Assembly (NCBI GenBank): GCA_026645735.1
Contig: JAPKMT010000005.1
Location: 1-64,000, forward strand
Length of the DNA: 64,000 nucleotides
Direction: 5' to 3'
Source of the DNA: Flexilinea sp.
GTDB lineage: Bacteria; Chloroflexota; Anaerolineae; Anaerolineales; Anaerolineaceae
Shown here piece by piece: positions 1-64,000 of the stretch. The notes under the pieces were generated by a model that saw nothing but the letters and a program-made list of their open reading frames with translations, had not been told where the DNA came from and made no database searches. The position numbers and the translations under genes were made by a program. How positions within the stretch are numbered: position 1 is the stretch's first letter; every line of letters begins with the position of its first letter.

Positions 1-60
1 TTACACAATGGGGCAGGGAGATTGCCACGCCACTCCAGGGTAATCACAATGACAGGTTAC

Positions 61-163
61 ATTCATTTCGAATTAAGAAAGAAAATTTGGTGTTCTTATA
101 GTTTTGCGCGAAGCGCAAAACTATAAGAACACCAAAGAATCCTCCCCATATTTCGAATCACTG
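61..163. mobile_element. MITE-like element copy 1 (hairpin 86-136)
   Basis: Non-coding palindromic element upstream of the aldolase gene. A perfect hairpin with 24-bp arms around a GAA loop spans 86-136. The right end, up to 163, reads TATTTCGAATCACTG, the family inverted repeat. The left end is more decayed (ATTTCGAA at 65-72). The inner right flank carries ATCCTCCCC, also seen in other copies. The loop is GAA and not TTC, so this copy is inserted in the opposite orientation to most others. No clear target duplication remains. The rest of 1-297 holds no recognisable gene. Confidence 0.8.
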
Positions 164-297
164 ATACCGAACTGGATGATTACCCATGATAAAATAGAAT
201 CGTATTGTAAAGAATTCGTCGGTTGAGGAAATCATACATCCTCGGAAAATAACACTGCACTTAAAAAATAAACACCGATTATCGGGAGGAAAAAAAA

Positions 298-1167
298 ATG
301 TTACTCAACATGAAAGATCTGTTGAAAGTTGCAAATGACCACAATTTTGCTGTTCCGGCATTTAATATCGGAACCGGGCAAATACTCAAAGCAGTTCTCG
401 AAACCTGTGAGGAATTGCGCGCTCCGGTTATCCTGGCAATTCACCCGTCAGAACTTGAATTTCAGGGTGATTCCTTTCTGGAAAGCGTCAAGTCAGCAGC
501 GAATCATGCCACGATTCCGGTCACTATTCATCTGGACCACGGATCCACGCTGGAGCAGGTTTATCGTGCCATCCGCACCGGATTCACTTCGGTAATGATC
601 GATGCTTCACACTATTGCTTTGAGGATAATGTTGCCATTTCCAAAAAGGTGGCTGAGATCGCGCATCCTCTGGGGATTTCTGTAGAAGCAGAACTTGGAA
701 CGATCGGAACCTGCGGCAATGACACAGAAGGTGGTACCGGAGAGATCATATATACCAGACCGGATGACGCAGTAAAATTCGTCCAGGAAACCGGAATCGA
801 TTGTCTGGCAATTGCAATCGGTACAGCGCATGGAATTTATCCGAAAGGTTTCAAACCGGAACTGAAGCTGGATCTTCTCAGTGAAATCAAGTCAAAAGTA
901 AGCATCCCGTTGGTGCTCCACGGCGGCTCCGCCAATCCGGATGATGAAATTGCGGAAAGCGTCAAACGCGGCATTAATAAAATCAACATCTCCTCAGATA
1001 TCAAGGATGCCTTCTATCAACAGCTTCGGAAAACACTTTCTGCAGACCCGAAGGTTCGAGAACCATTTGAGCTCTATCAGGACAGCATCAAAGTCATGAA
1101 AGAAGTTGTCATCCATAAAATCAAACTGTTTGACGATGCGGACAAAGCCAAATTCTATTCTTTATAG
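298..1167 (+). CDS. class II fructose-bisphosphate (ketose-bisphosphate) aldolase
   Basis: This 289-residue protein has the zinc-dependent class II aldolase signatures: HLDHG near residue 78, EAELGTIG with following Gly/Asn residues near 130, AIGTAHG near 175, VLHGGS near 203 and INISSD near 226. Together these supply the zinc-binding histidines and the phosphate-binding Gly/Ser/Asn residues. The family cleaves ketose bisphosphates (fructose-1,6- or tagatose-1,6-bisphosphate) to dihydroxyacetone phosphate and an aldehyde. The start is an ATG 8 bases after GGGAGG, a strong ribosome site. The next gene, 80 bp downstream, is a sugar-phosphate-isomerase-like cupin, so this copy may serve a specific sugar catabolic route and not central glycolysis. 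The exact substrate cannot be told from sequence. Confidence 0.9.
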   Translation: MLLNMKDLLKVANDHNFAVPAFNIGTGQILKAVLETCEELRAPVILAIHPSELEFQGDSFLESVKSAANHATIPVTIHLDHGSTLEQVYRAIRTGFTSVMIDASHYCFEDNVAISKKVAEIAHPLGISVEAELGTIGTCGNDTEGGTGEIIYTRPDDAVKFVQETGIDCLAIAIGTAHGIYPKGFKPELKLDLLSEIKSKVSIPLVLHGGSANPDDEIAESVKRGINKINISSDIKDAFYQQLRKTLSADPKVREPFELYQDSIKVMKEVVIHKIKLFDDADKAKFYSL

Positions 1168-1247
1168 AGATTTACTAATTTTTGAAAACTGTCCCAAAAT
1201 TTGAAAATGCATCACAATTACCAAAACAGGAAAAAGGAGGATTGATC

Positions 1248-2450
1248 ATGAGTAAAGGAAAGATACGTGAAACATTTCAAAATGGAAATGGAGTGCTGCA
1301 TCTCACTCCAACCTGGGTACCAAGAGGCTTTAATGAACCCGGTCGCAGAATTCGATTACACCCGGATGATTATTTTGCCTTTGGGATGGATCGCGGAGGT
1401 ATCAGCGAACGCTGGCTCGGATCGGTGACAGTTGCTTTGAACGGTCCGAAAACCGGACCAACAGAAGGCATGAGTTTTGTACTTACCGATGAATCCGGGA
1501 TTGAAAAAATTCTGTTTGCCGATGTTGTTGAAGAACTTGGCGCAGACGTGATTGGTAAGGATTTGTTCGATCGTTATGGCACCTGGCCTACATTTGCCAA
1601 GCTTTATGACTATGATAAGCCATTATTCCATCATCTGCATTTGACAGAAGAAAAAGCAAATAAAATCGGACGCCACGGAAAACCGGAAGCATATTATTTC
1701 CCGGTTCAATACAATGCCTACCTGGGGCGTTTCCCGCTGACCTATTTTGGATTTGATCCGTCCGTGACCAAAGAAGAAGTCATCAACTGCATCCGCAACT
1801 ACGATAAATTCGATACCCGGATCACAGAGTTATCACGAGCCTATCGCGTCAAACTGGGAACCGGTTGGTACACACCGGCAGGAGTCATCCATGCACCGGC
1901 TTCTGTGGTTACTTACGAACCGCAATGGAACAGCGATGTGAATACGATTATGGAAAATGTCACCATGGGTGAAATCAATCCGCATAATCTGCTCACAGAC
2001 TGCCAGCCGGAATCCGAAAAAGACAACATTGAAAGTCTCTTTGCACAAATCGACTGGGAAGAGAGCACCCGCCCGGATTACAAACAAAAATACTTCCGCC
2101 CGCCCAAGTCCTTAACGGAAAAACAAAGAGGCATGAGCGAAAAATGGGTTGCCTACGCCAATGAGTGGATCGCGGCGAAAGAAGTTACGGTATTGCCCGG
2201 TGCTTCGGTTACACTGCATGATCAGGCGTGCTATTGCGCACTGGTCGTCCAGGGACACGGTCGATTTGGCGCTTTTGAATGTGAAGCGCCCGGTCTCCTG
2301 CGATACAACCAAATTTCCGGCGATGAATTTTTCGTTTCGGACGAGGCTGCAAAGAAAGGCATCGAGATCAAAAATACTGGCAGCTACGAACCGTTGGTCA
2401 TCCTGCAGAATTTTGCCAACAACAACCCGGAAGTGCCGGCTGTAGTTTAG
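1248..2450 (+). CDS. phosphomannose-isomerase-like cupin protein
   Basis: A 400-residue protein resembling class I mannose-6-phosphate isomerases and related double-cupin proteins. HHLHLTEEKANKIG followed by GKPEAYY (about residues 130-150) corresponds to the metal-binding region of the family. GTGWYTPAGVIHAP (about 203-216) matches the conserved loop of phosphomannose isomerases. I start at the ATG at 1248 because AAAAAGGAGG lies 7 bases upstream; a longer reading from an upstream TTG lacks such a site. It probably forms a two-gene unit with the aldolase and may isomerise a sugar or sugar phosphate feeding it. The substrate is uncertain because the protein is unusual overall. Confidence 0.7.
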   Translation: MSKGKIRETFQNGNGVLHLTPTWVPRGFNEPGRRIRLHPDDYFAFGMDRGGISERWLGSVTVALNGPKTGPTEGMSFVLTDESGIEKILFADVVEELGADVIGKDLFDRYGTWPTFAKLYDYDKPLFHHLHLTEEKANKIGRHGKPEAYYFPVQYNAYLGRFPLTYFGFDPSVTKEEVINCIRNYDKFDTRITELSRAYRVKLGTGWYTPAGVIHAPASVVTYEPQWNSDVNTIMENVTMGEINPHNLLTDCQPESEKDNIESLFAQIDWEESTRPDYKQKYFRPPKSLTEKQRGMSEKWVAYANEWIAAKEVTVLPGASVTLHDQACYCALVVQGHGRFGAFECEAPGLLRYNQISGDEFFVSDEAAKKGIEIKNTGSYEPLVILQNFANNNPEVPAVV

Positions 2451-2515
2451 AAGGTGTCCCATTATTAGGCTCGAATATCGAAAAATCGAGATTTTTGAAT
2501 TCTCATCACATATAA

Positions 2516-2562
2516 AAAAGAGTTTGTCTTTATCGAAAGGTCGAAAAAAGACAAACTCTTTT
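2516..2562. terminator. bidirectional terminator
   Basis: AAAAGAGTTTGTCTTT pairs with AAAGACAAACTCTTTT across a short loop. It lies between the convergent cupin gene and ABC ATPase gene, and the flanking A and T tracts let it work on both strands. Confidence 0.9.
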
Positions 2563-2566
2563 ATTT

Positions 2567-3295
2567 TTAATTTCGCGCTGATGATAATTTACGGATATCG
2601 GCTCGATCATCAAGAATTTGGGTTAACTTTCCATCTTTCATAATCAGAACGCGATCAACAAATTCACACATTCTCAAATCATGCGTGACCATGATCCCGG
2701 CTCGATTCTGTTCATGAATCAACCCCGCAAAGGTTTCCACAACCTGATAGGCGCGTTCCGTGTCCAGACTGGCAGTCGGTTCATCGGCCAACACCAGGCT
2801 GGGATTGTGGATCAGAGCGCGGGCAATCGCAACGCGCTGCTGTTGTCCGCCGGACATTTGGCCAGGGTAGTTATTCAATCGTTCACCCAAGCCAAGACGC
2901 GCCAGCAATTCCCGTGCCCGCAATTTTCCGGCTTTATCCAGCTTGTTGTTCAAGCGCAACATCAACTCAACATTTTCCACCGCGCTGAGATAAGGTACCA
3001 AATTGTTGGCCTGAAAAGTGAAACCAATTTTCTCTCTGCGCAGGTTGACCCGCTTGAAATCATCCAGACCTGAGAGATCGACCCCGTCGATCAGCACTTG
3101 TCCGGAAGTTGGTTTCAATAACGCGGCAAGAATGGACAACATGGTGGTTTTTCCGGAACCGCTGGGACCGACGAGGGCGACAAATTCACCGGAAGCCACA
3201 GTGAGTGACACATCATCCACTGCGGATATCAGACCTGAATCGCTTTGATAAGTTTTAATAACCGATTTTGTTTCAAGTGCATTCATTGTTGTCAT
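2567..3295 (-). CDS. ABC transporter ATP-binding protein (LolD/MacB type)
   Basis: This 242-residue ATPase has Walker [10 protein letters not shown] (about 42-50), signature [15 protein letters not shown] (about 145-159), Walker [13 protein letters not shown] (about 166-177) and the switch histidine VTHD (about 203). The close spacing and the FtsX-like permease just upstream place it in the MacB/LolD/DevA export family, which drives efflux or lipoprotein/peptide handling and not import. It is the last gene of a minus-strand operon (regulator, peroxiredoxin-like, permease, ATPase). M1 and M4 are both possible starts. The cargo is unknown. Confidence 0.9.
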
Positions 3296-3308
3296 CTTAA
3301 GATCCCTG

Positions 3309-4478
3309 TTATGAAGATAATCCCAAAGCTTTTAGCGGTTCAATTCGCACAGCATATCGAATGGATACCAAACCGCCCAGAGGTCCAATCAGTAATAGTG
3401 CAATGATTGCAATAGCTGTCGTTGTACCATTGAAGACAATCGGTACCTGCGGTGGAAAAGATAATGAGAATAAAAAGGTCAGTCCGGTACCAATCGCTAC
3501 CCCAATGATTGTGATCATCGTAATCTGAATAATGGATGCCCATGCAACAACCGAATTTGCTGATCCGATCGCTTTCAAGACACCGATTTGCGAAATTTTC
3601 TGTAATACCTGGATTTGGAAGAACCCACCGATCACCAGGATACCGATGAACAAAGTAAATCCGCCCTGTGTATTCAAAGTGCTCTGCTGTGCGGAATAGC
3701 CTGGCAACGCCTGGATCGCTTCTTTCCGGGTTGCAGTCTCAACATTTGCGATTTCTTCTTCGATTCTGTCACGGATTATTTCAACATTTTCCGGTTGATC
3801 CACTTTGACAATGAAAACATTTGCGACAGGATCTGAAAAATTGATCTCAGCCTGTGATTTCGGTCGAATACGATCCCAGGTAAAAAATGGAACGAACAGC
3901 GCTGGCTGCAACGCATACTGCTGACCATCCGTAATACCGACTACCTTCAGCGTGAAAATTTGATCTTCAGTACCTTGTGTTACCCGGATGGTGATGGTAT
4001 CGCCAAGCTGAATACTGCTTCGAAGAATTACATTTCGATCCAGAATGACTTCATCCGCATCAGCAGCACTTAATTGGCTGCCTTCGATAACTTTTGGTTC
4101 GCCCACATGCCCCGGTTCAACTCCCAGCAAGGCGGTTTTTAGAAATTTATCGTCACCGGACAATAATAATTGACTGTTTGCCGTTCCCAATAATCCGACA
4201 TCAGAGATTCCCTCTACGTTTTTAATCTCGGAATAACGATTCAGATCCAATCGACTGGCAGGAATCAAAAAATCTGATTTTGCCTGATATACAACCAGTT
4301 CACCTGCAAGTTTTGAAAGATATTCCCGGTTTCCATTTCCTAATCCTTCACCCAGCGCAGCAATAAACAAAACCAGAAGTGTGATTAAACCAATCACCAG
4401 ACTGACCAATAAAAAGCGACCGCGAAATTTCCAAATTTCTTTTACTGCCAGATAAGCAGCAATGGATATTTTTTTCAT
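3309..4478 (-). CDS. FtsX-like ABC transporter permease
   Basis: A 389-residue membrane protein with one N-terminal transmembrane segment (about 20-42), a large extracytoplasmic MacB-like periplasmic core domain (about 50-265) and three C-terminal transmembrane segments (about 275-385). This is the FtsX/DevC permease plan. CAGGAG precedes the ATG. It lies 5 bp from the upstream peroxiredoxin-like gene and 13 bp from the ATPase gene, so it is the membrane partner of that ATPase. The repeated MG/Gly motifs of drug-specific permeases are absent, so I do not assign a substrate. Confidence 0.88.
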   Translation of the reverse strand: MKKISIAAYLAVKEIWKFRGRFLLVSLVIGLITLLVLFIAALGEGLGNGNREYLSKLAGELVVYQAKSDFLIPASRLDLNRYSEIKNVEGISDVGLLGTANSQLLLSGDDKFLKTALLGVEPGHVGEPKVIEGSQLSAADADEVILDRNVILRSSIQLGDTITIRVTQGTEDQIFTLKVVGITDGQQYALQPALFVPFFTWDRIRPKSQAEINFSDPVANVFIVKVDQPENVEIIRDRIEEEIANVETATRKEAIQALPGYSAQQSTLNTQGGFTLFIGILVIGGFFQIQVLQKISQIGVLKAIGSANSVVAWASIIQITMITIIGVAIGTGLTFLFSLSFPPQVPIVFNGTTTAIAIIALLLIGPLGGLVSIRYAVRIEPLKALGLSS

Positions 4479-4483
4479 AATTT

Positions 4484-5101
4484 CTACTCCTGATCTTTTG
4501 ATGCAAGCTGGCCAATGGGACCTTCGAATGGCTGATCCCAGCGTGTATAAAGAACCCCATGCAGGAGCAGATCGATTGCCGGATGATCAGCGATGTGGTC
4601 AAAGTAATACGGCAATTCAATATTTCCTTCTTTGCTGATAATAAAAATACCGGACATTTGCATCGCATCCTGCCCTGCCGGAGGTGGTTCCACCTTGAAA
4701 CCTTTTTTACGCGATTCTCGGATTGCTCTCCAGACTTTGATGTTAAGAAACGTCTGGAAGAGATTTCCACGCTGTAATCCGTAGGCTTTGTATGCATTTC
4801 GATCCGGATCGGCAAGACAAACAATACCAGGAGCAAATTGCGCAGCAAATTCTGTCGACGCTTTGACGGTTCCCTGTAAAACAATCACAAGATTTAATCC
4901 TGCTTGATTGATTTTTTCTTTTTCTGTAAAAAATTTTTGCAGCATTTCTTTGCATTGTGTGCATCCAAAATGCCGAGAAAAGACCAATAATAACGGTCGG
5001 TTTTTCCAAAAATCCGAAAGAAGAACCGGTTCACCATCAGTATCAAATAACGTCAAATCGGGAGCTTTGGATGAAAACGTAAGTTGCTGATTTCTGTTCA
5101 T
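4484..5101 (-). CDS. peroxiredoxin-like (AhpC/TSA, thioredoxin-fold) protein
   Basis: A 205-residue protein with an APDLTLFDTDGEPVLLSDF start typical of AhpC/TSA folds and FGCTQCKEM at about residues 45-53. This CxxC places it in the peroxiredoxin-like PRXL2/SelL-type group and not among classic peroxiredoxins, which carry TxxC. It has no signal peptide and so is predicted cytoplasmic. AAGGAGAGG lies 3 bases from the ATG. It sits between a MerR/B12 regulator (9 bp upstream) and an ABC exporter, which suggests a redox role within that regulon. The actual substrate is unknown. Confidence 0.75.
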   Translation of the reverse strand: MNRNQQLTFSSKAPDLTLFDTDGEPVLLSDFWKNRPLLLVFSRHFGCTQCKEMLQKFFTEKEKINQAGLNLVIVLQGTVKASTEFAAQFAPGIVCLADPDRNAYKAYGLQRGNLFQTFLNIKVWRAIRESRKKGFKVEPPPAGQDAMQMSGIFIISKEGNIELPYYFDHIADHPAIDLLLHGVLYTRWDQPFEGPIGQLASKDQE

Positions 5102-5110
5102 AACCTCTCC

Positions 5111-6526
5111 TTATTGCAAAGGGTAATAATGTTTTGTGATCAAAAAACTATTGAGAAAATCGGTTATTATTTTTCCCGAACTTCCCATATGAATTGCAAT
5201 CGCATTTGAATACGCATTAATGAATTTCAACACATAATCGGAAGATTGTTTTTCACGAAGGATCCGTTTATATTCATCCGGCATCCATGTCTTTGAATAA
5301 GAATCTTCGATCAGAATCGCATTGGCTGTGTTATTTTCATGCCGGGGATAAGACATCATTCCCAACAGCCATTCCAAATCTTCTTTTAAAAAATTCATAT
5401 CGCCAAATTGAAGTGCAGAAGAAATCTGCTGATAAAATCTGAAGTTCGCTGATTCCAGAACCGGTATCAACGCTGATTCACCCTCAAATTTGTGGATCAC
5501 TGAAAGTTCAATTTGTCTTCGAAAACGCTGATAAAGTTCATTCACTTGAACATAAGACTCATCCACCTGAAAAACAGCAGGTATTGGCTGAGGATCAGTG
5601 AAATAAAAATTAATGCGTTGTATACTTTCTAATAAATTATCCGAAAGATAATAAGCCGGAATCCGTAAACATAGTTCGGACATCTCCATGAAAATACCGC
5701 CGCCGTATGCCAGAGGAGTAGATGATTCCAGGAAGGATCTGGCTGCGGACTGTAGTGTCGCAGCAGTATGAAATTGTTGTGCAGACAAAATCACCAGGCT
5801 CGGTTGAATTAATTTTGCAGCATTCAATAACTCGCTCGTTGGGATACCAGCACCCAAAAATACGGTTTTATAGCCTTCTCTTCGCAGAAAAAGGCTCAAT
5901 ATCAAGATCGGGATGGTATGGTTTTCACCTTCAGGGCATGCCAGCAAGATCGTTTCAGAACGATTGGATGAAGGTGAGATTGAAATTAGCGTCTGAAGAT
6001 GACGGATAACCAGTGCTGCTACAAAATGTTCCTGCTGAACAGTAATCTTTCCCTGATACCACTGTGTACCGATAACATTTAAGCCCTTTTGCAGAATATT
6101 GGAGCATACACTCTCGACAGAACTGAGAGCAAATGCCTTCTTCAAAACTTCATCAGCCATCACCTCATCGAAGTTCAATCCATAATTCAACCATTGAGCC
6201 CGCAAATCATCCATGACATTTTCGTGATCAGATAACGATCCTTCAAAAGAAGGTTGTGAAATCTGGACAGTCAAGGGATCTTTACCGTTTTTTGCCAATT
6301 CTTTCCAAAAATCAACCGCTTGACCGATTCGAATTCCTTCGCGAGTTCGATTCTGGAGCCATTTGATTGTCTCGATATCATGTTGAGAATATAATCGGTG
6401 TCCACCTTTTGAACGTTCAGGAGAAGGAATATGATAACGTTTTTCCCATATACGCAAGACATCGGCTGTCAATCCGGTTTCCTTGAGGACTGCTTTGAGA
6501 TTAAATAACGGGGCTCGATTGATCAT
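5111..6526 (-). CDS. MerR-family regulator with cobalamin-binding domain (CarH/LitR-like)
   Basis: A 471-residue protein. Residues 7-75 are a MerR winged helix (ADVLRIWEKRY, GGHRLYS). Residues about 140-180 form the helical part of a B12 domain with W156-x9-E166-H167, the motif that caps adenosylcobalamin in CarH photoreceptors. Residues 190-310 form the Rossmann part, with EGENH (H203, the expected lower axial ligand), ILSAQQ and YGGGIF. In CarH-type proteins dark adenosylcobalamin drives tetramer binding to DNA and light releases it. A further 150-residue C-terminal region (about 320-471) is not part of CarH and I do not recognise it. The gene heads an operon with the peroxiredoxin-like and ABC genes, and its promoter is covered by repeats (6554-6590). 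Confidence 0.85.
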   Translation of the reverse strand: MINRAPLFNLKAVLKETGLTADVLRIWEKRYHIPSPERSKGGHRLYSQHDIETIKWLQNRTREGIRIGQAVDFWKELAKNGKDPLTVQISQPSFEGSLSDHENVMDDLRAQWLNYGLNFDEVMADEVLKKAFALSSVESVCSNILQKGLNVIGTQWYQGKITVQQEHFVAALVIRHLQTLISISPSSNRSETILLACPEGENHTIPILILSLFLRREGYKTVFLGAGIPTSELLNAAKLIQPSLVILSAQQFHTAATLQSAARSFLESSTPLAYGGGIFMEMSELCLRIPAYYLSDNLLESIQRINFYFTDPQPIPAVFQVDESYVQVNELYQRFRRQIELSVIHKFEGESALIPVLESANFRFYQQISSALQFGDMNFLKEDLEWLLGMMSYPRHENNTANAILIEDSYSKTWMPDEYKRILREKQSSDYVLKFINAYSNAIAIHMGSSGKIITDFLNSFLITKHYYPLQ

Positions 6527-6553
6527 ATTCTTTTTTCCTTCCTGACGGTATTT

Positions 6554-6590
6554 AGTCTACTATTTTGTCTATTTTTTGTCAATATATTTT
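6554..6590 (-). promoter_or_regulatory. regulator promoter overlaid by GTC direct repeats (cluster 1)
   Basis: On the minus strand TTGACA (6577-6582) and TAGACT (6554-6559) are 17 bp apart, a good sigma-70-type promoter for the MerR/B12 gene. On the plus strand three GTC(T/A)A units start at 6555, 6667-equivalent position 6567, and 6578, giving spacings of 12 and 11 bp. They cover both promoter boxes. CarH-type regulators bind direct repeats of about 11 bp, so this is a candidate autorepression operator. Confidence 0.6.
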
Positions 6591-6689
6591 TCTGGTTTTT
6601 ATGCATCAAGATCCATAAAATGAGACATGAAAAAAAATGATGGAATTATTATGCGTAATCGACAGGAAAATATGGCTCATAAATACAGT

Positions 6690-6720
6690 GTCGCATTTTG
6701 TCATATTATTGTCCATATTT
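6690..6720. promoter_or_regulatory. second cluster of GTC direct repeats
   Basis: Three GTC units followed by AT-rich sequence begin at 6690, 6700 and 6711 (spacings 10 and 11 bp). They resemble the cluster over the regulator promoter 110 bp away. The cluster sits in the divergent intergenic region, so it could let the same regulator control the plus-strand operon beginning at 6915. The remainder of 6527-6914 is AT-rich and I see nothing else in it. Confidence 0.5.
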
Positions 6721-6914
6721 TTCAAACAATATATTGACGAACAATTCCAGATCGATTAACATAATTTATGAAAACATCATAATTATTGATAAGGCTAAAG
6801 GCCAACCGTAGAATATGAAAAAAATAATATGAGAAACAGCAACTCGAAATCAGGAAAAATTTTTTTGTTGTTCTTTTGTTTTTCAAATTACAGTGTAAAA
6901 AAAGGAGAACCAAA

Positions 6915-7262
6915 ATGAATCTGCTTATGATATTAAAAGGGATTGCAGCCATCGGCACTGCTGCGACAGGATTATATTCGTTGATCTCACCAACCGCAAT
7001 CTATAACTTTACAGGGATAATGGCCAGTGGACCTCGCGGAATAACGGAAATTCGATCAATCTTTGGCGCGTTATTCATTGCGTTGGGTGTCGCCCCGTTC
7101 CTGTTCGGAGAAGATGGGTATCGCATCCTTGGTTTGGGATATCTCGCAATAGCCATCGTTAGAATTGTGTTTATTTTCGTCGACAAATCAGCCGTCTCAT
7201 CCAACTGGATCAGTCTGGCAGTTGAAATTGTCTTTGGTTTCATCTTAATCATCAGGGAATAA
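6915..7262 (+). CDS. small four-helix membrane protein, DUF4345-like
   Basis: A 115-residue hydrophobic protein with about four transmembrane segments. The conserved-looking stretch GPRGITEIRSIFGALFIALG (about 38-57) resembles the small DUF4345-type membrane family of unknown function. I start at the ATG at 6915, preceded by AAAAAGGAG. It is the first gene of a plus-strand operon with the DegV gene (1 bp away) and the DUF1295 gene, divergent from the MerR/B12 regulator. No function can be assigned. Confidence 0.7.
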   Translation: MNLLMILKGIAAIGTAATGLYSLISPTAIYNFTGIMASGPRGITEIRSIFGALFIALGVAPFLFGEDGYRILGLGYLAIAIVRIVFIFVDKSAVSSNWISLAVEIVFGFILIIRE

Positions 7263-7263
7263 T

Positions 7264-8115
7264 ATGACTGTACGCATCGTAACAGACAGTACCTGTGATT
7301 TGCCCGCTGAAATCACAAAAAGCCTGAAAATCTGTGTGGTGCCGCTTTATGTTCGAATCGGAAATCACGATTTTCTGGACGGGATTGACATCAGTCGGGA
7401 AGAGTTCTATGAAAAACTGCTTTTCTATGAAGATTACCCGACTACGGCAGTACCTTCTCCGGCAAAAATTCGGTCATTGTATCAAACATTGTATGATGAG
7501 GGGGCAACAGAAATATTATCCATTCACATATCGGCTTCATTAAGCGGGGTCATGGACATAGCACAATCAGCAGCGCAAGATACTTCGTTTATAACGGTGA
7601 CTGTTCTGGATTCACAATCCTTAAGCATGGGAACTGGTTTTCTGGTCCAAAAAGCAGCCCAACTTGCCCAGGAAGGACGATCGGTCAAAGAAATTTTGCC
7701 TATATTGGAAGATCAGATCAAACGAACACATGTGTGGGCTGCATTAGATTCAATGAAGTATCTAAGGAAAAGCGGGAGAATGAACCGATTCGTTTCAACG
7801 ATTGGAGATCTGCTGCAAATCAAACCAATCCTGAAAATGCATCAGGGAATTTCTGGAATTGAAAAAGAACGTACCAAAAAGAATGCAATCCAACATTTGA
7901 TCAACAAAATCGAATTGTTGAATCCTTTTGAAAAATTGGCCCTGCTCTATTCCGGCTCAAGAGGTCAGCTTCAGTTGCTTCAAAGCCGAATCACAGGATT
8001 GTTCCCGGAGAAGGAAATCCTGTATGGGATCGTTAATCCGGTTTTAGGAGCGCACCTGGGATCGGAAGTTCTGGGATTTGCCTGTGTGCAGAAAGAGAAA
8101 CAGGAACCGATATGA
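7264..8115 (+). CDS. DegV family fatty-acid-binding protein
   Basis: A 283-residue protein opening with RIVTDSTCDLP, the DegV N-terminal motif. It continues with TAVPSPAKIRSLYQTLYDEG (about 60-79) and SIHISASLSGVMDIAQSAA (about 86-104), which form the fatty-acid head-group site. DegV/FakB proteins present a bound fatty acid to the kinase FakA for phosphorylation and entry into phospholipid synthesis. No FakA is in the window. The ATG lies only 1 bp after the previous stop codon, and the stop overlaps the next start (ATGA), so translation is probably coupled. Confidence 0.88.
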   Translation: MTVRIVTDSTCDLPAEITKSLKICVVPLYVRIGNHDFLDGIDISREEFYEKLLFYEDYPTTAVPSPAKIRSLYQTLYDEGATEILSIHISASLSGVMDIAQSAAQDTSFITVTVLDSQSLSMGTGFLVQKAAQLAQEGRSVKEILPILEDQIKRTHVWAALDSMKYLRKSGRMNRFVSTIGDLLQIKPILKMHQGISGIEKERTKKNAIQHLINKIELLNPFEKLALLYSGSRGQLQLLQSRITGLFPEKEILYGIVNPVLGAHLGSEVLGFACVQKEKQEPI

Positions 8116-8900
8116 TGAACTTTCAAACAATCTTCGCCATTAACCTGACTATAATTCTTGTTTTCATGACGATTTTATGGGTGATCAGCCTGCTTTTGAA
8201 AAACTCCAGCATCGTCGATATCTTTTGGGGAGCTGGATTTGTGATGTCGGTCTGGATATATTTCTCTCTGACACCAGATGGCTTTCCGGAAAGAAAACTC
8301 CTCATTGCCATCCTTGCTACTATTTGGGGATTGCGCCTCTCAACCCATATTTTTATTCGAAATTTTCAGAAACCTGAGGATTACAGATATCAAAAATTTC
8401 GTTCTGACGCAGGAAAAACATGGTGGTGGCGAAGTCTTTTTCAGGTTTTTCTGCTTCAGGGATTGCTTCTTTGTATCATCTCCGCTCCGCTCCTGGCTGC
8501 ACAAATTCATCCTTCACCAAACCATTTCATTTTCTTCGATTTTCTTGGTGTCTTTTTCTGGATGGTTGGATTTTTCTTTGAAGCTTCTGGCGACTATCAA
8601 CTGGCACAATTCCGCGCCAATCCGCAAAATAAAGGCAAAATATTGGATACCGGCGTTTGGCGATTTACCCGCCATCCAAATTATTTTGGTGATTCCATGC
8701 AATGGTGGGGATATTTTTCAATCGCAAGTGCTGCTGGCGGGTGGTGGACAGTTTTCAGTCCGATTATCATGACAACATTGCTGGTTCGGGTATCCGGAGC
8801 AAAACTGCTTGAAAAAACGATGGGGCAGAATCCGAAATATCAGGAATATATCAAGAACACGCCATTCTTCATTCCCTGGATTCCAAAAAAGCGAAAATGA
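8112..8900 (+). CDS. DUF1295 family membrane protein (steroid 5-alpha-reductase-like)
   Basis: A 262-residue integral membrane protein with about six transmembrane segments. GVWRFTRHPNYFGDSMQWWG (about 182-201) and the C-terminal YQEYIKNTPFFIPWIPKK are hallmarks of DUF1295, which is related to 3-oxo-5-alpha-steroid 4-dehydrogenases and isoprenylcysteine methyltransferases. It overlaps the DegV gene by 4 bp. In other bacteria DUF1295 genes often lie near photolyase or light-response genes. That fits the divergent CarH-like regulator but is only suggestive. Confidence 0.85.
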   Translation: MMNFQTIFAINLTIILVFMTILWVISLLLKNSSIVDIFWGAGFVMSVWIYFSLTPDGFPERKLLIAILATIWGLRLSTHIFIRNFQKPEDYRYQKFRSDAGKTWWWRSLFQVFLLQGLLLCIISAPLLAAQIHPSPNHFIFFDFLGVFFWMVGFFFEASGDYQLAQFRANPQNKGKILDTGVWRFTRHPNYFGDSMQWWGYFSIASAAGGWWTVFSPIIMTTLLVRVSGAKLLEKTMGQNPKYQEYIKNTPFFIPWIPKKRK

Positions 8901-9562
8901 AGCAAAATCCTTCCTGTAGAGATTTTGCAGTCAGGTTTTGTGTCATATAAACTTGACGCACAGCAGCGGGATTAACATCCAGTAATTCGAAATATAAAAA
9001 TAGTTCTTTGTTGTTCTTATGGTTTTGCGCTTCGCGCAAAACCATAAGAACAACAAAATTTCTTTCATTATTCGAAAAGTCAATCAATATTTCGAACAGC
9101 AGATGAAAGAAATTACAAATCCGATAATGAAAATTTAATTCGATTTTCGTAGGAATTGCTGATTAATATCAGCGATACGATTCTACTGCGAGAAAATTGG
9201 AAATAAACAGTACTTTTTATTAAGATTTGAAACGACTTTCTTAATTTATCAAGAATTTAATCCGTTTGAAATCTTTTTTTAATTTCGGTTCATTGAAACA
9301 AAAAAATCCGTGATTTAAAATATTGTAAGGATTTCTTGAGGAAGTGCCATTTCTGCGTTTCATATAAAAACAGCACTTCCATAAGTTTTCTTGATTGCTT
9401 CAACAAGAAGGTGGATATTTCAAATGGCATCTGATTATTTTTATATCGTTTTATCTACGCATAAAAGACTGTACAATGGAGGTATAAATCATCACTTTCT
9501 AAACGCCCGATATTTCACAACCTGTGCAACCATGTGTCCGGTTTCTGTTGGAGGATTTTAAA
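8901..9562. other. 662-bp intergenic region before the macroglobulin gene
   Basis: I see no gene here. It holds a MITE-like element (8980-9102) and an 8-bp inverted repeat (GGAAGTGC at 9341-9348 with GCACTTCC at about 9371-9378). A weak promoter-like TACAAT lies at 9472-9477, upstream of the macroglobulin start. The rest is AT-rich sequence without recognisable signals. Confidence 0.6.
8980..9102. mobile_element. MITE-like element copy 2 (hairpin 9007-9057)
   Basis: The left end CAGTAATTCGAAATAT (8980-8995) and the right end ATATTTCGAACAGCAG (to 9102) bracket a perfect hairpin of 24-bp arms around a TTC loop at 9007-9057. The length is 123 bp, the same as other full copies. No clear 9-bp target duplication survives. 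Confidence 0.85.
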
Positions 9563-12500
9563 ATGACTACAAATAAGAATCTGTTTCTTCAAATTATTCT
9601 TAATGCTTTGTTGTTTTTATTCTTTTTATCTACAGCAGCAATTACATCAGCAGAAGGAGACGAAACGCAAGAGGATCCATTCACTTTAAGTATTCGCCTC
9701 GGTGAGGGGAAGCCACAAGTGCCCACAATTACTGCTGAAGTACAAACGGGTGGCGAATTTTTGACTCAGGAAGAAATCAATCAAGTATTAACCAGACTTC
9801 CAAAATTCACAATTTCCGGATCAGAAATTGTGGAATTTAAACTACCTGAAGAAAGTCTGCTGCCACCGCTCAGCGGAACAACGATCCAGGAACCGTTCCC
9901 GCCGCTCACCGTAACACCTGTTCCGGAAGAGACAGGGAACGAGCCGCTGGAAGTATTACGGTATTCACCGGAAGGTGAAATTGAGATAGCTCCTGTCATT
10001 AGCATCACCTTCAACCAGCCGATGGTCGCAATTACGACCTTACAGAATCTGGGATTAGAAGAAGTTCCGGTCAAAATTGAACCGAATCTTCCCGGGACAT
10101 GGCAGTGGCTCGGCACAAAAACATTAACCTTTCAATACGATTCTGAATCGATCAACAGGCTGCCAAAAGCGACCGAATACCAGGTTACGATTCCCAAGGG
10201 GACCAAATCTGTTTCGGGGCAGGAACTTCAAAAAGATGTGGCCTGGACATTTACGACACCTCCGCCCGCCATCACCGATATCTGGCCAAATCCTGAAACA
10301 CCGCTTTCCCTGGAGCCCTTGTTCTATTTGGCATTTAATCAACAGATCGATCCGGCTTCTGTTTTGAATACCATTACCCTGCAGAGCGCTGCAGGAGAGG
10401 GAACTGTTCCAAAAATCTTATCCCTTACTTTGGTTGATGAAGGCGAAATCGATTCTGAATCGCAGCTTCAGGAACACTTAAAAGATGCCGTACAAGGCCG
10501 ATGGCTGGCATTTCAACCCGATGAACCGTTGGAATCAGCTACGAATTATTCTCTGATCGTCGGCCCCGGAACCCCATCCGCCGAAGGTCCGCTGGTTGCG
10601 GAAGAATCACAAAACTATTCTTTTAAAACCTATGAACCCCTTGCAATCTCAGATTATTATTGTTATTGGAATAATGAGACATGCCCGCCGCTCTCGCCGC
10701 TGACATTTGAATTCAACAATGAATTGGATCAGGATCTGTTTAAGGAAGAATGGATCCGATTCGAACCCGAAATTCCAGGGTTGACATACTCCAACTTTAA
10801 TAATGTGGTTTATTTACAAGGCCAGACAAAAGGCAGAATGATTTATACGGCCACCATATCAGCGGATCTGCAAGATATTTACGGTCAAAAGCTCGGAAAA
10901 GATATACAAGTAACCTTTAAAATCGGTGCTGCTGAAAAAGACGTTATTGGTCCCGATTTGAATTTTGTTACTTTAGATCCTCATTCGAAGCAACCTGTTT
11001 TTTCTTTCCATGCGATTAATCACGATCAGTTGAATGTACAAATTTATTCTGTCCAACCCTCCGATTGGAAAGATTTCCAATTTTATGCACAGAATTGGCA
11101 ATATGCAGAAGTGCCACCAAAGATGCCGGGGATTTTACTGGCTGACCGGAAATTAAATCTTGATCTTCCAGAAGATGAGCTGACGCAAATTAATATCAAT
11201 CTTCAGGAGTTCATGTCTGGTTCCAGCGGACACTTCGCCATCCTTGTCCAACCACCCAAAGCTTTTTTTGAATCCGATGAGGAATTATGGAAACGGTTTT
11301 ATCAAACTATCATCGTATGGGTTCAAATCAGTCAAATAGGTCTGGACGCATTTTTCGATCACAGCGATATGGTTGTCAGGGCGACCAATCTGCAAACCGG
11401 GGCACCGATTCCAAATGTGGTAATCGCCTCGGATAACGGTGAAGTTTTGTCCGTGACAGGCAGCGATGGTCTGGCAAAATTTGCGATTCCTTCCGGCGCT
11501 TCGTTCCTGACAGGCACATCCGGTTCCGAAACCGCCGTCCTGCCGCGATCACCCTATTATTGGTATCAGGACGCCTGGCAAGCCTTGCCGCCGCAGGACG
11601 AAATCAGATGGTTTGTATTTGACGACAGAAAACTGTATCGGCCGGGAGAAGAAGTTCATGTCAAGGGTTGGATTCGCCAGATCGGAGGAGGTAAGGACGG
11701 AGATGTTCAGGCACCAGTTCGATCGATAAAAACGGTCAACTACTCCGTTTATGATTCACAAAATAATGTGATCGCCAATGGTCTTGCTGAAATCCACGGT
11801 CTGGGAGGATTTGATTTTGCAATCCAGGTACCGGAAAATGTAAATCTTGGTACTGCAATCATTTCTCTCACAGCTGAAGATGTATCCGATCAAATGCCCG
11901 GGAAAAATACTTCCCATTCATTCCAGATTGAAGAGTTTCGGAGACCGGAATTTGAGGTGAAGGTACAAAATGAATCTACCGGTCCTTTTTACGTCAGTAC
12001 CAATTCGGATAATGAGCGGGCGATCACTTCTGTAAAAGCTGCTTATTATGCCGGAGACCCTCTGACCAATGCCGATGTCACCTGGAAAGTGACACCATCA
12101 ATTACCAACTATTCTCCCCCCAATTGGCCGGACTATACATTTGGGACGTGGAAACCCTGGTGGACATTAGTCTATGATTACGGAGAATATGGATATGTGG
12201 ATGAAACCAATCGGCTGACCTACGCAGGGAAAACCGATGCGAGTGGTACGCATTACCTGGCAATTGATCTGGACAGCAGCGGTGATAAAGCAATCGACCC
12301 CGGTCCCTATACGATCTCCGCTGAAGCAACCGTCATGGATGTTAACCGTCAGGCATGGACGGATTCAACATCTTTTATCGTTCATCCGGCAGAAGTTTAT
12401 ATCGGTTTGCGCAGTGATCATTACTTCGTTCCGATGAACCAACCATTAAAAATTGATTTTATCGTCACTGATGTCGACGGTGTTGTTGTGCCTGACCAAT

Positions 12501-15500
12501 CGGTAGAAATGATCACGGGACGATTAACCTGGAAAAATAAAAAAGGAAACTGGGTTGAGGAGTTGACGGATCCGGTCACATGTTCCATGATTTCAGACGA
12601 CAAGCCGGGTACCTGCGAGTTTGAAACATCCTCCGGCGGGACCTATCAGATTACAGCCATTGTAACGGATAGTCAGGGAAGGAAAAATCAGACTCGTATC
12701 ACGCGCTGGGTCTCTGGCGCCGGTTCATTATCATCCGGGAAATTGCTTAAGGAAGAAGTGACCTTGATTCCGGATGCAGAAATCTATCAACCTGACGATA
12801 CGGCATCCATCCTGGTACAGGCGCCATTCAGTCCGGCTGAAGGTCTTGCGATCATCAACCGCAGCGGAATAATTTCCACACAAACGTTTCATATGGATTC
12901 GGAATCCTATACATTGGAAATTCCGATTCTGGATGCTTATATTCCCAATATCGATATCGAAGTGGAACTGGTTGGAGTATCCGATCGGGAGCACGATGAG
13001 AGTATTGCTGCTGAAGATCTCCCCAAACGGGCAGCATTTGCGAGCGGAACGTTGTCGTTAAATATTCCGCCGTTATCGCGAACCTTATCGCTGGATGTTA
13101 CGCCCGATGTCAATGAGTTGGAGCCGGGAGAAGAAACCACACTGACGGTAACTGTGAAAAATGCAAAAGGCGAGCCGGTCCCGGATGCCGAACTGGCGAT
13201 TGCGGTTGTGGATGAATCAGTGCTTGCTCTGACAGGATTTCAACTTCCCGATCCGGTTCAAATTTTCTATTCCTATCGGTTCCCTTCTTTTGAAGGTATT
13301 TATGGACGTTCCAGCATCATTCTTACCGATCCCTGGACGCTGACCAAACAGAGTCAACAAAAAAGCATGGATCGGTTGATAGGAGGCCGCGGTGGAGGCG
13401 GTGGAGAAATGGCCATGATGCCGATGTTTGCATCCGGTCCGGAAGAAAAAATGATCGAAGGAGGAGAGGAAGAAGCTGCGATTGAAGTCAGAACCGATTT
13501 CAATCCGCTGGCAGCATTCGTTCCTTCCGTGCGAACCGGTTTGGATGGTACAGCCAGAATACCGGTACAAGTTCCGGACAATCTGACACGGTACCGGATC
13601 ATGGTCGCAGCGGTAGACCCGGATTGGAAGAAATTTGGGATGGGCGAATCAAGTCTTACAGCCCGTCTGCCATTAATGGTTCGGCCTTCCTTGCCAAGAT
13701 TTCTCAATTTTGGCGACGTATTCAAAGTGCCGGTGGTAATCCAAAATCAAACCGCAGCATTGATGGACGTCATTGTCGCTGCCCAATCTGAAAATTTAGA
13801 CCTGCTTCATCCAGGAATGCGTGTCAGCATCCCCGCTCATTCAAGAATCGAGGTGCAGCTTGATGCCTCCACGGTATCTCCGGGAAAAGCGCGTATCCAA
13901 ATTGCCGCTGTCGCAGACACCGGAGCTTCCGATGCAGCGCTTGTCGAATTGCCTGTCTATACGCCGGCATCGTCCGAATCGTTTGCCACTTACGGCGTAT
14001 TGGATGAAGGTATAATCACACAGGCTATCGGTTATCCTCCCGATGTCTTCACACAGTATGGCGGGTTGGAAATCACAACTTCTGCCACAGCGCTGCAAGC
14101 CCTGACAGACGCCGTAATCTATCTGACAAATTACCAATTTGAATGTTCGGAACAGCTTTCCAGCCGTATTCTGGCGATTACTTCACTGCGAGACATTCTT
14201 TCCGCATTCAAAGCGGAAGGGCTGCCGCCGCAAGAAGAATTGGAAGCAGCGGTGAAACGTGATATCAGCCGGTTGGCTGGTATGCAAAATTCTGATGGCG
14301 GATTCCCTACCTGGCAGCGCGGTTTTGAGTCGAATCCATTTAACTCTGTTCATACGGCATACGCCTTATTGAAAGCGGCTGAGAATGGGTATGTAGTTCC
14401 CGCTGAAATGCAGCAAAGCGTATTAGGCTATATGCAAAACATGAACAACCATTTTCCTGAATGGTATAACGAACAAACGAAAATTTCAATTACCGCATAT
14501 GCGCTGTATGTGCGGGATTTGATGGGGGACCGGGATTCCGCAGCAGCCGAAAACCTGATCCTTTTCTATGGATTGGATGCAATTCCCATCGATGCCATCG
14601 GATGGCTGTGGCCATTGAACGATTTACCGGATCTGATCAGCAAAATTCAAATTTATGTGATGAATCACACGGTTGAAACAGCGGATGCAGCAAATTTCGT
14701 TACCACTTATGACGATCAATCTTATCTGCTGCTCAGATCGGATCGCAGGACGGATGCAATCTTGCTCAACGCATTGATCAAAAACGATCCGGACAGTGAT
14801 TTAATTCCAAAGATTGTCAACGGTCTCCTTGCATCACGAAATCACGGACGCTGGGGTAGCACACAGGACAATGTGTTTGTTCTGCTGGCTTTAAATGAAT
14901 ACTTCAGGAAATATGAAGCCGTAGCGCCTGATTTCGTTGCGCAGATGTGGCTCGGAGACAGCTATGCCGGCAAAAATGAGTTCCGCAACCGAACTACAGA
15001 ACAGCATGAAATACTGATTCCGATGGAGTATATCCTTTCCAAAACTGCCGGAGGTCAAGAAGATTTAATTCTAAGCAAAGAAGGTCCGGGCCGTTTGTAT
15101 TACCGTCTGGGATTGAAATACGTTCCAAATGATTTGAATCTGCCTCCACTGGATGCAGGATTCTTTGTATCAAGGATTTATGAAGCATTGGATGATCCTG
15201 CTGACGTCACACAGGATGCTGATGGAACCTGGCACATCCGCGCAGGCGCACGTGTCCGCATTCGAATATCCATGGCTGCAGACAACCGCAGATACCATGT
15301 AGCTCTGGTGGATCCATTGCCGGCTGGTCTGGAGATACTTAATCCGGAATTATCGGTAACCGGATCATTACCGCAGAATCCGGCAGACCGTTCCGGAAAT
15401 TGCTGCTGGTGGCAGCCCTGGTATGAACATCAGAATATGCGCGATGAACAAATTGAGGCCTTTACCTCATTACTCTGGGAAGGAGCTTACCAGTACAGTT

Positions 15501-15616
15501 ATTTCGCCCGGGCGACAACTCCCGGTTCCTTCATCGTACCACCTGCAAAGGCAGAAGAAATGTATTCACCGGAGGTATTTGGAAGATCCGGAACTGATTT
15601 GGTTATCGTTGAATAA
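9563..15616 (+). CDS. alpha-2-macroglobulin family protein
   Basis: A 2017-residue bacterial alpha-2-macroglobulin, a broad protease trap. The N-terminus (about 1-33) is a signal peptide without a lipobox cysteine. Ig-like MG and Big domains follow. A Gly-rich, protease-accessible bait-like segment lies near residue 1275 (GGRGGGGGEMAMMPMF). The thioester motif C1528-S-E-Q1531 sits at the start of the alpha-alpha toroid TED domain, and a receptor-binding-like domain is at the C-terminus. The family traps proteases by thioester cross-linking after bait cleavage. I start at the ATG at 9563, after TTGGAGGA. Most proteobacterial versions are lipoproteins paired with PbpC; this one has neither, so it is probably secreted or wall-associated. 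It is monocistronic and has its own terminator. Confidence 0.93.
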   Translation: MTTNKNLFLQIILNALLFLFFLSTAAITSAEGDETQEDPFTLSIRLGEGKPQVPTITAEVQTGGEFLTQEEINQVLTRLPKFTISGSEIVEFKLPEESLLPPLSGTTIQEPFPPLTVTPVPEETGNEPLEVLRYSPEGEIEIAPVISITFNQPMVAITTLQNLGLEEVPVKIEPNLPGTWQWLGTKTLTFQYDSESINRLPKATEYQVTIPKGTKSVSGQELQKDVAWTFTTPPPAITDIWPNPETPLSLEPLFYLAFNQQIDPASVLNTITLQSAAGEGTVPKILSLTLVDEGEIDSESQLQEHLKDAVQGRWLAFQPDEPLESATNYSLIVGPGTPSAEGPLVAEESQNYSFKTYEPLAISDYYCYWNNETCPPLSPLTFEFNNELDQDLFKEEWIRFEPEIPGLTYSNFNNVVYLQGQTKGRMIYTATISADLQDIYGQKLGKDIQVTFKIGAAEKDVIGPDLNFVTLDPHSKQPVFSFHAINHDQLNVQIYSVQPSDWKDFQFYAQNWQYAEVPPKMPGILLADRKLNLDLPEDELTQININLQEFMSGSSGHFAILVQPPKAFFESDEELWKRFYQTIIVWVQISQIGLDAFFDHSDMVVRATNLQTGAPIPNVVIASDNGEVLSVTGSDGLAKFAIPSGASFLTGTSGSETAVLPRSPYYWYQDAWQALPPQDEIRWFVFDDRKLYRPGEEVHVKGWIRQIGGGKDGDVQAPVRSIKTVNYSVYDSQNNVIANGLAEIHGLGGFDFAIQVPENVNLGTAIISLTAEDVSDQMPGKNTSHSFQIEEFRRPEFEVKVQNESTGPFYVSTNSDNERAITSVKAAYYAGDPLTNADVTWKVTPSITNYSPPNWPDYTFGTWKPWWTLVYDYGEYGYVDETNRLTYAGKTDASGTHYLAIDLDSSGDKAIDPGPYTISAEATVMDVNRQAWTDSTSFIVHPAEVYIGLRSDHYFVPMNQPLKIDFIVTDVDGVVVPDQSVEMITGRLTWKNKKGNWVEELTDPVTCSMISDDKPGTCEFETSSGGTYQITAIVTDSQGRKNQTRITRWVSGAGSLSSGKLLKEEVTLIPDAEIYQPDDTASILVQAPFSPAEGLAIINRSGIISTQTFHMDSESYTLEIPILDAYIPNIDIEVELVGVSDREHDESIAAEDLPKRAAFASGTLSLNIPPLSRTLSLDVTPDVNELEPGEETTLTVTVKNAKGEPVPDAELAIAVVDESVLALTGFQLPDPVQIFYSYRFPSFEGIYGRSSIILTDPWTLTKQSQQKSMDRLIGGRGGGGGEMAMMPMFASGPEEKMIEGGEEEAAIEVRTDFNPLAAFVPSVRTGLDGTARIPVQVPDNLTRYRIMVAAVDPDWKKFGMGESSLTARLPLMVRPSLPRFLNFGDVFKVPVVIQNQTAALMDVIVAAQSENLDLLHPGMRVSIPAHSRIEVQLDASTVSPGKARIQIAAVADTGASDAALVELPVYTPASSESFATYGVLDEGIITQAIGYPPDVFTQYGGLEITTSATALQALTDAVIYLTNYQFECSEQLSSRILAITSLRDILSAFKAEGLPPQEELEAAVKRDISRLAGMQNSDGGFPTWQRGFESNPFNSVHTAYALLKAAENGYVVPAEMQQSVLGYMQNMNNHFPEWYNEQTKISITAYALYVRDLMGDRDSAAAENLILFYGLDAIPIDAIGWLWPLNDLPDLISKIQIYVMNHTVETADAANFVTTYDDQSYLLLRSDRRTDAILLNALIKNDPDSDLIPKIVNGLLASRNHGRWGSTQDNVFVLLALNEYFRKYEAVAPDFVAQMWLGDSYAGKNEFRNRTTEQHEILIPMEYILSKTAGGQEDLILSKEGPGRLYYRLGLKYVPNDLNLPPLDAGFFVSRIYEALDDPADVTQDADGTWHIRAGARVRIRISMAADNRRYHVALVDPLPAGLEILNPELSVTGSLPQNPADRSGNCCWWQPWYEHQNMRDEQIEAFTSLLWEGAYQYSYFARATTPGSFIVPPAKAEEMYSPEVFGRSGTDLVIVE

Positions 15617-15628
15617 ACTCATTTAAAC

Positions 15629-15678
15629 AAGTACCGATCATCGTTCCATGTGGTCATAAAACGATGATCGGTACTTTT
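15629..15678 (+). terminator. rho-independent terminator of the macroglobulin gene
   Basis: A perfect 17-bp stem (AAGTACCGATCATCGTT with its complement) starts 13 bp after the stop codon and runs into a short T tract. Confidence 0.9.
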
Positions 15679-15702
15679 GCTGCAGTCATTCAGCTATTCC
15701 AG

Positions 15703-15806
15703 CAATGATTCGAATTATGAGAGGGATTATATGTTGTTGTGTTGTTTTTGCGCTCCGCGCAAAAACAACACAACAATCAGTAAAGTTTTTATATATTTCA
15801 ACTCAC
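15703..15806. mobile_element. MITE-like element copy 3 (hairpin 15734-15776)
   Basis: A hairpin with 20-bp arms and a TCC loop follows a left end reading GATTCGAATTATG. The right end (ATATTTCAACTCACG) is decayed. It lies between the convergent macroglobulin and rluB genes, just after the macroglobulin terminator and 4 bp from the rluB stop codon. Confidence 0.8.
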
Positions 15807-15810
15807 GAGT

Positions 15811-16710
15811 TTATTTTGGCTTACCGGTTTTCTTTCTACCGCCATCAGTACGAAAAGAAGGTTTTGATGGAAAAGATTTTTCCCGTTTTTCGGAACTCCT
15901 TGATCGTTCAGATGAAATTCTGTTTTTTTTCTCGTCTTTTCCATGAAATACCTTCTGTGGTGGCCTTACTTTTTCACGGGAGGCTGGTTTCTTCGAAACA
16001 AGGTCGCGCAATTCCTGAACTTCGGAGTCCTTCAGGAAAGCCCATTCGCGCGGTTTTAATTTTCCCAGTCTGAGTGTTCCAATTCTTACTCGGACCAATT
16101 TGACAATCGGTAGCCCAATGAGTTTGCCAATTTCCCGAATTTCACGTTTTCTTCCTTCATGCATCGTGATACTGACCCATGCACCATCTCCCTGAAATCG
16201 CAGAATTCGGACATCTGCAGGTGCTGTTTTTTCTCCATCAGCCAGAACAACGCCTCTGCGCCATTTTCCAAGTTGATCCTCATCCGGCTTTTTGGCAAAA
16301 AGGACATGGTATTCTTTTTCTTTGCCATATCGCGGATGAGACAGTTTGTTGGACAAATCGCCATCATTTGTCAACAAAATCAATCCTTCACTTTCAAAAT
16401 CAAGTCTCCCAACAACAAACAAATCGTCTGAATTTGGCACCAGTGAAAAAACAGTCTGACGGGGATCATTGGCTGGCCGATCGGACAGAACAAAACGCGG
16501 TTTGTAAAGTGCTATGTACACTTTTTCAGGTTCTGAATATTCCAGGAGGGATCCATCCACTTTAATCTGGTCTTTGTTGGGATCTGCTTTTGTTCCAAGC
16601 ACAGCTGTTACACCATTTACACTGACGCGTCCTTGTTGAATGATATCTTCACTATCCCGGCGGGAACCAAATCCGGATCGTGCCAAAATCTTTTGGAGTC
16701 GCTCTTCCAT
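15811..16710 (-). CDS. rluB: 23S rRNA pseudouridine synthase, RluB-like
   Basis: A 299-residue protein with an N-terminal S4 RNA-binding domain (MEERLQKILARSGFGSRRDS, residues 1-20) and a RsuA/RluB catalytic domain. The catalytic aspartate lies in GRLDFESEGLILLTNDG (about 101-117) and HEGRKREIR is near 181. It isomerises a uridine in 23S rRNA (RluB, E and RsuA share this architecture, so the exact site is uncertain). The C-terminal 60 residues are a Lys/Arg/Ser-rich tail, probably disordered and RNA-binding. The gene ends next to a MITE. Confidence 0.9.
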   Translation of the reverse strand: MEERLQKILARSGFGSRRDSEDIIQQGRVSVNGVTAVLGTKADPNKDQIKVDGSLLEYSEPEKVYIALYKPRFVLSDRPANDPRQTVFSLVPNSDDLFVVGRLDFESEGLILLTNDGDLSNKLSHPRYGKEKEYHVLFAKKPDEDQLGKWRRGVVLADGEKTAPADVRILRFQGDGAWVSITMHEGRKREIREIGKLIGLPIVKLVRVRIGTLRLGKLKPREWAFLKDSEVQELRDLVSKKPASREKVRPPQKVFHGKDEKKNRISSERSRSSEKREKSFPSKPSFRTDGGRKKTGKPK

Positions 16711-16773
16711 TCGTGCCTTCTTTCTTACTGATAAATCAAATTTTCAATCAACATCAAACGCTTCTGTAAAATC

Positions 16774-16832
16774 CAGCAATTCGAAATACACACTTGTTTC
16801 TTGAATAAAGAGAGATTGATTTCAAATTACTG
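16774..16832. mobile_element. short MITE derivative lacking the hairpin
   Basis: CAGCAATTCGAAATAC (16774-16789) and ATTTCAAATTACTG (to 16832) are the two family ends, only 59 bp apart, with no central hairpin. The flanking 9-mers TGTAAAATC and GCAAAAATC match at 6 of 9 positions. Confidence 0.65.
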
Positions 16833-16927
16833 GCAAAAATCATTGACATCTTTTTTGCATTTACTGTTTGTCAGGACATAACAAAAATGCAATACAACGA
16901 ATCGTTACTTCTTGTAAAGGTTTCGAA

Positions 16928-17494
16928 TCATTCTTTTAGCACACGCTGCTCTTTCGAATCAGGTAATTCCATTTCATATGGAGGCAACTCTTTGATTGAA
17001 GAAAGACCAAAATATAAAAGAAAATCTTGCGTTGTTGCATACAAAACCGGTCTGCCAGGAGTATCAGCCCTGCCAGTTTCTTCAATCAAACCCCGGTTCA
17101 TCAAACCGCGTAAAACGCTGTCACTGTTAACACCCCGAATCAGGTCGATTGCCGGACGGGATACAGGCTGCCGATAGGCAACGATTGTCAGCGTTTCTTG
17201 TGCTGCACGGCTGAGTTTCTGGGATGATTCAATTCCCAAAAATCTTTCCACTGCATCTGCAGTCTCCGGAGCAGTCACCAATTTTACTCGATCCTCATGA
17301 AATTGAAGATGAATTCCGCGTTGCTGTGACAGATAGTATTGCGACAGTTCATGGGATAATTTTCTTGCATCTGTTACATTGCACGATAATACTTCTGCCA
17401 ATTGCGCATACGATACAGGTCCGGATGCCACAAACAAAACAGCCTCCAGAACTGTCAGGGAATCAATGTTACAATTAGAATTATTTTCGGTCAT
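16928..17494 (-). CDS. scpB: segregation and condensation protein B
   Basis: A 188-residue ScpB with two winged-helix domains. LEAVLFVASGPVSYAQLAEVL (near the N-terminus), ETLTIVAYRQPVSRPAIDLIRGVNSDSVLRGLMNRGLI (middle) and GRPVLYATTQDFLLYFGL (near the end) are family signatures. ScpB joins ScpA and SMC in the condensin complex that compacts and segregates chromosomes. The ATG at 17494 gives the normal length; a start nine codons upstream is also open. ScpA is not in this window. The upstream neighbour is divergent. Confidence 0.93.
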   Translation of the reverse strand: MTENNSNCNIDSLTVLEAVLFVASGPVSYAQLAEVLSCNVTDARKLSHELSQYYLSQQRGIHLQFHEDRVKLVTAPETADAVERFLGIESSQKLSRAAQETLTIVAYRQPVSRPAIDLIRGVNSDSVLRGLMNRGLIEETGRADTPGRPVLYATTQDFLLYFGLSSIKELPPYEMELPDSKEQRVLKE

Positions 17495-17539
17495 ACTGTA
17501 ATTTCCACCGGTTCGCAGCAAATAAAAGGAGTAAAAAAT

Positions 17540-18115
17540 ATGAACTATCGCAAAATAATTTTACCAGTTATTGTTTTTGCATGTTTTTTCATGACGGGCT
17601 GGTATGCACAGAAGCCTTCGGAAATTGTGAAGAATCAGCTTTCTACGCTGGAACAACTTCAGACGGAAATCTCAAAAATCAGTCAGATGGAACCGGGTAC
17701 TGAATTTACATTAACGCTCACTGATACGGATTTGACACACGCTGCAGATGAAGCTTTAAAACAATATCAGTCAGAAGTAGAACGAATTATTAAAAACTAT
17801 GCGGGTGTCGGAGTAAAAATTTCTGAGCCCAAAATTGAATTTACAGAAAACAATTTCTCTTTGTCTGTAAAAGCTGGTGTCAGCTTTATCAAAGTTACTG
17901 CAAGCGCAGCAGGTACAATCAGTGCCCAAAATGGACTCCCTTGGATCACTTTCAGCGCGATTGACACTCCGATCGGAAGCATTCCTGTTGAGCAAGCCAA
18001 TTCATTTGTTCAAACGGAAATCGGTGAATCGACCAATATGATCACAGCAATTTGTACCTTTTCAGACATTCAAATTCAGGAAGGGCAGATTGTTATCCAA
18101 GGCAAGAAGAAATAA
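17540..18115 (+). CDS. membrane-anchored extracytoplasmic protein of unknown function
   Basis: A 191-residue protein with an N-terminal signal anchor (about 4-22) and a roughly 165-residue exported domain rich in beta strands and Thr/Ser. The stretch SIPVEQANSFVQTEIG (about 150-165) recalls the lipid-binding DUF2993/DUF2140 type but the match is too weak to assign. AAAAGGAG precedes the ATG. It lies 8 bp upstream of the G5/propeller lipoprotein gene and is probably cotranscribed, suggesting a shared cell-envelope role. Confidence 0.65.
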   Translation: MNYRKIILPVIVFACFFMTGWYAQKPSEIVKNQLSTLEQLQTEISKISQMEPGTEFTLTLTDTDLTHAADEALKQYQSEVERIIKNYAGVGVKISEPKIEFTENNFSLSVKAGVSFIKVTASAAGTISAQNGLPWITFSAIDTPIGSIPVEQANSFVQTEIGESTNMITAICTFSDIQIQEGQIVIQGKKK

Positions 18116-18123
18116 GAATAAAA

Positions 18124-19767
18124 ATGACTGGTTGTCTGTTGAAAAAATTGATTGCTTCACAATTCTCTGCTCTCTTACCAAAGAGAGCTTTCCTTTTTCT
18201 TCTCTGTATTTTTTTGTCCACGGGAATCCTATCATGCCGGCCGATTCAATCCCTCCTGTTGGAAAATGAACAGGCACTGTTGTCGATTACGATTGAAAAA
18301 GACAGTCAGGTAATTCAGAGCAAATGTCAGAAAGGATCTACGGTGCAGCAAGCCTTGGATCGTTCTACGATCGCCTATTCTTTGCAGGATGTGGTAACCC
18401 CCTCGCTTGCAACTGTGTTATCAGAAAATACAACCATTAATATTATTACAGTTACGTTTGATGAGACCAGAAGTCAAAAGATTATTCCATTTGTCAGTCA
18501 GACAATTCGGAATGAAACGTTGCCGGAAGGCGAAACATACATTATTCAAAGCGGACAAAATGGAATCGAGGAGATCACAACCAGAGCCACGTATCATGAT
18601 GGAATACTGGTATCTCAATCCATTTCTGATCGATCCATTCTTAAAGAATCTGTTCCGGAAATTCTGATGTTTGGGGTTCAGGCTGAACACGCGCCAATAC
18701 AGATTCCCGGGAAAATTATCTACATTTCAAATGGCAGCGCGTGGCTGATGCAGGGAACGACCAGGGATCGCACGCCTTTATTAACCAGCGGTGATCTGGA
18801 TGGCCGCGTACTGGATCTTTCTTCAAACGGAGAATGGCTGCTTTTCTCCCGTGTAACCAAAGATGATGAAATCAACTCTTTATGGATGCTGCATATCACG
18901 GACTGGGAAGCAAAGCCGATCAGTCTGAGAATATCGAATGTCATCCATTTTGCAGCCTGGTTGCCAGGTGATACCTTGCGATTCTTGTACTCAACTGTGA
19001 CACCACAGGAAAGTGCTCCGGGCTGGAAAGCGGATAACAATCTGGAATTACAGGTTGTCAGTGACAGCGGGATGATTATGTCAAAAGAAATCCTCGTTGA
19101 ATCGAATGAGGATGGAATTTACCATTGGTGGGGAACCGAATTCTTATTATCAAAAGACGGAAGAACTGTTGCCTATGCGAATTCTGATAGTATCGGATTA
19201 ATCGACCGCCTGACCGGTAAAAAAAACCGGTTGCTCACAATTCTGCCTTATGAAAAAACGCGCAGTGACTGGGCATGGATTCCGGGATTGAGCTGGTCAA
19301 CGGATGAGACTTCACTTCTCTTCGCCTTTCACGGGGATATCTCCGGAACTGTCCAAAGTTATAATCCGGCAGAATTTCATCTGGGTATCTATGATCTGAA
19401 ATCCGCAAAGAGCAAAATAATTCAAAACGAAACCGGATTATTTTCATATCCGGTTTCTTCCCCGACATTTGAGGATAATACATCCTTTATCGCGTTTCTT
19501 CAGGCAATAACACCGTCTGAAAGTGAAAACAGCCGATATCGAATTATGATGATAAATGCGGATGGTTCAGATCCAAAAACCGTTTTTCCCCTTGAAGGTG
19601 GCGGTACCATCACACCGCAAAAAGTTTGCTGGGCGCCTGTAAATGTTGAGAATAACGCCTGGATTTCTTTTATTTATCAAGGTAATCTTTGGTTGGTCAA
19701 TCCGTTTACAGGGATTTATAATCAGATCACGATTGATCAGTCCATCACGGACTTTATTTGGGAGTAA
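18124..19767 (+). CDS. DUF348-G5-beta-propeller lipoprotein
   Basis: A 547-residue exported protein. The signal peptide ends in the lipobox ILSC (cysteine about 38). A DUF348-like ubiquitin-fold repeat follows (about 52-105: [23 protein letters not shown]). A G5 domain is at about 115-190 ([21 protein letters not shown] and [10 protein letters not shown]). The rest is a TolB/WD40-like beta-propeller (repeats such as [24 protein letters not shown] and NGTWISF-like blades). DUF348 and G5 modules occur in Rpf/YabE wall-lytic proteins and in glycan-binding proteins, so binding to peptidoglycan or another N-acetylglucosamine-containing glycan is inferred. No catalytic domain is visible. It is probably in an operon with the next genes. 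Confidence 0.75.
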
Positions 19768-19786
19768 ATCAAAACACGGAGGGATA

Positions 19787-20746
19787 ATGCGCGTATTAAT
19801 CACAGGTGCAGCGGGGTTCTTGGGAAGTCATTTGTGCGATTATTGTCTGCAGCAAGGACATGAAGTCATTGGTATGGATAATTTCATCACCGGAAATCCA
19901 AAAAATCTTGCTCACCTGGCAGATAACCAAAACTTTTCTTTCATTCGCCATGATGTATCAAATTTTATTTTTGTACCAGCCAAGGTCGACCTGGTTCTCC
20001 ATTTTGCTTCTCCTGCCAGTCCGAATCCGCAATCTCCTTACGGATATACTAATTTGCCTATACAGACCATGAAAGCCGGCGCGATGGGAACACATAATGC
20101 GTTGGGTGTTGCAAAAGCAAATCAAGCAAAATTTCTATTGGCTTCCACCAGTGAAATTTATGGCGATCCGCTGGAACATCCCCAAAGAGAATCCTATTAT
20201 GGTCATGTCAACACGATGGGCATTCGCGCTGTTTATGATGAAGCCAAACGGTTCGCCGAGTCGCTGACGATGGCATATCACCGATTTCATGGCGTGGATA
20301 CGCGTATTGTAAGAATTTTTAACACATATGGACCTCGGATGAGTCTGGATGACGGGCGAGTCGTACCGAATTTTATTCAACAGGCTCTCCGGAAAGAACC
20401 CTTAACCATTTATGGAGATGGATTGCAGACCCGCAGTTTCTGCTACGTCAGCGATTTGATCAGAGGAATCTGGAAGTTGGCAATGTCAGAGGAAAATATG
20501 CCGGTAAACATTGGAAATCCCGTTGAAAATACTATGATGGAACTGGCTGAAGTAATCAATCGTTTGACAGACAATGCTGCGGGAGTTGTATTAAAAGAAC
20601 ATGAACGTGTTGGAGACGATCCACAGCAACGAAGACCGGATATTACACGTGCCCGTTCAATTCTGAATTGGGAACCGGAAGTATCCCTCGAAGAAGGTTT
20701 ATTAAAAACTATTCCCTATTTTAAACAGGCCATGAAACATGATTGA
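19787..20746 (+). CDS. UDP-glucuronic acid decarboxylase (UDP-xylose synthase)
   Basis: A 319-residue short-chain dehydrogenase/epimerase. [12 protein letters not shown] (about 7-18) binds NAD. The catalytic triad region is [14 protein letters not shown] (about 120-133) with YDEAKR (Y about 148, K about 152). RTYGPRM-like and [13 protein letters not shown] (about 210-222) motifs are typical of UXS. It converts UDP-glucuronate to UDP-xylose for glycan synthesis. I start at the ATG at 19787 after GGAGGG; longer readings run back into the lipoprotein gene. It overlaps the GtrA-like gene by 8 bp, which suggests polysaccharide decoration. Confidence 0.9.
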
Positions 20747-21200
20747 TTTTATTCAAAAACCTGCAGAAAGAATTCGTTTTCTGAAATTTTGTACCGTGGG
20801 TATTTTTGGAGCGGTTGTTGACTTCGGCGTTATGAATCTTCTCTTGCAATTAACAGAAACAAGTTCGAAAGTAGCCAGTACCATTTCGTTTATTGCAGCG
20901 GTTATCAGCAATTTTATCTGGAATCATTTTTGGGCTTATCCTGATTCGCGTCAAAAGCCTTTACTGCGGCAGTTAATCCAATTTTCGGTTGTCAGTGTAA
21001 TCGGACTGGGTATCCGTTTTTTCCTGTTCCTGACGATTGAAAACCCGATTATTCAGCTCAGTAAAAAAATCGTACCGGAAACGTTCGTCCTTTCCCCATT
21101 GACCGTGGGTCACAATATCACATTGGTGATCTCCATCGGAATTGTGCTGATCTGGAATTTTTTTGGCAATCGCTTCTGGACTTACAACGACGTACAATAA
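20739..21200 (+). CDS. GtrA-like four-helix membrane protein
   Basis: A 153-residue protein with four transmembrane segments (about 14-34, 40-60, 82-104, 125-148) and the motifs [22 protein letters not shown] and [10 protein letters not shown], typical of the GtrA/DPMS family. These proteins are thought to help move undecaprenyl-linked sugars across the membrane. Its start overlaps the UXS gene by 8 bp. The stop codon TAA (21198-21200) abuts the end of a MITE copy, so the C-terminus may have been set by that insertion. Confidence 0.85.
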
Positions 21201-21321
21201 CAGTGATTCGAATTATGGATTAATCTTACGAATAAAAAGAGGAAATTTGTTGTTCTTATGGTTTTGTGCGTAGCGCAAAACCATAAGAACAACAAGGATT
21301 CTTTTATATATCGAATTACTG
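21201..21321. mobile_element. MITE-like element copy 4 (hairpin 21247-21295)
   Basis: The left end CAGTGATTCGAATTATGG and the right end ATATATCGAATTACTG span 121 bp. The hairpin has one G:T wobble near a GTA loop (GTGC against GCGC), so this copy has begun to diverge. The flanking 9-mers are GTACAATAA and ATAAATAAA (5 of 9 match). Confidence 0.85.
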
Positions 21322-21362
21322 ATAAATAAAAAATACTTCGAATCGTTGGTAAAATAGTCACC

Positions 21363-21932
21363 ATGGCAAATCCAAGAATTATTAGTGGTATTGTGAAAGG
21401 AATGCGGCTGCAGGGCGTGCCGGGCGACAGCACACGCCCGGTTACAGACCGTGTGAAAGAAGCGGTATTCAACATCATCGGAAGAGATATTGAAGACGCA
21501 TCCATGTTCGATTTATTCGGCGGAACAGGTTCGATCGGTATTGAAGCCCTCAGCAGAGGTGCCTCATACGTCCGGTTTTCAGATGCCAATAAAAATGCCT
21601 ACAATACAATCCAAAATAATCTGCGTCTTACCCATTTTGAAAAGCAATCGAAAGTCTTTTTTGGTGATGCATTCAACCTCCTCAAGTCAATTCCGGATCG
21701 GGAATTTGAATATATCTACATTGCTCCTCCCCAATACAAGGGAATGTGGCAGAAAACGATGATGATTTTGGATAAAAATGACGGATGGCTCACGGACGAT
21801 GGATGGATTATTGTCCAGATCCATCCGATTGAAAAAGAAGAGCTTTTACTTGAAAACTATACATGCTTTGATGAAAGAAAATACGGAAGCACGTTGCTTC
21901 TCTTTTATGAACGAAAACCTGTTGAATCCTGA
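21363..21932 (+). CDS. rsmD: 16S rRNA (guanine966-N2)-methyltransferase, RsmD-like
   Basis: A 189-residue Rossmann methyltransferase. The N-terminal RIISGIVKGMRL and STRPVTDRVKEAVFNII (about 22-38) are RsmD signatures. The SAM motif DLFGGTGSIGIEALSRGA is at about 48-65. The catalytic motif normally reads (D/N)PPF/Y but here is APPQY at about 121-125. I recall this variant in related Chloroflexota, though I cannot verify that here. No Shine-Dalgarno is visible. TAAAAT (21350-21355) ends 7 bases before the ATG, which suggests a leaderless or near-leaderless transcript. Confidence 0.88.
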   Translation: MANPRIISGIVKGMRLQGVPGDSTRPVTDRVKEAVFNIIGRDIEDASMFDLFGGTGSIGIEALSRGASYVRFSDANKNAYNTIQNNLRLTHFEKQSKVFFGDAFNLLKSIPDREFEYIYIAPPQYKGMWQKTMMILDKNDGWLTDDGWIIVQIHPIEKEELLLENYTCFDERKYGSTLLLFYERKPVES

Positions 21933-21954
21933 TGATTCGGCAGTTCTATATAAC

Positions 21955-21999
21955 AAAAGAACATCCATCATTTAGAAAATATCGATGGATGTTCTTTTT
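21955..21999. terminator. bidirectional terminator
   Basis: A 15-bp perfect stem (AAAAGAACATCCATC with GATGGATGTTCTTTT) separates the convergent rsmD and epimerase genes. Confidence 0.92.
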
Positions 22000-22013
22000 T
22001 ATATTGTTTCAGA

Positions 22014-23225
22014 TCAATGATCTTTAAGTGCAAGACGGTTCAGACAACGTTCTACGATGATGAGCATCCGTGGAATATGGAACGGACCTTTGAAGAGGTT
22101 GCCTTTGCATGGCGGCAGTGTCGGAGTTCCGTCACGATGCAGGTACCCGTACCATTCCCCGAATTCCGGATCAGCAAAATGGGAAAACGCGTACTGATCG
22201 ATTTTTTTAAACCAGTCCAGATACAATTCATTCCCGGTCTGTTCATAGAAAAGAAGACTTGCGATGAGGGCTTCTGTTACCGGCCACCAAAGTTTCATAT
22301 CGTGTTCCAACTGTTCCGGAGGAAAGCCTAAAATATCAATAAAGGAGTAAACACCCCCGAACTCATTGTCCCATCCCAATTCTAAAGAATTTCTGAAAAT
22401 CATCTCTGTTTTTTTGGCCAGATCAGCATCTTGTGTCAATTGCGCCTGCCTGAGCAAAAACCATGCGGCTTCCATGGAATGCCCGGGATTGACAGTCCGT
22501 CCGGAGGAAATATCCCGCAAAAACTCTCCATTCTTGCCGGTTGTCTCAAAAAGGACATTGTATTCCGTATTAAAACTAAATCGAAGAATTTCATCTGTCA
22601 ATTCTTTTGCAGCAGCGGCATATATGCTTTGATGCTCAGGATCATTTTCCAGAAGGATGTGACAGACATTCAACAGGATCATTGGAAAAGCCAATGATTT
22701 TGTCGGTCTGGTTTCCTGATAGAATTTCGGTGTAATTTTGTAAGGATCTTTGGCTGGATCGTGGAAAATATCCATTAAGAACTGGAAATATTTATATGCC
22801 TGATCCAGCAGATTTTGTTCCCCAAAAGCTTTTCCCGCTTCAGCAGCGGCAATGATATAAAAAGTTTCACTGAAGTAATACCGGCGTTTCCTCAGCGGTT
22901 TCCCGTCAGCAGTAACCGTGAAATACATCCGATTATCTTCCGGATCAATACAATGATGACCTATAAAATCTAAGCAACTGTTTGCAGCATTTTTCCATTC
23001 CGGTTGCATACCATATTGATTGCAGAGATAAGCAAAAATCCATGCGCTTCGTCCCTGAAACCACACACTCTTATCCGTTCCGTACAGCGTCCCTTTCCGA
23101 TCCAGACAAGTATAAATTCCGTTATGAGCGGAATCCATACCGTTTTTCAACCAAAATGGAATACAGTCGGTCAATAAGGCATCAGCGTATTTTTTTTGAA
23201 TTGAATAAATCCATTCTTTTTGCAT
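22014..23225 (-). CDS. N-acylglucosamine 2-epimerase family protein
   Basis: A 403-residue (alpha/alpha)6-barrel protein of the AGE family. Family motifs include the N-terminal FWLKNGMDSAHNGIYTCLDRKG, GHSMEAAWFLLRQ (about 252-264), LWWPVTEALIA (about 316-326) and YGYLHRDGTP near the C-terminus, which carry the catalytic histidines. AGE enzymes interconvert GlcNAc and ManNAc or act on other 2-epimers. GATAGGAGC precedes the ATG. It is the last gene of the amino-sugar operon, next to a ROK kinase and NanE, consistent with a ManNAc/GlcNAc substrate. Confidence 0.88.
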   Translation of the reverse strand: MQKEWIYSIQKKYADALLTDCIPFWLKNGMDSAHNGIYTCLDRKGTLYGTDKSVWFQGRSAWIFAYLCNQYGMQPEWKNAANSCLDFIGHHCIDPEDNRMYFTVTADGKPLRKRRYYFSETFYIIAAAEAGKAFGEQNLLDQAYKYFQFLMDIFHDPAKDPYKITPKFYQETRPTKSLAFPMILLNVCHILLENDPEHQSIYAAAAKELTDEILRFSFNTEYNVLFETTGKNGEFLRDISSGRTVNPGHSMEAAWFLLRQAQLTQDADLAKKTEMIFRNSLELGWDNEFGGVYSFIDILGFPPEQLEHDMKLWWPVTEALIASLLFYEQTGNELYLDWFKKIDQYAFSHFADPEFGEWYGYLHRDGTPTLPPCKGNLFKGPFHIPRMLIIVERCLNRLALKDH

Positions 23226-23235
23226 AGAAAAGCTC

Positions 23236-24222
23236 CTATCGATATTCTTTTTCCTGTGCGAATAAAAGAGCAGCAGCTCCGATGACGCCCGCAGTTTCTC
23301 CTAACCGAGCTTTCTCAACAGGAGTATTTCGAGCTGTCCAGATTACCTGATTTTGAATTACTTTTCGCACTGGATTCAGCAGAAGATCGCCCTGTTCCGC
23401 AACACCTCCTGCTAAAATGATAATTTCCGGATTGACTGCATGCACCATACTCGCAGCGGCATATCCCAGCGCCGTTCCGCAATCCTCGATGATTTCATTT
23501 GCCAGAGGATCTCCGTTTCGTGCTGCATCGAAAACCATCGGACAGGTGATCTGATCGACCAATCCACTGGAATACGATAACAGTCCGGCGCCTGATTTCG
23601 GATTTTTCTTCACACGCTGCTGCGCAATATCAGTAATACCGGTACCCGATGCAATATCTTCAACGACACCCGGAACTCCTGCCCTGGACATTTTCCCAGG
23701 GTAATTAATAATCAAAAAACCAAGATGTCCCGCAAGCCCAATTCCCCCGCGACAAATTTTCCCATCCACAATGACAGCGCCACCAATACCTGTTCCCACC
23801 GTAAAGCCAACGATATCTTTACATCCTTTACCAACACCAAATTTTCCCTCGCCAAAAATGGCAGCCTGAGAATCGTTGATTACCGTTACATTCATATGGA
23901 AACGGTCACGGAGGATGCTTTGAATTGGAATTGGTTTAAATTCAAAATCCGGCTCCCGATTGTGGCCAAAAATCTCCCCGTTCCGATTAATTTGTCCCGA
24001 ACATCCAAAACCGATCCCGGTTATCGGATATCTTCTCACCGTTTCTGTTTCAAGGAATTCATGAATCATCTGATCAAGATGGCCCATAAACTCATCAAAA
24101 TCTAATTGGCGGACACCGATGTTTTTTTCTTTCCGGAATTGAATTACATCCCCTTGATCGGAAATGAGCCCGATCCGGATGTTCGTTCCACCAGAATCAA
24201 TTCCTATTGCGTATTGATTCAT
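23236..24222 (-). CDS. ROK family sugar kinase (putative N-acetylmannosamine kinase)
   Basis: A 328-residue ASKHA-fold kinase. GIDSGGTNIRIGLISDQG (about 6-23) is the phosphate loop, INDSQAAIFGE (about 118-128) carries the catalytic aspartate and GTGIGGAVIVDGKI (about 146-159) follows. The ROK zinc motif (CxCGxxGCxE) is absent. The corresponding region reads GHLGFLIINYPGKMSRAG, so the protein is a zinc-less ROK variant. Its position between nanE and the epimerase gene suggests it phosphorylates ManNAc to supply NanE. I use the ATG at 24222, just beyond the nanE stop codon. Confidence 0.82.
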   Translation of the reverse strand: MNQYAIGIDSGGTNIRIGLISDQGDVIQFRKEKNIGVRQLDFDEFMGHLDQMIHEFLETETVRRYPITGIGFGCSGQINRNGEIFGHNREPDFEFKPIPIQSILRDRFHMNVTVINDSQAAIFGEGKFGVGKGCKDIVGFTVGTGIGGAVIVDGKICRGGIGLAGHLGFLIINYPGKMSRAGVPGVVEDIASGTGITDIAQQRVKKNPKSGAGLLSYSSGLVDQITCPMVFDAARNGDPLANEIIEDCGTALGYAAASMVHAVNPEIIILAGGVAEQGDLLLNPVRKVIQNQVIWTARNTPVEKARLGETAGVIGAAALLFAQEKEYR

Positions 24223-24223
24223 A

Positions 24224-24931
24224 TTATTTTTCTTGATGGTGTTGATATTTTCGACTGGCCCGAACAAAACGTTCTGTGATCAGCCAGGGGCGGGTCACTG
24301 CAGATCCGATGACAATTGCATGCACACCCAATTGAAAAGCACGCGATATATCTTCCGGATTCCAGAATCTGCCTTCAGCAATTACAGGTTTCGGCTGCTT
24401 TTGGATGAGTGTTTCGATGAGCGTAAAATCAGGAGTGTAGTCATCGGATTCATCACTTAGTGAGAGGGTTGGGGCAACAATGTCCGCTGAAGTTCTTACA
24501 GCATCATCAAAAATATGGCAGTCCGCCATAACAGGAGTATTTAATTCATCTTGAATTTTATAAACGAGTTCAATAACATCTTCATCATTCTGACGACGTC
24601 TTGCTGTGGTATCCAGTGCTATCAAATCGGCACCTGCTTCAACCAGTTGCCGAGCATCCTCAAAAGTCGGAGTAATCATGATGCCGTGTTCATCCACACC
24701 TGGCCTTTTCCAAATTCCAATAATCGGCAAATTCACCCGTTTTTTTATGTATTCGACATCCGCAGCACTATTAATCCGTAGTCCGCTCGCACCACCCATC
24801 ATCGCACATTCAGCAAAAACGCCCATATATTCTGTGGAATGTGTCGGATCACCCAATTTGGATTGGCAGGAAACAATTATTCCCCCATCAAGCTGCAAAA
24901 GTAAATTTTTTAGTTTCTCATCCTTTGACAT
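24224..24931 (-). CDS. nanE: N-acetylmannosamine-6-phosphate 2-epimerase
   Basis: A 235-residue TIM-barrel protein with NanE signatures: GGIIVSCQSKLGDP (about 16-29), GASGLRINSAADVEYIK (about 47-63), LPIIGIWKR, ADLIALDTTARRR (about 104-116), VMADCHIFDDA (about 138-148), VIAEGRFWNPED (about 183-194) and AIVIGSAVTRPW. It converts ManNAc-6-phosphate to GlcNAc-6-phosphate. It sits downstream of the permease gene and 1 bp from the kinase gene, so it belongs to one operon with transport and phosphorylation. Confidence 0.93.
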   Translation of the reverse strand: MSKDEKLKNLLLQLDGGIIVSCQSKLGDPTHSTEYMGVFAECAMMGGASGLRINSAADVEYIKKRVNLPIIGIWKRPGVDEHGIMITPTFEDARQLVEAGADLIALDTTARRRQNDEDVIELVYKIQDELNTPVMADCHIFDDAVRTSADIVAPTLSLSDESDDYTPDFTLIETLIQKQPKPVIAEGRFWNPEDISRAFQLGVHAIVIGSAVTRPWLITERFVRASRKYQHHQEK

Positions 24932-24963
24932 AAATAGATCCTAACTCGTTTCAATATAGTTTT

Positions 24964-25800
24964 TTATCCTTTTACAGATCCAGCCGTCATGCCCCGAATC
25001 AATGACTTTTGAGCGATAAAAATAAAGATGACAGTCGGTATCGATGATATGGTTATTGCGGCTGCCATCGGACCCCATTCAACCTGATACGATGTAATGA
25101 AGAAGGAGGTTCCAACTGTTGCAGTAACGGAATTCTTGAAGCTCAATACGCCGCTGAAGAGGTATTCATTCCAGCTTGTAATGAATCCTAAAATCGCTGT
25201 TGAGGCAATACCCGGTCGAAGAACCGGAATGATGACCTGAGTCAAAACTTGAATGATATTCGCACCATCCATTTCGGCTGCTTCTTCAATTTCTATTGGT
25301 AAATCCTGAACATATCCAATAAAAAGCAGCAGCGAAGTAGGAATAATAAACAACGTATGCATAAAGATAATCGCAATATGTGTATCAATCAAATGAAATT
25401 TATTGAAAATCAGGAAAACCGGGATTGCCAGAGCCAGTGCGGGCATCAAGCGTAACAACATGGTCGCTCCCAATATCTTATCTCCTAATCCATGATAACG
25501 AACAATACTGTAGGCAGCGGGAATACTGACCAGTGTAGCAAATAAGGTCGAAATAATGGCAATGATCAAGCTGTTTTGGAGGTATTTGCCAAAGTTATAT
25601 CCACCTTTTGAAAACACATGCAAATAATGATCCAGTACTGGTTTAAAAATCCATTTGGGAGGTGAAGAAGAAATATCTACATTACTTTTAAAGGATGTTA
25701 AGACATTTGTAAATACACCGATGTTGAAAATAATCAGAATGACAAGAACCAAAAGAAGAACGAGTATGACTCCAAAGATTCTTTTCTTTTTTGCGTCCAT
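24964..25800 (-). CDS. ABC sugar transporter permease, MalG type
   Basis: A 278-residue inner-membrane permease with six transmembrane segments. The EAA loop (IEEAAEMDGANIIQVLTQVIIPVLRPGI, about 170-197) contacts the ATPase. AAAGGAAT precedes the ATG, which begins 2 bp before the end of the upstream permease gene's stop region. The ATP-binding subunit is not encoded in the locus, so a shared MsmX/UgpC-type ATPase elsewhere is likely. Confidence 0.92.
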   Translation of the reverse strand: MDAKKKRIFGVILVLLLVLVILIIFNIGVFTNVLTSFKSNVDISSSPPKWIFKPVLDHYLHVFSKGGYNFGKYLQNSLIIAIISTLFATLVSIPAAYSIVRYHGLGDKILGATMLLRLMPALALAIPVFLIFNKFHLIDTHIAIIFMHTLFIIPTSLLLFIGYVQDLPIEIEEAAEMDGANIIQVLTQVIIPVLRPGIASTAILGFITSWNEYLFSGVLSFKNSVTATVGTSFFITSYQVEWGPMAAAITISSIPTVIFIFIAQKSLIRGMTAGSVKG

Positions 25801-25802
25801 GG

Positions 25803-26678
25803 CTACTTTATTCCTTTCAACATTCGTTTTACAAGATAAAGTGAGGGTATGAGCAACATAACAGCCAAAGTAAATGATGCTGCACTTGCCATACCATAAT
25901 CACTTCTTTGAAAAGCACGCCGATAAATGAATATGCTGATACCCTGCGTAAAAGATCCCGGACCACCTGCAGAAAGGGCAAACACTAGTTCAAAAATGAG
26001 AAAAGATGCCAGCAGTTTCTCCAGAAATGTGACCCACAGGATTGATGAAATCAATGGAAATGTCACGTGAATTAAACGCTGAAAAGCATTGGCTCCATCA
26101 ACTTTTGAAGCCTCAATTAATTCTTGTGAGACTCCCTGCATCGCAGAATAGACATTAATAAAAACAAATGGAGTCCGATTAATGGCATCCGCGCCGAGTA
26201 TTGTTGAATTAACAAAAGCGACACCGAGCATGGCTGTCGTTCCTGTTATTCCACTGAGCAAATAGGCGATCGGACCGACAAATTCATTGAACAACAAACG
26301 GAACATCGTTCCCATCAGAAACGGAGAGATTACCATCGGCAGCAAAAACAATGTAATGGCAGCACTTTTCCCGGGGAAGCTTCGATTGTACAACTGGGCA
26401 ATTAAAATTCCCAGAATCATTTGGATTGACGTCGCAATCAAAGCAAAACGGAGGCTCCACAAGAGAGAAGCCCCAAAATCCGCACTCTGAAACAATTTTA
26501 TATAATTACCGAAGCCGATAAAATCCGGATTATTAATGTTATTGATTCTTGCATTATAAAAACTTAGCCGCAGACCATAAAGCATCGGCGCCAAAGCAAA
26601 ACAGACCAGCCAGACAGTTATCGGTAACAAGAGAAGCCATCCGATGATTTTTTTGTTTTTAATCCTATGACGCCTCAT
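25803..26678 (-). CDS. ABC sugar transporter permease, MalF type
   Basis: A 291-residue permease with six transmembrane segments and the EAA-type loop SQELIEASKVDGANAFQRLIHVTFPLI (about 185-211). I start at the ATG at 26678, where AAGGAG lies 6 bases upstream; a TTG two codons earlier is less likely. It pairs with the following MalG-type permease and the upstream binding protein for import of an amino sugar. Confidence 0.92.
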   Translation of the reverse strand: MRRHRIKNKKIIGWLLLLPITVWLVCFALAPMLYGLRLSFYNARINNINNPDFIGFGNYIKLFQSADFGASLLWSLRFALIATSIQMILGILIAQLYNRSFPGKSAAITLFLLPMVISPFLMGTMFRLLFNEFVGPIAYLLSGITGTTAMLGVAFVNSTILGADAINRTPFVFINVYSAMQGVSQELIEASKVDGANAFQRLIHVTFPLISSILWVTFLEKLLASFLIFELVFALSAGGPGSFTQGISIFIYRRAFQRSDYGMASAASFTLAVMLLIPSLYLVKRMLKGIK

Positions 26679-26792
26679 TTTCAACTCCTTCTGATTGAAA
26701 TAATTCTTTTAAAAAATCCGCTTCATAATCTCAAAGAAATTTTTCCTGTCAATCAGCCTGACAGCTCCTGCATCGATCCATCCATGATTGAC

Positions 26793-26854
26793 GATTCCCA
26801 TCTGTCAGCAGGCATTGAAAAAACTCGAATCAGCCTGCTTTCAGATGGGAAATC
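26793..26854 (-). other. large stem-loop between the binding-protein and permease genes
   Basis: GATTCCCATCTG-CAGCAGGC pairs with GCCTGCT-CAGATGGGAAATC with two small bulges. There is no T tract on the minus strand after the stem. It lies 46 bp past the binding-protein stop codon and 115 bp before the permease start. The position matches the REP stem-loops between malE and malF in enterobacteria, which stabilise the upstream message and lower downstream expression. Confidence 0.65.
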
Positions 26855-26899
26855 AATACAATCAATTTTTCAAATGGTTATCTGGAAAAAAATCAAGGA

Positions 26900-28243
26900 T
26901 TACCAGTTTGCCATTTCATCTTCACAGTTAGTCTGAAGGCTCTTTAATGCATCTTCGATCGACACAACACCGGACCAGGCGTTGGAAAGATCCTGGCACG
27001 CCATGTCTTCGATAATGCCGGCTGTCGGAGGCAGGTTCTTTCCATATTTACCGACGATATCAACCATGTATCCAAAATCAGGCCGTTGTTCTGACATCGC
27101 TGACAAAACTGTTGTATGAGGAGGAATTCCACCTGCTTCACCATACAGTTTGGCAGCTTCTTCTGTATATAACCAGGCTATCCAGCGGGCAGCTTCTTCC
27201 TTATGGTTGCTGAATTTACTGATACCGACACCCAATGTATGGTTATATGCAAATCGACCATTCGGTCCTGCTGGCGGAGCTACAACAGCAATTTTGCCAT
27301 GAATCGGAGATTCAGCTGCATCTAATGTGGCATAAGCTGCATTCCAGTGAACGGAGAGGGCAACCTGTCCAGCCATCAGCGCTTCATTATCTTCTGCATA
27401 TTCACCTGTCACTGAGCTTGGAGGAGTTAATCCCTTCTCAAAGCTTGCTTTCCAGATTTCGAGTGCTTTCACAGCAGCTTCATTATCGAAGGAGACCTTT
27501 CCATCAGCATCAAACCAGTCACCGCCAAAGCCCCAGTAGCAGTTTGTCCAAAGGAACGCCGTCGGTCCCATTACTTTACCATGCGTAAAGTTACCATACT
27601 CAGTCGGAGAATCCGGATTATATTTCTTTGTGAAGAAGAAGGATGTGGCAAGATAATCTTCCCATGTCCATTCATCAGGATTCTTGGGTGTCATTTCAAC
27701 GCCCATCTGTTCCAGACTGATTTTCTTGAAGGTTTCTTGCCAGGCAGGATCTGAAAGCAGTTGGTCGATAAGATCGGAACGATAGTAGAGGAAGTGAGCC
27801 GACATATCCATCGGGACACCATATAATGTTCCATCCAATCCGCGGAAGCCATCTACTGCTGCTTTAATTCTTCCGGAAGTATCAGAACCCCAAATGTTTA
27901 CTTCAGGATTATCCAGGAATGGTTGCAGTGGTTCCATAAAGGTATAATATTTACCCAGCCAGCGCGAAGCCGTGAAGAAAAGGTCGACGTCGGAGGATCC
28001 TGCAGTCATCAATGCTTCCTGTTTCAACATAATCTGATCGCGGCCAAATAGTTCCTGTTCCACCTTGAATCCGGCTTTTTCAGCAAGATTTGTGTTGAAG
28101 TAATCGAGAAGGACCTGCATCGCATCGGATTCCGGTCCGGGCCAATAAACCATGCGGACGGTATATAAATCGTCTGCAGCAGAAACGGTAATGACAGATG
28201 CCAAAAGCACTGCCAAAATTAGGAAAATAACTGATTTCTTCAT
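26900..28243 (-). CDS. ABC transporter extracellular sugar-binding protein
   Basis: A 447-residue family-1 solute-binding protein. It has a signal peptide (about 1-22, ending SAADD) without a lipobox cysteine, so anchoring is unclear for a single-membrane cell. The body has the two-lobe MalE-like plan, including YGVPMDMSAHFLYYRSDLID (about 116-135) and a C-terminal PPHTTVLS region. GTAAAGGAG precedes the ATG. It lies downstream of the GntR gene and upstream of the two permeases, and probably binds the amino sugar taken up by the system. Confidence 0.92.
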   Translation of the reverse strand: MKKSVIFLILAVLLASVITVSAADDLYTVRMVYWPGPESDAMQVLLDYFNTNLAEKAGFKVEQELFGRDQIMLKQEALMTAGSSDVDLFFTASRWLGKYYTFMEPLQPFLDNPEVNIWGSDTSGRIKAAVDGFRGLDGTLYGVPMDMSAHFLYYRSDLIDQLLSDPAWQETFKKISLEQMGVEMTPKNPDEWTWEDYLATSFFFTKKYNPDSPTEYGNFTHGKVMGPTAFLWTNCYWGFGGDWFDADGKVSFDNEAAVKALEIWKASFEKGLTPPSSVTGEYAEDNEALMAGQVALSVHWNAAYATLDAAESPIHGKIAVVAPPAGPNGRFAYNHTLGVGISKFSNHKEEAARWIAWLYTEEAAKLYGEAGGIPPHTTVLSAMSEQRPDFGYMVDIVGKYGKNLPPTAGIIEDMACQDLSNAWSGVVSIEDALKSLQTNCEDEMANW

Positions 28244-28301
28244 TTCTTTCTCCTTTACAAAAATCCCGGATTTATTAAATAGAAAATCGTCCGGGTTGTT
28301 T

Positions 28302-29027
28302 CTAATCCTCCCATCGAAATCGCAGCGGGAAATCCCGCGTATAAAACGAATGGGTATACTCCATAATTTGCTGTGCTTTTCCCCACACCGAAAAGAAAAC
28401 CTCCGATAAAGGCGTACCTTCGATTATCGCATACCGTTCATATTCTTTAACAGTGGAAATATATGGCAAAATAATCGATTGTGTAAAAAGTCGTTTCACA
28501 TGATATTTATTAAATAGGAATTGATAGAGAGAGGTTTTAGGATCATACTCGTCAGAAAGTGCAGGATATAATCCCAAAGGAAGATATGCTGTTTCAAAGG
28601 CTACACTTTTTTGTTCGATTTTACGGATTCGCTCCACCTGGTAATAACGATTATCCGGATAATTATCTTTAGAAAAATTTAGTTTTTTAATGAAATAATT
28701 TGGCAAGTCATCGATGATGCCTGTATTGACTACTTCGTTGGATGTTTCCAAACCCAATTTTTGACAACGTTCTGTAAATCCGCCAAAACCAAATGTATTC
28801 ATCTGTGGATAAGGAGAAACAAAGGTCCCAATTCCATGTCTGCGATAAATGAGCCCTTTTCGCTCCATCTCGCTGAGAGCTCTGCGAATTGTCAATCTGC
28901 TGACTTGGTATTTTTCCACCAGTTCATTTTCAGAAGGCAACTTCTCACGAGGCGAGTATTTTCCTGCAATGATGTGTGATTCCAAATCATCTGCAACCTG
29001 AAAATATATCGGGGAATGTCCTTCCAT
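28302..29027 (-). CDS. GntR/HutC family transcriptional regulator
   Basis: A 241-residue protein with an N-terminal winged helix (about 10-75: KLPSENELVEKYQVSRLTIRRALSEMERKGLI) and a C-terminal UTRA ligand-binding domain (about 95-235). HutC/YvoA-type members sense sugar phosphates, for example GlcNAc-6-phosphate. I start at the ATG at 29027 with AAAGAGG 5 bases upstream. A perfect inverted repeat lies just upstream (29045-29070). It heads the amino-sugar operon and is the likely repressor. Confidence 0.9.
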   Translation of the reverse strand: MEGHSPIYFQVADDLESHIIAGKYSPREKLPSENELVEKYQVSRLTIRRALSEMERKGLIYRRHGIGTFVSPYPQMNTFGFGGFTERCQKLGLETSNEVVNTGIIDDLPNYFIKKLNFSKDNYPDNRYYQVERIRKIEQKSVAFETAYLPLGLYPALSDEYDPKTSLYQFLFNKYHVKRLFTQSIILPYISTVKEYERYAIIEGTPLSEVFFSVWGKAQQIMEYTHSFYTRDFPLRFRWED

Positions 29028-29044
29028 TCTGCCTCTTTCTATCT

Positions 29045-29070
29045 GACTTGTTAACACATTATAACAAGTC
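29045..29070. promoter_or_regulatory. GntR operator candidate
   Basis: GACTTGTTA and TAACAAGTC form a perfect 9-bp inverted repeat with an 8-bp spacer, 18 bp upstream of the GntR start codon. The size and symmetry fit a HutC/YvoA-type dimer site, so autoregulation of the operon is inferred. Confidence 0.6.
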
Positions 29071-29159
29071 TAAATTTGATTCTCAAGGAAGTTCATCCTG
29101 TCTGTCAATGACATCTATCAATTTTTTTTATAACGTATAGGATCTCAACTGTTTTAAAT

Positions 29160-29210
29160 AAAGAAAGCGTATTTTCCTGAAGATTTTTACAGGAAAATAC
29201 GCTTTCTTTC
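29160..29210. terminator. terminator of the metY-metA operon
   Basis: A perfect 20-bp stem (AAAGAAAGCGTATTTTCCTG and its complement) with a 10-base loop, about 47 bp after the metA stop codon. T tracts flank both ends. Confidence 0.9.
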
Positions 29211-29256
29211 TGCTTGATCTGCGAAAGTCAGAACGGATCCATGTGTTCCACAGAGA

Positions 29257-30174
29257 TTAATGGATTGCTGTTATATCATAAGGAGTTTGCTGATAGACAT
29301 AATAATTCAGCCAGTTGCTAAAAAGTAAATTGGCATGACTGCGCCAATACATCATGGGAACAGCCTTTGGACTGTTGCCCGGGAAATAATTATCCGGGAT
29401 TTCCGGATGAAGCCCAAGTTTTTCATCTCGCTCATATTCTTTCGCCAGCGTCAGGCGGTCGTATTCAGTATGGCCTTGAATAAAGAATTGTCTTCCGTCT
29501 TTGCTGGCAGAGATCGCAACGCCGGCAATATCCGAAATTGCCAATAGTTCCAAATCACGGCAGTTTTCGATATCCGACTGACGGACTTCTGTATATCGGG
29601 AATGTGGCATATAAAATATCTCATCGAATCCTCGCATCAGAGGGTGGTTGTTTACTACGGGACGATGTGTGTAAATTCCAGATATTTTCGTATCACGGGG
29701 ATATTTATTTATTCCATAATGATGATAGAGAGCAGCCTGCGCGCCCCAACAAATATGCAGCGTTGAATAAACATTGGTTCGGGACCAATCCATCAATGTA
29801 CAGAGTTCTTCCCAATAATCGACATCTTCAAAAGCCAGGTTTTCAACCGGAGCACCTGTAATAATGAATCCGTCATATTTGTTACTTCGAACCTGTTTAA
29901 ATCCTTTATAAAAAAGCTTCAGATATTCTGGAGATGTATTTTTTGAAACATGCGTTACAGCCTGAAGAAATTCGATATCGACTTGCAGCGGTGTGTTACT
30001 CAACAATCGCAGAAGTTGCACTTCGGTTTCCATTTTCGTTGGCATTAAATTCAGTATTAAAATTTTCAGCGGCCGAATATCCTGATGGATTGCCCGCTGG
30101 CCATTCATCACAAAAATATTTTCATTCTCCAGCCTCTCAGCTGCCGGATGGTTATCAGGAATCGTTATAGGCAT
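29257..30174 (-). CDS. metA: homoserine O-acetyltransferase (MetA type)
   Basis: A 305-residue MetA-family acyltransferase of the class I glutamine-amidotransferase-like fold. The catalytic nucleophile is C142 (HICWGAQ) and the other triad residues are H235 and E237 (QGHTEYD). Residue 111, which decides acyl donor in this family, is glutamate (GAPVE111), the acetyl-CoA type; succinyl-CoA enzymes have glycine there. O-acetylhomoserine is the substrate of the MetY enzyme encoded just upstream, so the two genes form a two-step path to homocysteine by direct sulfhydrylation. Both are under the same attenuator-like leader. Confidence 0.92.
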
Positions 30175-30219
30175 CGAGTTCTTCCTCTCATTTTAGTATT
30201 ATCGATTTGACTAGTCACT

Positions 30220-31500
30220 TTAAAATGCCTGTTCCAAATCTGCGAGCAAATCATCGATGTGTTCTGTTCCGATGGAAAGACGGATGGTGTTCGGCTGAAT
30301 ACCCTGTTCCAGCAATTCGGATTCATTCAACTGGGAATGGGTAGTACTTGCAGGATGGATCACAAGACTTTTTAAATCTGCAACGTTTGCCAGCAGAGAA
30401 AATATTTTCAGACGATCAATAAACGACATAGCTTCTTCAGCGCCACCGCGGATATTGAACGTAAAGATGGAAGCCCCGCCTTTTGGAAAATAACGCTGAT
30501 AAAGCTTATGGTTGGGATGTGCTTCCAACGACGGATGATTGACACTTTCGACTTTGGGATGAGTTTTGAGATAATTCACAATTTTCAGTGCATTTTCAAC
30601 GTGTCGCTCCACACGTAAACTCAGTGTCTCCAAACCCTGCAGAAAAATAAAAGCATGGACTGGGGCAATCGCTGCTCCGGTATCTCGAAGAATAATCGCA
30701 CGCGCCTTGGTAATATATGCCAAAGAACCGGCTGCTTTTGTAAAACTGAGTCCATGATAGCTGGGATTTGGTTCGGTTAATGATGGGAATTTACCGCTTT
30801 CCTCCCAATCGAACTTACCACTATCTATGATGACTCCCCCAATGGCAGTGCCATGACCACCGATAAATTTCGTCGCAGAGTGAACAACGATGTCGGCTCC
30901 AAGTTCAATCGGACGAAGAAGATATGGTGTCGCAAAAGTGTTGTCGACGATCAACGGGATTTTGTGTAAATGAGCAATTTTTGCCGTCTTTTCAATATCA
31001 ATAAGCGTAGCATTTGGATTTCCGATCGTTTCTACAAAAATTGCTTTCGTGTTTGCGTTAATGGCTTTTTCAAAACTTCCTTCTTCATCCGCATTAACAA
31101 ATGAGGTTTTAATCCCGTAATCCGGCAGTGTATTGGCAAGCAAATTATATGTCCCGCCATAAATTGTTTTTGCTGAGACGATGTGATCTCCAGCTTTACA
31201 GATATTCAAAAAAGCATAATAGACGGCCGCAGCGCCGGATGCAACAGCCAACGCTCCGACACCGCCTTCAAGCGCTGCAATCCGTTTTTCAAAAATTTCC
31301 TGCGTCGTGTTGGTTAATCGGCCGTAAATGTTGCCAGGTTCTGAAAGGCTGAATCTTGCTGCAGCCTGAGCGGTATTTTTAAAGACATAGGATGTGGTTT
31401 GGTAGATCGGCACTGTACGTGCATCGGACGCCGGGTCTGGTTCCTCCTGACCAATGTGCAGCTGTTTTGTTTCAAATTTCCATTCATTCAATGCGGCCAT
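30220..31500 (-). CDS. metY: O-acetylhomoserine sulfhydrylase
   Basis: A 426-residue PLP enzyme of the Cys/Met gamma family. The PLP lysine is in SATKFIGGHGTAIGG (K about 206). The family motifs NIYGRLTNTT (about 57-66) and VDNTFATPYLLRPIELGADIVVHS are present. It makes homocysteine from O-acetylhomoserine and sulfide. I start at the ATG at 31500, 5 bases after GAGGAAAA; an open reading upstream crosses the leader terminator region and is not the start. It is the first gene of metY-metA, behind a 276-base leader. Confidence 0.93.
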   Translation of the reverse strand: MAALNEWKFETKQLHIGQEEPDPASDARTVPIYQTTSYVFKNTAQAAARFSLSEPGNIYGRLTNTTQEIFEKRIAALEGGVGALAVASGAAAVYYAFLNICKAGDHIVSAKTIYGGTYNLLANTLPDYGIKTSFVNADEEGSFEKAINANTKAIFVETIGNPNATLIDIEKTAKIAHLHKIPLIVDNTFATPYLLRPIELGADIVVHSATKFIGGHGTAIGGVIIDSGKFDWEESGKFPSLTEPNPSYHGLSFTKAAGSLAYITKARAIILRDTGAAIAPVHAFIFLQGLETLSLRVERHVENALKIVNYLKTHPKVESVNHPSLEAHPNHKLYQRYFPKGGASIFTFNIRGGAEEAMSFIDRLKIFSLLANVADLKSLVIHPASTTHSQLNESELLEQGIQPNTIRLSIGTEHIDDLLADLEQAF

Positions 31501-31552
31501 AGTATTTTTCCTCTTTTTCTGTAATTCATAAAATACGATTCGACACAGGATG

Positions 31553-31595
31553 GGCAAAAAAAAACAGAATCCTTCTTTTTTGGAGGATTCCGTTC
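31553..31595 (-). terminator. attenuator terminator in the metY leader
   Basis: On the minus strand GGAATCCTCC (31591-31582, segment 3) is followed by GAAGGATTC (31575-31567, segment 4) and nine T residues (31564-31556). The GAATCC(T)/GGATTC pairing gives an intrinsic terminator 55 bp upstream of metY. Its left arm also pairs perfectly with the upstream GGAGGATTCC (31650-31641). Confidence 0.85.
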
Positions 31596-31625
31596 ATTGA
31601 ATAATACCATCTATCCCATCTTAAC

Positions 31626-31736
31626 AGGTAATTTCAGAATGGAATCCTCCCGCGCATATCCATAGGCAGTGATACCATCATTTTCTTTTGAAAATCATTC
31701 AAGAATAAATGACTTGGAAACATTCCAGAATTACCT
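31626..31736 (-). promoter_or_regulatory. attenuator segments 1 and 2 of the metY leader
   Basis: Segment 1 (AGGTAATT at 31736-31729 plus TGGAAT just after) lies in codons 2-8 of the leader peptide. It can pair with ATTCCA and AATTACCT (31626-31633) around the leader stop codon, which would sequester segment 2. Segment 2 (GGAGGATTCC, 31650-31641, leader codons 31-34) pairs perfectly over 10 bp with segment 3 of the terminator. A ribosome paused at Met codons 21-22 leaves segment 2 free (antitermination). One that reaches the stop codon covers it (termination). Confidence 0.75.
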
Positions 31737-31741
31737 TTCAT
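31634..31741 (-). CDS. methionine-rich leader peptide of metY-metA
   Basis: A 35-codon reading frame too short for routine gene calling. It begins with ATG at 31741 and ends with TGA at 31636-31634. Beyond the start codon it has Met at positions 7, 21, 22, 27 and 29, five in 34 residues against roughly one expected. Codons 20-29 read K-M-M-V-S-L-P-M-D-M. A modest ribosome site (TAAGG) lies about 10 bases upstream. The transcription start is predicted near 31776, so the peptide is near the 5' end of the message. The frame contains attenuator segments 1 and 2. By analogy with trp, his and leu leaders, scarcity of charged Met-tRNA would stall the ribosome here and allow readthrough into metY. 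Confidence 0.75.
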   Translation of the reverse strand: MKGNSGMFPSHLFLNDFQKKMMVSLPMDMRGRIPF

Positions 31742-31783
31742 TTGTGTCGAACCTTAGTTGTCCAGACTTTAACCGATATAAGG

Positions 31784-31811
31784 ATTATATAAGACAGCTT
31801 CCCATTGTCAA
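31784..31811 (-). promoter_or_regulatory. metY-metA promoter
   Basis: TTGACA (31811-31806) and TATAAT (31789-31784), both perfect sigma-70 consensus, are 16 bp apart on the minus strand. Transcription should start near 31776, giving a leader of about 276 bases. Confidence 0.85.
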
Positions 31812-31885
31812 GGGCAAAAATTTAGAATATGAGGTTCCTGATTAAATCCATCTGCTATTCGAAACACCGAGAGGATAATTTGTTG

Positions 31886-31903
31886 CAGCGATTCGAAATA
31901 TGG
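31886..31903. repeat. solo MITE end
   Basis: CAGCGATTCGAAATATGG is a family end without a partner. A second, degenerate copy (CTGCTATTCGAAAC) lies about 35 bp to the left. There is no hairpin between them. Confidence 0.5.
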
Positions 31904-31954
31904 TAAAAAATAAATGGGTCGTTGGCTGTAAATCAAAAACTGTTTTATGAAATT

Positions 31955-32500
31955 TTACAATTTTTCATTTTCGCCTGTAACACGATCTGTATGAGAATCA
32001 CAGGGTACAATCACTTCAGGCTGGTGATCAATACGAACATGCATAAAACCATCCTGATCTGACCAAGAACAGGCAAAAAAGAGAGCATCCCCTGGCATCC
32101 AGCTGCGAATTCGCGGGAAATAACAGGGAATATCCGGCACTACATCCAACTGCCCGACTTGATCCGCCGGTATCCAATGCAAGCTGCCCTCATCCGATTC
32201 GCTGAGAAAATCGGGTTTCTGATCCAGGAATGCTTTGAATATCGATACTTGAATTCCGCAAGTTTCTTTTTCATCTACATGAAGGACGCCGCATAAATAC
32301 AAAGCCTCCATGCGAATGCCGCTTTCTTCCAGGAGTTCTCTTCTGGCAGACTCGTGGATTGTTTCGCCGCGTTCGATATGACCGCCAATCCCGTTGTAAT
32401 AATTCGGGAAAAACCTCTTTTTCGGAGATCCTTTTAACAACAAAACTTGATTTTTGCAGAAAACAAAAATCAAGTTTCTTGGGATTACTTGATAACGCAT
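31955..32500 (-). CDS. Nudix hydrolase
   Basis: A 181-residue protein with a complete Nudix box, GGHIERGETIHESARRELLE followed by ESGI (about 39-62), which binds the catalytic metal. The N-terminal half resembles MutT/8-oxo-dGTP-type hydrolases, but substrate cannot be told from the motif. The C-terminal 60 residues extend beyond the core domain. It follows the small Cys/Gly-rich membrane protein gene by 3 bp and is likely cotranscribed with it. Confidence 0.88.
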   Translation of the reverse strand: MRYQVIPRNLIFVFCKNQVLLLKGSPKKRFFPNYYNGIGGHIERGETIHESARRELLEESGIRMEALYLCGVLHVDEKETCGIQVSIFKAFLDQKPDFLSESDEGSLHWIPADQVGQLDVVPDIPCYFPRIRSWMPGDALFFACSWSDQDGFMHVRIDHQPEVIVPCDSHTDRVTGENEKL

Positions 32501-32503
32501 AAC

Positions 32504-32704
32504 TTAAAAACTGAATTGAGTGAAATCGGTGTTAAACAGAATTCCGATCACAATAATCACAAATACTATAACAAACACACATCCACAACCGCAACCAAAA
32601 CATCCATTGCCATACCCAAATCGCTTTTGAAACCAGTCATAAACCTGTTTCACCAGAAACAACTGGAACAATCCGCTAAAACATCCCTGCCTGTCATCGT
32701 TCAT
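32504..32704 (-). CDS. small Cys/Gly-rich membrane protein
   Basis: A 66-residue protein with a charged N-terminus, the cluster GCFGCGCGC (about 34-42) and one transmembrane segment (about 43-58). GGGGTGG precedes the ATG. I do not recognise it. The gene lies 3 bp upstream of the Nudix gene. The cysteines just outside the membrane segment might be lipidated or bind metal, but this is speculation. Because it is short it could be spurious, though the ribosome site and tight coupling support it. Confidence 0.5.
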   Translation of the reverse strand: MNDDRQGCFSGLFQLFLVKQVYDWFQKRFGYGNGCFGCGCGCVFVIVFVIIVIGILFNTDFTQFSF

Positions 32705-32871
32705 TAAACCACCCCATCAATAATTTAACTTTCCAAAAAGAACCGATATCGATTTTTTGTTGCCAACCAGGCTATGAAACGGACTTTTCAAAGGAAAATT
32801 TATTGCTGAGTCCATTCAGTTATGGACAGATTCCCATTTAATTAGTCCAAATAGATCCGGATTTTTGCAGA

Positions 32872-33948
32872 CTAACGAATATCCACAGTCAACGAATAAG
32901 CGGCCGGATTCATCTGACTGATAACTTCAATCAAATAATCTTGAGTAGCCGGCAATGACATACTCACTCCTGTCTGATATGCGGTTTGATCCAAATAAAC
33001 CGTACCTGTTCCTATTCCAGATATACGTAAAAACGCCTGGGGTGTTGCACCACTGTTTAAATTAACACTCATCATTTTGCCCGCTGCCGCATAAACTGAG
33101 TAGCTGACAACACTGTTGCTTCCAATGGAGCCGCTATAAGACTGCCAGTATGTATTAGCCGGGAATACAATCCGTGCAGGTATGATCACCTGGAAAGCAA
33201 AATCGGTACCTTGATCTAAACCAACAACGTCAATATTGTATGTTCCGGTTTTTGGCAGAACCATATTCCAATAGGTATATTTATTCGTCGCAGATAAATA
33301 TGAAAGCCCAATATTATCAGAGATTCCCAGAACAGCAGAATTCTTTGATGAGCGAATCATCACAATGAAATTTTGATTCGCCATTGCATAAAGATTATAT
33401 CGAATTGATCCGTTAGCCGGAACAAAACCGGAAATAATGGCTGAGGTTGTCCCGGGATTGAATTGAATTACTCCACCACTTTGTTGGAAATTGGGCTGGA
33501 TTGGCATGGGTTGAATCCATGGATTTAGATTTTGCTGAACCGGTGGGATAATCACCTGAAAAGCGTAATTTGTCCCGTGAACCGATCCGGAAGTTGGTCC
33601 ATAAACATCGATATAATAATATCCTGTATGAGGAAGAATCATACTCCAATAGGAACTGCAGCTCTGAGGATTCAAATACGCGTTTCCATAACCATCCGTG
33701 ATTCCAAGAATTGCTGTACCGGATTCTGACCCCAGGGAAACAATCATATTTTGTGATGCCATTGCATACAGTTGGTAACGGATCCGTGAGTTCTCCGGAA
33801 CATAACCTGACTGCCAGGATGAAATTTCACCAGTATTAAATTGGATCGACAGCGGTGTCGAAGTATCCACTCCTTCTGTTTTTTGAACTGCAAAAAAACA
33901 AAAAACAAAAAGAAAAGTACCTAATAAAAAAATACTTTTTGATTTCAT
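32872..33948 (-). CDS. secreted protein with three PPC-like beta domains
   Basis: A 358-residue protein with a signal peptide (about 1-26) and three tandem repeats of about 105 residues. Each has (I/V)RY(Q/N)LYAMA.QN.IV, a Y.....Y(W/S) element and TG.Y.IDV, the pattern of bacterial pre-peptidase C-terminal (PPC) or similar beta-sandwich domains. The third repeat ends in DYLIEVISQMNPAAYSL. The C-terminal domain of the lipoprotein encoded upstream (34274-35947) is related (DYLIEIRSENEPVSYAV). The protein is probably extracellular and may bind carbohydrate or protein. No catalytic motif is seen. Confidence 0.7.
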   Translation of the reverse strand: MKSKSIFLLGTFLFVFCFFAVQKTEGVDTSTPLSIQFNTGEISSWQSGYVPENSRIRYQLYAMASQNMIVSLGSESGTAILGITDGYGNAYLNPQSCSSYWSMILPHTGYYYIDVYGPTSGSVHGTNYAFQVIIPPVQQNLNPWIQPMPIQPNFQQSGGVIQFNPGTTSAIISGFVPANGSIRYNLYAMANQNFIVMIRSSKNSAVLGISDNIGLSYLSATNKYTYWNMVLPKTGTYNIDVVGLDQGTDFAFQVIIPARIVFPANTYWQSYSGSIGSNSVVSYSVYAAAGKMMSVNLNSGATPQAFLRISGIGTGTVYLDQTAYQTGVSMSLPATQDYLIEVISQMNPAAYSLTVDIR

Positions 33949-34273
33949 CAGATGCTCCCTTAATCCTAGAAATTTTTTTTATCGTCAACCTGTTCAAATT
34001 TCTTTCCAAACCTCAGATCTTAATCATTCATCGAATCCATTAAAACTGGAATTTTTTTTATTATCGCCATTTCTCGAAATAACAGGCTGTTTTTTAGCAG
34101 CAATTCCAATTATGGAAAGGAATAACTGGAATTGCTGGTTTTTTAGACCAGTTGAAAAAATCGTTAATAATATAACGTTCAATTCAAAGAATCGATTCAG
34201 AATTATAAGGTTTTTGCCGTTATTTGCAATTTTTTGTATCATCCAAAAAAAAGCAGTTGCAGAAAAATCACTA
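33949..34273. other. 325-bp intergenic region with an inverted repeat
   Basis: No gene seen. CAGCAATTCCAATTAT (34098-34113) and its near complement AATAACTGGAATTGCTG (34121-34137) form a short hairpin followed on the plus strand by GTTTTTT. The arms resemble MITE ends (one base off CAGCAATTCGAATTAT), so it may be a collapsed copy. The rest is AT-rich. Confidence 0.5.
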
Positions 34274-35947
34274 TCAGTCGTGAAGACCGATTATAACTGC
34301 GTAGGAGACGGGTTCATTTTCAGACCTGATTTCAATGAGATAATCTTGCGTGACGGGAACTTCGATGCTCCAATCAACGGGAAAATCCATCGAATCCTGA
34401 TAATTAATGCCTGTTTCAATACCGATGATACGGAACCATGAATTCCGATTTTCACGATTCTCCAGATGGAAAATTAGTTGTTGTCCGACTTCTGCTGAAA
34501 CCAGAAATCTTCTGCTGGTATTTGGTAATATCGTCCCCGTCATGAAACCCAATTTTGTTTTTTCATCGATGTGGATCGCTGCCGGAAGTCTTTTTAAAGT
34601 ATCTTCTTCATATTTGGAAATCGGTTGCATCAAAATTTTTTGAACATCCGAAAGTCCTGGTTCGATTGCAATACCAGACTCGGAATTTTGCGGGGTTATT
34701 GAAATCCTTTCAATTTCAATATGCGCCGTAGAAGTCGCTGGTTGCAAAATCATCGGGAAAATTTCTGCCGTAGGAAGTTCCGTTTCTTTCAGATCATAAA
34801 TTCCAGATTCAATTTTAACTTCCGGTTTAATGGGTGTGGTCTGAATGATCGGTATGGGTGTATTGGTAACAACAAATGAACTGATTTGGTAAGTCTGAGG
34901 TGTTGTTTCAATTTCAATAACCGGGATTGGTGTCTCAGTACCATATGCCCTTGCTGTGGGTTGTGGCAATTGCACTGGAAGGGTATTATCGAAGTTAACT
35001 GCCGCATCTGCATCGTGTGGGGATTCAGTGGAGAACATGATCCATTCTGCTATCAATAAAGTTGCTGTTGGTTTGATCGGAGCTGCAGTCTGAGTGGGAA
35101 TTATCATTCTCGTCAGTTCAATCGTCGCAATGTCGGTAAAAGGTACTGTTGCAGTTGGCACAACGGGTACAGCAGTATCCGAAGGAGCCATTGTGGCTGC
35201 AGCTTTCAGTATTACAGCAGTTTGTGTTGGAAGCATCGTTCCCGTCGGTTCAATCGTTGCAGTGTCTGTAAGAGATATTGTTGCCGTTGGCTCAACGGGT
35301 ATTGCAGTATTCGAAGGAGTCATCGTAGCTGCAGCTTTCAGTATTGCAGCAGTTTGTGTAGGAAGCATCGTTCCCGTCGGTTCAATCGACGCAGTGTCTG
35401 TAAAAGATATTGTTGCCGTTGGCTCGACGGGTATTGCAGTATTCGAAGGAGCCATTGTGGCTGCAGCTTTCAGTATTGCAGCAGTTTGTGTTGGAAGCGT
35501 TGTTCCCGTCGGTTCAATCGTTGCAGTGTCAATAATGGCAACTGTCGCTGTTGAATTCATTAGAATATCTGTTTCAGTGGATGATGGTATAAAAGGGATA
35601 TCCATCAATACTTCAGTATTTTTCGGATCAGAAACCGAAGGAACCGTTACCGGCGAAGATGTAACGGATAGGAAACTTTTTTCAGGAGTCAAAAGAAACG
35701 TACTGGTTTCTGCGATTACTGGCCAGGTATCAGTTTTGGCGTCCACAGACAGTTCTGTTTTCTCAGCAATTTCTGCCATCAATGTTGCTTTGGTTACAGA
35801 ATTCGAGACTGCCTGCTCAACAGAATTGATTACACGCTCCCAACCTGAAGACACGGTCTCCTGTAACACACTGCTTGAACAAGCAGATAAAAAACAAATA
35901 CCGATCAGCAGAGAAAAAAATGACAACTTCTTCGCAAATTTTTTCAT
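34274..35947 (-). CDS. lipoprotein with Thr/Pro tandem repeats and a PPC-like C-terminal domain
   Basis: A 557-residue lipoprotein (lipobox LSAC, cysteine about 22). A long Thr/Ala/Pro-rich region follows, with at least three near-identical 44-residue repeats (EPTGT..PTQTA.ILKAAATM and .P.EPTATI.) encoded at about 35130-35530. The C-terminal 100 residues (about 455-557) form a beta domain related to the neighbouring secreted protein. The repeats would act as a stalk across the wall. I use the ATG at 35947, 9 bases after AGGTGG; the one two codons upstream is also possible. Repeat number is likely to vary between strains. The opposite-strand open frame here is a by-product of the repeats. Confidence 0.8.
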   Translation of the reverse strand: MKKFAKKLSFFSLLIGICFLSACSSSVLQETVSSGWERVINSVEQAVSNSVTKATLMAEIAEKTELSVDAKTDTWPVIAETSTFLLTPEKSFLSVTSSPVTVPSVSDPKNTEVLMDIPFIPSSTETDILMNSTATVAIIDTATIEPTGTTLPTQTAAILKAAATMAPSNTAIPVEPTATISFTDTASIEPTGTMLPTQTAAILKAAATMTPSNTAIPVEPTATISLTDTATIEPTGTMLPTQTAVILKAAATMAPSDTAVPVVPTATVPFTDIATIELTRMIIPTQTAAPIKPTATLLIAEWIMFSTESPHDADAAVNFDNTLPVQLPQPTARAYGTETPIPVIEIETTPQTYQISSFVVTNTPIPIIQTTPIKPEVKIESGIYDLKETELPTAEIFPMILQPATSTAHIEIERISITPQNSESGIAIEPGLSDVQKILMQPISKYEEDTLKRLPAAIHIDEKTKLGFMTGTILPNTSRRFLVSAEVGQQLIFHLENRENRNSWFRIIGIETGINYQDSMDFPVDWSIEVPVTQDYLIEIRSENEPVSYAVIIGLHD

Positions 35948-36065
35948 TTCCATAAACCACCTCACATGAATGGTATTTCAGATTGCAGGGAGGATTATTT
36001 CACTCTTTATTTGACATACCAGCCTAAATTTCAAATTACAGCTTTCGGACAATATGGACAGAAAT

Positions 36066-37532
36066 TTACTTTTGATTTTTTATTTCTGCTAATGTATCCT
36101 GAATTTGAGCCCAGATTTCTGGAATTTTCTCGTAAAGGGTTGAAGCATTAAAGGCATTGCCAAAACCGTCTGTCAGCACCAGACGGCTGATATTCCAATC
36201 GACGGGGAGTTGAACAGGTACAAGGTACTTTCGCATCTCCAATGACTGGACTATTTTTGAATTGGCATTTTCCATATAATAACGATCCGAATCATCGGAA
36301 TCCTGAACCGGCCAGCCATCGGCCGTCAACGCCAATTCGTCGATTTGTCTATCTTTCATCAACCAGGAAAGAAATTGCCAGCTTGCAAATTGTTCTTTTG
36401 CAGTTGCAGTAAAGATGCCAATCGACACCCCGGTTGAATATATCTGCGGAGTTTGAATATTTCCTTGGTCGGTCATTCTCGGATACGGGATTAACTCCCA
36501 TTCGTCATCCTGTTTCACAGCTTGATTTTGAAAAGCCATTCGTTGAAGTTGAATATCATCAAACAAACCGGAATAGAATAAAGCCATACGATCGGAGAAA
36601 TAATCATACGGTTCAGACAGTCTGCTCTGCCAGATGCAACCCTGATTATAAAGATCTCGCAACCGTTGAGAAACAGCAACAAATGAATCGGCTGATGAAT
36701 CTATTGAAAAATTTTCAAGGCTCGAATTCTGATATTGATGATTGAGGAGCCAGCTCATCATTGTCATTTCATTGGTAGATAAAATCCAACCGCCTGTTCC
36801 ATTATTTTTTGGATCCGCGTCATTATTTAGAGCATCCCGGGCCGCACAAGCTTGTTTTGAAAAATCATCTATCGTGACAGGTGGATTCGAGAATCCAAGT
36901 TCCTGAGCCCAGGTCTTGTTGTAAAACAGCCAACCCGGGTTATGCCATAAGGGCAACCCGATCAACAATCCATTGTAACGTTCCTGACTTAACATGAGAT
37001 CGATTATCGGAGCAATTCCCATTGCATCAAAACCCCATGCCGGATGATCCATATATGCTTCCAGATTTACAAGAGGAATTTTTTCTGACTGCCATTGCCT
37101 GAACCAGAAAGAATCCGAGATGATCAAATTTGGCAGCGATCCAGAAGTAGCATTTTCTACTACCCGCTCGTTTAAATCGATATCTGACAGTTCACCCGTC
37201 AGAATAACTTTCAGTCCATATTTATTTTCATCATTAAATTTTGCAGCCAGGTATTCTAATTCCTGTCTAATTTTATCGCGCTGCCCATGCCAGATTTGAA
37301 TTTCCATCCCTGAAATTTCTTCAGTACTCAAATTCAGATGAGGTGGAAATGGAGTCTCCGTTGAAAGAGGTGTTTTGGTTGGTGAAGGTGTATCAGTTGA
37401 AACCATCGATGTAGGGGTTATTGACAAAATTTTGGTTGGTACGGATTCAACAGTACGGCAGGCTGAAAACATGAAAATTGAAACAAAAAGCAGAAGGAAG
37501 ATGCCATGGTTATTGTATTTTCTGATCATCAT
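36066..37532 (-). CDS. extracellular solute-binding lipoprotein (family 1)
   Basis: A 488-residue lipoprotein with lipobox FSAC (cysteine about 25), a Thr/Pro linker (SPTKTPLSTETPFPP) and a MalE-like body. Typical elements are GLPLWHNPGWLFYNKTWAQELG (about 199-220) and a conserved TADGWPV near 410. No permease or ATPase genes lie nearby, so it is either an orphan for a transporter encoded elsewhere or acts as a sensor. Its start overlaps the stop of the MBL hydrolase gene by 4 bp, so it ends a four-gene operon. Confidence 0.85.
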   Translation of the reverse strand: MMIRKYNNHGIFLLLFVSIFMFSACRTVESVPTKILSITPTSMVSTDTPSPTKTPLSTETPFPPHLNLSTEEISGMEIQIWHGQRDKIRQELEYLAAKFNDENKYGLKVILTGELSDIDLNERVVENATSGSLPNLIISDSFWFRQWQSEKIPLVNLEAYMDHPAWGFDAMGIAPIIDLMLSQERYNGLLIGLPLWHNPGWLFYNKTWAQELGFSNPPVTIDDFSKQACAARDALNNDADPKNNGTGGWILSTNEMTMMSWLLNHQYQNSSLENFSIDSSADSFVAVSQRLRDLYNQGCIWQSRLSEPYDYFSDRMALFYSGLFDDIQLQRMAFQNQAVKQDDEWELIPYPRMTDQGNIQTPQIYSTGVSIGIFTATAKEQFASWQFLSWLMKDRQIDELALTADGWPVQDSDDSDRYYMENANSKIVQSLEMRKYLVPVQLPVDWNISRLVLTDGFGNAFNASTLYEKIPEIWAQIQDTLAEIKNQK

Positions 37533-38182
37533 ACCGAATAAAAGAGCCTTTCATGCTCTACGGAAGTAAAATCATTATGTCCGGGAAAAATGATTGTCTC
37601 ATCAGGAAGCGTCAGTACTTTTTCATGAATACTGCGAAATAGTGCTTCTGTGCTGGAACCAATCAGATCGGTTCTGCCATAGGACTCATAAAAAACAAGA
37701 TCTCCGCTGAATAACCATCCTGCAGACCTGCAATAGAAACAACAACCCCCGGCAGAATGTCCGGGTGTGTGCAGAGCAATGAATTGGTAGCTGCCCACAT
37801 GAAGCGTCATTCCGTCGGTTAAATGAATGGAAGGTTCTGGGCAATCCACGTGAGTTCCCGGATTGCCATTTTTCGCCACACCACGGGCTACTCTAAGCGC
37901 TTCATCCCCTGGATGCATCGCGATAGGAACCGGCGGATCCATCTCATTGGCTAAATAGGCCAACATGGTATGGTCAAAATGAGCATGCGTCAGCCAAACT
38001 TCCTTTAACATCCATTTTTCATCCTCGATTTTCTTCAGAGCATCGCGGAATCCATAAGATGGATCGATTACAACGCACTCCCCTGAACTTACATCTGCCA
38101 ATAAATAGGTATTGTTTTCCAGAAAACCGGCAACAAATGGAAACATCTTCAAATTTTCATATGAGTACGGTTGGATGATCAT
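37529..38182 (-). CDS. metallo-beta-lactamase-fold hydrolase (glyoxalase-II-like)
   Basis: A 217-residue MBL-fold hydrolase. The metal-binding motifs are THAHFDH (about 65-71), HTPGHSAGGCC (about 137-147), FSGD (about 158) and FPGHND (about 197). The family hydrolyses thioesters such as S-lactoylglutathione or related esters. It lies in an operon, overlapping the M24 peptidase gene by 4 bp upstream and the binding-protein gene by 4 bp downstream. Confidence 0.9.
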   Translation of the reverse strand: MIIQPYSYENLKMFPFVAGFLENNTYLLADVSSGECVVIDPSYGFRDALKKIEDEKWMLKEVWLTHAHFDHTMLAYLANEMDPPVPIAMHPGDEALRVARGVAKNGNPGTHVDCPEPSIHLTDGMTLHVGSYQFIALHTPGHSAGGCCFYCRSAGWLFSGDLVFYESYGRTDLIGSSTEALFRSIHEKVLTLPDETIIFPGHNDFTSVEHERLFYSV

Positions 38183-39285
38183 AAAACCCTCAGTTCTCGT
38201 GAATAATCCGTAATATTTCTGCAGCCGTCTTCCGTAATGACAATATCATCTTCTATACGAATTCCGCCGCGTCCTGGAACATAAATTCCTGGTTCATCGG
38301 TAAAACACATTCCCGGCTCCAGGATCTGCTGACTTTCTGCAAACATATAGGGATCTTCATGTGCTTCCAATCCTAACCCATGTCCTACTCTGTGCGTGAA
38401 ATATTTGCCGTATCCAGCTTCCTGAATCACGTCTCGGGCAGCTTTGTCAATACTGCCACAGGTGACGCCTGGTTTGGCGGCTTCCGAAGCAGCCCGATTC
38501 GCCATTTCAACGGCGCGATAGATTTCCCGCTGGCGTTCTGAAAAATCACCCAGTCCAAAAGTACGAGTAATATCAGAACAATACCCCTCATACCGCGCAC
38601 CCCAGTCAAAAAGAAGCAGATCGCCACTTTGGAGGATGCGATCGCTGACCGTAGCATGCGGATCAGCAGAATTCGGTCCGCTGGCAACGATCGGGCTGAA
38701 TGGGAAATTCGGATCACAGCCTGCCTTCAACAATTGAATAACCAATTCAGAAGCGATTTCTTTTTCAGTGACACCCACTTTTACCATTTTTAAAGTTTCA
38801 TCCAAAGCGGATTGCGCGATTAATGCAGCTTTTCGCATGTAAGAAATTTCTTCCTCTGTTTTATGCAATCGAAGTTGTTTGAACAAGATTTCACCTGAAA
38901 CAATTTCACAACCGGGAATCGCCCGTTTCAAAAAGTCGGTTTCAAGAAATCGAAAGTGAGTCGGTTCAACAGCAATTCTTTTTCCGCTAAGCCCTAACGC
39001 TTCACCAGCTGCACGAAATGATTTTTCCCAGTTGGAGGGATTGTCGTCAAAAGGAAAAGGCGTAAACGGAATCGCAGATTGTTCCATGGAACCAAGTTCA
39101 AAGCCTGCAATGACCAATGCCGGTGTTTGATGGGGAGTGATGAGCAATGTGGTCGGTCGCTCCATTAAATGCTTGTCTTTCCCTGTAAGCCAGATGAAAC
39201 TTGGGCTTGGAATTAATGCGATTGCATCAAATTTTTCTTCACCAATCAATTTTTCAATTTTTTCTAGTTTTGGATTGTTCATCAT
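38179..39285 (-). CDS. M24 family metallopeptidase (Xaa-Pro dipeptidase-like)
   Basis: A 368-residue protein with the creatinase-like N-terminal domain (about 1-130) and the pita-bread catalytic domain. The dinuclear metal ligands are seen as D in LFDWGARYEGYCSDITR (two Asp, about 225-241), H in HRVGHGLGLEAHED (about 295-308), E in EPGIYVPG and E in GIRIEDD (about 327-345). It cleaves Xaa-Pro dipeptides or related peptides. CAGGAAAAG precedes ATGATG, either of which could start it. Confidence 0.92.
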   Translation of the reverse strand: MMNNPKLEKIEKLIGEEKFDAIALIPSPSFIWLTGKDKHLMERPTTLLITPHQTPALVIAGFELGSMEQSAIPFTPFPFDDNPSNWEKSFRAAGEALGLSGKRIAVEPTHFRFLETDFLKRAIPGCEIVSGEILFKQLRLHKTEEEISYMRKAALIAQSALDETLKMVKVGVTEKEIASELVIQLLKAGCDPNFPFSPIVASGPNSADPHATVSDRILQSGDLLLFDWGARYEGYCSDITRTFGLGDFSERQREIYRAVEMANRAASEAAKPGVTCGSIDKAARDVIQEAGYGKYFTHRVGHGLGLEAHEDPYMFAESQQILEPGMCFTDEPGIYVPGRGGIRIEDDIVITEDGCRNITDYSRELRVL

Positions 39286-39300
39286 CTTTTCCTGATTTAA

Positions 39301-41352
39301 TTAATGACAGAATTCATTCACCAGCCATTGTAAGCCGTCTTTTGCATCTGGTGACTGGTAATTCTGCTGAGCTTCATTTGAAAAATAATTACACGTTTGA
39401 AATTTCAAGTAATCATCAGTCTTAAGAATTTCTCCATATGGTTTTGCTTCATCCAGTCTCCCGGTCAACGCATAACCCATCACCAAAGGAAGCCACTCTA
39501 CCCGGTCTTCGGCAGATTCACCCTGGGCCAGTGCCTCATCTGCAATCTCAGCCAATCCTTCCCAATCTTCAAGCTGCTGAGCAAGAGACATCTTTTCATA
39601 ATAATAGCACCATCCATGATCCGGTTCTTTGCCAAAAAAAGCTTCAGCAGGGATGTGCGGATCTGCATCCGGAATGATTCGATCTATTTTTGAATAAGTT
39701 CCAATTTCAACAATTTTTGACCACTCATCAGGGGAATAAACAGGATTTAAACCATCAATCACCTGAAGACACGATTTCGCAGTAGGTTTCGTCAGTGCCA
39801 GCAAATTGTTATAATCTTTCCAGACATAGATTTCCCGTACAGTCCGGTCCGTGATCAGTCCCATCTGTGCATTGCGAATAGAACCTGTATTGAGCACCTC
39901 ACTTCCAACAGCCGTGTGATCCCTTTCAGGATAATAAATCAGGTTGATCGGTGAAAATATTTCGTAATCCTCTTCCGGCGAAAAACCGCCCGGATTGGCA
40001 ATCACCATCGTATATTCAGATATATCCGGAGCACGCCAGGAAAGCTGCCACCAAAAATCCTTTGTTAAACGAGTCTGCAGCATATGATTCTGCTGGTTGA
40101 TTCGTTGCGTCATCACTGCGGTCAGGACCATCCATGCGATGACTGTGGTTTTCACCCATTCCTTTGAAATAAGACCGATTAATCCAAGGATCAATAAAAT
40201 GGCACAGAGCGATCCAGGATAAGCAAAACGATCCAGGCTGGAACTGAAAGTGATTTCCCTTTCCGCAATAATTAATGGAGCGATGGTCAGCACAACCGCA
40301 AAAAAACCTGAAATAATCCATTGAATTTGCCAGGGAAGTTTCTTATCTTTTTGTTCTTCAACATCTTTTTTATCAGAAAATTCTAATTCATGTTGAATAA
40401 GAACTATCACAGGAAGCAGAATAAGCAGCGTTAAAACCATTGCGATAGCAGCCGCCGGCCAGAAATCCTTCACGTTCGTTCCATTGAGAACATTGTAAGG
40501 AGGAACAGTCCAGGATCCAAAAATTATTTTCGCCGTATTTTTTATCAACTTTGCAAGCAATGAGAGTCCAACATATTTTGGATGTTGAAACAATGGGGTC
40601 AGGACGCTTTCCACATCCGTACCATGACGCGAAGCTTCAAATAGAAAACTGCGCCAATAAAAGAAAAAAGCTGCTCCAGTGAGCCATGGGATATATACAA
40701 TAACGGTTTTTCGAAAGGTTTGAAAAATTGTTCGCTGCGAATGATTGTAGAAGTAGAATCCGAATAAAAACAAACGGAAAGCTTCCAGTCCAATGTAGTA
40801 TTCCATCAGAAACATCTCAGCCAGTGCCAGAAGAATGGACAAGAATCCTGTGATAATTTTTAGATAGTTTTTATTAATTTTTAAAACGAGAATCGAGAGC
40901 CAGATCGAAGCGCAGATGCTCAGCATCGCAAGCTGATGCGGAAGATAAGCTATTCCATCTACCTGACGTAAATATCCGGGGAAAACCAGGAAGAATGCTG
41001 CTGCACAAAATGCTGCAGCTTTTTTTCGCGGCCAAACCAGAATCAACATTCCAAAAAAACAAAGCGCACTGAGAAAACGGCAGGTTAAATTGCATAACAG
41101 ATAAGGAAATGGATTCGGGCCGAAGTATGAGTAAACCCAGCTTAATAAATAACCGTCAGCCGGTCTGTCGCTTGAATAATGCCGGATCAGCATTTCAGCA
41201 CCCTGTGTGAAAGCATTGTAGACATTATTCCAATCATCCCGGTAATAGCCAATTTCCCGCAGTCCAGGCAGATAAATTAACGCTGCAAAGATCAAAAGAA
41301 TCAGAAACAAGATTGAGTTTTTGGTCAGAATGTGATGGATTTTGTCTCGCAT
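39301..41352 (-). CDS. polytopic membrane protein, probable GT-C-like glycosyltransferase
   Basis: A 683-residue protein with about ten to twelve transmembrane segments in residues 10-440 and a soluble C-terminal region of about 240 residues containing TPR-like helices (about 600-660: AEIADEALAQGESAEDR, GYALTGRLDEAKPYGE). An early YYRDDWNNVYNAF motif (about 35-48), with paired acidic residues in the first outside loop, resembles the catalytic loop of GT-C transferases (GT39/GT83). I cannot name donor or acceptor. It heads a minus-strand operon with the peptidase, hydrolase and binding protein. Confidence 0.6.
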   Translation of the reverse strand: MRDKIHHILTKNSILFLILLIFAALIYLPGLREIGYYRDDWNNVYNAFTQGAEMLIRHYSSDRPADGYLLSWVYSYFGPNPFPYLLCNLTCRFLSALCFFGMLILVWPRKKAAAFCAAAFFLVFPGYLRQVDGIAYLPHQLAMLSICASIWLSILVLKINKNYLKIITGFLSILLALAEMFLMEYYIGLEAFRLFLFGFYFYNHSQRTIFQTFRKTVIVYIPWLTGAAFFFYWRSFLFEASRHGTDVESVLTPLFQHPKYVGLSLLAKLIKNTAKIIFGSWTVPPYNVLNGTNVKDFWPAAAIAMVLTLLILLPVIVLIQHELEFSDKKDVEEQKDKKLPWQIQWIISGFFAVVLTIAPLIIAEREITFSSSLDRFAYPGSLCAILLILGLIGLISKEWVKTTVIAWMVLTAVMTQRINQQNHMLQTRLTKDFWWQLSWRAPDISEYTMVIANPGGFSPEEDYEIFSPINLIYYPERDHTAVGSEVLNTGSIRNAQMGLITDRTVREIYVWKDYNNLLALTKPTAKSCLQVIDGLNPVYSPDEWSKIVEIGTYSKIDRIIPDADPHIPAEAFFGKEPDHGWCYYYEKMSLAQQLEDWEGLAEIADEALAQGESAEDRVEWLPLVMGYALTGRLDEAKPYGEILKTDDYLKFQTCNYFSNEAQQNYQSPDAKDGLQWLVNEFCH

Positions 41353-41384
41353 TAATTTTTATCCTTCTTTATTTTTCTAGTTCC

Positions 41385-41390
41385 ATTATA
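41385..41390 (-). promoter_or_regulatory. candidate -10 element of the membrane-protein operon
   Basis: TATAAT on the minus strand, 33 bases upstream of the ATG at 41352. No convincing -35 box is seen. The rest of the 288-bp divergent region up to 41640 holds a possible TATGAT (41611-41616) for the GH13 gene. Confidence 0.4.
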
Positions 41391-41640
41391 AAACAGCACA
41401 GCATCACAAAATGGTTTTTCTTTACAGTATTAAGAAATACGGATTTGCCGTTCGAATCTCTGGCACAGAAATGCCAAAGCTGATGATGATATAATCCTTG
41501 ATAAATCCCGTCAAACCTGTTAAGCATGTTTCAGGATTTCGAATTCATGGGAGAATTGTATAAATTTTCTCTCATCTTTCAAAAAACAGTATCTTTATCG
41601 AAAAACTGCCTATGATTTTGTATGGAAGGATGTTATTGGC

Positions 41641-43266
41641 ATGAGTTATATTCCGGAAAACAACAAAGAATATCTTTGGTGGCGGGATGGCGTAATCTAT
41701 CAGATTTATCCACGATCCTTTGCCGATTCAAACGGTGACGGAGTTGGAGATATCAAGGGAATTATCAGCAAACTGGACTATCTCGCTGACCTTGGAATTG
41801 ATGGAATTTGGCTTTCACCGATTTATCCCTCACCGGATTGTGACTTTGGTTATGACATATCCGATTATCAGGGGATTGATCCAAAATACGGTACACTGGA
41901 TGATTTTAAAAATTTATTATCCGAAGCGCACAAGCGCGGCTTGCATATCATCATGGATATGGTTCTGAATCATACTTCCACTGAAAATTTCTGGTTCCAG
42001 GAAGCCAGAAAATCAAAAGATAATCCATATCATGATTACTATCTTTGGAAAGACTCCTCCAGGAATGAAAAAAAACCAAACAATTGGCTGTCAATTTTCA
42101 GCAATAGAACAGCGTGGGAGTATGTGGAAGAATGCAACCAGTATTATTACCACATGTTTGCAGAAGGTCAGCCGGATGTAAACTGGAGAAATCCGAAAGT
42201 TTATGAAGCGATGATGGAAGTGTTCCGCTTTTGGGGAAATTTAGGTGTAGACGGATTTCGGCTGGATGTCTATAACATGTATTTCAAAGACGACCAGTTC
42301 AGAAACAATCCAGTCAAATTCGGATTCGCTGCTTTCGATCGGCAGCGGCATATTTTTGATTGTGATCGGCCTGAGATGGACAAAGTTGTCAGAGATATTC
42401 GAAGCATCATTAATTCTTATAAGGATTGTTATGTCGTAGGAGAAACTTTCATCAGTTCAAGCGAAAAAATTTCCAGATACTGCGGTAACGACAAACTCAT
42501 TGCAGCGTTTGATTTTTCATTTACGCATTGTAAATGGGATGCAACAGGATTCAGGAAGATCATTTCCAAATGGGAAGCGATGGAGAAAGAGCCCATTTGG
42601 CCGACTTACGTTCTCAATAACCATGATGTGATCCGATCTGCAACACGCATTGGTTTAGGGGAATATGACGAACGATTAAAGGTTGCAGCTGCCATGACGA
42701 TTCTACTCCGTGGAACACCTTTTCTTTATTATGGGGAAGAAATCGGGATGCGCCAGACGCGCTTAAAACGGGAGCAGATCATGGATCCAATCGGTTTACA
42801 TAACTGGCCATTTAATAAAGGCAGAGATGGATGCCGGGCACCCATGCAATGGAATAATCAGCGCAATGGCGGTTTCAGCAGCGGAACTCCCTGGAACGCT
42901 ATTCATCCGGATTATCAAGAAAGAAATGTGAATGCGATGATCCATGATCCGAAATCGCTGCTTACTTTTTACAAGAATCTGATCTCCCTGCGAAAACAAA
43001 ACCGCGTGCTTCAAATCGGCAATCTGGAGTGGGTTGATGCCAAAAATGAATATGTCTTATCATTCGTGCGCAGATCCAAATCGCAGACAGCTCTCATTTG
43101 CCTGAATTTTAGCCAGCTTCCTTCAAAAGTCAATCTGAAAACATTGGAATCTGTCAAAAGCTGGAATAAAAAGTTTTCCAATAAACCGGACAAGATCCGG
43201 ACTGTTGAAAATGGAATCCTCAAAATAGACGGAGAACAGGCTATTGTTCTTATTGGAAACGTTTAA
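41641..43266 (+). CDS. GH13 alpha-glucosidase (oligo-1,6-glucosidase-like)
   Basis: A 541-residue family GH13 enzyme. DGVIYQIYPRSF (about 16-27) and DGIWLSPIYPSP open the barrel. The catalytic nucleophile is D209 (DGFRLDVYN), the acid/base is E268 (VVGETF) and the third carboxylate is D329 (NNHD). The barrel ends with FLYYGEEIGM (about 360-369). It hydrolyses alpha-glucosidic bonds of small oligosaccharides. It has no signal peptide and so is cytoplasmic. GGAAGGA precedes the ATG. A membrane-protein gene follows in the same direction. Confidence 0.92.
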   Translation: MSYIPENNKEYLWWRDGVIYQIYPRSFADSNGDGVGDIKGIISKLDYLADLGIDGIWLSPIYPSPDCDFGYDISDYQGIDPKYGTLDDFKNLLSEAHKRGLHIIMDMVLNHTSTENFWFQEARKSKDNPYHDYYLWKDSSRNEKKPNNWLSIFSNRTAWEYVEECNQYYYHMFAEGQPDVNWRNPKVYEAMMEVFRFWGNLGVDGFRLDVYNMYFKDDQFRNNPVKFGFAAFDRQRHIFDCDRPEMDKVVRDIRSIINSYKDCYVVGETFISSSEKISRYCGNDKLIAAFDFSFTHCKWDATGFRKIISKWEAMEKEPIWPTYVLNNHDVIRSATRIGLGEYDERLKVAAAMTILLRGTPFLYYGEEIGMRQTRLKREQIMDPIGLHNWPFNKGRDGCRAPMQWNNQRNGGFSSGTPWNAIHPDYQERNVNAMIHDPKSLLTFYKNLISLRKQNRVLQIGNLEWVDAKNEYVLSFVRRSKSQTALICLNFSQLPSKVNLKTLESVKSWNKKFSNKPDKIRTVENGILKIDGEQAIVLIGNV

Positions 43267-43361
43267 CATCCAAGAATCATAAACAGCGGTGCAGTATATG
43301 TATGACTGGCAGCAGCAGGAATAAACAGAGAATGACAATTTCTTTCAGAGAAGGAACACAC

Positions 43362-44771
43362 ATGAAAAAGAAAATCATCCATTGGGGTATTCCGGTTTTG
43401 CTGACATTGCTCTTCATCGCCGGAAAAATAACAGCCTACGGTCCAATGAATGATTCTGTTGCGGCTCATGACACAGAGTCTTATTATGCTGCCGCGGCTG
43501 CTGACTTTCCATCGATTGAATTTTTTGAACAAATGCGATCTGCCACGTTGCCGCTTCTTTTTAAAATTCTTAATCCGAGCCTGGAACACACCATTCTGCT
43601 CCTTTCGGAGCCCTTTTTCGGTACAGAACCGAAACTGGCAATTCAGCCTGGAACCGAATCAATCATTCGTTTTCAAACCATTCTTTCGATAACTGCATGG
43701 ATTTTTTTCATTCTCATCCTTTGCAAGCGTTTGAATCATCCGCTATCAAAAGCATTGTTTGCAGGTATTCTCTATCTTTTCGCATTCGTACCTCAGGTCG
43801 CAGATTGGGATTCAATTTTGCTTTCTGAATCGGTTTCATTTTCCATTTTTATTATCATGATGGGGATGCTGGCAATCCTGCTTCCGAAGATTAAGAAGAA
43901 ATCTTTTTGTTTATCTGACTTTCTGCTCAGTTTGTTATTCTTTCTGATAGCTATGCTATGGCTTTTCACACGGGATACTAATGCATATTTTATTTTATTT
44001 CTCGCTGCCGCTTTTCTTATGATTTCAATCATTTTATGGTTTCGTAACAAATCGTTTCCGGTTATTGCCATGCTTCTGGCCATTTTTTTAAGCGGAGTAT
44101 TCCTCTTTCAACAGCATACTTTCAAAAAAAGCGAGCGCTGGCTGCTTCCTTTTTTGAATAATATGTCCACGAACGTCTTCCCATATCCGGAACGAACAGC
44201 TTTTTTTGAAAAAAAGGGGATGCCGGTCAATGATGAAATTCTGTCACAAACCGGATCAGCGGAATATAACAACCTCTATGATCAGACAGAATTCATCTCC
44301 TGGGCGAAAGAAAATGGACTTTCTGCTTATACAGCCTTTTTACTGGACATGCCGCTCTGGTCTGTCCTGCAGATCTATTTGAATCTCGATCTCTTTTTTG
44401 AAGAAAACTTACAACCGTTCTTCTTTGGAGGTTCCACTGAGAAACCACATTGGGCTGATTCCATCGGGAACTTGCTTCACCCGCTTTCTGCTGCAACCAT
44501 CCTGATTGATTTTCTGCTGATTTTTATCCTGATTCGAATCGATTTCTTGAAACAAGATGACACTCTCAGAAATTGGACAATATTCTGCATGATTTTATTT
44601 TTGGGAGGTATTTTGCTGATGTCGTTATCCTTTCTTGGGGAAGTGCGTTCCATCTGGCGGCATGTTCTCTCCGGAGTCTTTCCACTCCGATTGGTCCTTT
44701 GGATTCTGATTGTCGTAATTTTGGATCAGACATTCAGTTTAAAATCTGCATGTAAAACCACCGGGGAATGA
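43362..44771 (+). CDS. polytopic membrane protein of unknown function
   Basis: A 469-residue protein with about ten transmembrane segments. DTESYYAAAAADFP (about 32-45) in the first outside loop, LLSESVSFSIF (about 155-165) and TRDTNAYF recall GT-C-like membrane proteins, but the relationship is weak. I start at the ATG at 43362, with AGAAGGA upstream. It follows the GH13 gene by 95 bp and may be cotranscribed. No specific function can be assigned. Confidence 0.6.
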   Translation: MKKKIIHWGIPVLLTLLFIAGKITAYGPMNDSVAAHDTESYYAAAAADFPSIEFFEQMRSATLPLLFKILNPSLEHTILLLSEPFFGTEPKLAIQPGTESIIRFQTILSITAWIFFILILCKRLNHPLSKALFAGILYLFAFVPQVADWDSILLSESVSFSIFIIMMGMLAILLPKIKKKSFCLSDFLLSLLFFLIAMLWLFTRDTNAYFILFLAAAFLMISIILWFRNKSFPVIAMLLAIFLSGVFLFQQHTFKKSERWLLPFLNNMSTNVFPYPERTAFFEKKGMPVNDEILSQTGSAEYNNLYDQTEFISWAKENGLSAYTAFLLDMPLWSVLQIYLNLDLFFEENLQPFFFGGSTEKPHWADSIGNLLHPLSAATILIDFLLIFILIRIDFLKQDDTLRNWTIFCMILFLGGILLMSLSFLGEVRSIWRHVLSGVFPLRLVLWILIVVILDQTFSLKSACKTTGE

Positions 44772-44976
44772 ATATCTAATTTTTCACTCAATATATCGCG
44801 ATTTTATCCAACCGTACAAATCACGCGCAAAACAACAACGACAAAGATTCTTCCTGTCCATAGAGTTAAAATACTGTTTTCTGCAAATGAATGCAAATCT
44901 GACTGCATTTTCTGGTAGAATTCGATCAAAGTTTTTACAATTTCATCCCGGATGGGATCGACAGGAGTGAGTAAAA

Positions 44977-45738
44977 ATGAGAAAACCAATGATTGCAGGC
45001 AACTGGAAAATGAACAAAACCGTTGCTGATGCTGTGAAACTGATTAATGAATTGCTGCCGGAATTACAGGCACAAACCGCAGTAGATCGCGTCGTATGTC
45101 CTCCATTTACCGCATTGTACAAAGTTTCGGAGCTGCTGAAAAACAGCGGCATCGGATGCGGTGCTCAGGACCTTTTTTGGGAAGCGAAAGGTGCATTCAC
45201 CGGAGAAATTGCGCCTGACATGATCGCTGAACTCGGCGAGTATGTCATCATCGGACACAGTGAGCGTAGAACTTACTTTGGTGAAACCGATGAAACCGTC
45301 AACAAAAAAGTTCTTGCTGCATTATCAATCGGATTGACCCCGATTGTTTGTGTAGGAGAGACACTGGCTGAAAATCAGTCAGGAGAAACTGAATCTGTTG
45401 TTACACGCCAAATTCAAAATGGTTTAAAAAATCTTTCTGTCGCTGATGCAGAAAAGATCATCATTGCTTACGAACCAGTCTGGGCAATCGGTACCGGCCT
45501 GGCCGCTACCGGTCCGCAGGCGAACCAGGTCATTGCGGATTACATCCGAAAACCGTATTCTGCGATGTACGGCGAGGTTGCTGCACAGGCAATCCGTGTC
45601 CTCTATGGTGGATCGGTCAAAGGAAACAACGCAGCGGAGTTCTTCGGCCAACCGGACATCGATGGAGCTCTGGTCGGAGGAGCAAGTCTGAAGAAACCTG
45701 ATTTTATGGAAATCGTCAACGCTGCAGCCGTTTTATAA
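44977..45738 (+). CDS. tpiA: triosephosphate isomerase
   Basis: A 253-residue TIM with the active-site signatures GNWKMN (about 7-12), IGHSERR (about 94-100, catalytic H), YEPVWAIGTG (about 166-175, catalytic E) and LYGGSVKGNNAAEF (about 209-222, phosphate-binding). It interconverts dihydroxyacetone phosphate and glyceraldehyde-3-phosphate in glycolysis. CAGGAG precedes the ATG. A clear terminator follows. Neighbouring genes are not glycolytic. Confidence 0.97.
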   Translation: MRKPMIAGNWKMNKTVADAVKLINELLPELQAQTAVDRVVCPPFTALYKVSELLKNSGIGCGAQDLFWEAKGAFTGEIAPDMIAELGEYVIIGHSERRTYFGETDETVNKKVLAALSIGLTPIVCVGETLAENQSGETESVVTRQIQNGLKNLSVADAEKIIIAYEPVWAIGTGLAATGPQANQVIADYIRKPYSAMYGEVAAQAIRVLYGGSVKGNNAAEFFGQPDIDGALVGGASLKKPDFMEIVNAAAVL

Positions 45739-45761
45739 CCAGCGCTGTGCTCTGATATATG

Positions 45762-45785
45762 GGGCGGGAAACCGCCCTTTTTTAT
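45762..45785 (+). terminator. tpiA terminator
   Basis: GGGCGG-GAAA-CCGCCC with six following T residues, 24 bp after the stop codon. Confidence 0.95.
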
Positions 45786-45888
45786 TTAAGAAAAACAGTA
45801 AAAATTCAGCGTGATCCGATTTTTGGCACAAATATTGCTCCAGTATTGATAGATCAGAGTATTGATCAATTCTAATCGGGGAGTTGAT

Positions 45889-46713
45889 ATGGCAAAAAGA
45901 AGAGCCCTGGGCGTCGACATCAGTCATTGGCAGGGAGAAGTTGATTTCACAATGACCAAGAGAGCAGGCGCTTCTTTTGTTATCGTAAAAGCATGCCAGA
46001 ATCTTTGGCCAGATGACCAATTCGCTCGAAGCTGGGAAAACGCGAAGAAAGCAAATTTACTGCGCGGAGCCTACCATTTTTTTGATATGCGAGATGGCTC
46101 AGCTAATGCCAAGCAGCAAGCCAGATATTTTGCTGATCTGTTACAAGATGATATGGGTGAGCTTCGGCCAGTTCTTGATTTTGAAAGTCCCGGCATCAAC
46201 GGTTATCCTGAAATTCCAGAACATGATGAAGCAGTCCGCATTGTGACGCAATTTATGGAAGCATTCTATCAGAAGACAAATGTCTATCCTATGCTGTACA
46301 CGAATCTTTGCGGGGTAGAAAGGCTTTCACCGCTGACTGAATTTTTATCCACGAAAGAACTCTGGATTGCCTGGTATTACACAAAATCCAGAACGCCAAA
46401 ATATGGCAGTTGGCCAAATTGGCGAATCTGGCAGTATAAAGCGACGGGGAATGGACATCTGTTTGGTGTTGAATCCAACGGATTGGACATGAACGCTTTC
46501 AATGGGACCGAGGAAGATTTATATCAATATGCAAATTCTTTGGGAATCTCCAAATCAACCTTAAAGATGCAGAAAAGTTTCTTTTTCCCAAAGCAATCAG
46601 CAACCGAGTCGCCATTTTTTATGGATCCACAGCTAACAATACCGGAAGTGAATTCTTCGAATAAAACAGCATCAAAAAATAAACAAAACTTCATCAGTAA
46701 TATGTTTTTCTGA
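45889..46713 (+). CDS. GH25 family muramidase (lysozyme)
   Basis: A 274-residue protein with the GH25 barrel: GVDISHWQGEVDF (about 8-20), KACQNL, the catalytic D-x-E in RPVLDFESPGIN (about 101-112) and WIAWYY. The enzyme cleaves N-acetylmuramic-GlcNAc bonds of peptidoglycan. I start at the ATG at 45889, with GGGGAG upstream. The first residues (MAKRRALGVD) run directly into the catalytic domain, so no signal peptide is seen and export is unexplained. The C-terminal 60 residues are Ser/Asn/Lys-rich and disordered-looking. A terminator follows. Confidence 0.85.
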   Translation: MAKRRALGVDISHWQGEVDFTMTKRAGASFVIVKACQNLWPDDQFARSWENAKKANLLRGAYHFFDMRDGSANAKQQARYFADLLQDDMGELRPVLDFESPGINGYPEIPEHDEAVRIVTQFMEAFYQKTNVYPMLYTNLCGVERLSPLTEFLSTKELWIAWYYTKSRTPKYGSWPNWRIWQYKATGNGHLFGVESNGLDMNAFNGTEEDLYQYANSLGISKSTLKMQKSFFFPKQSATESPFFMDPQLTIPEVNSSNKTASKNKQNFISNMFF

Positions 46714-46764
46714 CAACGACTACATCCTCCTGTTCAATTTCGAACAAGTTTTCCAACATTGCAA

Positions 46765-46798
46765 GTAAAGCGCCTCCTGAAGGGGGCGTTTTACTTTT
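46765..46798 (+). terminator. GH25 gene terminator
   Basis: GTAAA-CGCC stem with GGGGCG-TTTAC followed by TTTT, about 50 bp after the stop codon. Confidence 0.8.
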
Positions 46799-46832
46799 CG
46801 GATTGCTGACAGGAAACCATTTAAAACAAAAG

Positions 46833-46905
46833 AGCCAACAAGGAGGATCGAACTCCTGACCTGACGTTTACGAAACGCCTGCTCTACCAACTGAGCTATG
46901 TTGGC
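46833..46905 (-). tRNA. tRNA-Thr (anticodon CGT)
   Basis: A 73-nt cloverleaf on the minus strand: acceptor GCCAACA/TGTTGGC, D arm GCTC-AGTTGGTA-GAGC, anticodon stem GGCGT/ACGTC with loop TTCGTAA (anticodon CGT, reading ACG) and T arm with GTTCGATCC. The 3' CCA is not encoded and must be added after transcription, fitting the CCA-type enzyme at 61218. Confidence 0.95.
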
Positions 46906-46984
46906 TTGGTAAAAAAATTTTTCTTTTATCAGGCCCCAATTATACCAGCTCATTTCTCAAAAATGAAGAAATCTGACAAGCGTT

Positions 46985-47108
46985 GAGCGATTCGAAGTAA
47001 GGAAAAAAAATAATTGTTGTTGTGGTGAATTTACGCTTCGCGTAAATTCACCACAACAACATATTTTCTCTCGCTATTTGAAAAGCATACCCTTATTTCA
47101 AATTGCTG
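46985..47108. mobile_element. MITE-like element copy 5 with exact 9-bp target duplication
   Basis: The ends are GAGCGATTCGAAGTAAGG on the left and CCTTATTTCAAATTGCTG on the right, 124 bp apart. The hairpin at 47015-47061 has arms ending GGTGAATTTACGC around TTC, a different arm sequence from the other copies but perfectly self-complementary. ACAAGCGTT occurs directly before (46976-46984) and directly after (47109-47117), an exact 9-bp target-site duplication. Confidence 0.93.
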
Positions 47109-47192
47109 ACAAGCGTTTACCAAACTTGCACCATCGATTTCCAGTAACCCAAAAGCCTGTTTTTTTAACCATCAATTCATGAAATGGAAAAT

Positions 47193-47213
47193 GGAAAGAA
47201 TTGAATTCTTTCC
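47193..47213 (-). terminator. palindrome downstream of dinB
   Basis: GGAAAGAATT and AATTCTTTCC around a single base form a perfect 10-bp stem, 38 bp past the dinB stop codon. ATTTTCC follows on the minus strand. A weak terminator is likely. Confidence 0.5.
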
Positions 47214-47250
47214 GTATTTAGCGTTTCCTTGTTTCGGATATTTCCTATGC

Positions 47251-48441
47251 TCAGGATTCTTTTTCAAGGTCGATTCCGCGTTTTAGACTTTTTCTGCCAT
47301 ATTTATTGCGGATCTGATCAACTGCCTGCAGCAATCGGTCCTCTTTTTCAGAAGGCGATTGAAATAATGATAACTGTGCTGTTTCATCTTCAAATCCAGA
47401 TACAGCCAGACCAATCAATCGAACCGGCCTTGGTTCATGCTGCCAGATCTCTGAAAACAATTTTTGAGCCTGGTCGTTGATCAGTGAATCCTGACAAATT
47501 TTTTGTCCCAATTTAATTTGACGTGAGATGGTAACAAAATTTTCCCATCGGACTTTAAGGCGCACTGTATCTCCGCGCAGATTCATCTGTCGCAACCGGA
47601 ATCCGATCTGTTCGGATTGCTGCAAAAGTTTCTTTCGCAGAACTGCCTCATCAGTAACATCATGAAAAAAGGTTGTTTCCTGGCTGACAGATTTAGCCGG
47701 GGCGGGATCAGAATTTACGATGCTGGTATCAATTCCGTTCGCTCTTTCATGGATCTCTGCCGCATTTTTACCAAAAATCTTTTCCAGCTGATCTACCGGA
47801 AAGGAAGCCAACTGCCCAATTCGGTATATGCCTCGGCTCTGCAGCAGTTTTTCGGTTTTATCACCGATTCCCCATAATTCTCCAACCGGAAGCGGTGAAA
47901 GAAATCCAGCTTCATTGCCAGCATCAATGCAATTGATGGAATTCGGATATGTGTCCTTTTTGGTCTGTTTTTTTCCTACTGTGTTAGCTACTTTGGCAAC
48001 CAGTTTATTGGTTGCTGTCCCAAATGAACAGGGTAAGGACGTTTTGGCATGGATTTCTGATTGAATCGCCAACGCAATCTCGCGGTTCTTTTCGGGAAGG
48101 TCGGATACATCTAAAAAAGCCTCATCAACGGATACTTGTTCCATCAGTGGAGTCCAGTTGCGTAAAATATCCATTACTGCTTCTGATTTCTCCTGATAGA
48201 AGTGAAATCCGCTGTGAACAATTACCAGATTGGGGCAAATACGAACAGCTTGTGCCATCGGCATGGCGGAATGAATCCCCAACTTCCGCGCCGGATAGGA
48301 ACAGGAAGAGACAACGCTGCGATGGCCTGGATCTCCGCCCACAGCAAAAGCTTTTCCCTTCAATGCCGGATTCAGTTGTTCCTCCACAGCACAAAAGAAA
48401 GCATCCAAATCCACATGCAAAATCTTTCGCTGGTGTCCCAT
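47251..48441 (-). CDS. dinB: DNA polymerase IV
   Basis: A 396-residue Y-family polymerase. HVDLDAFFCAVEEQLNP (about 9-25) and SVDEAFLDVSDL (about 104-115) hold the catalytic Asp and Glu residues. A helix-hairpin-helix thumb (ELWGIGDKTEKLLQSRGI) and little-finger domain follow. It performs translesion synthesis. TATAAT on the minus strand ends 7 bases before the ATG, with no Shine-Dalgarno, so the transcript is probably leaderless. An inverted repeat ATGTTCTA/TAGAACAT brackets the -10 box and may be a repressor site. Confidence 0.95.
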   Translation of the reverse strand: MGHQRKILHVDLDAFFCAVEEQLNPALKGKAFAVGGDPGHRSVVSSCSYPARKLGIHSAMPMAQAVRICPNLVIVHSGFHFYQEKSEAVMDILRNWTPLMEQVSVDEAFLDVSDLPEKNREIALAIQSEIHAKTSLPCSFGTATNKLVAKVANTVGKKQTKKDTYPNSINCIDAGNEAGFLSPLPVGELWGIGDKTEKLLQSRGIYRIGQLASFPVDQLEKIFGKNAAEIHERANGIDTSIVNSDPAPAKSVSQETTFFHDVTDEAVLRKKLLQQSEQIGFRLRQMNLRGDTVRLKVRWENFVTISRQIKLGQKICQDSLINDQAQKLFSEIWQHEPRPVRLIGLAVSGFEDETAQLSLFQSPSEKEDRLLQAVDQIRNKYGRKSLKRGIDLEKES

Positions 48442-48470
48442 ATGTTCTATTATAACAAAAATTAGAACAT
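48442..48470 (-). promoter_or_regulatory. dinB promoter and inverted repeat
   Basis: ATGTTCTA (48442-48449) and TAGAACAT (48463-48470) are perfect complements separated by 13 bp, and the -10 box TATAAT (48454-48449) overlaps one arm. The GTTC/GAAC cores resemble SOS boxes but the spacing is wider than a standard LexA site. Confidence 0.5.
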
Positions 48471-48484
48471 TATTGCAGCTTTCC

Positions 48485-48605
48485 CGGTAATTCGAAATCC
48501 AGACTGGGTTTTCGAATCAATCAGGAATAACTTGTTGTTGTGATGTTTTTGCGCTTCGCGCAAAAACATCACAACAATGATTCCATCTTCGATTTTAAAT
48601 TGCTG
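48485..48605. mobile_element. MITE-like element copy 6 (hairpin 48535-48577)
   Basis: A 121-bp element with left end CGGTAATTCGAAAT and right end ATTTTAAATTGCTG. The hairpin arms, ending GTGATGTTTTTGCGC, flank a TTC loop. It lies between dinB and the flavin reductase gene. The flanking 9-mers are only partly similar. Confidence 0.85.
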
Positions 48606-48618
48606 CCTTTGCCCCAGC

Positions 48619-49125
48619 TCAGACCGCCTGGAGAACCTGCAACACTTCGCCCATATACATACGATGATAATCTTCTTCGGGATAACTCAACGCAATTTTA
48701 TCGTCCAGGAAAAGGGATTTGTCGAAATCCTGATAATAGAGTTTCCGGCAGATCATGACGAGATTGGCTTCCTGAATGTAAGGGGTTTCCAAATCTCCAA
48801 AACTGACAGAAAGCCCGCAGGCCTGCAATTTATCCATATCCCGACCGCTCTTTGTCCCACAGAGCGCTTTTTGTTCTTTCCATTCATCTCCAAGCACCGA
48901 TACGGAAAAGGAATCATACCGATCCATGAATTCTTTGGTATAGCGGGAAGGGCGGACATAGACGGTACAAACCGGCCAACGCCACAGATACCCCAATCCA
49001 CCCCAGCCGATCGTCATGGTATTGTATGCGCTGCGGCTGCCCGCAGTCAGTAAAGGGGTACCTTTTGAAAAAAATTGAAATATATCCAGAGACACATTCT
49101 TAATATCTAAGGATTGCAGAACCAT
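48619..49125 (-). CDS. flavin reductase family protein
   Basis: A 168-residue split-barrel FMN-binding protein. PLLTAGSRSAYNTMTIGWGGLGYLW (about 24-48), VYVRPSRYTKEFMDRYDSFSVSVLG (about 55-79) and the central ACGLSVSF are typical of the flavin reductase-like domain. It likely binds FMN. The substrate is unknown. GAGAGGAG precedes the ATG. Genes nearby are unrelated. Confidence 0.88.
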   Translation of the reverse strand: MVLQSLDIKNVSLDIFQFFSKGTPLLTAGSRSAYNTMTIGWGGLGYLWRWPVCTVYVRPSRYTKEFMDRYDSFSVSVLGDEWKEQKALCGTKSGRDMDKLQACGLSVSFGDLETPYIQEANLVMICRKLYYQDFDKSLFLDDKIALSYPEEDYHRMYMGEVLQVLQAV

Positions 49126-49387
49126 TTTCCGAAACTCCTCTCGTTTTCGTGGTAAAAAATAAAATTCTTGATTTTTAAATACAGAGATTCTTTAATCATT
49201 ATAATAAATTCAATAAAACTATTGATCGTGAATGTAGCTAATAATATTTTTTTGTAGGATGAAAACGTTTGTCAACAACCAGACGGAAATTACCATCATT
49301 TTGCCCAAAGAAAATACACAATCAAGAACGCGAAAAACGGGATCTTTTACCTCTTTGTTATAAATGTGATCGATGATTTCAAACAGC

Positions 49388-49702
49388 TCACCCCAGTTTG
49401 ATTTCTTCGCTCTGAAAGACGCCTTCGATTTTCAGCGATTTTAATCCAAGAACGGAGCTCAGCTCGATGCGGAAATCCCGATTTTGCGGGAATTTGATCT
49501 TATCCGAATAGTAAACCGCAATCCCATCCACTATCTCCATCCGGAAATTTACCTTGTCGGTAGGTTCTCCCATCCGAACTTTCATATAATTCAAATTGGA
49601 GCAACTGCAGGTATGCGTCTGAACGACCTGACGTTCCAGAATAATCGCCGAACAACCTTTTTTGTCCAACCATTTTTTAGCTTCAGGAGTAATTATGAGC
49701 AT
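49388..49702 (-). CDS. small HesB/CC-Se-motif-like protein
   Basis: A 104-residue protein with the N-terminal pattern ITPEAKKWLDKKGCSAIILE and HTCSCSN (about 30-36), then VDGIAVYYSD (about 58-67). This resembles the HesB-related CC/Se-motif family in which the Cys pair can be selenocysteine. Here C-S-C replaces the usual adjacent pair. A metal or redox role is possible but unproven. AAAGGATG precedes the ATG. It lies 34 bp from the ZIP transporter gene and may be cotranscribed. Confidence 0.6.
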   Translation of the reverse strand: MLIITPEAKKWLDKKGCSAIILERQVVQTHTCSCSNLNYMKVRMGEPTDKVNFRMEIVDGIAVYYSDKIKFPQNRDFRIELSSVLGLKSLKIEGVFQSEEIKLG

Positions 49703-49736
49703 AAGTTCATCCTTTCGGACATGGTCTGATCGTCAA

Positions 49737-50540
49737 TTAGCTAAAAGCCACATCCAATAACATCATTACGGCAAAACCAACCATCAGCGCCAAGGTAGGC
49801 AAGTCAGATCCTTCTGATTCAGCCTCCGGTATTAATTCTTCTGATGTAACAAATATCATCGCCCCGGCTGCAAAAGACAGTGCATATGGCAGCAGCGGTT
49901 GGATGAAATAAACAGCAGCGGCACCGATGACAGCGCTGATAGGTTCAACCAGTCCTGAAAATTGTCCCCAGAAAAAGCTTTTCCACCGGGAAATGCCTTC
50001 CCCGCGCAGAGGAGCAGAGACTGCCAGGCCTTCAGGAAAATTTTGAATTCCAATTCCAACAGCCAGTGAAAGCGCAGCAGCGATATAGGACGCATCATTA
50101 TGAATTGCAGCTGCGCCAAAGGCTACGCCAACTGCCAGACCTTCCGGGATATTGTGAAGCGTAACTGCAAGAACCAGTAACAAACTGCGGCTTAGACTGG
50201 ACTTCGATCCTTCCGCCTCTTCCGTATTCATATGCAAATGCGGGATATATTTATCCACTGCCCACAAAAAAAAGCCACCCAACAAGAAACCAGTCACAGC
50301 AGGAAACCAGGCCGGCGCGTCGCCTCCTCGAGAAGCCTCAATTGCAGGCAACAGAAGCGAGAAGAAACTTGCTGCAATCATCACACCTGCTGCAAAACCA
50401 AGCGCGAGGTTCAGCATCTTTTTAGAAATCTGTTTGGAAGTAAAGACAATCCCTGCTCCCAGAGCTGTCATTCCCCAGGTGTAAGTCGTTGCGATCAGCG
50501 CTTGGACGATTGGCGGGTATTGGGCAAAAAATTGGATCAT
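49737..50540 (-). CDS. ZIP family metal transporter (GufA-like)
   Basis: A 267-residue membrane protein with eight transmembrane segments. The metal path is marked by HNIPEG (about 128-133) and QNFPEG (about 167-172), with a His-containing loop (YIPHLHMNTEE, about 98-108) between segments 3 and 4. It imports zinc or another divalent metal. AAAAAAGGAG precedes the ATG. Confidence 0.93.
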   Translation of the reverse strand: MIQFFAQYPPIVQALIATTYTWGMTALGAGIVFTSKQISKKMLNLALGFAAGVMIAASFFSLLLPAIEASRGGDAPAWFPAVTGFLLGGFFLWAVDKYIPHLHMNTEEAEGSKSSLSRSLLLVLAVTLHNIPEGLAVGVAFGAAAIHNDASYIAAALSLAVGIGIQNFPEGLAVSAPLRGEGISRWKSFFWGQFSGLVEPISAVIGAAAVYFIQPLLPYALSFAAGAMIFVTSEELIPEAESEGSDLPTLALMVGFAVMMLLDVAFS

Positions 50541-50668
50541 AAAATTTTTCTCCTTTTTTCGGCAGTTTTGCTTTTATTAACTTTACTCAGCATTTCAAAG
50601 AAGCTGTTGAAACTCTGTATCTTATTATCATAAACGAATATTTATTAAATTAGCCTAAACATGAAACA

Positions 50669-50789
50669 ATAATTCGAAATTTGAAACAACCTTTCGAATC
50701 GATTGAAAGAACTTGTTGTTGTGTTGTTTTTGCGCTTCGCGCAAAAACAACACAACAATATATACTTTTTCGCATATTTCGAATGGCTG
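50669..50789. mobile_element. MITE-like element copy 7 with near-exact target duplication
   Basis: A 121-bp element with left end CAATAATTCGAAAT and right end ATATTTCGAATGGCTG. The perfect hairpin at 50716-50758 has 20-bp arms and a TTC loop. The flanking 9-mers AACATGAAA and AACAAGAAA match at 8 of 9 positions. Confidence 0.9.
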
Positions 50790-50852
50790 AACAAGAAACA
50801 TTCCTATTCAATCGGAATGCGGTTTTAAATCATTGCTCCAGAAAAACGCATT

Positions 50853-52094
50853 TTATTTCATAAGGACACAAAGTGCTGAAACTTTTGCAGTATTCGGTTC
50901 TGTGTCAAAAGGAATGATGCTTTTGATGGAAAAACCACAGGGCAGGAAGCGGGCAAGATCTCTCGCAATCATCGCCGGATCATGGCCAATATAGAAAATC
51001 GTATCCGCCTTACACCGGTCGATTTCAGTAATGGTTTCCTTGGATAACCCGGATGATTCTGTTTCACAGACGACAATCTTGACTTTGTCTTTCAATCCCG
51101 GGATGATCATCTCTGGTTTTCCAAGATACAGATCGACATTATCAAATGCATCAAGATTTAAAACAAAATCCTCAGCAATCGATTCAACCTCATCCTGTGC
51201 CATGACTTTTCGACAGCGGCTCGCGAACCATTTACTCCAGAAGCCTGTCCTGCAATTCAGATTTAGTACATTATAGACGTCGTTAGATGGAATCCAAACG
51301 GAAAGTTCCTCACACAATTGATTCATAATGTCAGGATTCGGGTAGAAAATGGCATCATCAGATGCAGCAACGGTGGTCCCGGCAAAAGTTTGTTCTATAG
51401 TACTGTCACCAGCGATCACATAGGAATTGGCCGGGCTCGAATAAACGATCGAGATTGGGATATCGACTTCCACTTCATTTTCCGGTTTTTCCGTATCGCC
51501 GCGCAGAATTAATTGAAGCTCCTCTTGATCTCCCTCTCGGATCTCGGCTTCAGCAATACCGGTTTCCGGATCAAAGGATAAGATCGGGATTAACTGATTG
51601 ATATTTTCAGAACAGATCGGACAGGATTTAATGGAAAGCCATTCTCTTTCGTCCAATGTGGGCAGACACAAACTCCCGTCTTCACCGACGAAAAAGCGGA
51701 TATTTCTGCGGTAATTAAATACCTTCGGAGAAGGTATAATCGGCTGCAGCAAGTTTTCAGGATTTGCAATTTTCCCGATTCGCGCTAATTGATCGGATAA
51801 TATTTTCTTTTTTTCCGCCAATTGTTCAGGGTAATCCAAAAATTGCAGTTGACAGCCGGAACACATTCCGAATAACGGGCAAAGTGGATCGATACGTCTG
51901 TTTGAAGGTTCCAGGATATCAATCAGCTCCCCTGTGACAAACCGGTTTTCCGATTTAAAATACCGGATCAATGCCAATTCCTCCGGTATAATTCCTTTTA
52001 CAAAAACAACTCTTCCGTCAGCCAATCTTCCCAAAGCAGCCCCGCCATTCGACAACGTATGAAAACGTACTTTTTCGATGATTGAGTCTGTCAT
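50853..52094 (-). CDS. RlmD/RumA-like rRNA uracil methyltransferase homologue lacking the catalytic Cys
   Basis: A 413-residue protein with an N-terminal TRAM domain (about 1-60), the iron-sulfur cysteines in CPLFGMCSGCQLQFLDY (about 73-89) and CPIC (about 156), and a C-terminal Rossmann domain. In active RlmD/TrmA enzymes the nucleophile lies in a (V/I)Y(I/V)SCNP..(L/F).RD motif. Here it reads FYIGHDPAMIARD (about 368-380), with Cys replaced. The DPPR motif is also changed to ETESSG. The protein may be a non-catalytic RNA-binding paralogue. I start at the ATG at 52094, after TAGGAG; a longer frame has no ribosome site. Confidence 0.75.
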   Translation of the reverse strand: MTDSIIEKVRFHTLSNGGAALGRLADGRVVFVKGIIPEELALIRYFKSENRFVTGELIDILEPSNRRIDPLCPLFGMCSGCQLQFLDYPEQLAEKKKILSDQLARIGKIANPENLLQPIIPSPKVFNYRRNIRFFVGEDGSLCLPTLDEREWLSIKSCPICSENINQLIPILSFDPETGIAEAEIREGDQEELQLILRGDTEKPENEVEVDIPISIVYSSPANSYVIAGDSTIEQTFAGTTVAASDDAIFYPNPDIMNQLCEELSVWIPSNDVYNVLNLNCRTGFWSKWFASRCRKVMAQDEVESIAEDFVLNLDAFDNVDLYLGKPEMIIPGLKDKVKIVVCETESSGLSKETITEIDRCKADTIFYIGHDPAMIARDLARFLPCGFSIKSIIPFDTEPNTAKVSALCVLMK

Positions 52095-52295
52095 AACTGC
52101 ATTTCTCCTATGATCTGAAAATAAAAAATCCAGATCCGAAAAAGAATTCAATTTTTAAAAGAAAACACCGATTCGAATCCAGTTATGGTTTACTGCAATA
52201 AATCAGGATAACTTTTCCAAAAAATGGATTGCAGAGAAACTGAGGAAAATTATAATTGCTATCATGATGAGATTCAAAAATAAGTTCATTCAAAA

Positions 52296-52418
52296 CAGCA
52301 ATTCGAATAACAGGCAAGCTTTTCGAATCAATCGAAAAAATCTATTGTTGTGTTATCGTTGCATAAAATTCATCAAAAGCGCCATAACAAATATTTTTTT
52401 TCCTATTTCGGATCGATG
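52296..52418. mobile_element. decayed MITE copy upstream of the C39-like lipoprotein
   Basis: CAGCAATTCGAATAAC at the left and TATTTCGGATCGATG at the right lie 123 bp apart, the family length. The central palindrome is recognisable but mutated (TTGTTGTGTTATCG against GCGCCATAACAA). The lipoprotein start codon follows 22 bp later, so the element forms its immediate upstream region. Confidence 0.6.
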
Positions 52419-52440
52419 CACTCAGTTTTTTCCCCGGAAA

Positions 52441-53352
52441 ATGGGGAAAATTATTTGGAAACCTGTTGTTTTTATCCTGATCAGTACCGGTTTTCTATCC
52501 TGCTCTTCTCAAATCGGAGCTTTGAAGAATCAACCGGAAACGCAAAACCAGACTGCAATTGGCAGTCTGATTGAGACCCAAATCGCCGAGATCAATAAGA
52601 CGGCCGAATTTAGTCGCTTTTTCGCAGAAACTAACGCAGTAAAACCCACTGTGACAAAAACAGAATACAGAACAAAAACTGCGTCACCCACATCGAATAC
52701 ACCAACGCCCTCACTCATTCCCAAAACACCGACTCCAACGTTGCCCGAAGGATACTTTCGTGGATCCTATGTATATGATCTCCCACTTATCACTCAATCT
52801 AATCTAAAATATCGGGGGGTCCCAACAAAACTGGGCTGCACCGCTGCATCCGTGGAGATGATTCTGGACTTCTGGAACTCTTATCATAATGATTACCAGA
52901 CAATCAGTGCACAGACTTTGATCAATCTCAACGTATCCCAAGGCACTTTTCATGCAAAAACCGGATTATCCATCGCAAATGTTGAAGACGAGCTTAAAAA
53001 TATCGATTACTATTTGGGCATTCAGCGTAACAGCAATAAAGAAGACCTGCTTGATGCTTTGATCCGATATGGACCCCTTGCAGTATTAACAAAAACCGAA
53101 TGGACTCCCTTTGGAGCAAATCATCTGGTTGTACTGTCGGAATATAACCCTGAATACAATACTGTCACCTTTCTGGATCCCTGGTACGATTGGCCGGTCA
53201 CCTGGGATTGGGAAGCGTTTGATGGTATCTGGAGCCTAAATTATTCCGAGGAGGAAAATGGTTATCTGACACGAACCTTCTTCTTTATCGTCCCTAAAAA
53301 CGAAATCCGTCCGGAGAAAGATCTGTTTATCCCCGATACGGATCACCTTTGA
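52441..53352 (+). CDS. C39-like cysteine peptidase lipoprotein
   Basis: A 303-residue exported protein. A signal peptide ends in lipobox FLSC (cysteine about 21). A Thr/Pro linker (about 75-100) leads to a Peptidase_C39_2 domain. The catalytic residues are C in LGCTAASVEMILDFW, H in ANHLVVLSEY and D in DPWYDW. The ATG at 52441 gives this lipobox; the reading frame is open further upstream through the decayed MITE, but that extension has no signal-like start. The target peptide is unknown. Its stop codon lies about 107 bp before an intact MITE. Confidence 0.78.
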   Translation: MGKIIWKPVVFILISTGFLSCSSQIGALKNQPETQNQTAIGSLIETQIAEINKTAEFSRFFAETNAVKPTVTKTEYRTKTASPTSNTPTPSLIPKTPTPTLPEGYFRGSYVYDLPLITQSNLKYRGVPTKLGCTAASVEMILDFWNSYHNDYQTISAQTLINLNVSQGTFHAKTGLSIANVEDELKNIDYYLGIQRNSNKEDLLDALIRYGPLAVLTKTEWTPFGANHLVVLSEYNPEYNTVTFLDPWYDWPVTWDWEAFDGIWSLNYSEEENGYLTRTFFFIVPKNEIRPEKDLFIPDTDHL

Positions 53353-53458
53353 CAGTTCTCAATGCAATTCCTCAAAATACTGAAAATACGCGCAATACAG
53401 TAATTCAAAATGCTTACTTGACTTTAAATCGAGAGAAAACAGGATCCTCACAACGCTT

Positions 53459-53581
53459 CAATAATTCGAATTATGGATTAACTATTCGAATAAAGACAGA
53501 AAATTTGTTGTTCTTATGGTTTTGCACGAAGCGCAAAACCATAAGAACAACAATGAATTCTTTTCATATTTCGAATAACTG
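53459..53581. mobile_element. MITE-like element copy 8 with exact 9-bp target duplication
   Basis: A 123-bp element with left end CAATAATTCGAATTATGG and right end ATATTTCGAATAACTG. The hairpin (53505-53553) has one mismatch beside a GAA loop (GCAC against GCGC). ACAACGCTT is repeated exactly on either side (53450-53458 and 53582-53590). It lies between the two convergent C39-like genes. Confidence 0.93.
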
Positions 53582-53610
53582 ACAACGCTTCGAAAAACTG
53601 CACGGTATCT

Positions 53611-55104
53611 TTAACGAACAATAATTGCTCTGTTTTCAAGTACCTGCCAGGAAAGCAGGAAAGTATTAATGTTTCGTGTATATTTTTGTCCGCCATCCTG
53701 AATCGTTACATTCAATTCATCATAACCAATTACGATGACTGTATGCTGATAAGGAACTACTTTTGTCGTGTTGCCGTTTGACGGGGTATAGGAGATCGGA
53801 GTGCCGGCTTCCGTATTGCCTGCCACCCAAACCATGACTGGCCTGCCAGAAGCAATTTCTCTGCGCAGCTGGTCCCAGGTGAAATTTTTATAGCTGACTG
53901 CCGGTAAACCATATTGTTGAAGCAGCTCAGCCACCGGACCTTGATATACACCATAAGAAGCCGGAGGAATTTTTCCTCTGGGATCCCAGTAATTGCCGAC
54001 GAAACCTTCATTGGGATCATCCGATTTTGGTAATCTGCTCAAGAAATCCATGGGATCAATGGTGATGCCAAAAAAAGCTGCCAGATCCACAGCAGAACGC
54101 GTTTCACAATCCAGAGTATAACTTTGCGGATATCCGACAAAGCCAGTGACTGATGCCCGTGCTGGAACCATACCTTCATAGAAGGAGGAATCTCCAAAAT
54201 CAGATACCGGCTGATTGGGGGATTCAAACGATAAGTCTTCTGTATTTTCTTCTGAATACCAATACCAGGATGAGTAGTCGTCATTGAATGTTTGATCAGA
54301 CCAGTAAAAATCCGGCGTTACTTCCGGCAAAATACCGAAATCACTCTTTCCTAATTCAGAATTCCAGCCTTGCGGATCAGGAATATTTTTGTCCGCCTGC
54401 CAATAGTCATTCATCGAATCATTCCACCAGTCTCGATTCTGTGCAACCGGTTCAATGGAAACAGACCCGACATCTGTAAAATTGTCAATTACAAGACTTC
54501 GATAACCCAATACCGACCAGGATGCTTCAAATTCAGCAAACGTGCGGTTGTATTTCTGCCCATTGTCCCAGATCGTAAGATACCCATCGTCAAATCCAAC
54601 TACAGTGACAGTGTTCATATATTGAGCAACCGTGGTTGTCTTTCCACTGGCAGGTGTATAAGAAACTGCGTTCCCGGATTGGGTATTGCCGATCACCCAA
54701 CAAATTACCGGGATTCCGGAACGCAGATAGTTTTTCAAACCCTCAATGCCCAACGATGAAAAACCGATTGCAGGAATTCCTTGTGATCGCAGTGCTTCTG
54801 CCAATGGTTCCTGATAAACTCCATATGAATTTGGCGGAAGCGAAGCAGGATCATCATAATTTCCGACAAAACCGGTGTTTGGATCATCGGTTACCGGTAA
54901 GGTTGTAAGAATCGTCATCGGATCAATAGAATAACCGTAAAAACTTGCCAAATCGCTGGCTGTCTGTGCTTCACTGTCCAGTTGATAGGTCCGTGGATGG
55001 CTGACAAAACCGTCGACCATGTAAGGATTTTCTGTCCTCCCGAAAACTCGGAATGGAAACATATACAGAAAGAACAAGACAAATAAACAGCAAATTTTTT
55101 TCAT
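53611..55104 (-). CDS. secreted protein with two tandem C39-like domains, the first inactivated
   Basis: A 497-residue protein with a signal peptide (about 1-22) and two C39_2-type domains (about 33-210 and 322-497) joined by an acidic/aromatic linker. In the second domain the catalytic Cys C333 (YTLDCETRSAVDLAAF) and His H454 (YQHTVIVIGYD) are present. In the first the matching residues are S44 and N164 (YQLDSEAQTASDLASF; YMNTVTVVGFD), so both catalytic residues are lost. The first domain may have become a binding or regulatory module. A related lipoprotein is encoded convergently next to it. Confidence 0.8.
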   Translation of the reverse strand: MKKICCLFVLFFLYMFPFRVFGRTENPYMVDGFVSHPRTYQLDSEAQTASDLASFYGYSIDPMTILTTLPVTDDPNTGFVGNYDDPASLPPNSYGVYQEPLAEALRSQGIPAIGFSSLGIEGLKNYLRSGIPVICWVIGNTQSGNAVSYTPASGKTTTVAQYMNTVTVVGFDDGYLTIWDNGQKYNRTFAEFEASWSVLGYRSLVIDNFTDVGSVSIEPVAQNRDWWNDSMNDYWQADKNIPDPQGWNSELGKSDFGILPEVTPDFYWSDQTFNDDYSSWYWYSEENTEDLSFESPNQPVSDFGDSSFYEGMVPARASVTGFVGYPQSYTLDCETRSAVDLAAFFGITIDPMDFLSRLPKSDDPNEGFVGNYWDPRGKIPPASYGVYQGPVAELLQQYGLPAVSYKNFTWDQLRREIASGRPVMVWVAGNTEAGTPISYTPSNGNTTKVVPYQHTVIVIGYDELNVTIQDGGQKYTRNINTFLLSWQVLENRAIIVR

Positions 55105-55265
55105 ATCCGAATTACCTGTCTTTCAAATTTTTCATGGCACAAAAAATCGGTCAAATCCGATCTCTTTGTGTACTCATATTCTTTTATATCCTGATGTTTT
55201 TATTTCGAAATAAAATATTTAATAATTATCTCCGAAAAGAAAATCTCGATTATCATTTGACGTTT

Positions 55266-55369
55266 CAGCAATTTAAAATATGGAGAGAATTATGTTGTTC
55301 TCTATGAAAATCAATAAAATAAATATTCTCCCTTAATTTTAAAGATCAGTCCGAAATTTCGAGTTGCCG
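55266..55369. mobile_element. decayed MITE relic
   Basis: CAGCAATTTAAAATATGG on the left and ATTTCGAGTTGCCG on the right bracket 104 bp with a fragment of the hairpin arm (TGTTGTTCT) but no intact palindrome. The right end abuts the stop codon of the Ig-like lipoprotein gene. Confidence 0.55.
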
Positions 55370-55370
55370 G

Positions 55371-55907
55371 TCACTCATCTGTTTTTACATTGGTAACGAC
55401 GATGTCTACAAAGAAATCCTGTCCAAATGTTTTGCCTTGCGCATTATATGCCTGCCATTGGCTATAGTAGCTTCCCGGTTCGTCCGGAGCGATAAAAGTG
55501 ATTTCAATTTCACCTTCTTCCCCAGGCTTGAGAAGTCTTAGCTTTTGTTTTGTCTCAGCGCCCATACTGCTGCCGCTGAGCATGCGAACAGAATACTTTG
55601 AAATCCATTCACAGGTACCTGAATTTTTCACTTTCCATTTTTTGATGATTTCTTCGCCAGGCTGAAATACGGTTCCATCCGGCACTGTAACATCATCCAC
55701 AAAGTCAAGATTATCTTCACAAGGACCACGAGGATCCTCAGTGGGTCGAAATGGATCGACCGTTGCTGTTTTCATGGCAGTGGCGACCAGTGTCGGAGGA
55801 ATAAATTCACTGCTGGTAACGTCTCTGCTTTGCGATCGCATGCAAGATGAAATCAGCGATACCATCAGAGTCATCAGCAAGCTTAAGAAAAATCGTCGTT
55901 TCATCAT
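55371..55907 (-). CDS. lipoprotein with NBR1-type Ig-like domain
   Basis: A 178-residue lipoprotein (lipobox ISSC, cysteine about 23) with a short Thr/Pro linker and a single domain with GTVFQPGEEIIKKWKVKNSGTCEW (about 78-101) and PGSYYSQWQAYN (about 145-156). This is the NBR1-like (Ig-like, next to BRCA1) domain, frequent in Anaerolineae surface proteins. I start at the first ATG of the ATGATG pair. Function unknown, probably protein binding at the cell surface. Confidence 0.82.
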   Translation of the reverse strand: MMKRRFFLSLLMTLMVSLISSCMRSQSRDVTSSEFIPPTLVATAMKTATVDPFRPTEDPRGPCEDNLDFVDDVTVPDGTVFQPGEEIIKKWKVKNSGTCEWISKYSVRMLSGSSMGAETKQKLRLLKPGEEGEIEITFIAPDEPGSYYSQWQAYNAQGKTFGQDFFVDIVVTNVKTDE

Positions 55908-56250
55908 CAATGTGCCTACTCTCATCAAATAATGCAAGTTTCATGCCAGAATTTTCCATAAAAAAAACATGCCACATCTATGATTATGGAATCATATTGG
56001 TACATCATTCTTTTTTTGCTACAATAATTCAAAATTTATTGCGTTTATGAAAAAAACTAAAAAATCTGCTGATCTGTTTTTTTTGTGTAATAAATTAAAC
56101 AGATCAGCTAAGAATCATCCCCATCATTCGAACTGCAATTTTTTCAAGGATTCTCAGTAATTCACTTTTGTGTTTGGAGAAATAACTGGAACTTCAGTGC
56201 AATTCCCATAAATTCGATCAGTCATCATGAGGATTACCTGCAATCTGTTT
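55908..56250. other. 343-bp intergenic region
   Basis: It contains the recA terminator (56068-56108). I see no gene, repeat or other signal in the remainder. Confidence 0.7.
56068..56108 (-). terminator. recA terminator
   Basis: GCTGATCTGTTT pairs perfectly with AAACAGATCAGC over 12 bp, followed on the minus strand by AGATTTTTTAGTTTTTTT. Confidence 0.88.
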
Positions 56251-57351
56251 TCAGGATTCCAGATCATCCTCCGAGTCTGCGTCCGATGTAAAGGACATAA
56301 TCGGTACATCGCCTCCCTTGGCTGCATTTCGAATTTCAACCTCAATTTCGGAGGCCAACTCCGGATTTGTCCGCAAGAAGTCTTTGGAATTCTCACGCCC
56401 CTGTCCAAGCCGCATATCTTTATAGGAATAGAAAGCACCACGTTTTGTGATAATTTCCAATTGGGCTGCTAAATCTAAAATATCGCCCGCTTTTGAAATA
56501 CCTTCGTTATACATAATATCGAATTCAGCAGTCGCAAATGGCGGTGCCACTTTGTTTTTCACGACACGGACACGAACACGCCCTCCAACAATTTCAGCAC
56601 CGGATTTGATAGAATTTATTCTGCGGATATCCAGTCGGACAGATGCATAAAATTTCATTGCCAGACCGCCAGGGGTTGTTTCCGGATTTCCAAACATGAT
56701 ACCGATTTTCTGTCGAAGCTGATTTGTGAAGATCACAGCTGTTTTAGTCTGGTTGATAGCACCAGATAGTTTTCGCAACGCCTGAGACATGAGGCGTGCC
56801 TGCATACCCATCGATGAATCACCCATATCCCCTTCAATTTCGGAACGTGGAACGAGCGCAGCAACAGAATCGATTACTACGACATCCACTGCACCGGATC
56901 GAACCAGCGTTTCACAAATTTCAAGCGCCTGTTCGCCTGTATCCGGCTGGGAAACATATAAGTTGTTGATATTCACACCCAGCTTTGCAGCGTATACCGG
57001 ATCCAGCGCGTGTTCCATATCGATAAATGCAGCCGTTCCACCCATCTTTTGTGCTTCCGCAATAATATGCAGACATAGCGTTGTTTTTCCGGAAGATTCC
57101 GGTCCATAGATTTCTGTGATCCGTGCACGCGGAATTCCACCGACACCCAGCGCCAGATCCAATGATAACGAGCCAGTGGGAATCACTTCCACCTGCATGT
57201 GTTTTGCTTCTCCTAACCGCATGATAGATCCTTCACCATATCGCTTGGATATATCCGTTAATGCTTTATCCAGCATCGCCCGTCTTGCATCGGGATCAAT
57301 CTCTCCAGGTCCGGAAACAGAATTAAATTGATCAGCAGACTTTTTTGCCAT
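56251..57351 (-). CDS. recA: recombinase A
   Basis: A 366-residue RecA with Walker [10 protein letters not shown] (about 83-91), Walker [11 protein letters not shown] (about 156-165), the L1/L2 loops ([41 protein letters not shown]) and a long acidic C-terminus ([10 protein letters not shown]). It forms filaments on single-stranded DNA for recombination and stimulates LexA cleavage. GGAGGATG precedes the ATG. The promoter has a candidate SOS box. Confidence 0.98.
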
Positions 57352-57379
57352 TCATCCTCCATCAAAATATCTTGGATTA

Positions 57380-57409
57380 ATTATAGTACATTTGTTCAAT
57401 TAACGTCAA
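57380..57409 (-). promoter_or_regulatory. recA promoter with SOS-like box
   Basis: TTGACG (57409-57404) and TATAAT (57385-57380) are 18 bp apart on the minus strand. Between them GAACAAATGTAC (57397-57386) differs at one position from the GAAC-N4-GTTC core of Gram-positive-type LexA boxes, so SOS control is plausible. Confidence 0.65.
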
Positions 57410-57426
57410 GTTGCGCAAAACGCAGC

Positions 57427-57551
57427 CAGCAATTTGAAATATGGATAAGCTTTTCGAATTGAAAGAGAAAATATGTTGTTGTATTGTTTTTGGTCGAAGC
57501 GCAAAAAAACAATACAACAACAAAGCATTCTTTTTATAATTCAAATTACTG
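57427..57551. mobile_element. MITE-like element copy 9 (hairpin 57474-57522)
   Basis: A 125-bp element with ends CAGCAATTTGAAATAT and ATAATTCAAATTACTG. The hairpin stem GTTGTTGTATTGTTTTT is intact but the loop side is partly mutated (GGTCGAAGCGC). The flanking 9-mers AAACGCAGC and AAACCCGGC match at 7 of 9 positions. It lies between recA and the acetate-kinase-like gene. Confidence 0.85.
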
Positions 57552-57592
57552 AAACCCGGCCAATGATTTGAAAGGCTGATTTTGAGTTCGCA

Positions 57593-58807
57593 TCACTGAG
57601 AACAAATTTTTGGCCCAAACAGCATCGTCCTCACTTCCTCCATGATGACCACTTCTTCATCGGTTGGAACAATCCAAATTTGAACTTTAGAATGTATCTG
57701 ATTGATGCGAGATGGTTCAGAACCTGTCGCCTTTTTGTTTAGCTCCTGATCCAGCATCACACCCAGTCGATCTTTATCTTCAAATAATTTTCTGCGCAGC
57801 TTCCAACTGGTTTCCCCGATATCATCCGTAAATACAATTGCATCCGCTCCGTTTAACAACCAGAAAAATGCGCCGATATATTCCATCAGCCGTTGCGAGT
57901 AAACATCAAATGCAATTTGACAAGTTTCATTTCCTCCTTCTGCAGCATCGATAATTTCAGCCAGATTCGAAGAAAAACCGGACAAACCGATTAAACCCGA
58001 CTCCCGATTAAGAATTCGGCTGACCTCATCTGCTGAGTATCCGGATCGGACCAAATCCAGGATAATTTCCGGATCTAAATCTCCACATCGCGAGGACATG
58101 ACGAGTCCGGCAAGTGGTGAATATCCCATCGAGGTATCGACTGATTTTCCATTCCGTACAGCAGTGACACTGGACCCGCCAGATCCCAGATGGCATAAAA
58201 TAAATTTCGAATTTTGTAACGGAATCCCGGAAAGTTGTGCGGTTTTAGCTGCAACATACTGATAAGACAATCCATGAAATCCATATTTGCGAAAACCAAA
58301 TTTTTCAGCGATGGATCCTGGAATTGCATAACATGCGGAAGATGCAGGAATTTGCGCATGGAAAGCCGTATCAAAAACAGCATATTGCGGAATAGAAGGA
58401 AACAATTGTTCGCAAATCTCGATAACGCTGAATGAATTTGGATTGTGAATCGGCGCCAATGGGAGACATCGAATCAACAGATCACGAGTTTTGGAATCGA
58501 TCCTGGTTGTCTTTTGGAACAAATTCCCTCCATGCACAAACCGGTGCCCAATAGCATCCGGTTTGATCCCGTTTAAATTGAGAACGCCAATTATCTCCTC
58601 GGCTGCCAGGCTGTGTGAAGACAAATCACAAGATTTCCGCTCCATTTTCCCATTCATATTCCAATATAGATAAGGCTGTGACTGTGTCCGGGCAGCAACA
58701 TTTTTTGCTTTTCCAGAAATCAGTACTTTTCCAGTATCATTTTGATCTACTTCGTAGACCTTGAATCCTTGCGATGAACTTCCACAATTAAATACAAGTA
58801 TTTTCAT
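57593..58807 (-). CDS. acetate kinase family protein (divergent)
   Basis: A 404-residue protein of the acetate/propionate/butyrate kinase fold. It has FNCGSSS (about 6-12), GHRFVHGG (about 86-93), FDTAFHAQIP (about 145-154), KYGFHGLSYQYV, CHLGSGGSSVTAVRNGKSVDTSMGYSPLAG (about 204-233) and CGDLDP (about 240). Differences from typical AckA are Q-G in place of L-K after GSSS, SSRCGD for GTRSGD and GET for the late GEN motif. It probably still makes ATP and acetate from acetyl phosphate, but another acyl substrate is possible. No phosphotransacetylase gene is adjacent. Confidence 0.82.
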   Translation of the reverse strand: MKILVFNCGSSSQGFKVYEVDQNDTGKVLISGKAKNVAARTQSQPYLYWNMNGKMERKSCDLSSHSLAAEEIIGVLNLNGIKPDAIGHRFVHGGNLFQKTTRIDSKTRDLLIRCLPLAPIHNPNSFSVIEICEQLFPSIPQYAVFDTAFHAQIPASSACYAIPGSIAEKFGFRKYGFHGLSYQYVAAKTAQLSGIPLQNSKFILCHLGSGGSSVTAVRNGKSVDTSMGYSPLAGLVMSSRCGDLDPEIILDLVRSGYSADEVSRILNRESGLIGLSGFSSNLAEIIDAAEGGNETCQIAFDVYSQRLMEYIGAFFWLLNGADAIVFTDDIGETSWKLRRKLFEDKDRLGVMLDQELNKKATGSEPSRINQIHSKVQIWIVPTDEEVVIMEEVRTMLFGPKICSQ

Positions 58808-59026
58808 TTATTATTTTACCTATTTTTAACATTATATTATATTGCAATTACTTATTAATTTTATGAAACATATCAGAATAGCTCCCACTGCGGCAGGATC
58901 AGGACAGGATTTACACAACACCGGTTACAATCAATTCAACCAACATCCAGACTCTCAGACTGTTGATTCCAACGACTAATAATCTTAATCCCTATCCGTA
59001 TGTTTTTCAACGTATGATCCAGCAAT

Positions 59027-59138
59027 CTGCAATTCGAAATATGCAAAGAAGTATATGTTGTTGTGTTGTATTGTTGCCTTTGTCGGAATCGCAAAAATAA
59101 CGCAATACATACAATTTTTCCTAGGTTTCGAATTGTGA
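59027..59138. mobile_element. decayed MITE copy
   Basis: CTGCAATTCGAAATATGC at the left and GTTTCGAATTGTG at the right are family ends. The hairpin between them has lost pairing (TTGTTGTGTTG opposite AACGCAATACAT). Confidence 0.6.
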
Positions 59139-59181
59139 TAAGTTTACCGATTTTCACTCAGTATGATAAAAATTTAAGACC

Positions 59182-59223
59182 ATACGCATCATCAAGTCTT
59201 GACGGACTTGATGATGCGTATGC
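59182..59223 (-). terminator. perfect 18-bp hairpin, probable terminator
   Basis: CATACGCATCATCAAGTC pairs perfectly with GACTTGATGATGCGTATG across the loop TTGACG. On the minus strand it is followed, after a few bases, by AAATTTTTA. It lies about 97 bp past the membrane-protein gene and is not related to the MITE hairpin. Confidence 0.55.
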
Positions 59224-59319
59224 AAAAACGGGATTTTGTTTGTTAATTTTCCAGAATCCCTGAAATAGGTATCAGAGGACCTGAAATTCCAATTTGTCAA
59301 GGATACTGGGAATAATCCT

Positions 59320-59724
59320 TTAATATTTTTTCTTCAACACAAACCATAGTATCCAATAGAGGAGAACCTGGAAACAAACGACAAATCCCAGCAGCGTTGA
59401 CCATTCAGGTTTCTGCATGATTCTTGTAACAATCACACCGACGCTCAGCACTAAGGTTGCGTAAGAAAATGCGCTGGATCGGGCTTTCTCCGATAGCCAT
59501 TGATTTCTTTCATCGTGGTTCTGAATGTCAATTTTTTCCGCATAATTGCCATCCCGTTTGTACCGGCTCAGTTGGAATAATCGCAAAATACTGATAGCGA
59601 ATAAAGCAGAACCCATACCCGCCCAAAAAGAATCCATCCTGCCTGTTCCTGAAAGAAAGAACAGCACAGCTCCAATTACCATGAATAGAATATAAATAAT
59701 GAGGCGATTATTTGTTTTTACCAT
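59320..59724 (-). CDS. small membrane protein cotranscribed with an XRE regulator
   Basis: A 134-residue protein with four transmembrane segments and a central soluble stretch IQNHDERNQWLSEKARSSAF (about 66-85). The DERN...KA pattern occurs in small membrane proteins encoded next to Xre regulators (DUF2178-like). I start at the ATG at 59724, which overlaps the regulator gene by 17 bp. Function unknown; it may be the regulated partner. Confidence 0.7.
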   Translation of the reverse strand: MVKTNNRLIIYILFMVIGAVLFFLSGTGRMDSFWAGMGSALFAISILRLFQLSRYKRDGNYAEKIDIQNHDERNQWLSEKARSSAFSYATLVLSVGVIVTRIMQKPEWSTLLGFVVCFQVLLYWILWFVLKKKY

Positions 59725-59926
59725 TTTGATCATCTTCCTTGAAAATAAATACATCCTCAATTGTCAGGTCAAACAAGCGTGATATCTGCCAGGCCAGTCG
59801 AATTGAAGGGTTGTAACGTCCTGTCTCCAGTGAGATAATTGTCTGGCGGGATACGGACAGCTTTTCAGCGAGCATCTGCTGCGTTAATCCTTGCTCCTGC
59901 CGTAGTTGAGAAATTCGGTTTTCCAT
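59708..59926 (-). CDS. XRE-type helix-turn-helix regulator
   Basis: A 72-residue HTH_3 protein (NRISQLRQEQGLTQQMLAEKLSVSRQTIISLETGRYNPSI) ending in FDLTIEDVFIFKEDDQN, a layout typical of small YgzD/immunity-type regulators. It overlaps the membrane-protein gene. The ATG at 59926 is preceded by GAGAAAAATGG-like sequence. Predicted target: its own operon. Confidence 0.88.
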   Translation of the reverse strand: MENRISQLRQEQGLTQQMLAEKLSVSRQTIISLETGRYNPSIRLAWQISRLFDLTIEDVFIFKEDDQNGKNK

Positions 59927-60016
59927 TTTTCTCACTCCATTCTCAAAAATGTAAAGCGCGCTTTACTTATTATTATATGCAGATTAGTGACATTGTCAAG
60001 TTAGCTTTACATAAGA

Positions 60017-60065
60017 CAGCAATTCGAATAGAGAAAGAAAATCTTTTTCATATTTTGAATTACTG
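60017..60065. mobile_element. short MITE derivative lacking the hairpin
   Basis: CAGCAATTCGAATAG and TATTTTGAATTACTG are 49 bp apart end to end, with GAGAAAGAAAAT between them, the same inner flank as full copies, but without the hairpin. It lies just upstream of the rnpB promoter. Confidence 0.6.
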
Positions 60066-60081
60066 GCAGATTATCATAAAA

Positions 60082-60111
60082 TTGGACGGACGTAAAAAAA
60101 CATATTATGAT
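60082..60111 (+). promoter_or_regulatory. rnpB promoter
   Basis: TTGGAC (60082-60087) and TATGAT (60106-60111) are 18 bp apart, about 8 bp upstream of the first paired base of the RNA. Confidence 0.7.
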
Positions 60112-60119
60112 TAATAAGT

Positions 60120-60510
60120 CAGGTTAATCAGATGATCGCGGTGTGGCGTGTTCGCACCGAGGAAAGTCCGCACTCCTTAGAGCAAGATGCCGGATAACGT
60201 CCGGGGCGGGGAAACTTGCCGGAAAAGGGCCACAGAAAACAGACCGCCTCATGAAAATGAAGCAAGGGTGAAAAGGTGGTGTAAGAGACTACCGGCGTTA
60301 GTGGTAACACTGCGGCCGGGCAACCCCCATCTGGAGCAAGGCCAAGCAGGAGCAAAGCATATCGCGTATGTGCGGGGATCTGCTCGATCCCCTCGAAGCT
60401 CCGGGTAGGCTGCTAGAGTCGTACGGTAACGTGCGTCCCAGAGAAATGGTCATCTAAGCGGGAGAACTCGAGGTCTCCTCTGAACAGAATGCGGCTTATA
60501 GATTAACCTG
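60120..60510 (+). ncRNA. rnpB: RNase P RNA (type A)
   Basis: The ends AGGTTAATC and GATTAACCT pair as stem P1. Conserved core motifs are present in order: GAGGAAAGTCCGCACTC, ACAGAAAACAGACCGCC, AAGGGTGAAAAGGTG, AGAGAAATGGTCA and ACAGAATGCGGCTTATA. The RNA is the catalytic subunit that removes 5' leaders from pre-tRNAs. A run of T residues right after P1 acts as terminator. Open frames in this interval are by-products. Confidence 0.97.
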
Positions 60511-60528
60511 ATTTTTTTCTTTTTTTCA
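60511..60528 (+). terminator. rnpB T-tract terminator
   Basis: ATTTTTTTCTTTTTTTC directly follows the closing P1 stem of rnpB. Confidence 0.7.
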
Positions 60529-60537
60529 GAAACAATA

Positions 60538-60613
60538 AAACGATTCGAAAATAATACTGTTTTTCGAATATTAAAAAAATAACAGATCATCCTCCCCGTA
60601 TTTCGAAATACTG
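60538..60613. mobile_element. short MITE derivative lacking the hairpin
   Basis: The left end AAACGATTCGAAAATA and the right end TATTTCGAAATACTG lie 76 bp apart, with the inner ATCCTCCCC box of the family but no hairpin. The flanking 9-mers GAAACAATA and GAAATGAAA match at 6 of 9 positions. Confidence 0.55.
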
Positions 60614-60710
60614 GAAATGAAAACATATTGTTATTTCCTGGAGATTTCCGAATACAGAGAAATCATCTTCATCTTGTGCCTGTATAAAATTTGTCCGGGA
60701 ATTTCTGATA

Positions 60711-61205
60711 ATGAAAATTGCTATTTTATCCGATACACACAACAACGGTTTTGGGATTCAAGATGCGCTTGATAAACTCGCAGCCATGAATATTTTTGAC
60801 ATTATTCATTGCGGTGATATGACTCGTGGTGAGACGGCAGAACTTTTTAAGAATTTTTGTATTCACCATGTCTGGGGTAATGGTGATCTGGATACTTTAT
60901 CGCTCCAATTTGCAATTCAGGAATGTAAAGCAGGCAGTTCTACCGGAGAAGTCTTTACAGACATTGTCGATGGAAAACACATCGCAGCGTTGCATGGACA
61001 CAACATTGCGTTGCTTACTGCACTAACCGACAACGGCCGCTATGACTACATTTTTCACGGTCATACGCATCGTACAAGAGATGATACCTATGGCAAGACT
61101 CGAATCATTAATCCTGGAGCCATCGGTGGTGCCTATCGCAGCGCTCGCAGCTTTTGCGTTTTAGATTTTATTTCCGGGGACTTGACGAATTACCCGATCG
61201 GCTGA
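60711..61205 (+). CDS. YfcE/MJ0936-type metallophosphodiesterase
   Basis: A 164-residue calcineurin-like phosphoesterase. Metal ligands are in ILSDTHNN (about 4-11), HCGDMT (about 36-41), GNGD (about 58-61), LHGHN (about 97-101) and HGHTHR (about 117-122). It hydrolyses phosphodiesters of unknown natural identity. No ribosome site is visible. The next gene starts 12 bp later, so the two may be cotranscribed. Confidence 0.92.
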   Translation: MKIAILSDTHNNGFGIQDALDKLAAMNIFDIIHCGDMTRGETAELFKNFCIHHVWGNGDLDTLSLQFAIQECKAGSSTGEVFTDIVDGKHIAALHGHNIALLTALTDNGRYDYIFHGHTHRTRDDTYGKTRIINPGAIGGAYRSARSFCVLDFISGDLTNYPIG

Positions 61206-61217
61206 CAATTAGCATAT

Positions 61218-63926
61218 ATGGAAATCATAATCACTCACGAACAGGCTGACTTTGATGCAATTGCTTCAGTATTGGCTGCCTGGCTGCTTGAACCGGATCG
61301 ATATCCGGTTCATCCGAAACGGATGAACCGCAATGTTACAACGTTCTTAAATGAATTTAAGAGCGATTTTCCTTTTAAAGGATGGGATGAACTCCCTGAT
61401 GAAAAGCTCATCACAGCGCAGCTGGTAGACACGCAATCGATTGGAAATACTTCTATCATCGATGAAAGCACAATAATATCGGTTGTTGATCATCATCAAC
61501 CGCGTGCAAATCTTCCTGAAAATTGGAAATGCTTTTTCGATCGCACGGGAGCCTGCACGAGTATGTTTGTCGGAGCTATCCGAGCGAAAAATATTTTTCC
61601 CGATCCGATACATTGCACGCTATTGTTGATGGGTATTTATGAAGATACAGGGAATCTAACCTATGGCAGCACAACCCCACGCGACTTGGAAGCTGCAGCC
61701 TGGCTTCTCAGTCAGGGAGCTGACTTGAATATCCTTCGCAGGTTTTTGAATGCACCTTTGACGGAAGCACAAAATACACTTTGTGATCGTCTGCTCCAAA
61801 ATTGTGAAACAATCTCGATTCTGGGACAACAGATCATCATTTCTACTGCAGATGCACGGGATATCAGTGATGAATTTTCGACAGTAGCTCACCATCTGCG
61901 AGACATGCTTTCTCCCGATGCAATTTTTGTCATTCTGGCTACCAAAGCAGGCATTCGATTAATTGGCAGAGCCACCAATGACAGAATTGATGTCGGTCAA
62001 ATCATGAAACGATTTAATGGCGGCGGACATTCCAGAGCAGCTGCCGGGCTGATTCCATTAAAAAAAGATGAAAACCTGCTGGAGCTTTTTGCTGCCACGA
62101 AAAATGATTTACTGGATCTGCTACCCGGTTTTATCACACCACCTGTCACAGTCGAACAAATCATGTCTACACGTCCGTTGACGATTTCCTCAGAAACGCC
62201 GATTCGGAGCGTTGCAGAACTGATTCACCGTTATGGCTATGAAGGGTATCCCATAACGGATACGAACGGGAAATTGATAGGTTTACTGAATCGTCGGTCT
62301 GTCGATCGGGCGATCGCTTTTGATATGGATCCCTCCATAGAAACGATGATGGATCCTGGAGACTACACCGTGAAACCGAACGATTCGATTGACTTTCTGA
62401 AAGAGATGATGAATCTCTCCGGATGGGGACAAATCCCTGTGGTCAACGAACAAAACTCTGAAATTATCGGCATTGTCACCCGGACAGATCTGATTAAAAC
62501 ACTAACTGGTAGCAGCAGTATACCCGGCAACAGAAATTATGCTCAAACTTTACAACGAGTTCTTCCTCCGTCTTCTCTGAAATTGATCCAAATGGTTGCA
62601 CAGGCAGCATATTCTTGCCGGTATCCGATTTATATCGTGGGTGGATTTGTACGCGACTTGATTTTGGAACAACCGGTGGTCGATTTTGATATTGTCGTCG
62701 AAGGAGATGCAATTCACTTAGCTCGTACATTAGTCAATATCTATGGTGGGACAGTTCGCACCCATTCTCGTTTTGGCACAGCCAAGTGGATCATCAGCAG
62801 TATTCATCCGGAGATCATATCCAATTCAGACCAGCAGGACAATACGCAGTTTTATATGGAGCTGCCGAACTCACTGGATCTGATCAGTGCCCGAACTGAA
62901 TTCTACGATTATCCGTCTGCGATGCCGAAAGTGGAACGGAGCAGTATCAAGCTGGATCTGCATCGCAGAGATTTTACGATCAATACGTTGGCATTAAGGT
63001 TGGATGGCGATCATTTTGGTGATTTGCTGGATTTTTGGGGAGGATTCCATGATCTTCAAAGCGGACTGATCAGAGTTCTCCATTCACTCTCATTTACGGA
63101 TGATCCCACTCGCATGTTGCGCGCAATCCGATTTGAGCAGCGTTTTGGCTTTACGATTGAGAAACATACCATGCTGCTGTTAAAAGAAGCGCAATCACTG
63201 CTCAAACAGGTATCCGGTCGACGAATTTTAAATGAGTTGGATCTCTGTTTTCACGAAAACCGACCGGAAATCAGTCTCAGCCGGCTTGAAAAATTAGGTC
63301 TTATTCAGCAAATCCATCCTTCAATGCATTGGAATGAGCGATGTACGAAGGATTACCGGAAATTGGTGGAAGCCTCTCCCGGAGCCTATTGGAGAGATCT
63401 CATCCCTGACCACAGTGATTTTATTCAAAATATCGGGAAATATCTTGTTTGGTGGAGTAATTATTCTCCTGAAAATATCTCGGAAATTTGCAAACGGCTC
63501 CAACTTTCTCAGACGACAGAAAAAATTCTGCAGGCTTATAACCTATTGAATCGAAAAATGTCAGAAATGACAGCTGCCTGGCCAAGCGAAATGACTTTCT
63601 TTTTGGAAAAGTTGCCAGTTGAGGCAATCTATTGCTATGACTGTCTTGCCGATAGTCCGAAAATGAATGAGCTGATTCAAAAATTTATAACGAAATGGCG
63701 ATTTGTTAAACCGTTTACCAGCGGAACAGATTTAAAAGCTTTGCCTTATCCACCGGGAGAATGGATATCCGGCGTTCTAAAACGGCTCAGAAAAGCCTGG
63801 ATCGATGAAGAAATCAGTTCCCAGGAAGAGGAAACGAAAACACTATCGTTTATTTTGCCAATTTTTATTAAAAATCTGGAAGCAAGAGCGCAAAAAAATG
63901 AGAAAAAGGATATAGCGATCCAGTAA
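61218..63926 (+). CDS. DHH-CBS-tRNA nucleotidyltransferase/poly(A) polymerase fusion
   Basis: A 902-residue multidomain protein. Residues 1-300 hold a DHH/DHHA1 phosphoesterase module (THEQADFDAIAS, DTQSIG, VVDHHQPR, GGGHSRAAAG). Residues 315-435 are two CBS domains. Residues 460-900 are a class II nucleotidyltransferase with IVGGFVRDLIL and DFDIVVEGD (about 472-495), DPTRMLRAIRFEQRFGF and an RNA-binding tail. Such fusions act as CCA- or A-adding enzymes in several phyla. The local tRNA-Thr lacks an encoded CCA, so tRNA 3' end synthesis is needed. The stop codon TAA (63924-63926) lies inside a MITE end (CAGTAATTC). Confidence 0.9.
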   Translation: MEIIITHEQADFDAIASVLAAWLLEPDRYPVHPKRMNRNVTTFLNEFKSDFPFKGWDELPDEKLITAQLVDTQSIGNTSIIDESTIISVVDHHQPRANLPENWKCFFDRTGACTSMFVGAIRAKNIFPDPIHCTLLLMGIYEDTGNLTYGSTTPRDLEAAAWLLSQGADLNILRRFLNAPLTEAQNTLCDRLLQNCETISILGQQIIISTADARDISDEFSTVAHHLRDMLSPDAIFVILATKAGIRLIGRATNDRIDVGQIMKRFNGGGHSRAAAGLIPLKKDENLLELFAATKNDLLDLLPGFITPPVTVEQIMSTRPLTISSETPIRSVAELIHRYGYEGYPITDTNGKLIGLLNRRSVDRAIAFDMDPSIETMMDPGDYTVKPNDSIDFLKEMMNLSGWGQIPVVNEQNSEIIGIVTRTDLIKTLTGSSSIPGNRNYAQTLQRVLPPSSLKLIQMVAQAAYSCRYPIYIVGGFVRDLILEQPVVDFDIVVEGDAIHLARTLVNIYGGTVRTHSRFGTAKWIISSIHPEIISNSDQQDNTQFYMELPNSLDLISARTEFYDYPSAMPKVERSSIKLDLHRRDFTINTLALRLDGDHFGDLLDFWGGFHDLQSGLIRVLHSLSFTDDPTRMLRAIRFEQRFGFTIEKHTMLLLKEAQSLLKQVSGRRILNELDLCFHENRPEISLSRLEKLGLIQQIHPSMHWNERCTKDYRKLVEASPGAYWRDLIPDHSDFIQNIGKYLVWWSNYSPENISEICKRLQLSQTTEKILQAYNLLNRKMSEMTAAWPSEMTFFLEKLPVEAIYCYDCLADSPKMNELIQKFITKWRFVKPFTSGTDLKALPYPPGEWISGVLKRLRKAWIDEEISSQEEETKTLSFILPIFIKNLEARAQKNEKKDIAIQ

Positions 63927-64000
63927 TTCAGAATATGGCAGCAATTCGAAATATAGGGAGGATTCTTTTTTGATGTGATGTTTTTGCGCTTCGCGCAAAA
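63921..64000. mobile_element. MITE copy cut by the window end, beside a solo end
   Basis: CAGTAATTCAGAATATGG (63921-63938) is one family end. It is followed directly by a second, CAGCAATTCGAAATATAGGG (from 63939), which leads into hairpin arm GATGTTTTTGCGC-TTC-GCGCAAAA running off the window. The tandem ends suggest a nested or repeated insertion. The first end supplies the stop codon of the preceding gene. Confidence 0.75.

Follow-up and report, generated by a model that had tools for sequence, protein, structure and literature searches.

A probable ribosome-mediated methionine attenuator before metY-metA in Flexilinea, with comparable leaders before methionine operons of the Anaerolineaceae

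The leader that precedes the metY-metA operon in the window (the whole stretch of 64,000 nucleotides analysed here) very probably controls transcription by ribosome-mediated attenuation of the trp type, with methionine supply as the signal sensed. In enteric attenuators of this type, codons for the cognate amino acid lie in a first RNA segment, the stop codon of the leader lies over a second, and the pairing of segments 2 and 3 competes with that of segments 3 and 4. The window leader contains a frame with the cognate codons, a terminator before the first gene and an antiterminator that shares the 5' arm of the terminator; these parts, their overlap and their recurrence before metY, metA and metN operons of relatives are established by sequence and comparison. 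Methionine genes are the usual targets of SAM riboswitches, methionine T-boxes and repressors, and the present results make a comparative case for a full terminator/antiterminator methionine attenuator that is used as a regulon and is stacked on SAM-I riboswitches in relatives. The parts of the locus, as read from its sequence, are as follows.

31784..31811, minus strand: sigma-70 type promoter, TTGACA-16-TATAAT, 12 of 12 consensus positions
31734..31738, minus strand: probable Shine-Dalgarno sequence AAAGG, for a leader frame starting at Met7
31634..31741, minus strand: 35-codon leader frame MKGNSGMFPSHLFLNDFQKKMMVSLPMDMRGRIPF, ending in a stop codon, with Met at 7, 21, 22, 27 and 29
31723-31634, minus strand: probable translated part of the leader, 29 codons with four non-start Met
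31676..31681, minus strand: Met21-Met22 codons, proposed stall site
31661-31663, minus strand: Met27 codon
31655-31657, minus strand: Met29 codon
31671..31679, minus strand: segment 1, GATGGTATC, overlapping Met21-22; predicted partner GATTCCATT (31646-31638), forming an anti-antiterminator
31641..31650, minus strand: segment 2, GGAGGATTCC, ending 4 nt before the leader stop codon
31634..31636, minus strand: leader stop codon TGA
31582..31591, minus strand: segment 3, GGAATCCTCC, with segment 2 (antiterminator) or segment 4 (terminator) as alternative partners
31594-31563, minus strand: intrinsic terminator hairpin ACGGAATCCT..AGGATTCTGT, -13.2 kcal/mol, then nine T at 31564-31556
30220..31500, minus strand: metY (O-acetylhomoserine sulfhydrylase family), which heads the operon
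29257..30174, minus strand: metA, homoserine O-acetyltransferase
29161..29208, minus strand: hairpin and T-rich tail 3' of metA, likely operon end

A first-pass annotation of this DNA had proposed the consensus promoter, the intrinsic terminator with nine T before metY, a perfect 10 bp pairing of segments 2 and 3, and the identities of metY and metA, all of which were borne out. The promoter matches at 31811-31784 and the terminator at 31594-31556 (it was missed by a simple terminator scan and listed by a second terminator script), GGAGGATTCC is the exact complement over 10 bp of GGAATCCTCC, which lies within the 5' arm of the terminator, and the two proteins score above the cut-offs of the profile models TIGR01326 (MetY) and NF047918 (MetA, acetyl type). 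The 35-codon frame that it described is likewise present, with its five Met codons and its stop, but its start required revision. In L110, the locus of the nearest relative (MetY 93% identical), both promoter hexamers and their spacing are kept and the leader frame aligns without gaps, with four of four Met codons identical and with four synonymous and four nonsynonymous codon changes. Because the ATG of Met1 is ACG in L110, whereas the frame from Met7 onward is kept without indels, Met7 is the likelier start; translation probably begins there (31723), with AAAGG 10 nt upstream and GGAAGG as its counterpart at the same place in L110. The helices AGGTAATT/AATTACCT and TGGAAT/ATTCCA, which had been assigned to the 1:2 pairing, do exist, but the best candidate anti-antiterminator is GATGGTATC/GATTCCATT, with Met21-22 in its 5' arm as in trp, and the AGGTAATT/AATTACCT helix is predicted to mask the leader's own Shine-Dalgarno sequence.

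From this arrangement we infer that the leader is translated, that ribosomes stall within it and that the operon responds to methionine. RNA polymerase starting at the promoter (31811-31784) would transcribe the short Met-codon-rich frame, and when charged elongator Met-tRNA is short, a ribosome would stall at Met21-22 (or Met27), covering segment 1 and leaving segment 2 free to pair with segment 3; the terminator would then not form and metY-metA would be transcribed. With Met-tRNA plentiful, the ribosome would reach the stop codon and cover segment 2, segments 3 and 4 would pair, and transcription would end at the nine T; if the leader were not translated, segments 1 and 2 would pair and termination would again be favoured. 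The design is the same as in the enteric attenuators, whereas the amino acid sensed is different and is here also that of the initiator. Because methionine starts every protein, starvation should also reduce initiation on the leader, which counts against this reading, and it is a puzzle how the leader would be initiated while the starting amino acid of translation is running out.

When the 230 nt preceding the window leader terminator were dinucleotide-shuffled 1000 times, an ORF with at least five non-start Met codons ending 15-100 nt before the terminator arose in about 0.7% (P=0.007), and none of 20 other terminators in the window reaches five such codons, one of them having four. The 2:3 duplex (-21.6 kcal/mol) was also unusual relative to shuffles (P=0.002), and the fold of the whole leader was weakly so (z -1.58). 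In a pool of 331 other terminators, drawn from the window and all loci fetched by then, 12 follow an ORF with at least four non-start Met codons and four follow one with at least five. Such a background could favour the view that the leader has no regulatory meaning and is a short peptide gene followed by a terminator with a fixed rate of readthrough, as could the lack of a leader at some orthologous operons of the genus. However, no fewer than three of the 12 (L227, L040 and L128) proved to be Met/Cys leaders in front of met or cys genes; these are three of the four with at least five Met codons, the fourth being L234 (five Met), which is discounted as a leader because its ORF looks like the tail of a gene lying upstream, one that we take to be GroEL-like. 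The same layout also stands before three kinds of methionine operon, which is unexpected by chance, and we regard the absence of regulation as highly improbable. Across the 31 leaders with a detected terminator, the shuffle P for Met content ranges from 0.001 to 0.25; because this set was picked after Met-rich frames had been seen, the unselected counts by a fixed script weigh more.

These counts come from the window genome (G000) and 13 congeners, the script counting non-start Met codons in an ORF that ends 15-100 nt before a terminator. Two of the congeners match, over the stretches compared, Leptolinea sp. UBA1437 (L029, the same as L111) and UBA5366 (L033, which includes a piece of L112), Leptolinea being placed in the Anaerolineaceae of the Chloroflexota. 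At the metY loci of the genus at least two Met codons were found in 12/16 and at least three in 9/16, the paralogue L133 (46% identical) being retained among the 16. The corresponding values were 0/11 and 0/11 for ilvB, used as a control, and 1/13 and 0/13 for metY of other genera in the order. By inspection, 13 of the 16 have a Met- or Met/Cys-rich leader frame; L119, in which the script detected no terminator, is counted through inspection only, and at L004 and L114 the script scored ORFs other than the assigned leader frames. Nine of the 13 are mainly Met (e.g., L113 MNNSKTFAKQTQYVSIAMPMGMCMCMAMMNAMKLRGSMFIS, L135 MRNTVVSMMMNMNMCAMMMCMSFAVPV, and L112 MRNKMMPMPGMVKRGDLA), and the four Cys/Met leaders (L115, L116, L117, and L119) belong to metY loci with cysK next. 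No leader was found at L118, L134, and L133, and these loci count against the attenuator reading, as do five metN loci and three of five solo metA loci described below.

The Met-rich leader, its stop codon and the terminator recur before metY, metA and metN operons, and the conservation in relatives by which the first-pass annotation had proposed to check its reading was found. Between the stop codon and the terminator stem there are 19-39 nt in 24 of the 31 leaders, all 22 from the genus among them, and 68-92 nt in the remaining seven, all from outside it. Leaders before different genes have no evident common sequence; what recurs is the Met codons, the position of the stop and the layout. 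In 18 pairwise comparisons, Met codons were kept at 59/85 positions vs. 222/364 for other residues, a difference that is not significant (P=0.17).

The window genome has a second Met leader, MKNLLMMGYGMLMCGRREGRWSFTYLRSNSSY followed by a stop codon, before metNIQ; the permease of this operon scores above the cut-off of the MetI model, and its lipoprotein is MetQ/NlpA-like and below the MetQ cut-off. Leaders precede the metN operon at 8 of 13 loci of the genus, viz. in the window genome and seven congeners. In subclade A the fixed script found at least two Met codons in 8/8 loci and at least three in 7/8; in subclade B it scored 1/5, the one being L141 with a 4-Met ORF, which is taken as chance, leaving the five metN loci of this subclade without a leader. 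All eight metN leaders share the invariant stretches GGAATGTTGATG and CCGCC..GGGCGGT, and their peptides share G(Y/E)GMLM...GR. Over six sequences, 91.7% of cells are paired in the candidate antiterminator GAGCTTTACG/CGTGAGGCTC, and shifting the partners of the 16-pair metN structure by 1-3 columns reduced pairing from 93.8% to 38-52%; L146, whose leader duplicates that of L145, was left out of two of the analyses of leaders, and L149, with a misaligned terminator arm, out of one of these. Covariation of the competing helices, which had also been put forward as a check, is weak evidence in the metN leaders: among the 10 antiterminator pairs there is one both-side change, C-G to U-A in L148, and 76 of 500 control shuffles reached as much.

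The shared metN peptide motif, together with MPMDM(R/C) or a near form of it in some metY and metA leaders, would be expected if the nascent peptide arrested the ribosome from within the exit tunnel with methionine or SAM as cofactor. TnaC, a leader peptide that stalls the ribosome with tryptophan, is the model for such a device. The other leaders, however, have only Met/Cys runs in common, the CCGCC/GGGCGG hairpin contains the arginine codons conserved among the metN leaders and so provides an RNA reason for the motif, and arrest by excess methionine would give a logic opposite to the order of the hairpins. We therefore consider peptide arrest very unlikely and retain the attenuator that reads charged Met-tRNA. 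The metN leaders examined, together with L111, L112, and L114 of metY, start 6-10 nt behind a -10-like TAAACT or TACACT, the spacing in the metN leaders being 6-7 nt. As judged from these positions, ribosomes may translate both sets from transcripts with hardly any 5' UTR, and such near-leaderless starts may be a way for the metN leaders to keep initiating when Met-tRNA is short.

For metA, two of the five solo loci examined in the genus (those with no metY before) have a leader and three do not; L006, where the contig ends inside metY, and the partial matches L025 and L026/L028 were excluded. In the other genera of the family, 25 of 28 metA matches were examined (all except those of G152 and G096 and the second copy of G160), and 11 of the 25 have at least three Met codons by script, one of which (L234) is spurious. 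In five of these loci from two genera (L225, L237, L238, L241, and L243) a SAM-I riboswitch lies between the leader terminator and metA, and these appear from their sequences to be two-input tandem devices consisting of a Met leader and SAM-I; the other five are L011, L022, L230, L236, and L240.

At the window leader no Rfam family matches at gathering scores, and five sub-threshold matches look like chance; a SAM-I riboswitch at this position was rejected, there being no RF00162 match. The 31 genus loci scanned (20 and 11 further) likewise gave no riboswitch or T-box, their only matches being two tRNAs. SAM-I itself is present in 137/147 genomes of the family; among the 14 genus genomes, 12 have one, G012 has three and G001 has none, and the sole RF00162 match found in G000 precedes metK. 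A first scan covering metA/metY loci from other genera detected SAM-I in 12 of 17 such sources (two sources being the same site; its other three sources were genus loci without a match), and a second gave 14 of 20, to which L242 is added. SAM-I thus occupies the same genes and position in most tested loci of other genera, and it differs in being a ligand aptamer, absent at the window locus.

This distribution could favour an undescribed ligand riboswitch for SAM, methionine or homocysteine in the window leader, its reading frame being accidental, and the long invariant stretches of the metN leaders (GGAATGTTGATG, CCGCC, and GGGCGGT) could be taken in the same sense. Besides the lack of any Rfam riboswitch match at the window leader or the 31 genus loci, it is the in-frame Met codons, stop position and terminator, and no evident sequence, that leaders of different genes share, and the window leader frame is kept in L110. 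The most Cys-rich leaders, moreover, occur at the four metY-cysK loci, although Cys is also found in metY-metA leaders such as L137. A ligand riboswitch is accordingly given very little credence, and the ribosome attenuator remains preferred.

A T-box at the locus was also considered and rejected: the six T-box matches in G000 with E up to 0.001, of which two exceed the curated cut-off, all lie on contigs other than those of metY-metA (C55) and metNIQ (C43). In at least three genomes (G001, G004, and G009) ilvB has a T-box immediately upstream, and no Ile/Leu/Val-rich leader before a terminator was found at 11 ilvB loci. PF04715 (trpE, anthranilate synthase N-terminal) had no match in 14/14 genus genomes, from which the genus may be auxotrophic for tryptophan; these two results lent no support to a general habit of leader attenuation in the genus. 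The metE domain (PF01717) is present in 1/14 genus genomes, and a T-box match at G008:C243:3945-4216, which lies upstream of the sole full-strength metE domain found in the genus and in the same orientation, is possibly a methionine T-box.

Most Met leaders of relatives have an antiterminator candidate, the sequences being unrelated among leaders, and in 17/22 genus leaders the top-ranking segment 2 spans the final codons or the stop. For 17 representatives of our own choosing, the combined evidence for 2:3 pairing by Fisher's method is P=1.1e-5, six of the individual values being below 0.05 and nine above 0.15; the metN leaders among them are L143 (P=0.018) and L148 (P=0.164), and the metN leaders L149, L147, and L145, which were not chosen, gave P of 0.11-0.27. 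In full-length equilibrium folding with a masked ribosome, the terminator was kept at every ribosome position in most leaders, including that of the window (0.85-0.96), and because of this the attenuator model needs kinetic control. Four leaders depart from this in the way that the model predicts. In L110 the full-length terminator probability was 0.98 with the ribosome at the stop, 0.09 with it at the counterpart of Met22 and 0.00 at that of Met27; a similar drop was seen for at least one Met position in L114, L005, and L148, and in L137 and L236 there was little terminator even with the ribosome at the stop.

When transcripts were cut before segment 4, the pairing of the terminator 5' arm with upstream sequence had a median of means of 0.59 with the ribosome at Met/Cys codons vs. 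0.45 at the stop (P=6e-4 over 31 partly related leaders); the median with no ribosome, 0.45 over the 31 leaders, equals the stop value. In only 15/31 leaders did the best Met/Cys codon exceed the stop value by more than 0.2; both observations count against the attenuator reading, as does the behaviour of the window leader when free. In this leader, 2:3 pairing was 0.92 without a ribosome and likewise with one at Met21, 22 or 27, and it was 0.29 at Met29 and 0.52 at the stop (35-codon numbering). The predicted fold before segment 3 pairs GATGGTATC, with the Met21-22 codons, with GATTCCATT in both L109 and L110, yet when no ribosome is present, cut-transcript modelling of L109 favours 2:3. The metN leaders L147, L143, L144, and L150 behave in a trp-like manner (0.36-0.45 when free, 0.65-0.78 at Met11/Met13, and 0.37-0.48 at the stop); L145, L148, and L149 do not on cut transcripts.

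The first-pass annotation had considered a methionine attenuator of this kind possibly undescribed; this does not hold, as Met leader peptides have already been proposed for metBA of C. jejuni and metNIQ of S. lividans. According to the accessible text of the 2013 report, C. jejuni MetL is a peptide of 20 aa with three Met codons before metBA, for which a trp-type mechanism was proposed, and its authors found it in no species other than C. jejuni, C. coli, and C. doylei (Porcelli et al., PMC3847290). In 2025 ribosome profiling showed a signal of translation start at MetL, and another Met-rich sORF (MMYQMR) was reported before a D-methionine transporter gene (Froschauer, Svensson et al. 2025, PMC11955535). 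Like the window leader, MetL is a short Met-rich leader before methionine biosynthesis genes, and its RNA ends shortly behind the stop; unlike it, MetL belongs to another phylum, and the accessible portions of these reports describe no antiterminator or comparative structure, mixed Met/Cys leaders or SAM-I tandem. The metL of S. lividans TK24, proposed in 2021, is a Met/Cys leader before metNIQ with a leaderless start, to which the predicted starts of the metN leaders here, close behind a -10-like hexamer, are similar; in contrast to the window leader, its authors detected no typical Rho-independent terminator, and the available text concerns one strain without comparison (PMC8079986).

In the sections available, the ribosome attenuators of enteric bacteria are those of trp/his/leu/thr/ilv/phe (PMC1183508, PMC3766115), PMC2965389 names no Met leader, and for Actinobacteria Cys leader peptides are described before cys genes, with no conserved terminator and no Met RNA element (PMC1262725). 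The latter resemble the present leaders in having codons for the cognate sulfur amino acid, whereas the metY-cysK leaders L115, L116, and L117 have a terminator. The literature searched, mostly without subscription papers, yielded no Chloroflexota Met leader and no leader/SAM-I tandem. Attenuation by a Met leader is hence known as a proposal, and this lineage, regulon and tandem seem new. Overall, the ribosome-attenuator reading of the first-pass annotation is supported by recurrence in relatives and by the lack of an Rfam riboswitch or T-box, and its start, segment 1 and novelty have been amended.

For the family as a whole, the evidence tilts somewhat toward a sulfur amino acid regulon of the Anaerolineaceae controlled by ribosome attenuation. 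On this view SAM-I would have been retained at metK but displaced by Met leaders at the metY-metA, metA and metN operons, and Cys/Met leaders would act ahead of metY-cysK. In the two genera that have a Met leader and SAM-I in series before metA, transcription would depend on both low charged Met-tRNA and low SAM. In that case evolution would have swapped the signal sensed at the same genes, charged tRNA for SAM.

Similar leaders were observed beyond the genus. In L227, from another genus, a Met/Cys leader (..MMMCMCM..) and a terminator precede a cysK-like gene (2643-3593, minus strand) in a row that reads cysK-metA-metY, and in L128, from another family, ..MMMCMC.. and a terminator precede a cysK-like gene (432-1439, plus strand) in a row cysK-metY-metA, cysK being named in both by reading of the sequence; a search of another family of the order covered only two genomes. 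A Met/Cys-dense ORF was present in 4/79 scanned loci (L033, L036, L040, and L088), of which, besides the Chloroflexota L033, L040 alone has a terminator in view. In L040, a Bacillota MAG, MKQSVFSTAMNMCMCMMMCASGFCG... and a terminator lie before metY (2477), at about 2127-2293, with CGGGATTTT/AAAATCCCG as a possible antiterminator and no Rfam match in the leader region. Elsewhere in the window, positions 34274-35965 (minus strand) hold a 563-aa frame in which Thr/Pro-rich units recur (..TATIEPTGT.LPTQTAAILKAAATM..) behind a lipoprotein-like start. The two Rfam matches of the window, both away from the leader, are a tRNA at 46833-46905 (minus strand) and a bacterial class A RNase P RNA at 60120-60514 (plus strand).
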